A DNA stretch of 64,000 nucleotides from Morinoia aosen. Its lineage: Eukaryota > Arthropoda > Malacostraca > Amphipoda > Talitridae. The stretch is taken from contig CM059570.1 of the NCBI GenBank assembly GCA_030386875.1, forward strand, positions 34,587,422 to 34,651,421. The letters are read 5' to 3'. Of the stretch, positions 1 through 64,000 are shown one piece after another. The translations under genes were made by a program, and so were the position numbers. Below the pieces are notes generated by a model. That model ran no database searches. It saw nothing but the letters and a program-made list of their open reading frames with translations, and was not told where the DNA came from. Every line of letters begins with the position of its first letter. The stretch's first letter is position 1.

Positions 1-3000
1 CTCGAATTCGAAGACAGTGGACTAATCTGCAACCCATGACGAAACAGTCAAGGAATATTTTCTAATGGTTCGTCTTCTGTATAGCATTGCTTTCTAAATC
101 ACTCCATGCTTTAAAATATTCTCGTCTCAAAATTTAGCTTAAGAAACTTGAAGAACATTCAAAGCATCTGATTCCAAACACGCAATATATGTGTTAATTC
201 CATGCTAAATGAAGAGTCACTTCAGTTATGCACAATCTCATTAATGCATAGCGATCAGAAGTTATCTTATTCGGTGGAGCACAAAGAGACAAAAATGGTG
301 CGCCAAAAGGAGCAGCAAGCGTGCGCTCGTAAACAGCGTCAGCACAGGAGAGAGTGCATGGGAACACCATCCATCACCGGGGTCGTGAGCAGGACGGTGC
401 CCTGCTTCTCTCCTCCGGTCACACGCCGGCAAACTCGCACCGTCTGCGACATAAATATCTCGTTCATTTGTTCTTGTCTACGCGCTGTCCTGGTCATGCC
501 CGGTGCTGAGCTCAGGTCATTTTTCAGTTTTTATGAAATAGTTAAATAAATCTCGGTTAAATTCATGCTCAAGTTGGACTTAAGTTTTAAGTTTTATGTT
601 GTTGCTGTGCAGTATTTCCTCGTGTAGTTATGGAGGGAGACACACTTGGGTTGTTCAGCAATAATGGGTCTTGTCATAAATTGCTCATATAATCAGGATA
701 GAAAGTATATGACTGCTAAAATTACTCCGTTGTGACAGCCGGAGCTACAGCAGGGATAAAATAAATTCCAATTAGGATGCTTCTCGAACTCATTACAGCA
801 GGAGCCCCGTATTCCTCAACTAAGCAGCCTAGATTTTCCATGCCCATATATTGAGTAACACGATATTGCATATATGACGCTAAAAATTAAGCAGAATTAC
901 TGTGTGGGTATAAATTTTCAGAGAGCAGAAATGCTATTAAAACCAGTGGTGCAATGGCACATTGGTTAATATGGAAAGATGCACATTTTTGCTCGAAAGT
1001 CAACGGTGGCTGAACAGGAGAGCAGGATGCGGACCATGGCAGAAGCGTCAAGACCAACTGGAGGGAAACGACGTAGGCTGCTGCTGCATCCAGGTGTACG
1101 TACTGCTCCATAGAGAGGCCATGTGATAATCGTAGAATGTAGAGCTGTTTTAAAAACAAATATATATGACTTCTCGATCTAGCTTTAAAGTAAGCGGCTA
1201 CTGATATTTTGGAAATTCCTAAAATCATCTTCATTCAAACAGCGGTTTGAGACCACCACTATTCGAAAATTTAAGTACAAATTTCCTACAATATTTGGAA
1301 GGAGAGATGTTAAGATCCTTAGGCAAAATTTCTCCTTGTACTTCTTTAGGCCTGTAGATGCTGTTTTTGTAGTGTGCGATGTTCGTGCGTCCATTCTGCG
1401 AGTATCGGTCTCTTTATAGGAAATTAAAGGAAGCATGTCTCCTAAAATGGAATTTACTTCATAAATTTGGCATTGCTTTGGACGCTATTCGAAATCGGTT
1501 TTTGTACTTAGAAAATATTTTTAATTATAAAATATGGAGCCCTCTAGTCTGGGTGACATACAAATTTAAAATTTCAATTCACCTTTGCATAACGTTTATG
1601 CTGTCTTTCTCGAAGATCTGAGTATATTAACAATTATTTCGACAACGAGAGTTTATTTATGATCTCAGCTATTACAGACTTTTCTTATTTGTATGGCCCT
1701 TTGACCGATAAAATCTATGAACAATATGAACTCTTCACTTTAAAATGAAATTTCCACGAATTTCTAACCAGCATGTGACATTATCATTTCACTTATTTTT
1801 ACAATCGTTGTTTAACCACCGTCACTACTAACTGATCCAGACACCACTAAACAAACGAAGCAACCTTCGTTATTCTTGCTAGGAAAATTACAGCATTGTT
1901 AAGGCCTAATTTATCTTCAACAGAGTAAGCAGTTACCTTGCTACATGATGCGTTCTACTCTTGGTGTTGCATAATTTTATCACTCTCAGGAAACATTTTC
2001 AATGCACATAATTTTGCTTAAATAACAATCTGGCTTTTAAATCTCCTTCATCAAACACATATCTTTGTTTGTTAATGGGTAATATATTACACCAGTTGAC
2101 ATTAACGTTGACCGAAACAATAGCTCAGAAAAACAAAAGTGCACACAATGCTATGTATCACTCACGCAGGATTGATTGATGTAAGGATGCAGATAATACC
2201 CCAAGTCATGTACGTGTCCGTAGTACAACCCACACTTTGAATGGAATGACGTACAACTGGCCTGAATGAAGCCCATGTCTTGTTATACTCCATGGGCCGG
2301 TCCACCTGGAACATGGACGCAGAAAACAAAAGTTACCACGTACTCCATCAGAGGTCACTAAGAACACACAAATGCAGGCAGCTGTGCAAGTTTTGCCTCA
2401 ACCACCACATGCAGCCGGAGAAGTTTCATCTGAACAAGCACTTCGTCTCACGACATTCAATATGAGTATGACTGTTCACCGCCATATAAGAGGAAGAGAG
2501 CCCCTTTTTCTTCACACAGCGCAACAACTCCCTACTTAAGAACGCTAATAAAAAATCAAGTCACGAAGCTTTCCTGCAAATGTTTTGTACTGGCATTGAC
2601 GGAGACGTTCAAGAATAATTCTCACGAACATCGCAGTATCCCTGACCTTTCCGTTTGTTGAGCACACGTAATTGAAATCGACTCTTCATTTTCAAAGTAC
2701 GCTGAAATTTTCATCAGCCCTGCAAATGGCACGTCTACGTGTAAGGCCAAATGACCGCTTCATCTCATGTCCTTTTCCATTAAGCACGCTGTGATTCATT
2801 ATCGATGTCGCTAAGTTTATTTCTTTTGAGTTACAAGATCTTTTCTCAATGGTCATCACACTTGCGCTCTCCAGCGATTTAATTTTATAATTTCAAATTA
2901 TATTTTTCAATTAAATAGCGTTATAAGAGGTGTCAACTTCGGTATGGATAAACACACTACAGCTGACGTACTTTTGTCCCCTACAGCGTGTTTTTCTCCT

Positions 3001-3998
3001 AAGGCCCCATTTGCGGAAGGTTGGGTTGAACAAGTTTTCAAACTTCTGTTTATGACGCAGCCATTTAACTCATTAGAATTCCCAGGTTTTTAATGAATTT
3101 TGTATATACAAATAATTTTCATTCGTAATATGTGTCGCAGAAACACCGCGTTTCGTAGTTTATTTTCAAAAATTACTTCTCGTGAATGCGAACATATCAT
3201 GCGCGAAAATTCAGTTAATTTTAAAGCAACATTTTAAAATTACCTATCCAAGGATGAGCCGTTAAACAGTCATGCCTACCTTTCGTTAGCTCCAATGGAA
3301 AACCCGCATAAAGGCTTTTTTTCTATATCATACATGAAACTTCAATACTCGAGCATGAGGGTAAGGACAAGAACAGAAGAAAAAATAAATAAGCCCATAA
3401 GTAGATCTAATAAACTGCTATATAGAGAATAAACTTTCAAGCATCAGAGATTGAAAACAGAGTCAGGCAAAAAAAAAAACTAATCCAACTCCCAATAGCA
3501 GACAAATTAGGGAGTATTATTTAAGAAATGCGTTACCAATAGCTATATTGGAAAATTTTACGAGTGGTTATATATTACTGTAAAATTTTACTGTAATGAA
3601 AAAGGGCTACTACTCAATAGAAATACGCTTCCTCTGGATCTGACCTTGGGATTTCTACGCCCACTGCATTTTACTCTAGAACATTATGAAAGTTTCCTCT
3701 TTAAACATTCTAGAAGCGATTAATTCGCAACAAAAAGAGACAGAGCTAGTATTAATTCTCAAGAAAAAATCATCCGTTTGTGTTAACACAATTTACCAGA
3801 ACCAATGGAGTTCAGCCATAAGCACTTCAAAAATTTACGAGGCCTATTTATTATCGAATAACAGGCCAATAAAATAACTTCAGTGAGTAACATGATCTTA
3901 ACAATCACTTCCTGCCATGTGGCAAACGCTGGCTCTTTCCTCCTTAGTAAATGCATCGGTTTGAGCTTCAGATATAGTCCGGGTCTTTAGAAAATATG
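1..3998. other. AT-rich non-coding stretch, no gene recognised
   Basis: I see no supported gene, RNA or mobile element here. Open frames are short, overlap on both strands and show no known domain. Two patches are less AT-rich: about 290-520, where a plus frame runs 202-549 without family resemblance, and about 1015-1115. A short A-run lies near 3470. The stretch could be intergenic or intronic. Confidence 0.6.
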
Positions 3999-4049
3999 TC
4001 ACCATTTGAAACTATTTGTCACGATTTGTCACTATTTGTCACTATTTGC
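3999..4049. repeat. 10-bp tandem repeat, about 5 copies
   Basis: The decamer TCACTATTTG repeats head to tail with small changes (TCACCATTTG, TCACGATTTG, then two exact copies). One intervening copy is altered to GAAACTATTTG. It is a short minisatellite with no coding significance. Confidence 0.8.
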
Positions 4050-4948
4050 AGAAGTCGAAATTGATGGATGTCAATCGGTGTGAGGTCTCGCAAGATTTAA
4101 AGGATAGATACAGAAAAATTCAAGCCTAAATCGAATATATTTCTACATGCTCTCCTATCTTCGATGGTTGTTATCATTATCATTAAGAAACACATCGTGT
4201 CCCTTGTAGGGTTCAAATGTCGGTTTCTTCCACGATTTTAAGCACGCATTGTTGCTACTGGTAATGTTTATTTCATGTATTGTCTTATTGTTGCTTTAAA
4301 CCTTGACTCCAATTACACTGATGTGATCCTACTGCATACACATTATACTTTATTGAAAATAAATCTAGGCCGGAATCAAATTGAACACCACACACCAAAT
4401 ACCAGGGAATGGATTTTCTAATCGACTGATTTGCGGTGAGGATTAGTACGCTAAAAGTTCGAAATGTGCCGTTACATTTTGCGTTAAAAACTGACACTCA
4501 CATGCAAAAAATCAACCTAAACAAATGTGTAGGCATATAAGTTTAAGTTATGCTCAGATGTTAAGTTCTCTCACAAATTTATTTCGGTTCTAGTGAATGA
4601 ATATATTGAAAAATGATAGGATGCAGAACAAAAATCTCGAATATCATACGGCATAAGAGAGGCATTACGTCGCAATCGTGAGAAGCAACGTAAACGGGGA
4701 GCAAGAAGGGGAAAATTAACATTTTATCTAGCTCAAAGTAAAAAATTTGCCATAGAAAAACCCTCATCATGTTAGTCCAGCAGGGTGAAGTTCTTTTGAT
4801 CAAATTAACAAATTTTTAAACGAGCAGAAGACCAATGTGGCCTCTGCGGCCTGCCGTGCCTATAGCTCTCAGAACGTAGGGAGAGGTGCCCCTCCTCCTC
4901 ACTCGCCTGGGCCCCTGCTCCCCATATATCAAGCTACACAAGCGAATC
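4050..4948. other. No gene recognised
   Basis: AT-rich sequence with overlapping short open frames on the minus strand (4285-4497, 4579-4803) that resemble no family. The last 120 bases (about 4830-4948) are richer in GC and C-runs. They form the left flank of the hAT-like insertion that follows. Confidence 0.5.
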
Positions 4949-4956
4949 TTGTAGAG

Positions 4957-5182
4957 CGGTGGTTTTCAACCTTGTTGGAGGTACTGTACTTCACATATTC
5001 CATACATGCATCCATCGAACCCTTCGTAGTTGGAAAAATAAAATGTTCATTTTTTTCGTCAAATTCAAAACATATGTATATAACTATAAACTGTATTAGT
5101 GAATCAACTGTACAATACCGAACCCAGGGATTCGACTCACAGAACCTATGGGGCTCGATCGAATCCAGGTTAAGAACCAATG
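4957..5182. mobile_element. Non-autonomous hAT-like element (226 bp) with target-site duplication
   Basis: The left end reads CGGTGGTTTTCAACC. The inverted right end reads CATTGGTTCTTAACC. Both resemble the CAGTGGTTCTCAACC type of terminus known from hAT transposons. The element is flanked by near-identical 8-mers, TTGTAGAG (4949-4956) and CTGTAGAG (5183-5190), which match at 7 of 8 positions and fit the 8-bp target-site duplication of hAT. The interior is AT-rich and non-coding, so it is a MITE-type deletion derivative that would need a transposase supplied in trans. A 175-codon frame (4837-5364) runs through it and is chance. Confidence 0.75.
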
Positions 5183-5190
5183 CTGTAGAG

Positions 5191-5529
5191 CTGTCCCGGG
5201 TAGCTGAGGCTAATTCTGCAGTGCATGCAGTCTGGAGAAGTTTTCTTTATTTAATTCAGGGAAATTTATTTAATCAACTATGCGAAGTCCCTATATTCAC
5301 AACCGCTCGATATGTTCAGCTTCACTCCAGAGATAACTTTCCCCGACCAAAATATGCACGATAGGGAGAGCGCAATTTCCCGCCAAATCAGATTAGCCAC
5401 GCTCGTGCAACTTTTCGTCCCGACACAAAACACGTAAACCTCGCACGCTCGTACGCCCCTCGTAACCAAATCTGTCTCCCATCTTTTCCATCGATTATGT
5501 AGCAGAAAATATCGCTTTAAAAAATCAAG
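5191..5529. other. No gene recognised
   Basis: This links the hAT-like element and the 87-bp array. The second half (about 5330-5500) is richer in CpG but matches no RNA or protein family I know. Minus frame 5278-5604 crosses it, and only its start belongs to the repeat array. Confidence 0.45.
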
Positions 5530-6355
5530 CCATGGAAATAAACCGAAAAGAATAGTTTTTTCGTCACGGTCCTCCAACGTCGCCCTAACGAGCCACTCCG
5601 TCACGCTCTGAGACGGACAGACACACTCTCAGACGCGCAGCTCAGCCGGTGTGCAACCTTGAAGAAAGCCGTTCATAAAATTCACGCAACAACACTAACA
5701 AACGGTACAAGGCGATGATCATTTCTTTCCATCTTGCTTCCGTAGCTCGAACAAGCCGTTCATAAATTCCCGAGAATACACTGACAAAAGAAATAAGCCA
5801 ATGATTATTCCTTTACATCTGGCTTCCGTAGCTCGAACAAGCCGTTCATAAAATTCCCGTGAATACACTGACAAACGAAATAAACCAATGATTATTCCTT
5901 TCCATCTGGCTTCCGTAGCTCGAACAAGCCGTTCATAAAGTTTCTGAAAATACACCTACAAACAATATAAACCAATGATTATCTCTTTCCATCTGGCTTC
6001 CGCAGGTCGAACAAGCCGTTCATAAAATTCCAGGGAACAAACGGACAAATAATATAAACCGATGAGCATTTTTTCCATCTGGTTTCCGTAACCTTGGAGA
6101 AAGTAGTTAATAAAAGCCGCATAAATTCACTAACGAACGTGACAAACCATTAAATATATCTTGTTTCTAGTTTCCAAAGCTCTGGAGAAGCTGTTCATAA
6201 AATTCACGCAAATATCCGAGCAAATGGAACGAACCATTGTTATTTATCTCCTAAGGTTTTCGCAGTTTGACGAGAGTTGTTCATATAATTCACAAAAATC
6301 CAATAGCAAATGGTCTAAACCAATAAAAGTTTCCTTCACTCTTGTCGGCAGAAGT
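5530..6355. repeat. 87-bp tandem array, about 8-9 diverged copies
   Basis: Copies share a core around TTCCGTAGCTCGAACAAGCC followed by GTTCATAAAATTC, then a segment like AATAAACCAATGATTATTCC. The four central copies (about 5735-6080) are closest to each other and both edges decay. A still more diverged copy seems to lie at 5530-5610, seen because the minus frame repeats an RLVRATE...IIIGLF peptide pattern. Since 87 is a multiple of three, the minus strand stays open over several copies (5719-5955). That follows from the period and is weak evidence of a protein. Confidence 0.85.
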
Positions 6356-8468
6356 AAAGAGCCAGCAACTCCCAAAACACTACGCGTTCTATTCTTGCAA
6401 ATGTGCACTTGACATCACTCTGCAGTTTTCAGTTCACAGAACAGCGAGAAATTCCATTTCTTGTACTCTTGTCATCATGAACTCACGCACTCGAAAAAAC
6501 ATCTTAAATCCACCGTCTGAACATCCCTGACTGCATCGCCCTGGCTTTCGTAACTCTTTGCATGCAAACGATCTATAAAACACCCGATATTTTCCGCGCG
6601 GTCTTGAACCTTGCGGAGAAATAGTGACTCGACAGCCCTTTTCTCACAGGGGATGTCTGTCCTAAATATTTTAAATATTTGGAACTCCGTACATTACTTT
6701 CACTCCTTGTTAGCGCCACTCTCATTTTTGGCGAGCGAGTTCAAGGTTTATGTAGAAATGCTCATATGTTACGGGGAAAACGTGATCCTTACATCACCGA
6801 CGTCAGGAGCAATTAAGAGAATACCAGGACAACCGTGTATTTCCTTCCTCACTTTCACAAAACCATTTCGTTGATTTTAGCGATTGCATAAGAGATGCAC
6901 TGCGTTGACTCCTTCACAGAGGGGCTTCTGACGGTTATTATTAACTTGTAATTCAGAGATGGGAGGAAAGAACCTTTAGAAATGAACCAAAGAATGCATC
7001 TCGTGAACTGTCAAGGCTGCGAAACCCCTTGACTGATTCCCTCCCACACGTTGCGAAAACGCACGGGTCTGACGCTGCTTCTAATTGTATGCAACGGGGA
7101 AAATCATTTCTTTTTAACTGCTCTTCGTTCAAATAAAGGTCGGGTAAGCTTGCACTCATTTCAAACTGAACAGTAATGCATCCAGTTCAAAGCATGGGAA
7201 TTTAACGTTGTGAGACATGGTTATAAATTATTGCATTGTATTTTATATTGCTTGCTTTTAAAACTTATTCAAAAGTTAAAGAAATGCTTCATTTTTTAAA
7301 TGAGTCAGTTTTGATCAAAGGAATACTCTTCGTGGAGTCACTTATGTTGTTAAAAGTTTTTCGTGTGAGAATCATTTAGGGCAATAATAGCCTGCCCATA
7401 ACGACTTCGCATGCTACAGTTGTGCAGCATGATGGAACATGCCCTTGAATATCACTTGGTGCAGTAAAGGAGAAGGTGAGAAAACATTTTGTTTTCATGC
7501 AGTGCATTAGGAAGCGATGTGCTCTTCCCTCGCTCAATCAGAAGAGCTTGACACCTCAGTAACGTTTTTATGACGGAAATATCAGCTAAACTGCATGCTT
7601 GAGTTCGTAGGAGTTTTCATATTTTATGATACATTTAGTTATTCACTGTAGCATACTTGATTTTACAGTGAAATATCCGTATAGAAATATCCTTCTCGTT
7701 TCAACATAAAGCGAGCCTTATGACCGACAAGTTGACAGATGCGTCTGCTTAACTCGTGTGAGGTTTTCGAATACTCTTCAAGAGTATGCTGACCCATTGA
7801 GTTCGGATTACTTTGTTTAAAATATGTTGGTTAAAATTATTACATAATTTCAAAAAATTATTCAATGTCTTCTTCTACAGAAAAAGAGATTTAGAAATTT
7901 GATGACGAAGGTGCAGTTCCATCGTAATGTGAATATTTGATTTCATTTGATAAAATTCTTCAAAGTCATTTAGGGAAGTGATGGATTCTAAATTATGATT
8001 ATCCATGAAATTTTCTTCAGTTATCACAGACCAACTATTAAAATTCTGATTAATTCCCGCAAAGATCCTTTATTTATAGGATGGACTTGGAGCTGTACGC
8101 AAAGGTAAGAAATTGTGAATGATTGTCACTATCACTTTTCGCATCTACGCCTACTCTGACTCCTGTAAGTGATTGATATCTGACAGTATCAATCACCCTT
8201 GGTCACTTGTTTTTTCCTTTAGTTATATTCCATTATATGATTCAGAAACTCGTTTTCTTTTTGCTTAATAACGATGGCTCAAACATTTTTAACCTCATTA
8301 TTGCGACAAATTTTGTTTTTGAATATTGTTAAAAATGAACGATTTAGTTCGTCAATTTCGTTACACCGCCAACACAGATACCTAAGTCTGTTATTATTTT
8401 CGATGCAAGAGAGTGAGGCGGTTTGAGTGTATACTTCTCAGAAGCGTGTCGCCTCAGCAGCTGCCTCT
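6356..8468. other. No gene recognised
   Basis: Mostly AT-rich sequence with short unrelated open frames on both strands. Neither a domain, an RNA gene nor a repeat stood out by eye. A moderately GC-balanced patch lies near 6990-7150. Confidence 0.55.
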
Positions 8469-8520
8469 GGCACGTGTCAACTTCACGTGCCTTCACCCCG
8501 CACTCACCGTGACACACGTG
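8469..8520. promoter_or_regulatory. Cluster of three CACGTG E-boxes
   Basis: Three perfect CACGTG hexamers lie at 8471-8476, 8484-8489 and 8515-8520. The first two sit in an inverted arrangement (GGCACGTG ... CACGTGCC, 8469-8491). CACGTG is the core site of bHLH and bHLH-PAS factors such as USF, Myc/Max and CLOCK/CYCLE. Three in about 50 bases of AT-rich DNA is unusual and suggests an enhancer or proximal promoter. A TATATAAG box follows about 260 bases downstream. Function is inferred. Confidence 0.4.
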
Positions 8521-8779
8521 GGACAGTTCCTACCTAAGGTGGCTAAATTCCTTCGACCTTCTTAACGGCCTTTCTCGCAGGCACACATTGTGCTATCCGC
8601 CATCTCAGCTGATGTTCCATTAATCCTGCTCGTGCATTGTAAGCAAGTAAGTGACAGAATTTTTGAGCCAATGCCGAGCAATGATTATGAGCGTAAGAAT
8701 TGCAGTTATTCATGTAGGCTTCGAACTTTTTCAGACGCATATTTTACCGATTGCTATTCCGATTGCTCAAAATTACAAT

Positions 8780-8787
8780 TATATAAG
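8780..8787 (+). promoter_or_regulatory. Possible TATA box (TATATAAG)
   Basis: TATATAAG at 8780-8787 is the same octamer as the better supported promoter at 62300. It would place transcription start near 8810. Support is limited to the upstream E-box cluster and an open frame with a good splice donor further downstream (8998-9086). Such octamers also occur by chance in AT-rich DNA. Confidence 0.2.
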
Positions 8788-8997
8788 AGCTGATAATAAT
8801 TAGGTGAGAGCTGGCTAAATATTAAAATATTGAACACACCACATGCAACACTTTTCAGCACTTTTGTAATGATAGTTAAAAAATACACTGAGGAGTTTGT
8901 GTCGTTAAATCTAGGTATAGAATCAAAATCTCGTGGTAATCATCATGACTATGTCATACCACTTTGAAGTACAAGTATCATTCGGAGCGTGCACGAC

Positions 8998-9086
8998 ATG
9001 AGCCAAGTCAGCATTTTGCATAATGTCATGAGGGGAGCGTTGCTGGACATACCTACTCGCACTGCCGCATCAGCAAGAGGATGCCG
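8998..9086 (+). CDS. Possible first coding exon, unrecognised
   Basis: An ATG at 8998 opens a frame that stays open for 89 bases (begins MSQVSILHNVMRGALLD) and meets a consensus donor CCG|GTAAGT at 9087. The segment is richer in GC than its surroundings. It lies about 190 bases below the predicted start of transcription from the TATATAAG box, but at least one short upstream ATG (8852) would precede it. The peptide matches no family I recognise and is not a typical signal peptide. The call rests only on the donor and frame, so it may be chance. Confidence 0.15.
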
Positions 9087-9092
9087 GTAAGT

Positions 9093-10388
9093 GCAGCTAC
9101 ATGCACATGCATACAAGCAGAGTGAGCCACTTTGTGCTCACTTAATAGTCTCAATAATAATAATAGTCTTAATCGTCGAGCAGTCAACGCTAGGTCTTCG
9201 GCTCAGCTCCAAGGCAACCCGTCAGTGAACAAAGACCTTTTCGAATGTAGCAATAGACACAGTGCTAGTTTACTTCATAGAAAGTGTTGGTTTTCATTCT
9301 CGCTTTCCACTCTAATATTTACTCTAAGTGAAAGGATTACTATAAACGCACCTAGGAAGTTTAGCCCTAGAAATACTTAATACTAAACTGTAATGTTTTA
9401 ATTTCCTGCTGATATGCGCTGTAGCCATTACTACTTTTTTCGTTATTTTGATCCTATCCTGCTACATGAACCTCTAGCTACATGTTGAAGCACACATGAT
9501 ACTTTCTGGGAATGATATAAAATATATATACAGACTACTCTATGATATAATGCACCTCGTCCAGATTTATAGCATAGCAATATTGCAATAAGAAAATTGT
9601 ATAGCTGTGAGAAATTTTGATAAGATAAACTTTTATTGAAACTGAAGAATCGGGACGTCGCTGTGCTCAATATAATAACCCATGCGATGCGGGTCGGGAG
9701 CGTTGACCCTCGAGCATGATCCTGTGTGAGTTGCATCATGTGTCGAGTCCAAGCATAAAGAGCTGAGAAATATTGCACAACAACAGGAGCTGCCGGTGCT
9801 ATAGGTCATTACTCATTTAATCAGGGGCAAGATATGCCGATTTTAATGCCCAACATTGTTGTATCGTTTTCACTTTTGAAAGACAAATTTAAAGAATCAA
9901 CTACAGCTGGCATTTTAAGAATCAACTTTTATCCCAAACCATACCTAGGACTTTGGTTTCTGGAGGAGACTCGCCTTTTTGTACCAACAGCTGTTGCACC
10001 TTCTCTGAGTTTGTTTCCACCTGCTGAATCTCAAATTTATATGGGTTAAATATTTCATTTAACTTTGAGAACGCGTACTGCACTTCTTCGTCTGACCCAG
10101 CATAGGCCCCATTCTCCATGTAAATCAACGAGTACAGCCGAATTTTCACTATAGTTTCAAATCATTGGACTCGCTCTCATCAACGTACAGCCACGTACAG
10201 TATGTAACAAAACCATTGCGCGAAAACTCAAGCAAACATCTATCTCAAATCAAATGACACTCAAACACTCAAGTGTAGTGTAACTTGGCCTGAATGACTT
10301 CTATTTCATATGCATTATGTTTGTGTGTTCTATGAATTCACCAAATAGGGTTCCACAAATCCTTTATGTCTCTAACTTGGGAAGTCAA
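9093..10388. other. No gene recognised
   Basis: AT-rich sequence. A small AAT-rich run lies near 9150-9175. Short frames such as 9443-9778 (minus) and 9922-10149 (minus) carry no motif I recognise. Confidence 0.5.
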
Positions 10389-10551
10389 ATCGCCTTGAAG
10401 TCACTCCAATCGCCATGAAGCCACTCCAGCCGCCTCAGAAGAGAAGCTTGGGACGTAGCTGGTATGTGCCTTCCCCTGGTATGTAGGTATGTGCTGGTAT
10501 GTGCCTATACTATAATAAGAGCCGCGTCCGTCCGTCTCTCTGTCTGTCCGA
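10389..10551. repeat. Low-order repeats and a transposon-terminus-like segment
   Basis: A 20-bp unit (TCGCCTTGAAGTCACTCCAA and a close copy) occurs twice at 10389-10428. It is followed by a degenerate run of CTGGTATGTGCC words (10457-10508). Then comes TATACTATAATAAGAGCCGC and a GTC/TGTC-rich run (10505-10551). The last pattern recalls the first bases of some Helitron-like elements in arthropods, which often pair a T-A-rich start with a GTCTGTCTG run. No 3' end was found, so the Helitron reading is weak. Confidence 0.3.
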
Positions 10552-12495
10552 AGCCAGCCTGCAGTGTGTGATGAGCGTATCTGTGATACAAGCTCCAGCC
10601 CTATATATTTTGACGGGCCGTGTTCACGGGGCCTCATCAACTCTCGAGAGATTGTTTTTTTTATATTTTTTACGGCCTTTCTTTCATTTCAACTTCATTC
10701 TTATTCCAAATAAAGGGGGGTGGACTAGTGTACATAAAGTGAGCTCATGTTCTAGGACTCCGTGTTGTCATTTTAGAGTATGCAGTTGGCTCTAAGAAAT
10801 TAGCTTCCAATCAGATAATTTAATTTCCAGGCATTTCTGCGCTTTATACACTGGTATTACAATTTTCACTGAGCATTCTCCAACTTTGAGTTAGGAAGTA
10901 AAACGGACCTGTTAAAATTTGTACCAATAGTTTTTGAATACCCTGAGTACTTATTTTATCCGTATTAATGACAGTTGGCTTAACACTTTGACATGAGTTC
11001 ATTTAATTCACAAATATATTTGCACCTGCTTTCAGGAAAGTATGTATTTGCACGTTCGTTGTACAATATGATAATGCTTGAAGCTAAGTTGAACCTTTCT
11101 ATAAATTTGTTAAGTTCACCTGAAATTGTGGTTTGTTATCACTCCTGAAAATTAGAGCCGATGCTCACGTTTTTGATTACCGAGAGCACCAATCTTAGCT
11201 CGCACGAGTTCATTTTAAAGAACTTTTCGAATTAGACAATCTTAGCCTAGCGTTCACCCATTTTACTTCGTTGTTTATAAAATATTCATAATTTTGAAAA
11301 CATTTTGTTCCCAACTTTTAAAATTGATGGCACAACCTTCAGGAGTAGATATCAAAAACAAAAAAAATCCCAATTTTTCCGCAACAAACAAAGTATAAAC
11401 AAATTGCTTCATTTTAGGGATATCGAATTTAAAATTTGAGTAGCGTCTAGCTATGGTAGGGGCAGTTGGAGTCGTAGGTGATGAAACGTGTTCATTTATA
11501 TGGACCATACTTTGGTATGTGAATTTCACTGAATCTTTAAAACATCTGCCCGCTAATTGAATGGAAGACAGGTATCAACACAAACCCGATTCCTGGACAC
11601 TAACAGATCATACGCAATAAGTCCTGAAGCAACATAAACTATCCTACCAACAAAATCCACATCTGTTTCCACTATGATTTCAAAAATTAACCTCTTCATG
11701 AAGCCCAGAAGTAGAAGTCCATAGGGAGTCTATTCAGCAATTTTGCTAGCCATGGTACTTACAAGCCCAAAACGTATAATCCGTCTGTTAGAAAAACAAC
11801 GATCTTGATACAACCTTTTCGATTAGACTCTTCGAAAAAGATTAATGTTTGGATTCTTATCCAATCATGGAAAAGTCATTCTGTTGAGTTATATATTATA
11901 TTATATTCTTATAGTTCGAAAATGGCTTAGCACACTGATGTGAGTTTTATTTAATTTACATATGTGTTCGCACTTACTCTTAGAAAAATAGACATTTACG
12001 AGTTCGCTATGATTTGAGACTGAATTCTTGGCATTTTCTAAAATAATTGATAATTAGTTTTATGCTATACTGAGAATGGGATTGTGTGAAACTGCAAGGA
12101 GAGCTTTTAAAAACTTGGGCCAAAATGACCAGAGTGATTGACAGATAAATCAGTCATATTTTCAGTTCAGATTGTATATCAGTGTGATGGGTTGCATGAG
12201 CATGGAAAATTAGAAAAGTAACATTTTTTGCCTCACTGAAGTATGCAAATTGATATGTGAGAAAAAAAATACCAACATCCTTCATAAGGAGTAAAATTAA
12301 ATAGAACAATGATTAGAAGGCACTTTTCTAGACGGTAAGTAAAAACTCGCCGCAAGTGTGTCACAAGTAAATAGTAAGTTTGCTAACAAAAGTAAATAAC
12401 GGGACTCAGTGCCTTCAATTTAACATAGGGACTGATTGTAGAGAACTCCGTAAAGTCTATTACAAGCGCGAGTCTTCATGCAGAGTAGCCCGTTT
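10552..12495. other. No gene recognised
   Basis: AT-rich sequence with short frames on both strands. No domain, RNA or clear repeat is visible. Confidence 0.5.
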
Positions 12496-13045
12496 GGTAA
12501 ATCTGAAGGATATGTCAGTTATCGATTTTCCATTTTTTGGTGCCTGAACCTAATTAATGGAATCAAAATAAACAAGTTTTCTTCTATGCACTTTCCGTCT
12601 CAAATGAGTATTTTACGATTTATATCGGTAGGTTTAGTTTCGTATTTGATGACGAATGCGCTCGAATAAACAGCTACTCATCGATTTTCGAATTTTTTTT
12701 TGCTCGAATCATGGTTATAACATCGAAATACAACTTTACTTCTATACACTTTTTTCGTCAAATGAGTATTTAAAGAGGTATAGCGGTAGGTTTGGTTTCG
12801 TCTTTGATGACGATCGCGCTGGAAGCGAGTGCGCATTGCAGTGTTGCTGTCCGACGTGCTCCTTGAATTACTTGCCGCTACAAACACTTTAGTTGCGGTA
12901 AGTCATTTGCCGCTATAACTAATAAAATACTCATTTCAGACGGAAAGTGCATAGAAGAAAACTTGTTTATTTCGATTAGGTTAACTATGTTTAGGCATTG
13001 AAATTTACGAAATCGATAACTGACATATCCTTCAGATTTACCGCC
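12496..13045. mobile_element. Fold-back (inverted-repeat) element with an internal duplicate
   Basis: The arm at about 12496-12633 is repeated in inverted orientation at about 12908-13045. Both carry GGTAAATCTGAAGGATATG and TTCTTCTATGCACTTTCCG in mirrored order. Between them, 12680-12815 is a diverged direct copy of the left arm, with matching TCAAATGAGTATTT, ATAGCGGTAGGTTT and TTTGATGACGA words. The order is arm, direct copy, inverted arm. This is typical of MITE or Foldback-like elements that change through duplication of arms. No clear target duplication or protein was found. Confidence 0.7.
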
Positions 13046-15412
13046 CGTTTGACGGCAAATATAACACGAGAAAACGTGCCTTCATTTTGACGTACGACAC
13101 AGAACGTGGAGAAATGAGTCAAGTCCGGTATCTATGATACAAACGTGAGTTCCCTTGCAGGGTAGCGTGCAGAAACACTGGGCGTTCTCCCCAATTCGCA
13201 ACACCGCTATTCTTGAGCTGCGGTCGCCCTCTGGTCTCAAACAAAACAAAGTCATCCTAAACTGGTCAAGCGACGCATAACCTCTGGCATCTCTAGATCG
13301 TCAAGAAGCTGTAACACTCGATCTGAGTTTTTTATTAAAATATGGATGTAAGGTGTTGTAAATCGAAACCTAATTGGAGCCAGATATTTCAGAAGATGGA
13401 TATGAAAACACGTTTCATGTTTTAGGTCGTCCCGTGTAATTTCAAAAGCGTAACTCGTGTCTTAACCTGCAATTATGGCTGATTTCAAGCAATCAGCTGG
13501 GTGACGTATAACACTAACTTCAACACTCAGTCTTGCATTTATTGGTGTGTTTTTAGGGGGGTGTCGCATTTGGGTCTGGCCTCTGAACTCTCCAGAAAAA
13601 TGAAAGTACTTCTCTCGTAATAAAGAATGGTGACTTGAACCACGACCTCCTTACAGATTTCTTAAACTAAATAATCCCTCAACAATGGCTTCTTTGATTC
13701 ACATTGTGCTCAGCTCGTGTCCAGTTTTAATAGAAGGGGAAAAATTATCACTGCTAAAGACCGAGAAGATATTGGCGCACACAATCCACCTTAAAAAATA
13801 ACTACAACTATGATCCTGAAAATACACGAGTATAACCTGAACTACTCGATTTTACACAGACCAAACATCGTACGGAAAGCAGTAGGACATAAGTACTCTG
13901 AATGGTATTTTTACGAGGCAATAATTCAATGGTCTTATTGACTACCACAACCTGCCAGGGCAATGTCCGACCTAACCTGCTAACCTTCGCATGAACGAGA
14001 AATGTCTTCGAATGTCGTCCTGCCGTGACTGAGATCAGTTTATCTTTTGTTGAGCTGGTGATTCTTTAGCTCGAGTGAGGTACGCCCCTGATAGTAATGA
14101 GTTACAGGTCGGGTGCAAATTTAAATGGAAAAACACGAATAACTTAAAATAACAAAATATCCAGGCGTACAAAATACCCCAGCGGAACGTACCCGGAAAG
14201 TTAACAACTTACAACGCAATACGAGTAAAAGAAATGAAATTTGTTCTTCTTGTGGCTAGTATGAAACTGGTATGAGGAAAATTTGGGACAAAGTTAATTA
14301 TATCAGCATCAGTGAAATTGTGAATCACCTCTATTTCTATCCTGTTCGAATATTATCAATTTTATATCAGTTAGTTTAAGACTCAGCGACGACAGAGGCG
14401 ATCTCACGAGAGCTAAGAGAAGGAACCATTTAGTGTGGAACAGAAAAAGGGGAATCTGTGCGCAAGGTGTGTTCTCTCAGAAGATACCCCGCTCATAGAA
14501 CCAGAATCTAAAAAGGAAAAGAAAGAAAAGACACAGAAGAGCCAACGAAGAAGGCATGAAAACAGATAGATGCAAAGTGGGCTCGAAAGACAGAAGCCCC
14601 GATGGGCTGTTATAGCTAAGTAAGGGCTTCTGAAAGCCTTATCCCTGGGATCATCAGCCACCAAAAATCAGGATAGACAAACCTAAGCCTATTGCCTATC
14701 CTATACACCCTGAAGGAACCTGTTCGAACGTAATAGTCTCATATATTTCGTTTTGTACGGATGAATTTTGTTAAGAGCTTAAAATATTCAAAGTATATCA
14801 TGTGATCGTTTGAAGTGTAAATTACTACTTGTTGACTTGAATGTGTTTTAAAAGTACAAACTTAATAAGAGTAGTTAATCAAAAACATTGAATCATTGAG
14901 ATACTGAGAGTATCAGCAAAATTTCGTAAATCTAAACTTCTTCATGCACGATGAATGATGCATGTGCTCTGAGCTAGGGTTGAGCTGCATAGCATTTCGA
15001 AGGGAGTTGATTCTCAAGGTACATTTTGCGACCCTCAAAATATTCAATGATATTAGCGCTCATCTTACAAGTGACTTCTATCTCATTCGGGATTTATAAG
15101 ATCGAAGAATTATATTGTAGCTTACGCGATGAAATTATGATGTTATTACAACAGTATCATTATAGCTCCTAAGTGCGCTTGGAATTACAGCTAAATAAAC
15201 CATGGCTGCTTCGTCTGCCCTGATTTTACTTATCGCATGCGTTATGCGACAACTAAAGTGGAACAACGTCAGACGAAACGTGTACTTTTTAGACTCGTAT
15301 CCACCCTCAAAGTAACACCCAATGACTTAGAATACACTCTGTCAGGATATCACTTTCTAGAGATCGATGGTATATCTGTTTTAAATAGAGAAAATGATTT
15401 TCATTTTTCTGC
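13046..15412. other. No gene recognised
   Basis: Mainly AT-rich. A GC-richer patch at 13171-13280 follows TTCCCTTGCAG and is open in one plus frame, but no donor or family resemblance supports an exon. The minus frame at 14413-14664 is rich in S, F and L and looks accidental. Confidence 0.45.
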
Positions 15413-15665
15413 AACGTCGCAACCGTACCAGCTGCGAAGAAAATTTCCAATGCACGTCGATCCCATTTTACTTCAGCAGTTGATACACAGCAGCAAAGAA
15501 AACAACCATATCAGCTGCGGGTAAAATTTCCATGCACGTCGATCCCAAGTTTGCCGCAGCAGTAGAGACACAGCCGCAAGGGAAGCAGCCATATCAGCTG
15601 CGGGGAAAATTTTCATTCACGTTGATCCCAAGTTTGCCGCAGCCATCGAGACTACAAATCCCGCA
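15413..15665. repeat. 83-bp tandem repeat, 3 copies
   Basis: Starts of CAGCTGCG mark three copies at 15429, 15512 and 15595, exactly 83 bases apart. They share TTTCCATGCACGTCGATCCC and a GCAGCAG-rich segment. The region is richer in GC than its flanks and open frames continue to 15738. The period is not a multiple of three, so the copies are read in different frames. This argues against a repeated protein domain. Confidence 0.85.
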
Positions 15666-18600
15666 AGGAAGGCCGCTGCCTCCCCTGAATGTCACCACTA
15701 GGCCGCCGAGTCAGGTGGACCTCGTATCACCGCGCTGACCTCGGGTTGAAGGTTGTGAACATGCTGAATGATGCGTTATGTAACCCTCGACCCAAGTAGA
15801 TGTTCATTGTTAACCTAATGCAGTGTAAACTTGAGTCAAAGTTTTCAGCTTTTTTTATTTAGGCCACCCTACAAAACTCGATATGTCACTGAATCAGCGA
15901 GTGATGATATTGGTAAATTCGATTTAATATGTTAAAATATAGATTAAAGGTTAAACAAGGAAAATGTTAAGAGATTAGATTTTGATAACCAGCGTAATTT
16001 ATAAGTGAGAGCCTAAGAGTGTTATTTCAAATGTAGTTTTTAATATTTGTGCTAAGTAGCTAAAGTTTTTTGTATTTAAAGAAGTAATACTGTATTTTCA
16101 TAGATGCCATAATACCTGCCAAACGGTTTGTGTTCGAAGGTTAATGCCCCTCAAGGCAGCAAGACTATTGTAGCAATAGGAACTATCACTCCCTTAGGAA
16201 AAATTTCAAGTCCCTGCCTGACGGTTAGGTAAGCCTTCCTTGTGTAGAAATACATTATTTTTTTTCGTTTTGTTGCGAATCCTTATTTTTCGGTGGGCTT
16301 CTGTCCTGCTTTTCAACCCCTAAAATTTTCTTCTAAAAATTTTATCTTGTTTGATTAACTTTCTTCCCAACTCACTTTCTGTGCGCAGAGGATCTCGTGT
16401 AGGAACACACCTTGTGCATAAATTCTGCATTCCCTTAATTCCAAACTTAATGGAGCCTTCCTTCATCTTCATTTAGGAACACCTTCGCTGCGGTTACACA
16501 GTAATTGAAATCGAAAGAGCCTTTATCAAGCAAGTTGAATGCTAAATGTTTAATTATTTCATAATGTACTGTACATATCGAGCTCTAACCGTACGCATAA
16601 TAGAATACAAATACAATCAGAGTACATTAAAACCGCATTGTCGAACAGCACAGATACGACCAAAATATTTTCACGATTTATTAAAAGTTATTCATGTCTT
16701 GTAAATGAAAACGCACTTGGAATGCTCTGGCTAGCATGAGTCTACGACCTATTCTCCTATTCTAAGGACCATATCTTATGAATTGCAATTATTCTCCTTG
16801 TTTCCTAGACATCAGGAGGGAAAAGGGGTAACTGAATAGACGGCTAATGAATATACCCCATTTAATGCGGGAAAAATTTCGCTGTCATCGCAAAATTTCT
16901 CAAATCTGAACCATCATTCTTTTATTTCACAATCTAGGTTAAACGATTGCTTTCTCCTCCAGGATTTTCACACCGTGTCGAGAGCGGACCTGAACCCAGT
17001 TTTCCATCTCGATATTTGAACCTTGTTAATGTCCTGTACAATGTCACCGTGTGCCTTGGATAAGTTGTTCTTCACAATATATGTGGGCACATTACAAGTG
17101 ACTCGTGTCCTATTTGAAACTCTCATTATTAAAAGATAATATAATAGCCTTCGTGATCAAGTTACGACAGTTATTTCTTCGATTTTTAGAATCACCTGGA
17201 AATAAACTTCAAAACAGAGCTAAATTCGATACAATCAAGCGCTACATGAATTTGAGACCTTAGATTGGATATAATCAGACTTAACTTCCTAAACTTGATT
17301 TAGCTTTTTGATTTAATGAAGTGGAAACTTCAGAAAAGATATTGTGCTGTGTTGTGAATTAAATTTTACTCGCTATAGAAGTAGTGCTGTATCATTTAGC
17401 AATAGAAGTGCAAAAATATTGAGAATATCACTTGGGTTTCAACATCATTATGATTTCGAATTTTGTTCTAATCTGGACTATTATGATGAAAGCGATTCAG
17501 CACTAGAAGACAAGCCAAAAATCAAAGAAACATCAACTCGGTGCCATCTTCATCTCTGCGAGAAATTAAATCCATCGCTCTCACAAGCTCGCGCGCGTCA
17601 GTCGGCCTTGTATGGATCTTCTCCCAGCAGCCAATGACACGGAATCGATGGTCCAGACGAAAGAAACAGTGTAAATGATCATGCAGGAATAATAAAGCAG
17701 ATGCATGATAGCGTGGGAACGACCCTCTATCTGTCGCTGTGAGGTCACAGGTAGCGGGGACCTAGACTGCCGCCTCAAGCCTTTGTACCTGAAACGAAAA
17801 CAGGATATTGCGTCCATCAAGGACGGTATACATGCACAATGCCAGTGACGGGCATCATGAGCGACAGCACTAAATAAAAATAACTACCACGATCGTTGAA
17901 GATAACCGAACTTATGGTGATCGAAATAAGAACTCTATTTTTCATAAATCAGCCTTTGTAATACAACCTATCTTATTCACTTCCCGTTAAAAAGAAACTG
18001 TATTAAGGGTAAGTCCGTTGGAACTACTAAACAATCATTTACCTGATTGACAGTCTCTGTATAATTATCGTGAATAAAATATGACTTGCCCTCTACTTGT
18101 TAGGAAGCAAGCCTAATAGCATCACCGTAATGCTGAGAATCATAGACTGTCAACCTGGTCTGCATAGTGAATAGCAGTCTCTCGGCTGAGTTCAATAGAA
18201 ATATTATTCACATGAGCTTAGAGAGTTCAATTTGCGAGGTGCCGACACGAGTTCCTAATTCGAGCCATGTAGATGGAGAGCACTAAGCCGCTGAGTTATT
18301 GCTCACTTCCCACAGCCGACTTCCAGAGAATCAAGGCGATGAAGAATTTTTTACCGGCAGTCCTCAGGCGGATAGACAATGAACTTGGCAGCAGGTAACA
18401 TAGTGTCTCACTCATAAATCATTACCGTGAAGTAGTTCTTCACTTCTTTATATGCCTTTGTGATATATGACAAGGTCTCGGGGTATTTTCGTAACCTTTC
18501 ACATTCATTCTCCATATAGGGCAATGGTAAAATGTGTTAATGTCATCCTCGATAGTTAAATTTTGTTTTCCTAACTTCCTTATTACAAATCACCTAACAA

Positions 18601-20550
18601 ACTTGAACAGAGATCGCACAGACCTTTCATTAGGGTAAAATAGCGAAACTTTAAATTAAAGTTCTTATTAAATTTCAGATAGCATTTTTGATGCACTAAT
18701 CAACTCTAAAAATATTCAATTGAAAGTGTCAGAAAGATTGAACCGAGTTCCATGACGCATGTAAATTGACCAATACAAAAACACGCGCCAAACTGAGTTC
18801 ATTATGATTATCAACTGCACGTAGGAAAAATTGAGCAACTGTACTGCATGGAGCATCATTGCACGGCAAAGTGACGTCATTTCCGAAGATAAACTTGTAT
18901 TTGTTTATCCATCTCGTGTTAGCAACATGAATAACATCGGAGCTAATGAAGAACCCAAACCCCTATTAGGAATTCTGATAAATAGTTGCTAGGCTAATTT
19001 ATGGTCGTGTTCTGCAGCAGGGAAGTGAGAATTCAGCACTGGAGGTATCGCTCGAGACCGTTCACGAGCTCTCAAACGGTCCATAAAGTTGATAACATCA
19101 AAATTTCCGGGCGACCTGCAACATTCCAGGCGGCGGACCTGTCCAGCCGTAAAGGTACGAGTTACGCAGACCTTCAACTTGCTCAACAGCGCTGCAGTTC
19201 CAGTCCCACATCTCAATCAGCATAATCTGTCACGCACACTCACTTCTGAATTGACTAACGAGAGTTAACAGAATCGCTTTAATATATTAATAATGACTGG
19301 TCCTCTCGCTCAGGCTTTGTAAGTTAATTTCTTAAGCTAAGAGAACCTCTTCTTTTACCCTGGTCAACTGTCAGAGACAAGACGGAACCCTGTTTTGATC
19401 AAAAGATTAAAATCTTGCTCAATCGTGATGGCATTGGCTGATGGTCACTGAGGTGTAAAATACCACTCGTACTAGCTTGAAATTATTGGCTCATTTCCAT
19501 GATTTGATAGTAATATTTGCATCACAGTTCGCTAGAATTTGTTTTCTTCCAGTGAGGGTCAAAAACTGATATTTTACTTCCAATTTCTTCAACGTATACA
19601 TGTGTAAGTGGTTATAGACTCCTCAGCAGCATTGCTGGTGGACCGAATTAAAAATTTAACGCATTTTTTGTATTTCTGGAATTTAAATGCGTAAATTTAT
19701 ACATATATGCGAGGATTTGTAGGCAATGTGGAAGATGGGGTAGATAGAATTGATGTTTACGAGTGAGTGTACCTGAGAAATTTTTTATCTCCTATATACA
19801 GGTTAATAGTTGAAATTTTTCATCATTTCCAATAGATTAATAGAGTGAAAATGTTCAAATCGATCGCATACATACTGAATTATCGCCTCACATTGATGCC
19901 TTGGTGCGTGCACAAACAGATTTCTAAGATTTTTTGATTTTTAACGAGTCCCGCGCAGAAAAGATTGAGGCGAGCATTAAAGAAATAACGGATTTAAGGC
20001 GAGAAATCCTAACACTGAAAATACGTATTTCGAAACTATTGCGAGAATAAGGTAAAAATTTTGGACTTGTAGTAATTCAGGCGTATCGCTCATGCAACCC
20101 TTTTGAAAATAGGTTAAAAAACATCTGGTTAGAGCCGCTTAATATCAAAACGGTAACAGTTCACATCCATGAATTGTTAGACTCTTATAGATTCCATTAG
20201 AAAGCAGAATAGCTTGCTGTATGCACTGAACTAAGGAATAGAAAAACGATCATTATGGAAAAACTGCGACATCGTTGATGTCCGGACTTGGGTAAAAATT
20301 AGCTTTATTCTGATTTCTTCCATCTTAAGGTTTGAAAGTGACTAAATCTGATACACTTTATCCAAAAAAAGCCAATTTGCTAACTGTGGCTAGTATTGTC
20401 ACCCTTCCTGGCTCCCGCGGTCTGCCTGGTCACTGAAATTCTAGGCTTTCGAAGAAATGGGTCTCACGCACTTTAAATAACGAGCCCCAATTTAACTCAA
20501 AAATAGAAGTAAAATATTTCTGTCTCTTCAGTGTAATAGCAGGTACTAAC
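15666..20550. other. Long stretch without a recognised gene
   Basis: AT-rich throughout with two GC-balanced islands. At 17570-17820 and 18990-19220 both strands are open for 70-80 codons. In the second, GTACGAG at 19156 could be a plus-strand donor and GTCTGCG a minus-strand one. I cannot tell the strand, and neither translation resembles a known protein. A perfect 9-base hairpin lies near 16318-16342. I annotate no exon. Confidence 0.45.
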
Positions 20551-20576
20551 GTGTGTGTGTGTGTGTGTGTGTGTGT
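20551..20576. repeat. (GT)13 microsatellite
   Basis: Thirteen uninterrupted GT dinucleotides. Such runs are hypervariable in length and often useful as population markers. Confidence 0.97.
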
Positions 20577-22284
20577 CGCTGGTGGCGAGGTGTGTGGGAG
20601 CGACCTGTTCCAGGGTCCCTGCTACGAAGAAGCTCCAAGTTTTTTCCTACTTGGAACAAACTGACCGAGAAAGAGAATTTTTTACGTTCGCCTCTCAATC
20701 ATGTAGACATTGATGTATTTTATTTAGGACATGACTCACAATGGTATATCAGTCAACTAAAAACATGCGTGCGCTTACTGAAATTTTAAACACCAATGAG
20801 ATTATTTAGCATATTTGTGCATCATTATCATGGAAATACGATGTTTTTCTTTCTTTCATTTCACACACTAATTTTAAATCCCGAAATGATGTCATTGGGC
20901 ATGCGCGACACTTGCATCCCGCACGCAGCAGCAGCCAGAGTTGAAAGCGCGAGACGTGTTGGCGAGAGAAAGACAAAGCTAATAAATATCTTAGGCTTGG
21001 GCCAAACGGAAGTGCACGCAGTGTGTAGCTGAAGCTTAATCTGCGAAAATAAGGCTACCCTTTGTTCTGTGTGCTAAGTAAATTAGCTCGGAATCGCATC
21101 CTTGAACTGAGAATCTAGCTTTAATTATCAGTACGCCTTATGCCGCGCGGCAGCCTTCGTCCAGGAATTAAAAACGCGGCAATTGCTCCATTAGGGCGCA
21201 AGCGAGGTCAAGTGTGCCATCTGGCAACATTTCTGTAATGTTTTCGTGTCTCAAGTGAATAATTGCCTCTAGTCGATTAAATTAGCTCAGATACATCAAG
21301 AAAGAACGGAAAGTGTTGAAAAGAAATAAAATTAATGTAAATCGTTTCACCTCGGTCGCCGTAAAACTTATGAAGCAGATGTGTGTGATTTTTAAAACTT
21401 TATACTTGCCGTTCGTCCTCTTCTTTTTCTTGCACCATAGCGGTTACTGAATTTTTTCATTGTATTTTTTTAGAATATTTTAATAATAATCTACCTATAC
21501 CTCGAACAGCAGTTCATCTCCAGTTCTTAAAACATTTCTTCTAGTAAGCTGAGAAGTTCCTCACCTTCTAATTTTTTCCTTCACTACCAGAGTTGTGGCC
21601 ATTTTGAGGAGAAACCGGAAATTTTGAGTCATTTGTGCTGGATTTTCAGCAGTTTTATTTCAATCCGATGAGACATTCAGCATAGCCTCGACTTTAACAT
21701 TTAGTTCTGACTTTGTGTATGTTCAAAAGAGATATTCTCTTCGTCTCAAATGTTCGGGTTCATTTCTTTCGAAAATGAATTATTAAATTACATTTGATTT
21801 CTTTCATGAAAACTCAAAATCACGCAAAAATAACGCTTCGTGGGCTTTTGCTACGAGGCTATAGTCCACATTCCGTAAAAGGCATTAAGAAATTATTTCT
21901 TATTGAGGCTATCCACCCCGATGAAAATGCCAAAATCTACGGCTCATCACACTCAGCGTCCGTTGGTTCGACTTTTTATTACGGAAGGTTGTCCTTGAAG
22001 TTGTTACCAAAATTCTCGCACCTTCAAGACTATCGAATCAGTGAAAACAAGGGTCAGCTGAAACCTAAAAGAGGTCAATACGGAACTTAGAAGAAGAAAT
22101 GAATAAGAGAGGATAAAAATTGAGGGGCATTCTGAAAAAAATACTTGACGTTGTCACCATTCGGGTTGCAAAAGGGTCAGCAACTCACAGACATAAAAAA
22201 AACTATGGGCTTTGACAAAGATTGTTTTAAGCAAGTTCATGTAGGAGATGCGCACAAATGATATAGCGTTTCCAGGCGGTAAAT
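20577..22284. other. No gene recognised
   Basis: The segment 20900-21230 has more CpG and more GC than average but no frame with supporting signals. The rest is AT-rich with short frames (for example 21794-22090, plus) of no known family. Confidence 0.5.
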
Positions 22285-22345
22285 TTTTCACTGACGAGGC
22301 GAGAATTGAACTGCGAGTCTGACAAAGTGATGTTACAGTCACTAG
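22285..22345 (-). repeat. Possible tRNA-derived SINE relic
   Basis: On the minus strand a segment reads TAGTGACTGTAACATCACTT, then a short stretch, then GCAGTTCAATTCTCG. The order and spacing recall the A-box half, anticodon region and B-box half of a tRNA, as in tRNA-headed SINEs. The B-box-like GTTCAATTC is close to consensus and the A box is poor. It cannot fold into a full tRNA by eye. No second copy was seen in the window. Confidence 0.3.
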
Positions 22346-23969
22346 CTGACATTCTAGAATCCCGGAAAACGATTATGTGACGTCGAAAGTCCTCTTCGTT
22401 CATGGCTTGGGTTGCCTTTTCCAGGTAATGGAACGTCCTCATTAAAGGCTAGAAATTCCACGGAAAATTTGAGCATTGAACAAATTTTGGCTCTTGCTTT
22501 GTGAGAAGTTACAGCATCTGGAAAAGAAGAGGTTCAGTTTTCAACATGATAGCGAGCCTTCTCACCCATCAAGCGGGACACAACAATGGTATCCAGACCA
22601 TTTTCTTAGGTTTGAGAGCAAAAAAATATAGGCTCTGTAGTTCTTGCCTGATCCCAGATAAACTGTTTATTTGTTTCATTCATGATTCAGGAGCCTGAAT
22701 TGCCTCCCCTACTACAGCTGCATCTCTGCGTCGCTCACAGGAAAAGCATGAGGATAAGTTTGCGACAAGGGGCTGTGTTTTCGAGGCAGATTGAAGCTAG
22801 TGGCTCAGGCTAATAGGCTACTAAGTGAATAATAATAGGGTCATTATGCAAATGAAGGTCCCATCTAAGTTGCGCGACAGTTATTTCGTTCCCACCAAAA
22901 TTACGAAAATCTATTCGTGATGTTAGTTTAAGGGGTTATCCATGCCATTTAATAAAAATTAAAAGCTAAATTTATGTTTAAAATATTAATAACGGTGAAT
23001 ATCATTGACATGAAAACTTCAGGTTGATTACGAAACGTGATTGTAATCGTATTTTATCAGCCTACAAGTGACTACTATTCATTTTATATATGTATTTTCC
23101 AAAATGTTTAACAATAACACTATTCCAAAAGGTGAATCTCAAAATAACTGCATGGGCGATTGAAGACCTTTTCTCTAAGAAGAAGTTAGCCTTCACCCGT
23201 GACATTCATAAAATAGCAGTAGTTTGCCTGTGCTGTGTCACTAAACTGGTTCTTAGAACTCTCACTCATGCATGGGCGCAGGACACAGACGGAAGTTCAG
23301 TGCTGCTGCTCCATCAAATATCCCCGGAGACAATATTGAGTACTTTAAGTAGGGATAAACTTAAGTGCTTTAAGTAGTGATTGAGTGGGACTGAACATTT
23401 TATGTAGGACCCAGACACGGTTTTTGTCATCTAGTGTATTCTATTGTTGAGCTCGTCTGTAGGTAATCGTATCTTTCATTGAGTGGCAATTGTGGGGTCT
23501 CAAACGACACACGTCGAATTCGAAACGAAACAAATTCGCTAAAGGTAATTGCAATATATTTAGGGAGAAATTTTGAAGCCCCGAATGAAAACGAATATGT
23601 GAATTTAGATGCATTGCTCTGCAAGGTCTTGGTGTAGCCGCGACTCGAGAAGCGTAGCCAGCTAATATTACAACGCTCATCCACGAGTTCAACCACATGA
23701 GATTTGAAAATAACCCTACCTAATTGAGCGAAAAATGAAGAAGGTAAATTTAATGATGCAGCTCTAAAAAAATGCACTTACGACTTGAATTTCTGGCAGT
23801 AGCAGTCATAAATTAATTACTCATTACACCATTCAGGCATCAACGCATAGATATTCAAAATAAAACAGAGCAAAGTGCGAGTTAAATTTTATACAACCTT
23901 GAAGAATTATTTCGAATAAACCAGGACAGAATAAGTTCCCCGAGCAAAGAATTAGTCACCTGCTATCAA
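22346..23969. other. No gene recognised
   Basis: AT-rich. Overlapping minus frames at 23427-23777 are not in a recognised family. Nothing else stands out before the Tc1-like relic. Confidence 0.5.
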
Positions 23970-24930
23970 TATTGTGTAAAACCTCAACGAGAACGAATGC
24001 TGGCAGTAATTCTGCATGGCACCAAGTCTGAAAGTGCTCTAATGTATGTACATCTGATTGATTGTATACCACTCTTCGATCAACAAATCTAGTACGCCAA
24101 CAGTACATGGACGATCGTTTCCTCGTCTAATTTTTTCAAGGAGGTCCCACAAATTTTCTAATGGGTTGATGTCTTAAGAGTTAGCTGATCAATGTACATA
24201 TACCTGACCTATCATGCGTGACTGTCATGCCAATTAATGACAATTCTAGCCCGATTAACCCGTCATTTTTCAGCCTGAAAGACAGGTAAAGTTATATGCT
24301 CTTTGAATTCAGATATGGCGCAAATGGGCAAAACTTGTTTATCAGTTTAATGCAGCCATGCTGGTTCAGTTAGATCTTACTCAATTAGAGGACCCACTTC
24401 TAGGTGGTTGAAACCGCCCAAGAACATGACACGCCCTTCTTCTGCTCGTGTCTGTCCTTGCGATTCGTTGAAGGCTTCGTGAGGTCTTCGATGAACACGA
24501 CGACGGGCATTTTTACGATGGAGACCAAATCATGATTCATCTGACCACACGGTACTTTTCCGCTCCACTACATTCCAATATGGATGTGCTTGGCCTCGTG
24601 GGCAGGAGATGACATCGGCCGTTTGCGAACCACTCTGCTCCATATGTTCTTCGTATGGAGTCCTCTATGAAGAGTTCATTCAGACAAAGCAGGAGAAAGG
24701 TCTTCATTCACGTTTCACGGTAGTTTCAGCCTTGATGCAAAGCTGTTCGGTTAACAATTATTTACCAACGGCGAGGGTCATTATCGATTAGAATTTTCTT
24801 CCGACACAAATTTTTGTGCTTAAACTACCACACTCTGCGATTTCTTTCCATTGTGGGTTGACCGGCATAACAATGCAACGTGGGACACCTCAGAATTTTG
24901 CTAATTCCTTCACTGGGTGCTCCTTAGCTT
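23970..24930 (-). pseudogene. Tc1-family transposase relic
   Basis: Read on the minus strand in shifting frames, this segment follows a Tc1-type DDE transposase from near its N-terminal helix-turn-helix to its C-terminus. Near 24890-24925 there is VKELAKF and VPR, as in the DNA-binding half. At 24534-24548 there is WSDES, containing the first catalytic Asp, followed after a stop by FGLHRKNARRRVHRRP. GRVMFLGGFNH then matches the VMVWGGF block. At 24147-24167 NPLENLW matches the C-terminal NPIENLW block with the third acidic residue. EEWYTINQMYI and a final arginine-rich stretch follow. The block around the second catalytic Asp is decayed. Several stops and frameshifts make it inactive. Terminal inverted repeats were not found at either side. 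Confidence 0.88.
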
Positions 24931-26149
24931 ACCTGGAAAAAACAATACACTAGTCTCTTTTTCCCATCCTTAGAAGTTTTTCTCTCGTCCCATCATTGGG
25001 AGATACTAGGAAACAAGTCTATACTTTTCCAGCTCCGAATAAAGGCTGATTCCTGTTCAATACTTTTATGAAAGATAAGTTTCGGTCACTGTTTTGAACA
25101 CCAATTGATGAACGTAGTAAGTAATTGCAGCTGGGAAAAACAATTGGAGACCAATTTTTTCTCTGGGGAATTTGAGCATTGAAAAAATTCCATAATGAGA
25201 CGACAAAAGATAGCACAATCAAGGGAACGGAGGTCAGCAAAGTTGCAGCGGCTCATCAACTGTATATCGGTTGAGTATAAGAAACGATGCGATAAATATC
25301 CCTGGCATGTGCGCAGCTTTTAATTTAATGGAGCGATTTGTGCATACGTGCATAGAGCCCAGCAGTGATGAGCTGAGATGCTCAGTTGCGTTAGCACTGC
25401 AAGAAATTGCAATAAATTGAAATAATTGATAATATTCATTCAGGATCGATGACACCGTTTACCTTATAATACGTTAATTACACATAAGTGCAAGTTCATC
25501 CATTTGAATGACTTTAGTCATTAGCTTTTTATTTTATGTTGATTAATTCTATTAAAAACCTGGCAGCACGAAAGCATTGATAACACACTATGTAGATGAG
25601 ATCTATCGCTCTAAATGTAGTAGTAAATACCCCACTCTTTTGTCTTGTGCTCGCTCACCTCCCAAGGTAAGCGATGGACCTTGCTAAGTTCACGTTTGAC
25701 CTTACTAAACCGCGACCATAGTAAGATTTGCACTGTTCATTTGACTAGTGTAAAACTCTTCACGAAAAAGGTGTTTGCGACAGTAAAACTTCTGCAGTTC
25801 TTCTGTCACCGACCGAATGAGTGAATCCGAGATGAATATCAAAAATAGAGATTTAAATCAGTTTAGTTCGAGGTACTCGAACCCTCGAGACGAGACCGAG
25901 AGTGTCTTTCCCGACTCTCACACAATTAAAAGTCATTTGCCTTGAGGCAACTCAAAAAACTCCGACATTCATCTCTCAAGCTGAACGTCACTGCGATGCA
26001 AAATTTAATCCTATTAATCTTTGGCATTTTATTTTGAATTCATTAACGCATCTCTCGTAGAGTCACGCACGCTTAAGCGGGCAGACGTTAGTTTTATAGT
26101 GACCTCCGCATTTAATTGGCAATTTAGCAGAGAAAGGTCAAGTAGCAGC
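24931..26149. other. No gene recognised
   Basis: The left part may include the decayed 5' end of the Tc1-like element. The remainder is AT-rich with short frames (25019-25240 and 25234-25455, minus) of no known family. Confidence 0.5.
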
Positions 26150-26236
26150 ACGATTACCCTGCGCATCGTGCCGAGCGTGGCGATGTGATCGAGGGCGCCG
26201 CCGCCGGGCCAAGGGTGAGCGCTGCGACGAGGAGCG
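26150..26236. other. Short CpG-rich island, possible exon
   Basis: Strikingly GC- and CpG-rich against the surroundings, with GCCGCCGCCGGG at 26199-26210. On the plus strand one frame (HDYPAHRAERGDVIEGAAAG) is open up to a donor-like GG|GTGAGC at about 26215. On the minus strand an arginine-rich frame is open through the same bases. The strand is undecided and no family is recognised. Confidence 0.25.
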
Positions 26237-26337
26237 CAGGCTTGCCAGATTGGCCTTTCTTCTGGCCAAAATGTTCACATTTTGCAGTTTTTCAAGTACA
26301 ATTTGTCTCCGAAATAACATTCAACATCTGGGAGCAC
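26237..26337 (+). mobile_element. Copy of a ~100-bp MITE-like family (CAGGCTTGCCAGATT end)
   Basis: This starts CAGGCTTGCCAGATTGGCC and continues through TTCTTCTGGCCAAAAT, TTTTGCAGTTTTTCAAGTA. It shares these blocks in the same order with copies at 33060, 42610 and 60419. The right end, expected to resemble AATCTGGTAACCCTG, is degenerate (ACATCTGGGAGCAC near 26323-26336). Confidence 0.5.
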
Positions 26338-28811
26338 TATTTGGTTGTGAAATGGAGCATGGTATTTAGGTCACAAATTTTTTAAGTTATCTTGACGAGC
26401 CAAACTTGATAATTTCAGCCAAAAAAGGTAAACCTTGTAACCTTGGTAGAGAGTGTGCTGGTGAGAGAAAATTGAGCGTTCAGATTAAAGGAAAGAGAAA
26501 ATATACAGGGAGTATTGGGCTTATTCCATTCTGTGAGCTGGACTACTTACAATGCACACGGAAAGTTCATTTAGAGTGAAGTTTGAAGAGCTTACGGGCT
26601 ATAGACCTGAAAGATACTGTCTAATTCTATTAGAATGACAAGTTTTCATGAATTTAAAGAATAGAACAGATAGATTGTTTGAAAATGTCTTTGCAGAAGT
26701 TCCTTACTTGATAAATATACCACTCAACGCATCGTAATTGTCCTTCATACGTTGAACAAGAGATGAACAGAAAAATATCAAATTCACTCTTTAGTTTAGT
26801 CTACACTAAATTAGAGAAAGCCTATAAAATGATGATGCTCACAAAATGCAATTATATTCACGAATTTCTTCGGATTCATACTAAGGTAGAAAAAGAGCAG
26901 TGTTGGTAAAACAGAAACAATTATGTGATGTTCTTGGGTAAACATTCCCGAGAAAAATGGGGAACACTACCGCAACAAAATATCTCCAGCTCTGTCGCCA
27001 GCTGTGAGAGGCATGCATGTAATTCTGGGCTTGTGGAGCACCACGACGACCGAGGGCATAATTGTGGAAATGTTGAGACACCAGAGCGAACGCCTCAATT
27101 GAAAAGCTGGGTGGAAATGTCTATCGGGCTTTAAATTGCTTTATTGACAGAAAGTGATCGAGAGAAAGAAAATAACGAATGAAAGATAATAAGAACAGTT
27201 TATTTCTAAAAATTTGAAATAAAAAGTGAAACATATTGAATTTTCCTCAAATCTGATTTTATTTGGTGGAAGCGCCCCAGATAATGATGCAGTATCAATG
27301 CTGAATGAACTGAGAGGAACGCTGCAGGAATTAGTTTGCTCTGACTAAGAAAAAAATGTAAAAATACCTAAAACACTACTGAACAGATGAAAAAACGTGG
27401 AGACGCTGATACAGGAACACTTTGAAGGAAATGGCTTGCACATTGGTACATGGTCCTGCACGGTGGCACAGCAATGACCATAGTTATTTTGTTGAAGTAT
27501 GATACCAGTGGAAATAAATATTACTGCTTGATTGTGAAACAAAGGTTTAATTGTTTAGCTATTTTTTCCTGAGAATATAATGAGGCGTACACTAATTAGA
27601 ATGAATATGGTAGTTGCATGACTAATTTAGAAATTTGTTCAAATATTACCGCCATGAAAATTTGTTAAGAAACAGAAAAAGTTTGATTCGCATAATTCAC
27701 AAAAAGCATTATGCATCACGCTCACCTGAGACGATTAAACAATCTTTTACTGGTAAATGAATTTGTATACCATACTTGAACGGAGAGGCTTACGAGTCCC
27801 CCGTCATATATTGGAGTTATTTTTATTCATTTACTTGTTTACTTATTTATTCAAATATTTATTCAAGTATTTATCTGTTTACTTATTAATTTTTGTGTAC
27901 CAACAAAAAGCAAGTGTACCAACATCTATAACATGAAATACATGATGCACTTCGTATAAATAATTTAATAGTCACAAAGCGTTTAATGGATGTAATCATC
28001 ATAATTTTCAGTTTTCAGTTATCTCGCAATACAATTAAAAGCTCCGTTATGCTATATTAAAATGGCGACTGCATTGCCCGAGCATTTGCAAAATGAGAGT
28101 CTAAAATTGGAAACTTGAAAATGAGCTGGTTTGTAATTTCCTGACGATGACATCAGGAAAATAGATTAGAGCTCATCAAATCAGGCTCATAAAATGGTTT
28201 AGGTCTCTCACTCATTCGCTATTCCCAATAATATACAGCGAGACAGAGCGCGCTCGCCCACATTTGTAGTGTGCAGTATAGCAACAAGGCAGTAAAGTTA
28301 AAAAAATTACGAATGTAAGATAAAATCTGCAGAAATGTAACCTGAATTGGAATGTAACCCACATGTACGAGCATGTTGCTTGCAAATACAGGAACGAGTA
28401 CATCTTGAGGAAAAGCTACGATGTGACCTATACAAAACGCTAAAAATCAAAATAACAAAGTAAACTATAATTACTTTTGTGTGAAAAAAATCGTGCGACG
28501 ATGACAAAGCGCTCAAGGTAACGGTTAAAAGTTAAATATTTAATTCAAGCGCATAATTTGTTCGACTTTTTTTGCCTTCATAGCCAGCAAATAAACCCTA
28601 TTCTGAAAACGTAAAACAGTGAATAGTTCAAAGTCAACGAGTGTTTGACAGTGTTTCAAGTGCTATACGTGAGAAACGATGCGAATTTCTTCCCTCAAAT
28701 CCAAGAACAGTAAGAATTGCCAAGAGATTTCGGCACGTTCAGCAAACACGCTTGGTGAGATCAATTGCTGCCGTACAGTGCGAGAGCGATTACCAGAGCA
28801 GTCTTGTTTGA
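26338..28811. other. No gene recognised; AT-rich tetranucleotide run inside
   Basis: 27820-27895 is a degenerate run of TTTA, TTTAC and TTCA words, a decayed tetranucleotide microsatellite. The rest has short open frames without known motifs. Confidence 0.5.
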
Positions 28812-28880
28812 GCGGTAAACGCGGGATACGAACTCATGAAAATTGGTGCTACGGCACTCAACCCTCGCTTCTGTTGACCA
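28812..28880 (-). repeat. Possible tRNA-like SINE head, degenerate
   Basis: On the minus strand GTTCGTATCCCGC resembles a Pol III B box with one change from GTTCGAATCCC. It is preceded by a GTTGAGTGCCGTAGCACC segment in the position of the tRNA 5' half. The plus-strand translation RGIRTHENWCYGTQPS is the kind of peptide often seen across tRNA-headed SINEs. The A box is poor and no tail is clear. Confidence 0.25.
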
Positions 28881-29351
28881 TTTTTTGGTAAAACATTTCA
28901 TTGTTGCTTAAGGAATAAAAGGGGGATGATTATTGTGTGAAGCAACAAAATTGTTATCAAGTGCTGTTGATAAACGATCAATGGGGATGAAGACGTAGAA
29001 ATTTTAGTCCTGACAAGCAACCAAAAATAGTTTGGACCATAAGAGAAAATTGGTTAAACTAGGGGAGTCTAGACGTTAAAATGCCAAAATTCACCATAAG
29101 GAAAAATTAAAATTAAGAAGGAAATCTCCGTACAACACAGTCGGAAAACAAATTTTGCGAAATGAATATTTTCTAAAGAAGTTGAGAATAAGAAATTGCA
29201 TCAGTCGGCACTGGTGTTGATAACAGCATGACAACGTTTTGGTTATAGACTAGGGAACAATATCAGGTAGAATGAAGAAAGCTACAAAGAAATAGCTACA
29301 GAAATGGGTCACTGGTAGTATATTTTCGCCTAACACATGCACACACATAAA
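28881..29351. other. No gene recognised
   Basis: AT-rich spacer upstream of the first SINE copy. It ends in CACACA-rich sequence next to the SINE tail. Confidence 0.5.
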
Positions 29352-29617
29352 AAAATGATTTTTTATTCTAATCAAGCCTGATGCAAATCATCGTGTACAT
29401 TGGTTTTTCAAATGCTCCATAACTAACACCAGAACACAATGACGGTTACCCCCGGTCGAGCCGGTATCCATTTCCAACACCTGGGTAGAGTGGGGGAATT
29501 TTGGCTGAGTTCTCGTTTTTCCCATTGGGGAGAATCACCAGGCAGCACTGCCGGGATTCGAACTGCCGACACCTTCCCGTGAAGGGGGCGCTCTTTAACC
29601 ACTCGGCCACTGTGACC
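29352..29617 (-). mobile_element. tRNA-derived SINE, copy 1
   Basis: Minus-strand element of about 265 bp. Its head is a tRNA-like Pol III promoter. The A box TGGCCGAGTGG is the complement of 29599-29609 and the B box GTTCGAATCCC is the complement of 29553-29563. The A box followed by GTTAAAG is like tRNA-Leu or tRNA-Ser. After the head comes a body with ACTCAGCC and TACCCAGG blocks and a 3' part CATCAGGCTTGATTAGAATA leading into an A/T-rich tail. A second copy lies 1.4 kb away in the same orientation. No clear target duplication was found. SINEs need LINE enzymes in trans, and none is encoded here. Confidence 0.82.
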
Positions 29618-30740
29618 ACGGTGATGATCTTATACATTTTTCATGGCTTATACTTTTTAGATTTCAACATTATTTTGTGCCCGCTATATATTTTTTAATG
29701 CTACATATATGCGCATCACGAATCAAACGATAAGCTGGGAATGCTCACAGTAATTTTAGACCCGTCATTTCTGTAACAACATTCCAAGGCACTTTCTGAG
29801 CTTCATAAAAGACATGAGTCAAGTCTCCAGTCACCGAATACCTCTCTGACATACGTTAATTGAATCATTGAGTGTTTATCGCTTGATCAATGGCTAGAAA
29901 AAATCAAAGAACCTTTACAACTTCGAAATCCTATTCAGGGTTGACCAAAAAACATCTATTGAGTGCCAATCAAAGGTTAATTCTTTATCGTGCTATTACT
30001 GAAGGGAAATAATGGTTAATTGAGCTCATAAATTCTTCTACCCTCGTCATTCTCTCAGAATGAATGGAACAGAAAATATAGGTTGTACGTCCATGAACTA
30101 TATAATCATTCTGTTGAAGTTAGGGAACGTAAATTATCGAGCGTTTCCAATGCACAATTTAAGGCCTTAGGATGTACGTATTGAAAAAGGTCTCGCTAAA
30201 ACTGTGCCAAATGAAGAATCTTTATAGGAGGGGGATAGTGCAGCCTTAACCAGTCATGAAATCATCTCAGACCTCACTTACAACAGGCTGCAGCAAAAAA
30301 CATTCCACTGCAAGTGAATAGTGTTTGTCACGTGCGTCAATTCCTTAACACATCGGACGTAGGAAATTTTCATCATCATGCTGCTGAGCGACCAGTAGTC
30401 ACATACTCAATTTTTATAAATATATACTTAATCAAAGCTAAATAGAGGTACGATCCTAGAAATGTTTACTATTTTTTATATTTCTCCCTACAATTGACTT
30501 TAAATTTAAGTTGAATATTGAACTTCAGTTGAGCCCATCGCAGTCAAGTGTTAAGACACAATACTTAAGTAAATGGAAGCTGCTGTTGGACTTGCTCTTA
30601 GATGCTTGATCGGTAACGCATTGACGTACGGTAACGTTGAGTGAGGCAGCTCGCCTCACTCAACGATACGCTTCAGCACTCGGCATCTGTGTGCTGTCAC
30701 ACCCAAATACTGCGTCGCATTTTGTTTTGAGATGAAAAGA
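29618..30740. other. No gene recognised
   Basis: AT-rich DNA between two same-orientation SINE copies. A short inverted word pair, GAGTGAGGCAGC and GCCTCACTCAAC, occurs at 30638-30665 and could form a small hairpin. Confidence 0.5.
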
Positions 30741-30989
30741 TGTTTTTATTTCAATCTAGCCTGATGCATATCATCTTGTATATTGGTTTTTCGAATACCT
30801 TAAAACTAACACCAGGATTCAATGACGGTTACTCCCAGTCAAGCCGGTACCCATTTCCGATACCTGGGTAAGGTGGGGAATTGTGGCTGAGTTCTCCCTT
30901 TTCCGGAATCCCTGGGCGGCTCTGCCGGGATTCGAACTGCTGACACCTTCCAGTGAAGGGCGCGTTCTTAACCGCTCGACCAAGGTGAC
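30741..30989 (-). mobile_element. tRNA-derived SINE, copy 2
   Basis: Minus-strand copy of the SINE at 29352, collinear over its whole length. The A box TGGTCGAGCGG is the complement of 30972-30982 and the B box GTTCGAATCCC of 30927-30937. The shared blocks GAACTCAGCC, TTACCCAGGTA and CATCAGGCTAGATTGAAATA appear in the same order. Differences are scattered substitutions and small gaps, so the two copies were inserted separately rather than recently duplicated. Confidence 0.82.
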
Positions 30990-31104
30990 TGAAGAACTTG
31001 GTCACATCAGAGCTCCAAGTAAACTATCCGAGGAAGAATTATTTCATGTTATACACACATCCAAGCGTATAATTTAATATATACCCCATAATGGTTTTAA
31101 GCTT

Positions 31105-31193
31105 GATAAATGCAAAAGGTTTGTATCAAGTACTTCATCGGAAAGATTTATAGTCACAGGAAAAGCTATTTTACCGCAGTAAAAAATTTGAAT
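31105..31193. repeat. Dispersed repeat block B, copy 1
   Basis: It shares TTTGTATCAAGTACTTCATC, GATTTATAGTCACAG and AAAAGCTATTTTAC with 32461-32534 in the same order and orientation. It is non-coding and of unknown origin, possibly part of a larger element together with block A. Confidence 0.75.
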
Positions 31194-31594
31194 GGGAAAT
31201 TGGGAGACACAAACAATTTTGAGGGAAAAACACACATTGCAGCTAAGCATTTCCAAAGAGCCCTCGCGATTATAGTTTGAGCGCCACTAGCGTACTTCAC
31301 TCACAATAGTTCAAAGCGCTGAAGATATCTTCTTATAATATCGCATGAACTGCAGAGAATAGCGTGCCTAAAATTGCTCATTTAGATAATAATCTCTCAA
31401 TCTTCATCCTTGCGCAACACCGACCGCAGCTCCAGGCTTATTTTTTCTTGACTGTTAAGATATACATGTAGACGTCAACCTTACTGGGCTCTTTGATCTT
31501 GAGCTTCAGCATCAACATTTAGTTATCCAGCCAATTTTCCAAGACTGTTTTGTTTCAAGCGTGGGGACACAGTAGATCTTAAATTTTATGCAGC

Positions 31595-31708
31595 TTAACC
31601 TCTTCAATCATGCGCATGCAAATTCGTTTTCGCAGTCGGAATATTTTTCCATTGCATTAATTTATCTCTTGAATTACCTCGGAAAGTATCATGAATACCA
31701 CGGCATTG
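31595..31708. repeat. Dispersed repeat block A, copy 1
   Basis: It shares TTAACCTCTTCAATCATGCG, GATGCAAATTC-like, TCTTGAATTA and GAAAGTATC words with 32333-32446 across about 114 bases. The 39-bp array begins just downstream of this copy, but not of the second copy. Confidence 0.8.
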
Positions 31709-31727
31709 TCTGTATGTGACAGGGATC

Positions 31728-31928
31728 GTTTGTCCTCGTGAAGATCCCTCTTAAAAAAGAAATGGCGTTTTGTTCTCTTAAAGACCCCTCGTGAAAAATA
31801 AATGGCGTTTGTCCTCGTGAAGATCCCTCGTGGAAAGAAAATGGCGTTTAAAATTGTCCTCGTGAAGATCCCTCGTGGAAAGAAAATGGCGTTTGTCCTC
31901 GTGAAGATCCCTCGTAAAAACGAAAGTG
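31728..31928. repeat. 39-bp tandem array, 5 copies
   Basis: The unit contains GTCCTCGTGAAGATCCCTCG then TGGAAAGAAAATGGCGTTT. Copies 3 and 4 are nearly identical apart from a 6-base insertion. Copies 1, 2 and 5 differ more. Because 39 is thirteen codons, the minus strand shows repeated RDLHEDKRHFLST-like peptides in overlapping frames (31657-31978). This is explained by the period. Confidence 0.92.
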
Positions 31929-32332
31929 ATCTCAATTTGTGTAAGTAATATGGTCACAAATATGAATTTCAAGAGCAAAATCTTAATTGGGTTCTTTCAC
32001 TTAGTAAAAAACTATTGACAGTGATAACACTTATGTATTTTATGCTCTCTTTAATAACTGACGATGAAAGTAGCAGAAATTCTAGTCAATTTCAATATTA
32101 AGAAATATTTTGCACAGTCAAGGCAACTTTTTACCTCTGATTTCAAGATGCAAGATGCTAGTAGCTTGGCTCTTCGAACAGATGAGCTCTTGAATTTTTA
32201 GAACGTCTATTACTTTTTTGCATGGGGTTGCCTCTGTGTTTTGGGCATATCGATTGCTTGGTGGTTGGCGATGTAGTCCGTTTCCATGAAGAAAGTTTGA
32301 TGAGAAGCGCTTGTAAATTAAATACTCCACAA

Positions 32333-32446
32333 TTAACCTCTTCAATCATGCGGATGCAAATTCATTTTCGCACTAGAACTATTTTTCAATTGCATCTCAT
32401 TATATCTTGAATTATCTCAGAAAGTATCGTGAAAACCCAAGGCATT
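32333..32446. repeat. Dispersed repeat block A, copy 2
   Basis: Second copy of the block at 31595. Here it is followed directly by block B, whereas in the first instance block B lies about 400 bases before block A. The order of the two blocks is therefore rearranged between copies. Confidence 0.8.
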
Positions 32447-32460
32447 CATAAATTCAGATA

Positions 32461-32534
32461 ATTTGTATCAAATACTTCATCAAGAAGATTTATAGTCACA
32501 GAAAAGCTATTTTACTGCAGAAAAAGAATTGAAT
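32461..32534. repeat. Dispersed repeat block B, copy 2
   Basis: Second copy of 31105-31193, with the same three shared words. It directly follows block A copy 2 in what may be the ancestral A-B order. Confidence 0.75.
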
Positions 32535-33059
32535 CCTTCCTCCCTGAGGGAAGTGAACGAATTTTGTAACTACAATTTTATCTCACATAAAATCTTGAAA
32601 TTTGCGCAAAGATGAAGACGATTTGTTGCACATGGAATGAAGTCAGAACTTGGATCTTCATTCTATTCTTCAAAAAAAAAACACTCCGTACTAGGCAGTG
32701 GAGAATTTCACTTATGTTTCCGAGCACCGCTGCGCATGACCGGTTATGTGAAGGAACCTTCGTCTGTGAGTGACATTCCCTGACGTGCGCACGGCTTCTT
32801 TCCGTGTAGGCAGGAATGTCTAATTACTTTACGCGAATAGACGGTTGTAAAAATCCACTCAAGCTTTACGAGAGACCTGCTCTGCGGGTCCCGACGTAAA
32901 AATTCAGTTTCCGCGTGTTCGGAGTTGAAAAGTTTTCTCTTTTAAGAAGTGCGTCAGTGTTGGGAGAGCATCTTCCTCTTGCAGCCATCAGCGAGCTGTC
33001 AGTTGGTCACGTAATACTGACTGATGACCTTAGTCTCTCGTCAAAACCTGACGTGTAGT
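32535..33059. other. No gene recognised
   Basis: Includes a GC-balanced patch (32700-33010) without a convincing exon. Confidence 0.45.
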
Positions 33060-33157
33060 CAGGCTTGCCAGATTGCTTTTTTCTGCCCAAAATTATCAAA
33101 TTTACCCAGTTCGAGTAAAATTAATGAATACAAACAACCCAGAATCTGGTAACCCTG
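33060..33157. mobile_element. ~100-bp MITE-like element, best-preserved copy
   Basis: 98 bp with imperfect inverted ends. It opens CAGGCTTGCCAGATT and closes AATCTGGTAACCCTG, which inverted reads CAGGGTTACCAGATT (13 of 15 matching). The interior shares TTTTTTCTGCCCAAAAT and AGTTCGAGTAAA with the copies at 26237, 42610 and 60419. It is non-coding. No clear target duplication is visible. Confidence 0.65.
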
Positions 33158-33740
33158 TAGGGTTTCAAAATACTGAATAATTCGCAAGCTCAAACGGAGT
33201 TTAAAAATTTGACATGTTTGAGAATTTGGGCTAACAGAACATCAACAATGCAAACCTGACGTGTAATTTTGGAACATAAAGTTCCGTTGTTCTACGGTTT
33301 TTAAAATCTTAAGTCTCGAATTCGTTTTCAGTCATGAACATTACGCAACATGCTGTCCACTCCATAATTTGCGGGGATAAATGGCGCAAATCTTGCCGTC
33401 GTAGTGGTGATGTACTGCTCCAGATAGGCCCGCGAATTATTTTAACGTCATGACACATCATATCAATTTATTTAGTTAAGTAAATGTTAATCATCACAAA
33501 ATCGACAAAGACTCGTACTCAGTAGGGAATGCTCACATTATCCATAGTGAATACGATCCAATAGAGATACCTTTATTCCTATTTAGTTTTGGTTTAACTC
33601 ATCACATTCCCAAACGTCTACAAGCAAATTCTGGAACTTCTGAAAAAATGCTAGTTTTCACCGACAAAGAACGTTTCTAAAACGTCGCCCTCAATACCCG
33701 AGATAAATATATGCTACGAGCATTGAAATACTGCTCCCCC
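33158..33740. other. No gene recognised
   Basis: AT-rich spacer with no open frame, motif or repeat that I can support. Confidence 0.45.
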
Positions 33741-34248
33741 GATTAAGCCCCATTAAAGAACGTTGATCACATGTATCAGCACCGAATAATCCGCATTTAA
33801 ATACGTTGACCATTAATCTCAGCACCAAATAATCCTCATTAGAGTACGTTGCCCAAATATATCAACACCGAATAATCCCCATTAAAGTACGTTAACCATG
33901 TACATCAGCACCGAATAATCTCCATTAAAGTACGTTGGCCATATATCAGCACCGAATAATCCCCATTAAAGTACGTTGGCCATTTATATCAGCACCGAAT
34001 AATCCCCAATAAAGTACGTCGGCCATGTATATCAGCACCAAATAATCCCCAATAAAGTACGTTGGCCATGTATATCAGCACCGAATAATCCCCATTAAAG
34101 TACGTTGGCCATGTACATCAGCACCAAATAATCCCCATTAAGTACGTTGGCCATGTATATCAGCACCGAATAATCCCCATTAAAGTACGTTGGCCATTTA
34201 TATCAGCACTGAATAATCCCCATTAAAGTACGTTGGCCATATATCAGC
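33741..34248. repeat. 43-bp tandem array, 12 copies
   Basis: The unit runs ACCGAATAATCCCCATTAAA, GTACGTTGGCCATGTATATC, AGC. The first three copies are diverged and the inner copies are almost identical. Short variants lack two bases in the TATATA part (copies 5 and 12). Graded decay at the left edge with homogeneous inner copies is typical of unequal exchange. The period is not a multiple of three and I see no coding role. Confidence 0.95.
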
Positions 34249-36339
34249 GCAGTGCGTGCGGCAGGAGACACCCAGCCACGGAGGCAGGGCTATCATGCCA
34301 TCCAGCGTACAGATATACTGCCTATATGACGGCTGCGGGTGGCCCACATACAAATTTTGCGGTGACAATGAATGACCACTTGAAGTCTTCGCTGTGTTGC
34401 CTGCGCCGCTCACATGACTCAGATCATGATAAATCTCCGACGACATTGTCGACTTTGCTTCTGTGTTTTAAAGCTTGAGCACCAGTATAAAGAGAGTCTC
34501 GCTTGCTCAATGAGGCGACTATCAATTAGGTCCTGATCATCTACATGTTCGTTACAAGAAAGGGATTTCGTGCTAAATAATTGCCGTGAAATGAGATCGG
34601 AATTATTTCTTTCGATCGTGTACTGATGCTAAGATAATGCTTTAAAATAGCATTGGTTAGTCTGAAACAGTGACCACTAACTCACAGGAATGGTTTGACT
34701 TCATACTACTCATTTTCAGCAGAAAAAGACTTCTGTAATATTCCAGCTCAGGATCTCCAGGTGATAAATATTGCACCTGTCTCGATGAGGAACGTCGTAA
34801 TGACAACATTATATTTTGAGCCCATGTCGGCTCAATTGCATACTCAATCGTATAATCGTAGCTTTTAATTATTCAGGCTTGAGATCTAAATCTACAGATA
34901 GAGTTGTAGTGCATTAGAAGATCTTATCTTTGTAAATCAGTATCTTTATTGGTGAAAAGTATGCATTTAGTTGTAGTTTACGACTTAGCTACGCGTACTG
35001 AAATGATAGTCATGGCTCGTCAACTTGCAAGAGCAATAACTCTAGTTTTTCCTGAGTCCGAACAAAAAACAATGTAATGAGGATGCATTCTGCAAAAGGA
35101 TTATAACTCATACCTCACATCGCTGTTAAAATGGATTAGCTTCGTAATTAACATTGAATGACCTAAAACTTAAATTGGATCTCAAAGATGAGATGAGACA
35201 ATGATGTAACTGCTCCAAGTCAATGTAAGCTTCAGAATTTAGCGAGCGTTGTTGTTATATGGCGCTCTGCAGGGTGTTGTGTAATTAGATGCACATATTT
35301 TACCCATATACAGAAAAACGCAAAATAAATCGATTTTCACGAGAGACAAAAATCTCAAAACTCCGTTTTCGAGAAATGATGACCTGAAATAATTTCAGAT
35401 TCCCGTAGGAATAGCCTAAAGCGCGCCTATATGAAGAAAGCTGCAACGCAATAGAGAAATCGACAGCACACGAGAACAAGAGTTCATACGCAAAACAACA
35501 GCTGAAACATATCCATAACGTGCCTAAAATAACAAAGAAAGTCGATCATGCAATGTAGTCTCTTACCCCGATCGTATTTAGCAGTTATGTATATGGGCCA
35601 CAATCACAAGTGAGATAGCTGGGAAATTTTATCGTTAGACTTTGAATTCACAAATAATTGTCCAATAGGTGTTGCATTTTGATAACTTCCTCTACACATT
35701 TCAATGGCTGGCGTTTTATTTTTTTCATGAGTCATAGCAAATAGTGCACTTTCATCCATTAACAAGACACTGTGGCAATTCAAGGAAATTGCAGAGTCAA
35801 AGTTCACCTTATCATTTGTAAACTATTTCCGGGCTAACCTAAAAACTATCCCATAATACGCTACATTTGTCCCGCCATTTTATGTAGTACTAGTGAACAT
35901 GAGGTGTCAAAAATAACGGAATTCCATAGTTTCTTAAAATCAGTCTTCAGATATGAAAGACAAACAAATATATCCATTTTAATAGCACCCGAGATAAAAA
36001 TATTCATGTACTTGTTCACTGGTGAAACTCATAACTAAGGTGTTAAGCATTATTAAGAACGTGACAGAGAGACTAACCAACCAAGGAATCGAAAACTCTG
36101 TATTATTATTTCTTAAAGGTGCAAAAAGCTCTCCACAAATTCGATGCGCTCAATGAGATTCCCATTTTAATTTTAATAACATTGGAGAAATTACGCACAA
36201 AAAATATATAAGTTTATTTACTTAGTTAGAAATTTGAGGAGACATGTGGCGTTTTCTTATGTAAATAAATATAACGGATTATATGAGAAATAGAACGTGA
36301 ATTTTCTCCCGACCCTCCCCAATTGAAAATTATCGCTCT
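34249..36339. other. No gene recognised
   Basis: 34250-34350 is GC-richer, with open frames on both strands (34233-34478 plus, 34198-34446 minus) that extend out of the array and resemble nothing known. The remainder is AT-rich. Confidence 0.5.
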
Positions 36340-36740
36340 TTTCAGGTAGTAAATTAGTCGTAAAAGGTCAAAAACGGCCCAAAAGGGCCAAAAATCACGA
36401 CTTCAAACCGACTCCTACCTATACTTGGCCTATTAGGGCTTGAAAAGGGCCCTTCATTCAAATGGCCTTTTATAGGTCAAGTCAATGGCGTTTTTCGGGC
36501 TCATTCGGGTCGTTTAAAGTCGGTTTCAAGCCTTTTTCGACAACCTCTAGCCTCGTTCAAGTAGTAGAGAGGCTCAAAATGGCCGTTGCCTTAGCCGTTT
36601 CGATGCCCAGAAATAGCCGTTTAACAGGGCTTAAAATAAGTGTCATTTGCACTGAAAAGGGCTAATTTACTGCTTGAAAACGACTATCTCTTGGCTTATA
36701 ACTGCCTGAAAACGCTCTGTGAAAGGCTCAGAATTTCAAT
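36340..36740. repeat. Degenerate low-order repeat region rich in GGCC/AAAA words
   Basis: Words such as CGGCCCAAAAGGGCC, GGCTTGAAAAGGGCCC, GGCCTTTTATAGGTC and CCTGAAAACGCTC recur in both orientations. The sequence is therefore full of short inverted and direct repeats. It is distinctly richer in GC than its flanks. It may be an old fold-back element or a decayed satellite. Plus frames at 36462-36665 and 36640-36849 look accidental. Confidence 0.4.
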
Positions 36741-39700
36741 TGGGTCGGTACAACCGAAAGCGCTTGCGCTATGCCCGAGATCACTCCCAGACATGCGTTG
36801 CAGTCTCCACATCTCACAGGTTCGACACCGACTTTACGCAGTAGTGTAAGGCATCCTGGATTCAAAGTAATTTTAACAAAACTGATATATATTCCATTTC
36901 CCTAAAAGAATGGGAATCTTTTCTAATAATACCCTTGGAATGTTTATTTATTTGTTTGGTGTCCGCTTCTTAAGAAACAGCTTCTTTGATTTGATTTGAA
37001 GGATGCTTAATGACCGTATCTGTGACACGAGTTTCACCAGTGCACAAGTACGAGAATATTTTAATCGTGGGTACTATCAGGATGGATAAATTTGTTTGTC
37101 ATCCACATCTGAAGGATTTATAAAAGGAAAATATCGAATCCCGTCATTCTTGACTGCCGTGTACCCAAGCGATGACGACACTTGCAAATTCTTGATTGTG
37201 CGGGCAATCATAGGTTTTAATGTACCATCTGTTGAGCTTTAAAGTTCCCTAATCTACTTATTTGAGTTTAATTGTTTTATAACTTTTAATCGTAAAGATT
37301 CAAATAGAACTTTTCAGAATGTTTGCAGACGTAAGTAACACAAATCTCGACAAGTACCATAAATCCCGCAGTAACATCATAGTCCTGATCATTTTATCTC
37401 ACTTCACTAAGTTTCCATTGGACAAACCAACGTATTCGGACGTTGAAACATAGTGTTTAGTAGTGTTACTGTAAATAATTCTATAATTATTCCTTTGTAT
37501 AAAATGAGTTGGAAATCAAAATTCGGCAGATGATGTTTAGAAAAATTGTAAATAGCAACACTTTTGAAAGAAATTAAGAAGTAAATAACACCAGCGCAAT
37601 CTTAATATTTGTAACCTAGCATTGTGGCTCATTTGTTTCTTCCTCAAGCTCATGTGAGACTTTCATTATGAGAATTCGGAAATTTGTGCCTGATATTATA
37701 CAGCCCCTAAAACGTCGTCTCTGCGCTCACGAAAAACCTTCAACACAAAAACAGTGAAGATCATGATTGCAGCGTAATGAAGAACAGGACTTTCTAATTA
37801 TCCCCTCCTTGTTTTTTATTGTCAAACATTCATATATCCTGTAACGCCTGGCCATACAAATGAACCAAGATCTATGTCGGGGATATCGAGTGTTTGTCAC
37901 TAGCACAGACGGCGAACAAAGTTCGCGTGTGGAGTGCTCCGATGTTAAGTAGGGGCTTCGTTGACAGCCTTTTGCAGGGATGTTAATTCGAAGTAGCAGT
38001 GCGAGCACATATTGGGCACTGGCTGGAGTTACATGGCGTCGCTGTGGCACCTCATCGCTCTTAGTTTTAGACTTAGCGCACTGGCGTTCCCATACTCAGT
38101 TGTGGTTTCGCACTTTACAACTTGAATAATTCTTCATTGATCACTCTATTTTATACATGGATTTAGTATTATGAGTGCAATGGGTTTCAGGTTTTAGGTT
38201 ATAGGAAGGAAGTGATGTGCAGGCTCATTTGAGACAGAGGATTTCCCTAAGCTCGCCTTTTTCATATTACATCACAAACAGATGAGCTGTTTGCTATGGC
38301 AAACGTACCACCCAAGAGCAAGAACTAAACGCGAGAGCATCTCGTCCAGAGATGAAGCTTACCAGAGATTATGGTTTATTTTGGTGATGAAATAAACTCT
38401 ATGTGCCCTCTGGTCACAGAGAAGACAACGCACACAGCAGGGCTCATGCACCACAGCTGGATGTGTTCGGCTGGAGTGACCTGAGCAAGGGACATTGTAC
38501 AACACAGCAGTTCTAAAGAGTAAATAAATAACGACAGTTCTTGAATTATTGCAGCATTGCTTAAAAAACGTACGAACGACGAGGTATGTGAAAGAATGAT
38601 TGTAACTGACTTCAATATTCACTAATTTTAAGCTCAAGAATTGTATTGCTTATCAAACATACAAGAATCTATAATGAATAAAACTAAACTGAACTAAACA
38701 TCATGAGCAATTTTACTCCTGAACGCACACTTGATGGAAGCCTCTCCTCTGAGGACCCCTCAACACTGGAAGCAGCGCTATGTGCACGGGTCAGTTCACA
38801 TGTCAGTCAGAGTTTTCTAGTTCATCACGTGTTAAAAGACAGAAAAATTGCTCATCATATTTACTAAAACACTCAATCTATAAAGTTCCGTGTCACTGTC
38901 TGTTTATAAGAAGCATTATTCTCCCTTAAAAACGTAATGAACTAGAAAAATTCCACAAGCTTTGGAAATTAGAAAGGTTAGTCAGAGCTTGAAATTGATC
39001 ATCTAACGCGTGTTTATTGCAAAAAATAACTTGTCTTACAACAAATGCGCGTGCACGCAGTGTTCGTGCATCTGCAGGAGACATTTCTGCGTATTTTTTA
39101 TAGATATCTGACCCTGTGTATTTTAAATAAAATGTATTCACTGGAACTCGCTTATTATTTAGTTCAAAATTCTTTCCTCTTAAAGACAGCGTGATACAGG
39201 TGCATCTATTATAACAGTATTGAACCATAGACGTTAATAATTCCTTTAATTGGAGACTGGACACCTTGATTTTCCGACGGTTGATGAAGTAATTGATGAT
39301 GACTTCTCAAACTCGGAAACCATATGCTCGTTTTTTTGCTCCTCGGAGAGCATGTTTCTGTGCAATTGCAACTCAGCCCCTCAGGAGTTCAAGTACTCTC
39401 CTGTCAGAGAAACGTGATCAGGTAAACTTGTCGAATAAGTTACGCCAAACTGAACAGCAATAGCGAAGAATAATTTCTGAACACCACTTTCACCGTGGCA
39501 ATCTAAAGAAAAAACACCATCTTAATATTTAAATTGTTCAGTAAAAATGTTGAAAGGTTTATTTCTTCAAAGAAAGCTTTCGAAAATCATCGTACCAAAG
39601 AGATGTGATGAGAAGTTTGACACGGTTGACATATCAAGCATTTCCGGACGGCTTATAAAATTTTATTCATTACTTCTGACTCAAAGAAGGTGAAGCTAGG

Positions 39701-41796
39701 AGTTTCCTCGACCAGTAAAAAGACATGATAATCTAATTCTTGTGTGAAATTTTGAGTGTGAATCATTATCAAGATGAAATTTACTTAAATCCTCAATTTG
39801 TTTTCATCAAAAAAATATTTCAATATACAAATTAGTATCCGAAAATATTGAGAGAATCCTTTGTTCATAAGGCTCAAGAATAAAATGCATTTTCCATCGT
39901 ATCGAACAACAGAAACAGCAAAAGCACATAAAACCGACGGAATCATTACCAGGCGAGTGAAACTGATAATGCCTTGAGGACATAACGAAGAAATAAGACA
40001 AAAAAAGCGCCGCCCTACGTTGTCCAAGGAACCTGGTACCGTCGATGATCTCACACAAAGCATGACGTCGCAATTCTTTTCCAAATTTCCCAGTACAATG
40101 AAACCAGGAATAAAACTGCGAACTCTTGTAATTCATGTAATTAGGATGCAGTCACCGAGCAGAATAAATCTACGGCAGCTGACAAATCAAATACCAGTTT
40201 TGTTCGCACCGAAGGTAAGAATTACGTTTGCCCGTTGCGCTGACGGCGTCAAGCAATATGGGCTGGCCAGAGCTTTGGTCTGTATCGTATTCTTCACCTG
40301 TTAGAGTACGGATCTCCATGGCCCCTTAACTAGCATGATCATGACCTGCAACATCGATATATGTCTCGCTGAATCAGTTAATGATGGTCGCGGTAATGCG
40401 CGACGACGGCTATTTCTTTACAGGCATTTGTTCTTTGATGATGACCTGCGAATTGTGTGTTCTTTAACGATGTCTGTTGAATGACATGTAAAATAAATCT
40501 AAATGTCTTTCCTTCAAAAATATGAGCGAAGAGGCAGCAGCGGTTATACGGTAGGTTTTAACTTGCAGTCATCAGATACCGCAGAGAGATACCAAAAACA
40601 ATTGGTATTGCACGCGAATATGAGTCCAGAAGTTAGGCGAAGACTGTATAACGAATGTAAATGGTCGCATAATTTAATGGATTTTTAGAATAATAAAATA
40701 AGCTTATGAAACTGAATTAGTGCGTATGCTTTACCGGCGACTCATTATTTTCATAAGCTTTTCACGCTAGAAAATATAAGAACTCGCAATTTCTTCCTCG
40801 TACTTTAATTCCTCTTTTGAAATAAGTTTACTCACAATTTCGAAAAACTTTATGTCTCGTCAGTCAAAGTAAAATGCTTCCATTTCCTAGAGAAACATAA
40901 CCGTTACCAATAAAATCCATCTTTATTATAAATTATCAAAAACCAGTACGTATTATACAAATAGATTACACGTATTTTTGCCCTCTCTATGAAGCTAATT
41001 CCTACACTTACATTTGAAATATTGGACAGATTTCAAAATCTTCGAGCCTGCAGGATACTTGTTCCAACTTTAACACGCTGCAGTGGTAAGAAAAAGTTGA
41101 GGTTCGAGAAAAATTATCATTTTCAAGATTAAATTTTATTGTTATTCTTCAGTGAAAACTGATTGACTTGTAAACTCTTACTGTGGTGAGACTCGTGCTG
41201 GGAAATATGCCTTGGTATCGTTGCTCAGTTTGTCAAAATAGGAAACTCGTTATTTAGCAATTTGAATATTCTCTATCCATAGTCAAGTTCCCGTGTTAAA
41301 TGAAGCCTATCAATGGAAAATGTGTGATCGCGCCTGTCGAATTTGAACAAGGAAATAGGAAATTTCTTCCTTCATATCATTTTCCTAGTACTCGTAAGGA
41401 TATTGCTAATCAAAGTGCATTTCTTCGGTAAATTTCGAACTTTTACTTCTCTGTTAACAATAGCTAGCTTAAAAAACTTGTTTTGTAATGGGACTTCAAG
41501 TCAATGTATGAACTTTTGGACATCGTAGCCGGTATAAATGGAATGAATTTTCAAATCCGTCGTATAACAGACAAAAGCGTTGCGCTACTTCTGTGAAATG
41601 GACCAGTAACATCTAAACATAAGTAAGTAGCTTATGTTTATGTTCTAAGTAGCTTTTTTATGAGCTTATTAGAGCATAGTCTAGTTTGAACTTTGGCTAC
41701 GAAAAATATGAGATGATTTTTCGATATTGTTTGGCAATGAATTTTAATAATAACACAGAGAGAATTCCTCCTCTTATTAACATATTCATACCTGCA
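36741..41796. other. Long stretch without a recognised gene
   Basis: AT-rich with scattered short frames. Three were considered: 37727-38050 (minus, 107 codons, GC-balanced), 38359-38637 (minus) and 40020-40304 (plus, with a donor-like AAG|GTAAGA at 40216). None shows a domain, and the last competes with equally open minus frames (39785-40136). I annotate no exon. Confidence 0.4.
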
Positions 41797-41982
41797 TCAA
41801 GAAGCATTACGAATTTCACATTCTGATATCGCCTCTGAGCGTTGATACTTGAGCTTCCTGAGACGCTGAACTCGTGTAGTCAAGAAAAAAAGTTGAGTAG
41901 GCAGGCGCACTTGCCAGGTCTCGCAGCGTTTGCATGAGACCTGCGGGTAGATCACGCCGAGCGCTGCGTGCGCTCCGGGGCA
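41797..41982 (-). other. GC-rich open segment, possible terminal exon
   Basis: On the minus strand a pyrimidine-rich tract ending CACGTCCTAG precedes an open frame of 61 codons closing with TGA at 41797. It has no start codon of its own. The first half is GC-rich and cysteine-containing (VSCKRCETWQ) and the second half is AT-rich and less protein-like. A perfect hairpin, CAGGTCTC at 41915-41922 against GAGACCTG at 41936-41943, lies within it. It could be a last exon or simply a GC-rich repeat. Confidence 0.18.
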
Positions 41983-42467
41983 CTAGGACGTGCAGAGGTG
42001 GCCAGGGTCACAGCAGACAAAGGAGGATGTTGTACGCTGACACCGTCAATTTGGCTTGAAACGTGCCAACAACTTTAAGAGGGAGTCGTATTTCAGCTTT
42101 GTTCCTCTTCTTCTTCTTCTCCTCAATTTATGGGAAAATAGGGGAGTTTTAACTATCTTTGAAAGCCATTAGTGATTTTTGTCGGCATTTTAAACACTAC
42201 ATAGATACGCTTTTAAATTCCTTGCAAAAATAAACGCTGTATTGAATATAAACTATGGAGTCATCGTACAAGCAGATCAGAGAGTGACTCTAAAGTGAGA
42301 GTACGAGCATTCACTTAAGCTGGTGAAAAGAACGTGAAAATTCAATTGACATCAAGTGGATCGCAGACAAAGGGCGGTACAGTCTTTCCACCCCGAGATC
42401 GTGGGCAGGCTGTCCTGTTTCTGAGCGGAGCTGCGGCGTGATGCATGAGCTGCACGCATGCACTGCA

Positions 42468-42530
42468 ACTAAACGCCTCAGTCAAGAGCTGGAGGAGTGG
42501 GAACGCATCCCCATAAACACTCTCAAAATT
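42468..42530 (+). pseudogene. Possible C-terminal scrap of a Tc1/mariner-type transposase
   Basis: A plus frame reads KRLSQELEEWERIPINTLK. The E-EW--IP----- arrangement is what follows the NPIENLW block near the C-terminus of Tc1-type transposases (an EEW...IP...I stretch before the final SMPRR segment). Only about 20 residues resemble it and the expected SMPRR motif does not follow clearly. No transposase domain is visible upstream. Confidence 0.22.
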
Positions 42531-42609
42531 CATAGCTGCGAGCTCTCAGCGATAGTACCCCAGCTTGTGAACTTTGTTGGCTTCACAGCGCCGGCCCCGT
42601 GCGTCCCAG

Positions 42610-42675
42610 TAGGGATTGCCAGGATGGCCTTTCCCAGGCCGGCATTCTCTAAGTTGGAGTTTTTTGAATAAAGGT
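42610..42675 (+). mobile_element. Partial copy of the ~100-bp MITE-like family
   Basis: It begins AGGGATTGCCAGGATGGCC and continues with GAGTTTTTTGAATAAAGG, matching the left and middle blocks of the copies at 26237, 33060 and 60419. The right end is not identifiable. Confidence 0.4.
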
Positions 42676-44789
42676 CGGCCAAATTGGAAAATTTTAGTCT
42701 GAATAAAGGCTTATTTGTTAACTTTGATCGCTACATCAAATCAAGGAAGCTACCACCCGGCTAGAGTCCTTGACTTCCAGAGATGTGACGGACAGATGTG
42801 ACGTTACAACCTATTTTAAAGCAATCATTAGATTGAATGCTATAGGTGAATGGATACACATGTTCACGCTTTGCACCTTCGTAGTGAGATGATTTGTCTC
42901 GTGTTCAGAGCTCTCGCTGACAGTTGTTGTTAACATGCTGGTGTGTTGGTGCGCTTTAGTGATTGTGTTCTTTATTTAAAGAACTACTACCTATAACCAA
43001 TAATCCTAGCTCACACTTCTTGTAGATCTTGGGCTCATACGTAGTTCACTCGTAGTTTTAAAACTTTATCCCATAGAATCGGATTTTCTGCTGTAAAATT
43101 TTCCCTAAGAACAACGAACTCGTAATCTGTCACAGCAAACTGCACACAAAACCAAATTAAAGCAAGTGCTACTTCTTTGCAGTCACGCATGGACGGTGAA
43201 ATATATTTTTTCTAGCAACGTCTCCTATTTAATTATCCCTAAGCAATGACCCAAAACTCTTTAATGAAATTCTCATTATTTCATGGAAATATTGGTTCGT
43301 AAAAATTAATTTCTTTACCGAAAGGATACGAACTAAAGTACTCACGAGTAAAGTGGTATACGCTACCTGGTGTAAATTATTAATGCCACGCGCAGGCATT
43401 CGATAAAATAATGACAATGTCACGATACCGCTATTTCGATTTATTCTCTTTATTTATTACAAATCGACCGTATAATTCTGTAATTAAAGAATAGTTTTAA
43501 AATTACTTGAGCTTCTAATTCTTGCTCATGTCACTATTCAACATCAGAAATTTCATACAAAAGTTCGCGCCATAAATTTCTTTATTTTCCTCTGCATTTT
43601 ATCAAAGCAGTGTATTTTGGGACCCACCAAGAAGAAAATCTTTGCGTATTTCCATGGTTGGAAAACCCTCAGACGCTTGCTGTAATCCTCACTTGGAACA
43701 AGCCCCTGGTGGTAATTGGATAGCAAATTGGCAGCATGCACGTCGATGGGACATCTATTGGCTGCTGATGCGAGTACTCGCACCGTGAGCTTAACACGCA
43801 ATGCCGGGGAAATGTTTACGAAGACCATGTTCCGGCAGCAAGCCTGACCGACACTTCTGAACAATTCTAACTTTACACGTAAAATAATGGGCGAGGATTG
43901 CTATTTCTATACACTTTGATAGCTTCATCGGGCGTTTGGACTGTTCTTGCTGGTATCCATCTTGAATAGGGTAGGGCAAAAAATATGTACTAAACAACTC
44001 GAGAAGTTTAATTTCCTTCAACACATAGCAGGGTTTATATTTTTCTATGTTATCAGTTTCACACTTACTTCTGAAATATAGTATTGTCAGTTATTTTGTG
44101 AACTCTGAAATTTTCCCCTATTGTCACTTACACTGGCTGTTCACAAAATGGATTCTTTGTTGAAGAGAATTTGTCGTTTTTGAGAGTCTGGAATGTGATC
44201 GCACACAGGACAAGGAGGATGTCATAAATCTTTAATGCCTGGGCAATGAAATATAAGGGATGTATTTACGGCTTAGACTTTCTATTCTCCCTACTGAATA
44301 TGAGGGGCTTGTAAATTCTTGATTACGATTTTGTGCGTTGAATCATAACTTCTTCCCAATTGTCGTAAATATTTGGTCGAAGTAATTCTCAACCGGTGCC
44401 CATTTTAAATGGAGATGCTGCAACTCTAGATTTATAAATTAAGGAAGAGATCGTCGGATCTGTGAGGTTATTTTTATATATTTCTATACATTGTTATTAA
44501 TATTTAGAGAATACTAACATGACAGATATATGTGAAATGAATAACGAGCGCAAAAAGTTACCCCTACAGAGAAGTGGAGGCCTCTTTGTGCTTGGAATGC
44601 AAGGCAGGATCTGGACAATGACTGCGGAGCTGGTTTTGACAAGCATGAACGAATTATTGGGAGCTGCTGGAAATTCAAGCATTTTCGCATTCAAATCAGA
44701 TTTGCATGAGTTGTTCGATGCCTGTGTAAATACTAACGCCCGACGCAAAACTTATGCATCCCAGCGAACGACATTAATGCAGTTTATTC
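42676..44789. other. No gene recognised
   Basis: A minus frame at 43553-43864 (103 codons) is GC-balanced between about 43650 and 43830 and could be an old coding fragment. I recognise no family and find no convincing splice sites. Elsewhere the sequence is AT-rich. Confidence 0.4.
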
Positions 44790-45085
44790 GTGAAACCAAA
44801 CGGGTGAAATGATGCTGATGTGAGTCCAAACAAGCCATATGGAGCTGGTGTGAATCCAAACGATTTAAATAAAGCTGGTGTAGATTCAAACAAGCCATAT
44901 GAAGCAGGAGTGAACCCAAACAAGTCATACGAAGTTGTTGTACATTCAAAAAAGTTAAAGGAAGCTGGTGAAAATTCAAACGATTTATATGAAGCTGGCG
45001 TGAATCCAAACGTGTGAAATGATACTGGTGTCAATCCAAAGGAGTTACCTGGAGCTGATGTAATCGGAACGAGTGACACGAAATT
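44790..45085. repeat. 30-bp tandem array, about 9 copies
   Basis: The unit is TGTGAATCCAAACGATTTAT then ATGAAGCTGG. All copies keep a strict 30-base length with 15-30% substitutions. Plus translation gives ten-residue repeats (AGVNPNDLYE type) in one frame from 44820 to 45017, and the minus strand is open too. Uniform spacing with ten codons per unit could reflect a former repetitive protein, but stops in the first and eighth units and the lack of flanking coding sequence argue for a minisatellite. Confidence 0.88.
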
Positions 45086-46766
45086 CAAGCTGCTCATTTG
45101 AGAGGATGCGAATAAGCCAGCATCTCTAGACGTGGTTCATGTAGCGCGTTAGTAAAGTGTGTGCCACGTGGTAGAACGTTAATAAAACAGCATTATTGCA
45201 GTAGATCGTGACACGGATGTCAGGATCAGAAGCAGCATGACCTTCCAGTCAATGCCAGAGAGGCAACTCGAGTCTACACAGCACGGGAGGAGCGCCTCCT
45301 GCACACGTCTGCTTCTCTGGCCCGTCTTGCAAAAATCTTCCGCACGAGCGGTTCAGGCTCGTCAAGTCACGAATGGAAATGATGATACCATGGAAATATG
45401 CGTGAGAATTGATACCATAGTTTGATTTTAGCACTCCGATGTCAGTTTGCTGATGATGGTAAACGTAATAAATGTTTGACTCGCATTCGAACTAAATGAG
45501 TCAGATTAACATAAAAATGCTTATCTATAGTTTTTGTATCTTTGTGATTACACCTTTTCTATAACTTTTTTAGGTTAGTTACTTAAATTATATTTGATTT
45601 TTTAATGTAGTCCAATCTTAAAGTGAATTTTCATTTATTGGTGCATAGTCACACCAACATCAAGTGCCTAGATGCTGATCACGGTAATCAATTTTAATGC
45701 ATATAAACTTTTGCCTTCACAAAGTAGAATAGTTATTTGATCTTTGTTTCTCGGAGCAACTTTGAACTATAAGCATCACAGGAAAACCAAGACGATAGCG
45801 TGGTGAGATGCTGCGCCGCGACCTAGAGAGTGCGACGCAGCGCCTGAACTTTGGCTGCACGATGAATTTAGCCCGAATTGTAGCACGACTCAAAACTTCC
45901 TTTCCCGCTTCCTGTTCTGCACCCTGTCCTAGCAAAAATCAGTGCATCTAATACCTTAAAACAGACTGCACCCAAAGACGTTTACTCATCTTTTTGCGAG
46001 ACTAAAATGAGAGGAGAGTATAGGTGCTGAACACGGTGCTGCTTAGAAGAACTCCTATGGAAACTGGAATTACAATCATGAAATGTCAATCTTTCCCAAG
46101 ACCTAAAATACATGTAGTGCTCTCTATTGTTCTTTGTCATGTCAGAGAGCATGGAGGCATAATAAAACATTAATGACTTCCACAGATGCGTCTTCCTACT
46201 GAAAGGATGAATCCAATATCCTGTTCAAATAACCTTTGTGAAGCGTGGATCAACACATGGCACTCGATGACTCGTTTAAGTTGTCTGTTTGAAGAGTCCA
46301 AGTGTTTTAACCCGATATCGTAAGTATTTTTGTAATCATATTACCGTTGTCACAACCAACGTCATTAGACTGGGTAGGTCAGATAGTCTCCGATACCAAA
46401 ATGAGGTAGAAACTGTCATTCGACAGTAAACTTTAAAAACTGCATTAGAGAATAGATTTAACACGATATACAATATCTTAAGGTAACTTTTAAAAGAGGA
46501 TCATAAAGTCCTATTGGGCGTTAGAAGGTCAAAATTTTCAAATCATGGTATTTAAATGTTAACACATGCATACACTAAGCCCTGCAGTATGAACTTAATT
46601 ATACGCTGTGGAATCGTTTAACGGCCGAATGGGATGCCATATTTTGCCTTCATTAGTGCCATGTCTTTTTGGTAGTTCCGCCCCTGAATGTACAGCATCT
46701 GCCGATGTTACTGAACACACTTTGTATTCATCGCAGTTCATTTGTGTGCATTCTCAATTTGTGTGG
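45086..46766. other. No gene recognised
   Basis: GC-balanced patches lie at 45235-45365 and 45800-45930. Both have open frames on the minus strand, but no recognised family and no paired splice signals. A CACGTGG word occurs at 45165. Confidence 0.4.
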
Positions 46767-46792
46767 ACCCACACAGGTTCAGGACCACAGGT
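46767..46792. repeat. Isolated sequence resembling one 26-bp minisatellite unit
   Basis: ACCCACACAGGTTCAGGACC followed by ACAGGTT carries the CCCACA..GGTTCAGG words of the large 26-bp array, 3.1 kb before the array starts. It may be an unexpanded single copy or a scattered relative. With so short a match, chance is possible. Confidence 0.35.
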
Positions 46793-47499
46793 TGATTTCT
46801 CATTTTAAAATTGAGTGAAATTTATTCGGTCCTACATTAGCAACAGAAGCTGCAAACCTCTCCCGCACCGCACAACCATGGCAGGTTCATAGCTCACCCT
46901 CAAAATTTAGAGAGCATGTCGTGCCGCAGCTAACGTATTCATACTACCAAATTTTGGTCTTTTTCGATTACTTGGCTCTGAATGATTTCCTCCTCTTGAG
47001 TTGTGTTACTGGTGCCATGGAGTTCCCATATTGCTGAGGCGTGAGGTCGCATCGCTAAACTGTGAAGTTTGTACACTCTAAACAGAGTAGGAAAGACTAA
47101 TACTCACATATACATCTGATCAAATATTTAATTTTATAAATTACAAACATCTTTGATATTTTAATATTGAAATGTTGCTTGATAGGATGTTATATGCGCT
47201 AAATACCAGTCATTCTGAAAAAGCTTTAAAAAAATTTTCACATACCTACAAAATAGGTATAAAAGGTAAGTCACACTGAACACCTAAATAAAATACGAGC
47301 ATCACATTATTAGACATTTTAAAATGACTGACGGCATTGAGCGTCAGTGAGTATGGTAAAAATTTTGAAGTTTTTGTTTTCAGGATATATTCCGTACACG
47401 TGCGCATATATTTCTCGTTATCAGCCATGACTGGACACTGAACGCTAAGGGGACTGAAGTATAGGGATAAGAGGACTTTTGGGAGTCAGGTAAGCTTTT
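46793..47499. other. No gene recognised
   Basis: AT-rich. A small inverted word pair (ACCTACAAAATAGGT) lies at 47245-47259. Confidence 0.45.
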
Positions 47500-47955
47500 A
47501 CAAACAAACCTAACCTAATCAACCTAGCATAACCTAAATTAAATTGATTTATTACTACAGCCGCAGTTAAAACTTGCCTTTCTAACACATAGCTTTCTTC
47601 CCATTCAATATATTTTTCTTAATGCATTTTTCCCGAAATTCAAATGAAATTTTAATAATCCTCTTTGAATGCCTTGGAATTCTCAAAAATTGGGTTAGTA
47701 CTTCATTTTAAGATTTAGGGCAACATTTTAAAATGATTTCTTAAAACTTTAAGACCAGCGTCAACTATATATATTGAATATACATTTTGTTTTTGGCTAG
47801 CGACAGAATTTTAACGCCTAAAGTAAGCTGTTTAAGCTCAGTATCAAGTGGTTGTACCTAAACCTAGCGTAACCAAACCTAGCCTGACTTAACGAACCTA
47901 ACCTTGCTTATAACTTAACATAACCTAGCCCCACCTACTCAAACTCAACCTCCAA
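47500..47955. repeat. Degenerate CCTAA-type (arthropod telomere-like) repeats
   Basis: Two clusters (47505-47540 and 47855-47950) are packed with AACCTAACCT, ACCTAG, AACCTA and similar words, diverged forms of (CCTAA)n. TTAGG/CCTAA is the ancestral telomere repeat of arthropods. The copies here are interstitial and decayed, and they sit beside ordinary unique-looking DNA. They could be old double-strand-break repair scars, a telomere-targeted element's tail, or chance enrichment. Confidence 0.5.
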
Positions 47956-48552
47956 GGATTGATTTATGGTTCTATTAGAGAAAATTGTGAGGAAAACCTC
48001 GGCGAATCCGTTTGAGGATGTATTTATAGGAATTGCCCTTTTCTCCATCTTTACAATGTATCTCGTGAGGTTTTCCTGATTTTTTTAGAGTGTCAATGAT
48101 GTCAACGAACGTACCGGAAATTGACACAAATAAAATAAGTACTTTTCTATAATCATAAATTAAAAAAAACATGTACCGTAAAGATCACTGATCCCACTCA
48201 GTTACTTCAAATCCGCTGTCTACGGACGAATTGTCGTAATGTTGACGAAAGTCCTAAAGAACGACTTCATTAGTACATGTGAATCATGTTTTCTTCATGA
48301 ATGTTTAGTTAAATAGTCATAAGCCCAAATATTTTTGTACGGTAAGGACAAGATGAGTTATCTCAAAATAAAAAACTATACGTACTAGATGCGATCTTAG
48401 TCAAGAGTTTATACTGCAAGAGAAAAATAAGATGTTTTTTGCAAACAGCATTGTAGAAAATTCCCTTCTTTGTTTAATGTACCTTGCCACAAACGACTAA
48501 AAGCACAACAATTTTGATCACGAAACATTTAGCAGTTTACCATTCGACAGGG
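47956..48552. other. No gene recognised
   Basis: AT-rich sequence with only short frames. Confidence 0.45.
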
Positions 48553-48671
48553 ACATTACCAGTCTAACTTTAACGCCACCTGCATGCATGTTTTTCGCCA
48601 CCCAAGTAATTCAATCGCTTGGGCGGCGAAAAGCATGCCTGCTCCGGCGAAAAAGTTAAACAGGGTAATGT
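48553..48671. repeat. Long imperfect hairpin (about 54-bp arms, 11-nt loop)
   Basis: The left arm, ACATTACC ... TCTAACTTTAACGCC ... GCATGCATGTTTTTCGCCACCCAAG-like (48553-48606), is mirrored by 48618-48671, which ends GGGTAATGT. The arms agree at roughly four of five positions over the whole length. Either strand would fold into a single stem-loop of about 119 nt. It could be a small fold-back MITE, or the template of a hairpin RNA. No flanking target duplication is clear. Confidence 0.8.
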
Positions 48672-49908
48672 TTTTTGCATTGTAGCTTCTAATTATAAGA
48701 TATTTAGCCATCTCGGATAGAAAAAGAAATTTCCCAGTCTGTTTTACGTTTGCATGTAAAAAGGGGTGGGTCATATTCAACGAAATACATGCAAAAACTG
48801 CACACATCTGTCAGGAAGTTAAGGTCTTCCATGAGTGTATAATCAATCGTCCAATGCATGTAGTGGCCTAGGCGGTTACAGAGACGCAGCGACAGCACCA
48901 AGTCTAATGTGTAGTGCTACACCCCGATGTAACTAATGTTACTTCCAGGTTGTTACAAATGTGTTACGCTACAGTACCTGGGTCCGTGGAGGTCTTAATA
49001 AGTGTATGGTTCATTGGAGCCTCCACAGGTGCAGGGAACTCCATAGCACCTTGCACACAACTGGATCCCATTTGTTGATCACATAACGGAGATCTAAAGG
49101 AAATTTAGTAAGTGTTGCAGGATGTTGTGAGCGTTTTCATAATTTTTGTCTACGACTGCATTACAACGATTTATCTTTACATCGTATATCCTAATTTTAC
49201 GCAATTATCATGTGAGGAGAGAAAGATTGTTATTCATATATTAAAGTTCTTAAATACAATAATCAATTATTCTACGTATCATCCTGCAACTTCAATTTGA
49301 CGACCGTCTAACACAAATGTGAGATTCTTAAAGTCTCTTGAAATTAAAATATAATGTGATTGGTAAAAAACGCTTTAATTAAATGTTTTTACAAAAAGCT
49401 TGTGAGCATAAATTTTGATTTTACTGGAAATTTTAATTTTCAAATTTTACCGTCAATCTGACAGTTGAAAACCAATCCAGTCTTATTACAAGTTATATTT
49501 ATTTCAGTAGTACTGTCTTAAATGAAAGCTTAAATGAATAATGGTACTATTAGTAAAACGAACAAAAAATCTTAAATTTCCAAATCCGTCGTGTAAATAC
49601 TTTATTAAGCAAATTTTATTTTATCCTTTCAATAATGCTAGTCTAAATACTGCTACCTCAACAGTCTTACAGTTTTTCAAAGCTACACAGTAATCTTTAT
49701 AGCAAAGTATAAAATAATCGTTATTTTGTGCTCGTTTTTCATTCTCAACTTTATACTCAGCAGCATTACTGTAAATTCCTCATTAGAGCCAATTGTACAC
49801 TTTGCTCATACCTTTAGCGTTTTACTTTCAAATACTTTGGCTATAGGTGCCTCGACTTATTAAACGTGTCAGACAAAATTGAGATATATGTAAAATTTTT
49901 GTCCAAAG
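48672..49908. other. No gene recognised
   Basis: AT-rich, with a GC-balanced patch at 48870-49080. No supported feature precedes the minisatellite. Confidence 0.5.
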
Positions 49909-52440
49909 CCCACATAACACCCACAGGTTCAGGGCCCACACAACACCCACAGGTTCAGGGCCCACACAACACCCACAGGTTCAGGGCCCACTCAACACCC
50001 ACAAATTCAGGGTCCACACAACACCCACAAGTTCAGGGCCCACTCAACACCCACAAGTTCAGGGTCCACACAACACCCACAGGTTCAGGGCCCACTCAAC
50101 ACCCACAGGTTCAGGGCCCACTCAACACCCACAAGTTCAGGGCCCACACAACACCCACAGGTTCAGGGCCCACTCAACACCCACAAGTTCAGGGTCCACA
50201 CAACGACTACAGGTTCAGGGCCCACACAACACCCACAAGTTCAGGGCCCACACAACACCCACAGGTTCAGGGCCCACTCAACACCCACAAGTTCAGGGTC
50301 CACACAACAACTACAGGTTCAGGGCCCACACAACACCCACAAGTTCAGGGCCCACACAACACCCACAGGTTCAGGGCCCACTCAACACCCACAGGTTCAG
50401 GGTCCACACAACAACTACAGGTTCAGGGCCCACACAACACCCACAAGTTCAGGGCCCACACAACACCCACAGGTTCAGGGCCCACTCAACACCCACAAGT
50501 TCAGGGTCCACACAACAACTACAGGTTCAGGGCCCACACAACAACTACAGGTTCAGGGCTCACACAGCACCCACAGGTTCAGGGCCCACACAACACCCAC
50601 AGGTTCAGGGCCCACACAACACCCACAGGTTCAGGGCCCACACAACACCCACAAGTTCAGGGCCCACTCAACACCCACAAGTTCAGGGTCCACACAACAA
50701 CTACAGGTTCAGGGCCCACACAACACCCACAGGTTCAGGGCCCACTCAACACCCACAAGTTCAGGGTCCACACAACAACTACAGGTTCAGGGCCCACACA
50801 ACAACTACAGGTTCAGGGCCCACTCAACACCCACAGGTTCAGGGCCCACTCAACACCCACAGGTTCAGGGCCCACACAACAACTACAGGTTCAGGGCCCA
50901 CTCAACACCCACAAGTTCAGGGTCCACACAACACCCACAGGTTCAGGGCCCACTCAACACCCACAGGTTCAGGGCCCACACAACACCCACAGGTTCAGGG
51001 CCCACTCAACACCCACAGGTTCAGGGCCCACACAACACCCACAGGTTCAGGGTCCACACAACACCCACAGGTTCAGGGCCCACACAACACCCACAGGTTC
51101 AGGGCCCACACAACACCCACAGGTTCAGGGCCCACTCAACACCCACAAGTTCAGGGTCCACACAACACCCACAGGTTCAGGGCCCACTCAACACCCACAA
51201 GTTCAGGGTCCACACAACACCCACAAGTTCAGGGCCCACTCAACACCCACAGGTTCAGGGCCCACACAACAACTACAGGTTCAGGGCCCACACAACAACT
51301 ACAGGTTCAGGGCTCACACAGCACCCACAGGTTCAGGGCTCACACAACACCCACAAGTTCAGGGCCCACTCAACACCCACAGGTTCAGGGCCCACACAAC
51401 AACTACAGGTTCAGGGCCCACACAACACCCACAGGTTCAGGGCTCACACAACACCCACAAGTTCAGGGCCCACTCAACACCCACAAGTTCAGGGTCCACA
51501 CAACAACTACAGGTTCAGGGCCCACACAACACCCACAGGTTCAGGGCCCACACAACACCCACAAGTTCAGGGCCCACACAACAACTACAGGTTCAGGGCT
51601 CACACAACACCCACAGGTTCAGGGCCCACACAACACCCACAAGTTCAGGGCCCACACAACAACTACAGGTTCAGGGCCCACACAACACCCACAAGTTCAG
51701 GGCCCACACAACACCCACAGGTTCAGGGCCCACACAACACCCACAAGTTCAGGGCCCACACAACACCCACAAGTTCAGGGTCCACACAACAACTACAGGT
51801 TCAGGGCCCACACAACAACTACAGGTTCAGGCCCACTCAACACCCACAAGTTCAGGGTCCACACAACAACTACAGGTTCAGGGCCCACACAACACCCACA
51901 AGTTCAGGGTCCACACAACAACTACAGGTTCAGGGCCCACACAACAACTACAGATTCAGGGCCCACTCAACACCCACAAGTTCAGGGTCCACACAACAAC
52001 TACAGGTTCAGGGCCCACACAACACCCACAGGTTCAGGGCCCACACAACACCCACAAGTTCAGGGCCCACACAACAACTACAGGTTCAGGGCCCACACAA
52101 CACCCACAAGTTCAGGGCCCACACAACAACTACAGGTTCAGGTCCCACACAACACCCACAGGTTCAGGGCCCCCACAACACCCATAAGTTCAGGGCCCAC
52201 ACAACAACTACAGGTTCAGGGCCCACACAACACCCACAAGTTCAGGGCCCACACAACAACTACAGGTTCAGGGCCCACACAACACCCACAAGTTCAGGGC
52301 CCACACAACACCCAAATATTCAGGACCAAAAAAAACACCCACACAACACCCAAATATTAAGGACCCAAAGAACACCCACACCACACCCACAGGTTAAGGA
52401 CCCACACAACACCCACATGTTCAGGACCCACACAACCCCA
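49909..52440. repeat. 26-bp minisatellite, roughly 95 copies
   Basis: The unit is CCCACACAACACCCACAGGT then TCAGGG (26 bases). Units vary at four linked positions: CCC/TCC, ACACA/ACTCA, ACCCA/AACTA and AGG/AAG. Recurring combinations follow each other in order, for example an ACTCA...AAG unit ending TCC is usually followed by an AACTA...AGG unit. This suggests higher-order multi-unit duplication. The left boundary is sharp. The right edge decays over about 120 bases (52316-52440). No unit contains a stop in any plus frame, and 26 leaves remainder 2 on division by three. One frame therefore cycles through all three phases and gives a spurious 773-codon ORF (49866-52187) with a 26-residue, 78-base period. 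A single-base deletion near 51830 does not break the ORF, which fits absence of coding constraint. Confidence 0.97.
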
Positions 52441-52534
52441 CAGACCCCCACCAAAACACCCCGTGTCAGCACGCAGGCCGAGCAGCCCCACACGAGCATC
52501 AAGAAACGCTGGACGGCCAGGTAGCTGCACATAC

Positions 52535-52605
52535 CTGCTGGCCTGACCTTCTGGCGCGTCGGCCCTGACGAACTCCAGACCTGATCTGCTCTTCCGCAGC
52601 CACAT
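52535..52605 (-). CDS. Candidate internal exon, unrecognised gene (minus strand)
   Basis: A GC-rich segment on the minus strand ends in a strong donor, GCCAGCAG|GTATGT (intron begins at 52534). All three frames stay open over this short distance. Readings include FVRADAPEGQAS and DQVWSSSGPTRQKVRPA, so the frame is undecided. The 5' boundary is uncertain: AG at 52588-52587 after GAAGAGC, or an earlier TTAG near 52620, would both serve. It lies on the same strand and in the right order after the candidate exons at 54305-54442 and 53392-53586. If it is an exon, the large 26-bp minisatellite sits inside the following intron. No family is recognised. Confidence 0.3.
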
Positions 52606-53391
52606 AACAATTTACACGTCTAATCATTGTGCCGAAATATCAATGTCCGTATTAAGTGAATGCAAGAATTTGATCTCGGTAGCCTTAACGAAGGTCGTGA
52701 ACTAATGTACGTTTTCAGCAGAGTTATTTCGTTTGAGGTTATTCTTGGTAGAAAAATCTATGTTAAATTAACGTTTGTGTCGTTCAAACTTGCAAATTTT
52801 TTATTATGGATGCTTTATTATAATTTAATTCAGAGTAATAACCCATTAAGGTTACCCGCGTGGTACATAACTTTATCTTCTAGCTCCCCCGTGGGCATTA
52901 TGATTGCTAAATTTTCTCGTTGCCATGGTATATGTTTTGCCGAGAAATAAAATCAACTCCTCAAATAGAGAAGAAACTCAACATTTAGACCTTTCTTTTG
53001 AAGGATAGTGGCAACCTGGAGCCAGGCAGTGTTTGAAGTTCCGATGTCTTAATACAAACAAGCTACTAAAGTCTAAATAACCGTGCGTGATATTCACATG
53101 AACTTTTAACGCAAATATTCCTCTTTAATTGTTATTTTCCATACCGCTTCATACGTTTTAATATTTTGATCTGCCGCAAAGCGGGGCTAAGGCAAGCTGC
53201 CTTGCATCATTGAGTCCTGAGAATGGTAGTACCAAACATTACGCCTCAGCAGTAAACACAGCATGTCCAGTTGATTAACACCAGCGATGCCATGACTCCA
53301 CGTCTCGAAAGGCTGTTCAAGACAGGTTTGCCACGACGCCTCCGCTGCTCCCTGGGCGCAGACACGGACGAACTACGCGCATATTTCTTAC
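52606..53391. other. Spacer or intron between candidate minus-strand exons
   Basis: AT-rich in the first part. A short hairpin word (AAGGCAAGCTGCCTT) occurs near 53190. No RNA or additional exon is visible. Confidence 0.4.
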
Positions 53392-53586
53392 TCGTGCGCA
53401 CAATTCCGCCGACGCTGACAGGTGGACGTAAGGAATGCTGGTAAACACGGCGAACTTAGCGACTCTAAAGTGCAGTATAGGAGCGTGGCCGGTGGTACGG
53501 AAGTCCCCGGCCTTGTAGACGGAGAGGTCGGGGCCTTGGGCCATCCCTGACCATCTCAGGGTCATCTGCAGCAGGTTGATGGAATC
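53392..53586 (-). CDS. Candidate internal exon of 65 codons, unrecognised protein (minus strand)
   Basis: This is the most coding-like segment of the window. On the minus strand TTCTTGAAGCCCCGCAG precedes an open stretch of exactly 195 bases, ending at GCACGA|GTAAGA. Both ends are phase 0. The translation starts DSINLLQMTLRWSGMAQGPD and continues LSVYKAGDFRTTGHAPILHF. Codons are strongly biased to G or C in third position, unlike the AT-rich surroundings, and this bias is clearest in the first 43 codons. I do not recognise the protein. It shows no signal peptide, membrane segment or cysteine pattern. Phase fits directly to the candidate exon at 54305-54442 upstream. An open ATG-started frame continues to 53317 if the donor is not used. 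Confidence 0.5.
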
Positions 53587-54304
53587 CTGCGGGGCTTCAA
53601 GAAGCCGTCATGACGGCAAGCAATCATTGTTGCGCACAAACGCAGGTACGGAGACCAACTTATAAAAACCGGTTTAGAGGGTCGCAAAATACTCTCTTGC
53701 GAGCTCCTGAATAGCATCCCTGTCCCATAAAATAATGATGGGACACAACAAAAGATAAAGAACTGATAATCCCCTACTTTTTGTTTTTTCGGTCTCGCTT
53801 ATATTTGTTGTGTGCACCCAGGGTTTTAAGATGAATCTTTCCAATGGATCTTTCCACGTTCTGAAGAATTCTAGCGGTAGAGCATTGAAACTTCACTGAC
53901 ATATTCGTCGAGAGAAATAAAAAATCCCCTCAGGACTATGTTTTGTTCTCCTGCATATATACATACATTCTAAATGTTACATATGATTAACCTACTCTGG
54001 GTCTGCATTCATGTTTGGGATGCAAACACACGATGTTTCACTTCATTCTTTTGGGAATCATTGCATGCATAAATTAAAGCTTAACTGACCTAAGGACAAA
54101 TTTATGTCAATTTCAATAGGCCTCTAAAACTAGATAAGATTAACTACTCTATTCGGACGAGCAATACCCGGACATTTTATTGCTCCCTGCGTCAGAAGGC
54201 ATTTGGAAAACCGTAACACATGCATGGTTATTTCCTGTGACTGACTCATGCCTGCTGCGAGGATGAAATGTACGTGTCATCCTTCGTGACCAAGACATGA
54301 TTAC
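53587..54304. other. Probable intron between candidate minus-strand exons
   Basis: If the flanking exons are real, this is a 718-base intron beginning GTAATC at 54304 and ending CCCCGCAG at 53587. It is AT-rich with a pyrimidine-containing end. CGTCATGACG at 53608-53617 is a perfect 10-base palindrome. Confidence 0.35.
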
Positions 54305-54442
54305 CTTGTTGTATTGAGCCGCGTTCTGCGACGAAACGCGGACGCATTCTTGCTGGATTTTCTCGCGCTCAGATGCTGATATCGCACGTGTAGCATCTGC
54401 TTTAGGGCTGACAAGCTCACAAGCGTAGCTGCTGAAGCTACG
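54305..54442 (-). CDS. Candidate internal exon of about 46 codons, unrecognised protein (minus strand)
   Basis: A minus frame (open from 54583 to 54149) contains a GC-balanced stretch that ends at a donor, AACAAG|GTAATC, in phase 0. Using the acceptor CCTAAAACAG it would start at 54442, also phase 0. A weaker alternative start lies after GAGCTTGTCAG. The peptide includes ISASEREKIQQECVRVSSQ, a likely amphipathic helix, followed by NAAQYNK. Downstream of the donor, the frame stays open by chance for 52 more codons. Splicing to 53586 keeps the frame and gives NAAQYNK-DSINLLQ. No family is recognised and no homology is claimed. Confidence 0.38.
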
Positions 54443-56361
54443 CTGTTTTAGGAAGTACTGGCATTTCAAAGTAGAAGCTTGTGATTCCAGATTGGCGGAG
54501 TGCACAGCGTCCAGTGGAGCACTGATTGGATGTATATTAGATGTTAGTTTAAGCCTCCCCAAACGACAAAAAATGCTTTCCAAAGAGAGGAAGGAGGAAG
54601 GTATAATTTAGTATAGACCCATGGGAACGCAAAATCTATGCACAAGGTACATAAAAACAGAAAGTTGAAAAGTATGTTATAGTTAAGGAAATGAGATAAA
54701 ATTTAAAAAGAAAGTCAGAGTTTCTGGATAACAGGAGAGCAGACGAACCGAAAAAAGATGGTCCTTAACAAAAAAAAGTTTATTTCAACAAACAAGATGG
54801 CCTACCTAACTCTCAGCTCGGAACCTCACATTTTCCACCTGGAAGTGCTAATTCCCAAAGATGCAATGGATGTATCCTCCTGAGGGGTTCCACTCTCATA
54901 ACCTTGTGCTGCAGTTGCTTCCTTATTAGCCGAATACTCGACAATATTAAACAAGGATTGAAATACAACAGCCATACTCCGAACAAGATATCTATTAGTT
55001 TAAGCATTTTGTGTATGGCAGTTGCACATGTCTATAGGGATGCTGACATCATAACGGCTAAAAATCCAAAAGCTTACGAATGATCTACGGAAGCAAATAG
55101 CATGCAAGTAGGACACCGTCATGAGGTTCGAAGGTACAAACAAAGCTATTTAACAAATTTTTTGAGAAGTAAGGGATAATAAAAAAATTTTCCCTCCTGT
55201 GTAAAGCAAACAGGGAACATCCAACGCGGCCAGTACGTAAAATTAGTAACGAACACTGAGACAAATTGCTCTAAACTGTTCAAAGAAAACCCAAATGCGC
55301 AACCCAAACTTTCTTTCCGTGTATGCTCTCGCAACTGATCTTAAAACATCAGGAACTGGCGGAATTGTTTAATTATTTCATTTAAATTCCCGTCGAGTTT
55401 TCCTTTGCCCCCAGTATAAATCTATGAGCATAGCATGATGACACATGGCCTGCTCTGGCGACCTCTCTCCCCCTCCAAATAACTTCCTGGGTCTTCTGGT
55501 TAGCAATTGCTACATCAAGGTTACAGAACACTTGTTGCGCATCCCTAAACAATGTGACGCTCATTCGCCCAATACTGAGCATACGTTGAAAAATAAATGT
55601 AGATACACCTGTTTAAAGTATATGTTTGACTTGAAGTATATTGGACAAATTACACGCGAAGCATCCAAGCATGTAATTTTGAAGTTATTGTGGCAATGTG
55701 AGAAGCGTACGCTTCCCTCACATGCACACGCTAACTTCTGTACAGAATATTAAGTTTACAAACGCGTTCGAGATACGAATGACTGATGTTGACACACACG
55801 AGTGCGTCAGCCGACGCGAGCATCTGCAGTGTAAATGCAGGCTTGAGGTACCCAGCATTCTTTTGTCGCATCGACCTGTTAATTTCCGTTCATATTCAAG
55901 GCCTGATCGACAGAGTGGCGGTTTGCAAGCACATATCATCTGAAATAAACTCACGCGTTCAGTCGCAGCATCTGCATTAACGGAACGTCGGTACAGGGAG
56001 TCCAGATTTGTCGGTTGGCTGCGAGATGGGCCAATCTCCGAGGTCAGCAAGCGTCAGAACAAACTCGAATGGAAATAATTTTCCAAAGTCTCTCAATTTC
56101 AAGCCAGGATAGATCATATGTACCCGTTATTGAACATTAAATAAGTTTTCAAGTAAATACGTGGGAGGAATGCAATCGGTCCTCGAATAACACTTCATCC
56201 TATGCGAAATTTCAACTTACACGGATAAATATTTCTCCCAAGGAGCTATTCATAACTTGAATCAAGCATCGTGTGAGCTGTACCAATGAGACTAGTTTTT
56301 AAACGTATTTGTAAAGGCTTGCTTAAGAAGATGTTGAATATCTCGACGATCGACTGGAGTT
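54443..56361. other. No further exon supported
   Basis: Further 5' exons of the minus-strand candidate gene should lie here or beyond, but none is convincing. The minus frame 55382-55582 is GC-balanced and protein-like in part (FRDAQQVFCNLDVAIANQK) yet has no clear splice sites and could be an old mobile-element fragment. 55790-56040 has open frames on both strands and repeated CATCTGCA words. Confidence 0.4.
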
Positions 56362-56615
56362 CCATAAATTATATCGGAACAACACATGCCCGTTATGGTT
56401 CTTAAGGCAGTCTTGGGGCTCTCAGAGGCGGTAATAGGTCCATGAATTAGAGGAACATGACGTGTCTGTTATTGTTCGTAAAATTCCACAGCGGAGGGAT
56501 AGGTTCATGACGTAGAGGAACAGGATATTTCAGTTAATGCACGTAAAATAAAGTCCTAAGAGGAGGATGAATAGGCCCATAAATTGGAGGAACAAGCAGC
56601 AGGCACTCATATCAC
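56362..56615. repeat. Degenerate 65-78-bp tandem repeat, about 4 copies
   Basis: Copies start near 56363, 56441, 56506 and 56578 with CATRAATTRGAGGAACA-like words and end with GAGG.GG.TAATAGG.-like words. They are heavily diverged with unequal spacing. The last copy is partial. Confidence 0.65.
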
Positions 56616-57344
56616 GAAGAAAATGTCACTTACGTTACGGGAGGACAACTCGGGGAACGTCCCGCCGCTGGTGAGTCCTTTGCTCTAATGAAAATTAACA
56701 TCACCCACTGCGGGAATTTAACTTCAATATTTTTCTATTTGAATCAACATATGTTTATCAATGTTTATACATGAATAATTCAATTTATCATTCAATAAAA
56801 AGTCCAACTCACCATAAATAATCAGGTAACGCTTTCAATGGAATATCTCGAAATTCCCATCTTCCACGACTCATAGAAATTTGGCCGTGCTGATCACAGC
56901 GCCCAACAAGGCGTACAACCTTCAATGATACGACGCCCGAGGGCGCTCCGTTTGACCAGTTCAATACAACTTACGAATTGCACAGCGATGTCCCATTTTA
57001 TGTGACAATTTTCAATGTACAATAAAGTGTTTCTCCAACTGTAGCGCTTTCCATAACTTACTATCTGCAACTCATGGAACAGAAAGCACTCTAATTTGTG
57101 AGTGAAATCATTGACTCAAAGAAAACGCCTATTTTTTGGCCTATGGGAAATACAATACGCATCAATGTTAATGACGAACAATAAACATGTTTGTTCTTCT
57201 GAAAGCAAAATATCTTTCTTGGTATCAGACATGGCTTGGTTACCGAACCTAATTTTTCAAAATTCATGGAGATAATATGCAAATTAGCTGATGTCCACGA
57301 AACATGATCTGTGGACTGGCACCAAGTAGGTGGCTTAGGCCCTT
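56616..57344. other. No gene recognised
   Basis: AT-rich, except a GC-richer patch around 56640-56690 and 56890-56960. The minus frame 57091-57420 runs into the next repeat and is not in a known family. Confidence 0.45.
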
Positions 57345-57680
57345 TTTTGCAGTCATCAAAACTGACAAGTCGCAACGAGAGGAGTTGTGAAACGCTGTTG
57401 TAAGGCGTGAGATAATCCAAATATTCAAAATTTTAAGTCACCACGAGTGGAGTTGTTAAACAATTATTGCAAATCAATAGTCAATCAAAACTGCCAAAAT
57501 TATTAAGAGGCTAAGAGAGGGGTTATAAAAACGAAATTACGAGTGCCTGTTACTAGTCTCTCCAATTCATGGGTCTCGCACGAGACGTTGGGGAAGCAAA
57601 ATTCCCAAAACTATCAAGTCACTACAAGTGAAGTAGTAAAACGATATTATCAGACGGTATTCAATCCAAATTAGCCTAGG
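57345..57680. repeat. Degenerate ~70-bp tandem repeat, about 4 copies
   Basis: Related segments near 57367, 57435, 57505 and 57616 share an AAGTCAC.ACGAGTGGAGTTGTTAAAAC-like core preceded by CAAAACT-like and followed by ATTA-rich words. The first three are 68-70 bases apart. The last is displaced by an extra ~40 bases. Confidence 0.6.
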
Positions 57681-57960
57681 CGCACAACACGAATATGATC
57701 AAATTCAAACAAATTGGCTCATTATTTCATAAAAATGAGCTACGGATTGTAATTTTTTGAATACCATATCTAGCAGAACTGATCATTTAAATTCTGAGAA
57801 TACAGGACCTTACCGAAGTTTTCTTGTCGTATCGCTAATGATTAAAAACATTTATTATCAGTATAAAAAAATCCCGATAAGCTCATCTTGATCAAACCAT
57901 ATTCATTACAGATGCAAATCAAAAAAGGAACCTTAATAAACATATCCTGTCCAAACCATC
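57681..57960. other. No gene recognised
   Basis: AT-rich DNA immediately left of the hAT-like insertion. Confidence 0.5.
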
Positions 57961-57968
57961 CATCAGCG

Positions 57969-58185
57969 CAGTGACTCCCAAAGTGGAAGCTACTTCCCCC
58001 TGGGAGCGCTCAAGGGAGGAACCAATCTTGGAAAAAATTTTATATATAGCAAATTCATCTTTTCGATAATTTGCTATAAAATTTTAATATAATTAACCAC
58101 TAGGGGGTGGCAAGATCTCAAGAGCGGCGGTAAATAAAAAATTTCTGCAGAAGGGAAGAGTAAATAAAAAGTTTGGGAGCCGCTG
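57969..58185. mobile_element. Non-autonomous hAT-like element (217 bp) with target-site duplication
   Basis: The left end is CAGTGACTCCCAAAGTGG. The inverted right end is CAGCGGCTCCCAAACTTTTT. The shared CAGYGRCTCCCAAA core is typical of hAT superfamily ends. Flanking 8-mers CATCAGCG (57961-57968) and CATTAGCG (58186-58193) match at 7 of 8 positions, as expected for an hAT target duplication. The centre has a near-perfect hairpin (about 58036-58091), with TATAGCAAATT mirrored by AATTTGCTATA. It is non-coding and belongs to a different family from the element at 4957. Confidence 0.8.
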
Positions 58186-58193
58186 CATTAGCG

Positions 58194-59692
58194 TAACGTA
58201 TGCGTTAAGGATACGTTTTAACATCGTGCGCCGCTTCTATAGTTTTTCGAAACTTTTCTCTAGATTGCCCGTCATCTTCCTAATTTTGTACTCACCGCAG
58301 AATGATTAATTGTCACTTTCCATCAAATACTTTTCCTTCGTTCAATATGTAGCACTTTAAATCTTAATTAAACTATTTTTATTAGTCCTTTACCACTTAG
58401 AGTTAACCTTTCCCTCAATTAAGCTGCAACTAATTTCCCCTGAAGTTCCACACTTCCAGAAAATTATGCCAGGTTTTCAAAATTTTTAATAGATATTCCT
58501 CAAAAATTCTTGTTATTTGATCGTGCGAGCTGTGAAATATTTAAATGTGTGCACAAGAATTCCACAAAAACCTACTGTAAAGAGGCTTTGAAACAGCTTG
58601 TTTATTCGTTGAATTGTTTTATTGTCTAATGGCGCGGCCATGACTTGCAATATGAGACACATGCAGGCGTCTGCATGAGCATAATGCGTGGCGTGGCAAG
58701 CCCTGACATTTTCCTACACAATAGCAAGCGGAAATTTTGTTAGGCTTGAAGAAGTTTCATCGGGCCATCGTGCCTCTCAATGCTCTACGCCTCACGAACA
58801 ACAATGTTCAGCGTCCGCATTTTCTGCCTACCTCCACGAAATCCTCGCTTCAATGACGCCGCTGTTGAAATGACGCCAGCGTAGGCTGTTTTATCAACAA
58901 CAAATTAAAAATTAGAAAACATTTAAAATTTCTTGGGCTTTGTTCATGTGAGTATAATAGCATATCCGCTCAGAAAGATTTTATCAGATACCTGTAGGTT
59001 CAGCAAAATCTCCAGTAAACCACAACGATATGTATCACACCTTATGTTAATTTTAAAATTTCGTATACATTCACTGAGGAAAAGCAAATATTGCGCCAAC
59101 TAATTAAAGTTGAGATCTGCGTGAGGTGATACAAGACGAATTGTTGCGAGGTAACTTGATCAGAAGATAACGTGGCACGAAAGCATTATTATAACGTGAA
59201 TTATCGAAAGTATACGAGTTTATCAGATATGAAGTTTTTGATTTTCATCATGTTTTATTCCTACAAATACCTCGCATTTGCTGGTTTTAAGATAACAGAA
59301 CAAAATTGCTGTAAGCCTATTCATGGGTGTTGCAGTTTCACAAAACAAGAAAGGCGAATACTGCTCCACACAAATAAAAATGTCGGCACGGCTCAATAAT
59401 CTTCCGTCTTTTTAAAGTAAAATAAACTTCTATCGTTCTTAATTGATCACCCCATTATAAAATCGTACATTCGTTTTTTTTAGCCTTTTACTCTAAGAGG
59501 ATGGAGTGAACTTTTCAAAAGACAATGAAGAAGTACTCACAAAAAATGATAAGTTTTACGTCGCTAAAACTTTGAAACTCATAGGAATACCTCAAGTAAA
59601 CAGCGCATTGCCGTGAAATAATGAGAGATGTATCAAATTTTACAGATGTTCAATTCTTCGTTGGATGGAATGTTACATTCAGTCAGTTTGCG
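58194..59692. other. No gene recognised
   Basis: AT-rich, with a GC-balanced patch at 58620-58880. No feature is supported. Confidence 0.45.
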
Positions 59693-59715
59693 CAGTGGTT
59701 CTCAATCCTGTTTGA
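59693..59715 (+). mobile_element. Isolated hAT-like terminus
   Basis: CAGTGGTTCTCAATCCTGTT is very close to the common CAGTGGTTCTCAACC hAT end. I found no matching inverted end or 8-bp duplication nearby, so it is either the remaining end of a truncated element or chance. Confidence 0.35.
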
Positions 59716-60418
59716 GATGGTGCATCCCCAAACTCATGCCATGAAGCCGACTTTTCCGTCACGACCTCCCGTGTCATAAGTTGCATGAGGTAAAAGCAAT
59801 GATGGTGAAAGTGGTCAAGTTTTCCGATTCTCAAACCCAGGAACGTTACTGTAAGATCCAGGTTCAATTTAAAAATGAGCATTCTCATCTGAGAAATTAT
59901 TTCGTCACTTCTGTCAGACACTCATGAGGGGGTTATCCATAACCAAATGTGTTTAGTTGATAATATGAAAAATTGCACGACCTCAATTGGAGGACATTGA
60001 TTTAGCAGGTTTCATCTGTTTTCAAGCACTAATCCGATGCACTTTAGATGCAGCAAATACTGCCCAGCACTCAACCTAGGTTATGAAACAAGTAAAAAAT
60101 AGCACATAACAAACGAAAGTATATAACAAACGAAGGTATACATAACGAATGTAAAACACTATTTATAATAAAAATCCAAACAAATCGCTCGCCGAGAGAT
60201 TACGATGCCGGACAATAAAATTTAAATCTCAACTTGACGAAATCATAGCGTGCGCGTCTTTAAAAAGCAATGAAGTGAAAGTCTTTGGTTTATTTTACCC
60301 TTGCCATGTGTACCACCACAATGTGCGTGCAATCCTGTTCTTGAGCAACGGGGCAGTCACGGTGGTCTGGAACTGAGCTTGAAAGCGTTTTGCCCTCGCT
60401 TGGAATCCACATTAGTAT
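59716..60418. other. No gene recognised
   Basis: May include the remains of the element starting at 59693. The segment 60090-60150 has a short ATAACAAACGAA(A/G)GTATA duplication. Confidence 0.45.
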
Positions 60419-60524
60419 CAGGTAAAGATGCCAGATTGGTCTTTTTTCTGGCTGAAATCCTCAAGTTTGGGGAGTTTTCGAATAGCATTTAACCATGAAG
60501 ACCACTCAGCATCAGGCAATCCTG
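60419..60524. mobile_element. ~100-bp MITE-like element, second complete copy
   Basis: It begins CAGGTAAAGATGCCAGATTG and shares GTCTTTTTTCTGGC, TTCAAGTTTGG and AGTTTTTCGAATA blocks with the family. The right end CATCAGGCAATCCTG matches the expected AATCTGGTAACCCTG at 11 of 15 positions, giving 106 bp against 98 bp for the copy at 33060. Another left-type end (CAGGGTTGCTAGATTTT) starts at once at 60525, as if two copies lie head to tail. Confidence 0.55.
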
Positions 60525-61231
60525 CAGGGTTGCTAGATTTTGAGGGTCTTAATAGTCATATTTCATTTTAAAAGGCCTAAATTTGCGAGTTTTGCCTGGC
60601 ATAAGAGATAGTTTTTCGATCTGGTCTCGAAACATAACACAAAAATACTCTAGTGCGTGGAGTTATTCAACAGCTAAAACCGTAGAATTTAGTCATGGGA
60701 AAATAGTCGTACGCCTCGAACTCGGTAGTGTCAGTCAGCGCTGAAAAAATAGTCCCAAGAGGAAGCTCTGTAATACTGCAAGATTGCCCATCGCGCGATC
60801 ATCGATCGTGCAATCATCAAGGTTGCCCATCGTCATGCATAGATATTTTTTGGCTGCGCACCCCAAATTTCTCTCCAGGCCGATGTCGTCCTTCTTCAAG
60901 TTTTTAAAACTTTCTACAAAACTTTATAAAGAAACACTCTCTTGCAGCACCCATGTGAAAGATATTTTATTAGTTTCTCAGAAAACATTGCAAAATATGT
61001 GCAATTCTATTTAAATGCAATATAATTGAGTGATCTAATATAACTGATGAATGAGCTTAATTTTAACACGTGAATCTAAGAAGAGACTTTCCATGAGTAC
61101 CATTTTCGGAAACATCATTCACGAGTTATTTTTTGCGCATTTTTTTTGATTGATTTAATGCTAGGGACATTTCAGAAATGCTTGTTGAAGCCCATGACCC
61201 ACAAGGCAGCACCCAAATATTTCTTCCCAGA
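60525..61231. other. Second MITE-like end, then no recognised gene
   Basis: The first 17 bases look like the left end of the ~100-bp family. A truncated copy may extend to about 60600. The rest is unrecognised. Clustered GATCATCGATCGTGC words lie near 60799-60813. Confidence 0.4.
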
Positions 61232-61430
61232 ATTAGATTGCAGAGCAAGTCCAGGGTTCTTCTTGTGAGCGCGGGAAAAACACTCTCCTGTAAACCATAC
61301 CTGAGCAAAACAGCACACGCGAGAATTAGACCGGTGAGCAAGTCTTTGGTTCTTTCTATGAGAGCAGTAAAGAAAATTTCTTGAGAACCATACCTGAGCA
61401 AAACAACACATGCATGGTCCATCGCTAAGA
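61232..61430. repeat. 93-bp tandem duplication, 2 copies
   Basis: ATTAGA.. at 61232 and 61325 begin two copies of 93 bases that share GAGCAAGTC, TTCTTTCTRTGAGAGC-like and AACCATACCTGAGCAAAACA words. Thirty-one codons per unit keep the minus strand open (61126-61492) with a CFAQVWF...-type repeat. This is explained by the period. Confidence 0.85.
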
Positions 61431-61814
61431 ATTATGAGCGCTTTCCAGCGAAGGAAGTCTTTGCTTTTTCCTTTCGGTGTGGAAACAAACATTGATGTCG
61501 CAATTTAAGCGTTTGTTTGTTACATGTAAAAAATCCATTTTTCTTTTTGACGGTTAATTGAATGCCTTCATTGTATTGTATCGCAAAATATATGGTTATA
61601 AAAGCACATTTTGGTTCGATTCAAATGTAGCATGATGTATGCAGAATTTATTCTCATCATTGTAAAAAGATTGTTTGACTATTGTGAGCCATAGACCCAA
61701 TTAACCTACCTCGGACCATCCTCGATCACCTACCTTGAACAAGGCAAAAATGTACCTTTTATAGTAAAATAGGAGCCTATGCATTGCTCAGAATGGAAGT
61801 TTTAACTCTTACTT
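61431..61814. other. No gene recognised
   Basis: AT-rich spacer up to the rDNA-like fragment. Confidence 0.5.
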
Positions 61815-62042
61815 TCACGCGGGCGTCCTTCCTCGGCGAGCGCAACGACAAATGGGATCGCGATCTCCTACCCTAAAAAATGGGATCGTCTTCCTGCCTG
61901 GAGAGGCAGAAGCCGCTAAGCGTCCTAGAGCCTTCGCATCTTCATGTGCTCAGGCACGTCGTTTGGAGGCCAACCACATCGGCTGGATTTGAGGTCCCGC
62001 TGCACTGCCTCGGCAGTACCGAGACCCCGCTGAATTAAGCAT
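61815..62042 (+). pseudogene. Ribosomal DNA-like fragment (ITS2 / start of 28S)
   Basis: GAGACCCCGCTGAATTAAGC followed by AT at 62021-62042 closely matches the conserved beginning of eukaryotic 28S rRNA (ACCCGCTGAATTTAAGCAT), with one T missing. It is preceded by about 200 GC-richer bases (CGCGGGCGTCC, CTCGGCGAGCGCAACGAC), the composition of an ITS2. Right after the conserved 19 bases the sequence departs from 28S, so this is a truncated, non-functional piece. No 18S, 5.8S or further 28S sequence was found in the window. The ITS2 assignment is inferred from position and composition only. Confidence 0.5.
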
Positions 62043-62230
62043 CATGGTTCGCTGCAAAAACAGAATTTTACTTTGAACGTAGTCTGGGATATATCAATCA
62101 GGTAATATTAGAAAACGAAGCGTGTTATTACATGAGAGCAGCGTGTAATTGACCCGCTCAGACAGGAAGTGAGATGCCAGTTTGCAAAGGATGGCACTGG
62201 AAGAACGGGCCAATGGGAGAGTCGCTTCGC

Positions 62231-62240
62231 GTCACGTGAC
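62231..62240. promoter_or_regulatory. Palindromic E-box GTCACGTGAC
   Basis: A perfect 10-base palindrome with a CACGTG core, about 60 bases upstream of the TATA box of the gene at 62387 in a GC- and CpG-rich stretch. GTCACGTGAC is a preferred site of USF/MITF/TFE-type bHLH-zip factors. Position relative to the promoter supports a proximal element. Regulation is inferred. Confidence 0.5.
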
Positions 62241-62299
62241 CCCGTACTCGCGGTCGCCCGCGTGCAGGGTCGAAATGACTGAACGCGTCACTCTGGAGG

Positions 62300-62307
62300 T
62301 ATATAAG
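62300..62307 (+). promoter_or_regulatory. TATA box (TATATAAG)
   Basis: TATATAAG lies 87 bases upstream of the ATG at 62387 at the edge of a GC-rich promoter stretch. It would place transcription start near 62330-62335, giving a 5' leader of about 55 bases. No upstream ATG lies in that leader. Confidence 0.6.
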
Positions 62308-62386
62308 TGAAGGGTAGAGCTTCTCTAGCCTCGAGTCGATTATTGTAAGTTGTGTTGTAAGGACTAGCGCTGTATAACTCCGCGCA

Positions 62387-62423
62387 ATGAGGCTGGAGTT
62401 AACATATTTGGTGCTGGTGCTCG
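62387..62423 (+). CDS. First coding exon of a secreted-protein gene (partial gene)
   Basis: The ATG at 62387 encodes MRLELTYLVLVLG, split after the first base of the thirteenth codon by a strong donor, CTCG|GTAAGTGAG. A positively charged second residue followed by a leucine- and valine-rich core is a typical start of a signal peptide. A short first exon that ends in phase 1 within or just after the signal peptide, behind a TATA box, is common among arthropod cuticle-protein and peptide-hormone genes. The product cannot be identified because the next exon is not convincingly inside the window. The start is the first ATG after the predicted transcription start. The product would enter the secretory pathway. 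Confidence 0.55.
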
Positions 62424-64000
62424 GTAAGTGAGCAGTGTATTCATCATGCATGACCCCAAGTCGGAATACTCTTCATCCCGTCTTGTTTGCACCTTGGGTT
62501 CAAATGTTGCGGCTACCGACCTGAACAAACAAACGCATCAGCCTGGAATATTATATTTTCTTAGCAGATATGACTGACGAGAAAAACGTAAAGATGTTAC
62601 AGATCGACTGAGACCGCTAAGGTGTTACAGGCATTCAACTTGTGAAATTAGAAATTCGAACTGAAAACTGAACGGTGATAACAAGTTAAAATATTTATTA
62701 GATACATGTTGCCTTTAGTTGTCAGATGATATCTTGCACAATGTAATGGAGTTAAAAACAAATTTATTTCCGAAATCAAACGTTGTCAAAGCACCTGAAA
62801 TAGAAAAATTAACAACTCGAGACAAAGTCGTTACACTCGATATGGTGAACAGTAACAACAAAAACAACAAATCGCGTGACACGAGCTTATCATAGATTCA
62901 TTTGAAAATTTTTTAATTAACATAAGAATGTTTAATTCATTTATAGGAACCAAGATGAAGTGGCTCCATTTGAACACATTAAAATCTTTTGTTATCAAGT
63001 GCTTCATCTAGCAGGTGTTGTAAAACTGGAAAGTACGTAAGAGGCATTTCGAGTCTCCAACTGTATAGAAATCTTCGGATTTATAATTCCCATTTAAACT
63101 CCTCTTGTTTACTAGAGAATATGAACATTTTTCGTTACAATATTTTTAAATTTCACATACAGAAATTAAATTTGAAGCTACAATTAAGACCGTATAACTG
63201 GTTCCGTTTTAAGCTCAGTGTCAACGCGTAGACGAAAAACAATGCAGGCTTCTTTTGATACCAGATCAAATTCAAAAACCGATGCATGTACAATTTATAG
63301 TTTCTGTGATGCAGAACTCAAACGAAAATTTCCGTGAAGTCATCAGTGAACGTGGCAATTATGAGTGAACTTGGGTAAGAAATCGAAATTCATGCTTTAA
63401 TAAGTGCTCACTTACACGAGAAAGCTGCGACAACCAAACGAAAGTGCAAGTGCAGTACAGCCACTCCACGTACAGACCGGATTTTTACTGATTTACGTCG
63501 TTGAAGCAGTGCCGCTGGTAGCGTAAGTCCACTAAGAAGTACTTACATAACCTTCTGCACCGTTTAGATGGCGTAAATTGATTCAAAATTCGACCCCTGG
63601 GCTTGGCGATCAGTTGATGAGAGCACCATATTCATAATTCAAGTGCACTACAGCCATGATATCTACGAGTGAACTAAGGTTAATGTTTATAGCCACAAAG
63701 GCTGAACAAGGATTAGCAAAATAACTGATCCTAGTAAATCATAATCTCCGGCGAATATGTATGCAATTTTGCTTGAATGAAGAGCCAACAATGAAAAAGA
63801 ATAAAGCCAAATTTTCAAGAATAAAGAGCCAAAGGGGTGAAATCATAACACTGAAATGTATAAAATACTAGTGTAGCAGGGATTTGAAACTCTAATTCAT
63901 TCTGTTAACATCAGATCGTTAAATTATGAACAAGTAGGATTAGATTGCTAAAAATTATAAATTCTCAGATGATACTCTATGAAGCGACAGCAGTTTGTAG
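62424..64000 (+). other. Probable first intron of the secreted-protein gene, to the window edge
   Basis: It begins GTAAGTGAG and is AT-rich throughout. Two possible acceptors were examined: TTTTCTTAGCAG near 62571 and TTCATTTATAG near 62945. Each gives only a short phase-compatible frame (14 and 22 codons) before a stop. No coding-like, GC-richer exon is visible before position 64000, so the second exon probably lies beyond the window. Confidence 0.4.

Follow-up and report, generated by a model that had tools for sequence, protein, structure and literature searches.

The 26-bp tandem array described here is, with a probability that we put at about 0.92, a non-coding minisatellite that occupies a single locus in a ~2-Gb genome rich in tandem repeats. 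The long open reading frame that crosses the array is most likely a by-product of its T-poor strand; we do not judge it to be a gene, and we assign the array neither a product nor a function. The array lies in the 64,000-nucleotide stretch of DNA that was analyzed (the window; C15:34587422-34651421 in an assembly of 1.99 Gb and 29 contigs). The features on which the analysis is based are as follows.

49500..49907: left flank, AT-rich and single-copy by search (408 bp matching only itself in the assembly); GC 27-29% at 49201-49800
49866..52187, plus strand: 773-codon ORF with a GTG start, open through the T-poor strand; not judged a gene
49901..52443, plus strand: 26-bp minisatellite of ~97 copies, from TRF and copy-to-copy pairing; consensus GCCCACACAACACCCACAGGTTCAGG
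51826..51850, plus strand: the sole 25-bp spacing, one base short, from the anchor spacings; phase shifted, every frame open
52298..52443, plus strand: degenerate right edge with spacings of 38 and 37 bp and TAA at 52358 and 52395
52444..52610: right flank, GC-rich and single-copy by search (52436-52620, 185 bp, matching only itself); GC 62% at 52401-52600
Repeat peptide of the array (predicted translation): GPTQHPQVQGPHNTHRFRAHTTPTGS

The array as such far exceeds anything expected by chance. TRF reports it at 49908-52443 with a period of 26, 97.7 copies, 88% matches and a score of 3862, which is the highest among the 19 TRF rows in the window and bears out the first-pass annotation, where the array was called the strongest object present. 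The units run head-to-tail over a length of ~2.5 kb, and the period falls within the 10 to ~100 bp given for minisatellite units in a passage of PMC3152781. Pairing of the first copy with the second at 85% places the start of the array at ~49901. Unit spacing was measured from the anchor TT[CA]AGG, of which 96 occurrences give 95 spacings; 92 are 26 bp, and spacings of 25, 37 and 38 bp occur once each. The earlier count of about 95 copies of a 26-base unit is close to these values. Wear affects ~150 bp at the right edge, where there are two more copies of 63 nt with 63% and 76% identity to the reference, and a single copy at the left edge.

The units differ by few base variants, which are common to many units in differing combinations. 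Neighboring unit types are interdependent (mutual information 1.10 vs. 0.71 ± 0.07; 0 of 2000 shuffles equal), in keeping with a spread of variant units by local turnover, and such a non-random order is as expected when turnover proceeds by blocks. A higher-order period is not established, with P = 0.147 for the best global lag (4 units) and P = 0.07 for the best local lag. Replication slippage, unequal exchange and gene conversion are general mechanisms of tandem-repeat change; any of the three may have grown and homogenized the array, in which case they would have acted on blocks of adjoining units. In the features measured, in one assembly, we see no difference from minisatellites: the 26-bp head-to-tail unit, the kilobase length, the few shared variant sites, the non-random order of unit types and the worn edge are all alike.

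The plus strand of the array consists of 39% C, 33% A, 17% G and 10.5% T, and at 50001-52000 the GC skew is -0.37 and the AT skew 0.50. Both the GC-richness and this strong strand asymmetry are shared with the GC-rich hypervariable minisatellites of the human type. The array could by analogy be a DNA element, either through quadruplexes in its G-rich minus strand or as a recombination hotspot, and the much greater wear at the right edge than at the left, together with the asymmetry, would fit such a role. There are 25 loose quadruplex motifs on the minus strand with loops of up to 12, but no canonical motif with loops of 1-7, and the best 25-nt G4Hunter score of 1.32, compared to a median of 0.76 per 500 bp for the background, is below the background maximum of 1.4. 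When one three-unit stretch is folded as DNA, neither strand outperforms its shuffles (z -0.48 and -0.56). We consider a DNA element very unlikely. A structured RNA or DNA element is rejected on the same folding result and on the Rfam search, in which no family reaches its gathering score in the window; ARAGORN finds no tRNA there.

Turning to the open frames of the minisatellite, the three plus frames extend from stop to stop across the array for 789, 825 and 868 codons. Stop codons are rare because the C- and A-rich strand is poor in T, and all frames are equally open because a period of 26 is indivisible by three, so that each frame cycles through the three unit phases. The plus strand of 49901-52443 contains four stops, all TAA (49915, 52185, 52358 and 52395), with no TAG or TGA, and the minus strand of the array has 148 stops distributed over all three frames. 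It had been claimed that every unit is stop-free in all plus frames. This is nearly so, the exceptions being the first copy, which contains the TAA at 49915, and 3 of the 95 anchored units (starts 52169, 52325 and 52363; stops 52185, 52358 and 52395), which lie toward the right end.

The 773-codon ORF at 49866-52187 reported in the first-pass annotation is confirmed, and its translation shows the 26-residue period. The accompanying expectation that gene finders would report a long protein holds only if GTG is accepted as a start; if ORFs must begin with ATG, just one plus-strand ORF of at least 20 aa touches the array, which is 35 aa long and starts at 52417. Its start codon is the sole plus-strand ATG in the array and is found among the last copies. 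From the preceding stop to 52416, all three plus frames are devoid of ATG, and thus no unspliced in-frame ATG precedes the repeat. An indel near 51830 had been taken, since it leaves the ORF intact, as a sign that the frame is not under selection. The 25-bp spacing from 51826 is indeed present and the ORF continues through it, but the argument about selection is empty: with all three frames open to either side of it, the ORF would survive any indel there.

Given the composition of the array, its freedom from stops is within chance. When the consensus is shuffled and the result tandemized, none of the plus frames contains a stop in 58% of 20,000 cases; for real 26-mers of the window, tandemized in the same way, the numbers are 1159 of 7000 overall and 2163 of 5147 among those with 14-16 G+C. 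In a genome sample of 20 random 10-kb stretches (200 kb; contigs C1-C27, positions 1-38 Mb), arrays were counted by TRF at a period of 9-100 and a length of at least 150 bp, with overlapping rows merged, which yields 21 minisatellites, five of them of ~1 kb or more. The period is not divisible by three in 11 sampled arrays, and in four of these the consensus has one strand on which no frame contains a stop. A single 32-bp satellite, seen in two stretches ~1 Mb apart on C27, accounts for two of the four; the third has a period of 52 but a consensus of 51 letters (L021), and the fourth a 19-bp unit (L034). At least two different sampled arrays thus share the stop-freedom, and one of them is a satellite, hardly a gene. 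The longest open frame in the 21 arrays is 771 codons, and none reaches 868. Where tandem arrays are abundant in a genome, one expects to meet long open frames over T-poor minisatellites. Such a frame should not receive a protein annotation, still less if its start is not ATG.

Two of the sampled satellites are extensive in their own right. The 32-bp satellite fills the whole of its two 10-kb stretches (L017 and L026, at ~16.5 and ~15.5 Mb on C27) and may span a megabase. A 30-bp satellite of ~311 copies nearly fills another 10-kb stretch (L023, at 1.6 Mb on C8) and contains the open frame of 771 codons.

The same open frames could be read as an internal exon of a spliced gene, with the start codon in an upstream exon and a repetitive protein rich in Pro, Thr, Gln and His as the product. 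We give this reading a slimmer chance still than a DNA element. That all three plus frames are open speaks for it, as do an acceptor-like AG at 49817 following 14 pyrimidines out of 18 and a donor-like CAGGTAGCT at 52521 in the right flank, which agrees with the consensus at 7 of 9 positions, sites of both kinds being common by chance. Like protein-coding tandem repeats, the array has a long open frame and a periodic peptide; unlike them, it has a period indivisible by three, lacks an upstream ATG and shows no depletion of stops. With a period of 26, a change of one unit shifts the downstream frame. According to a passage of PMC1273636, 13.9% of polymorphisms in coding repeats are not multiples of three, and the period alone can therefore not rule coding out.

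Selection on the frame was assessed from the changes among units. One of the 15 distinct changes observed in 92 full-length units makes a stop, compared to 5, 6, 8 and 8 of 78 possible changes for the four unit types tried; the count excludes the first copy and those edge copies whose spacing is odd, which together hold three other TAA. Stop-making changes are, in these small numbers, not depleted, and selection against stops is not seen. The synonymous fraction of the 138 deviations from the consensus is 0.21, 0.36 and 0.22 in the three frames. The value of 0.36 belongs to the frame with 1-based position 2 mod 3, which is not that of the 773-codon ORF and which terminates at the TAA at 52358. 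For the excess in this frame, P(max) is 0.013 by unit shuffle, and 0.040 and 0.035 by a Markov and a block null, both of which take neighbors into account; for the range between frames, the corresponding P values are 0.033, 0.080 and 0.074. The excess peaks in units 25-48 (0.57), and one of six variable sites tested is tied to phase (site 19, p 0.029). It is a weak signal for the frame at 2 mod 3 and most likely reflects chance, since turnover is block-wise and common variant sites are few. It is nevertheless the main result against the non-coding reading, and coding keeps some slight weight on this account. With the exception of this one signal, the analysis supports the earlier proposal that the open frame is a by-product of a non-coding minisatellite.

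Pfam searches of the array frames give DUF7642, DUF7246 and DUF6252 above cut-off in all three frames, with 0 or 1 individually significant stretches. We reject these matches as a repeat artifact in which weak repeats are summed, as all frames match and almost none of the stretches is significant alone. The 867-aa array frame, the only one searched against the PDB, has no match at E up to 10. A special form of the exon reading is that the unit is kept stop-free in every frame, whereby gain or loss of a unit would alter the downstream frame without truncation inside the array, giving a length-tuned switch between three C-terminal tails. This we regard as extremely improbable.

The first-pass annotation had suggested looking for the 26-mer on other scaffolds. 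A 78-base probe made of three unit variants gives 55 matches in the assembly, 42 of them here and 13 at three other places with 72-82% identity: C25 at 2.04 Mb (5 rows), C25 at 50.46 Mb (1 row) and C23 at 33.94 Mb (7 rows). No close copy of the array turns up elsewhere in the 1.99-Gb assembly. The periods by TRF at the three places are 21, 24 and 28, the period-28 array also having a 168-bp row. A GTGTTGTGTG-like core is common to their units and the 26-bp unit, with a score that 0 of 300 shuffles per unit equal, and the 21-bp unit on C25 aligns to the 26-bp unit with one mismatch and one 5-bp gap. The three arrays are the best matches of 2 Gb, and their likeness is hence selected. In addition, the assembly search scores only the best candidates and skips very common words, so that it proves neither kinship nor rarity of the array. 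The common core and the 72-82% identity might suggest that a mobile element carries the array, or that it belongs to a family of copied loci. This is the least probable reading of all, since the likeness is that of arrays picked as best matches, both tested flanks match only themselves and the 2-kb flanks match the three loci at no better than E 0.87; a mobile-element origin is rejected on the flank result. An insertion with target-site duplication was considered since CCACATAACA occurs at 49910 and 52600, its sole places in the window; it is not favored, as the repeat unit holds a string that differs by one base and a full copy already starts at 49901.

Two minus-strand ORFs over the right flank of the minisatellite have no Pfam match at E 1. 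On the minus strand at 52479-52532 (54 bases), GC is 94% at the third position vs. 44% at the other two. Among windows outside the array this segment is tied third in the 54-base list and tenth in the 90-base list, and its third-position GC is possibly due to chance; together with the donor-like site in this flank, it counts against the non-coding reading. Elsewhere, the 136 ORFs of at least 70 aa outside the array give two single Pfam matches at E 0.01, the best at 4.9e-4.

An exact 22-mer has 0 matches in viral contigs, and BLAST with the low-complexity filter on finds no match for 52400-52700 in phages or for 49700-52700 in plasmids. A telomere-like repeat was also considered and rejected: two 13-base pieces of the unit and doubled TTAGG or TTAGGG are absent from both strands of four 1,200-base contig ends, a weak test as these ends are probably not true telomeres. 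The array was not found in print when the literature was searched by idea and by the letters of the unit.

Several other repeats are present in the window. Two dispersed copies, at 29347-29616 and 30732-30989, are 80% alike over 270 columns, and their translations presumably resemble those of short interspersed elements. A 30-bp tandem array at 44790-45062, with a period that is a multiple of three, lies within a minus-strand stop-to-stop frame of 120 codons (44774-45136), and the plus strand of the same region has a frame of 69 codons; the Pfam scan took in the former and left out the latter. A 43-bp unit is repeated in 12 copies at 33739-34248. The array at 5666-6291 has an 87-bp unit, for which TRF gives 4.9 copies up to 6090 and which extends to ~6291 by self-BLAST.
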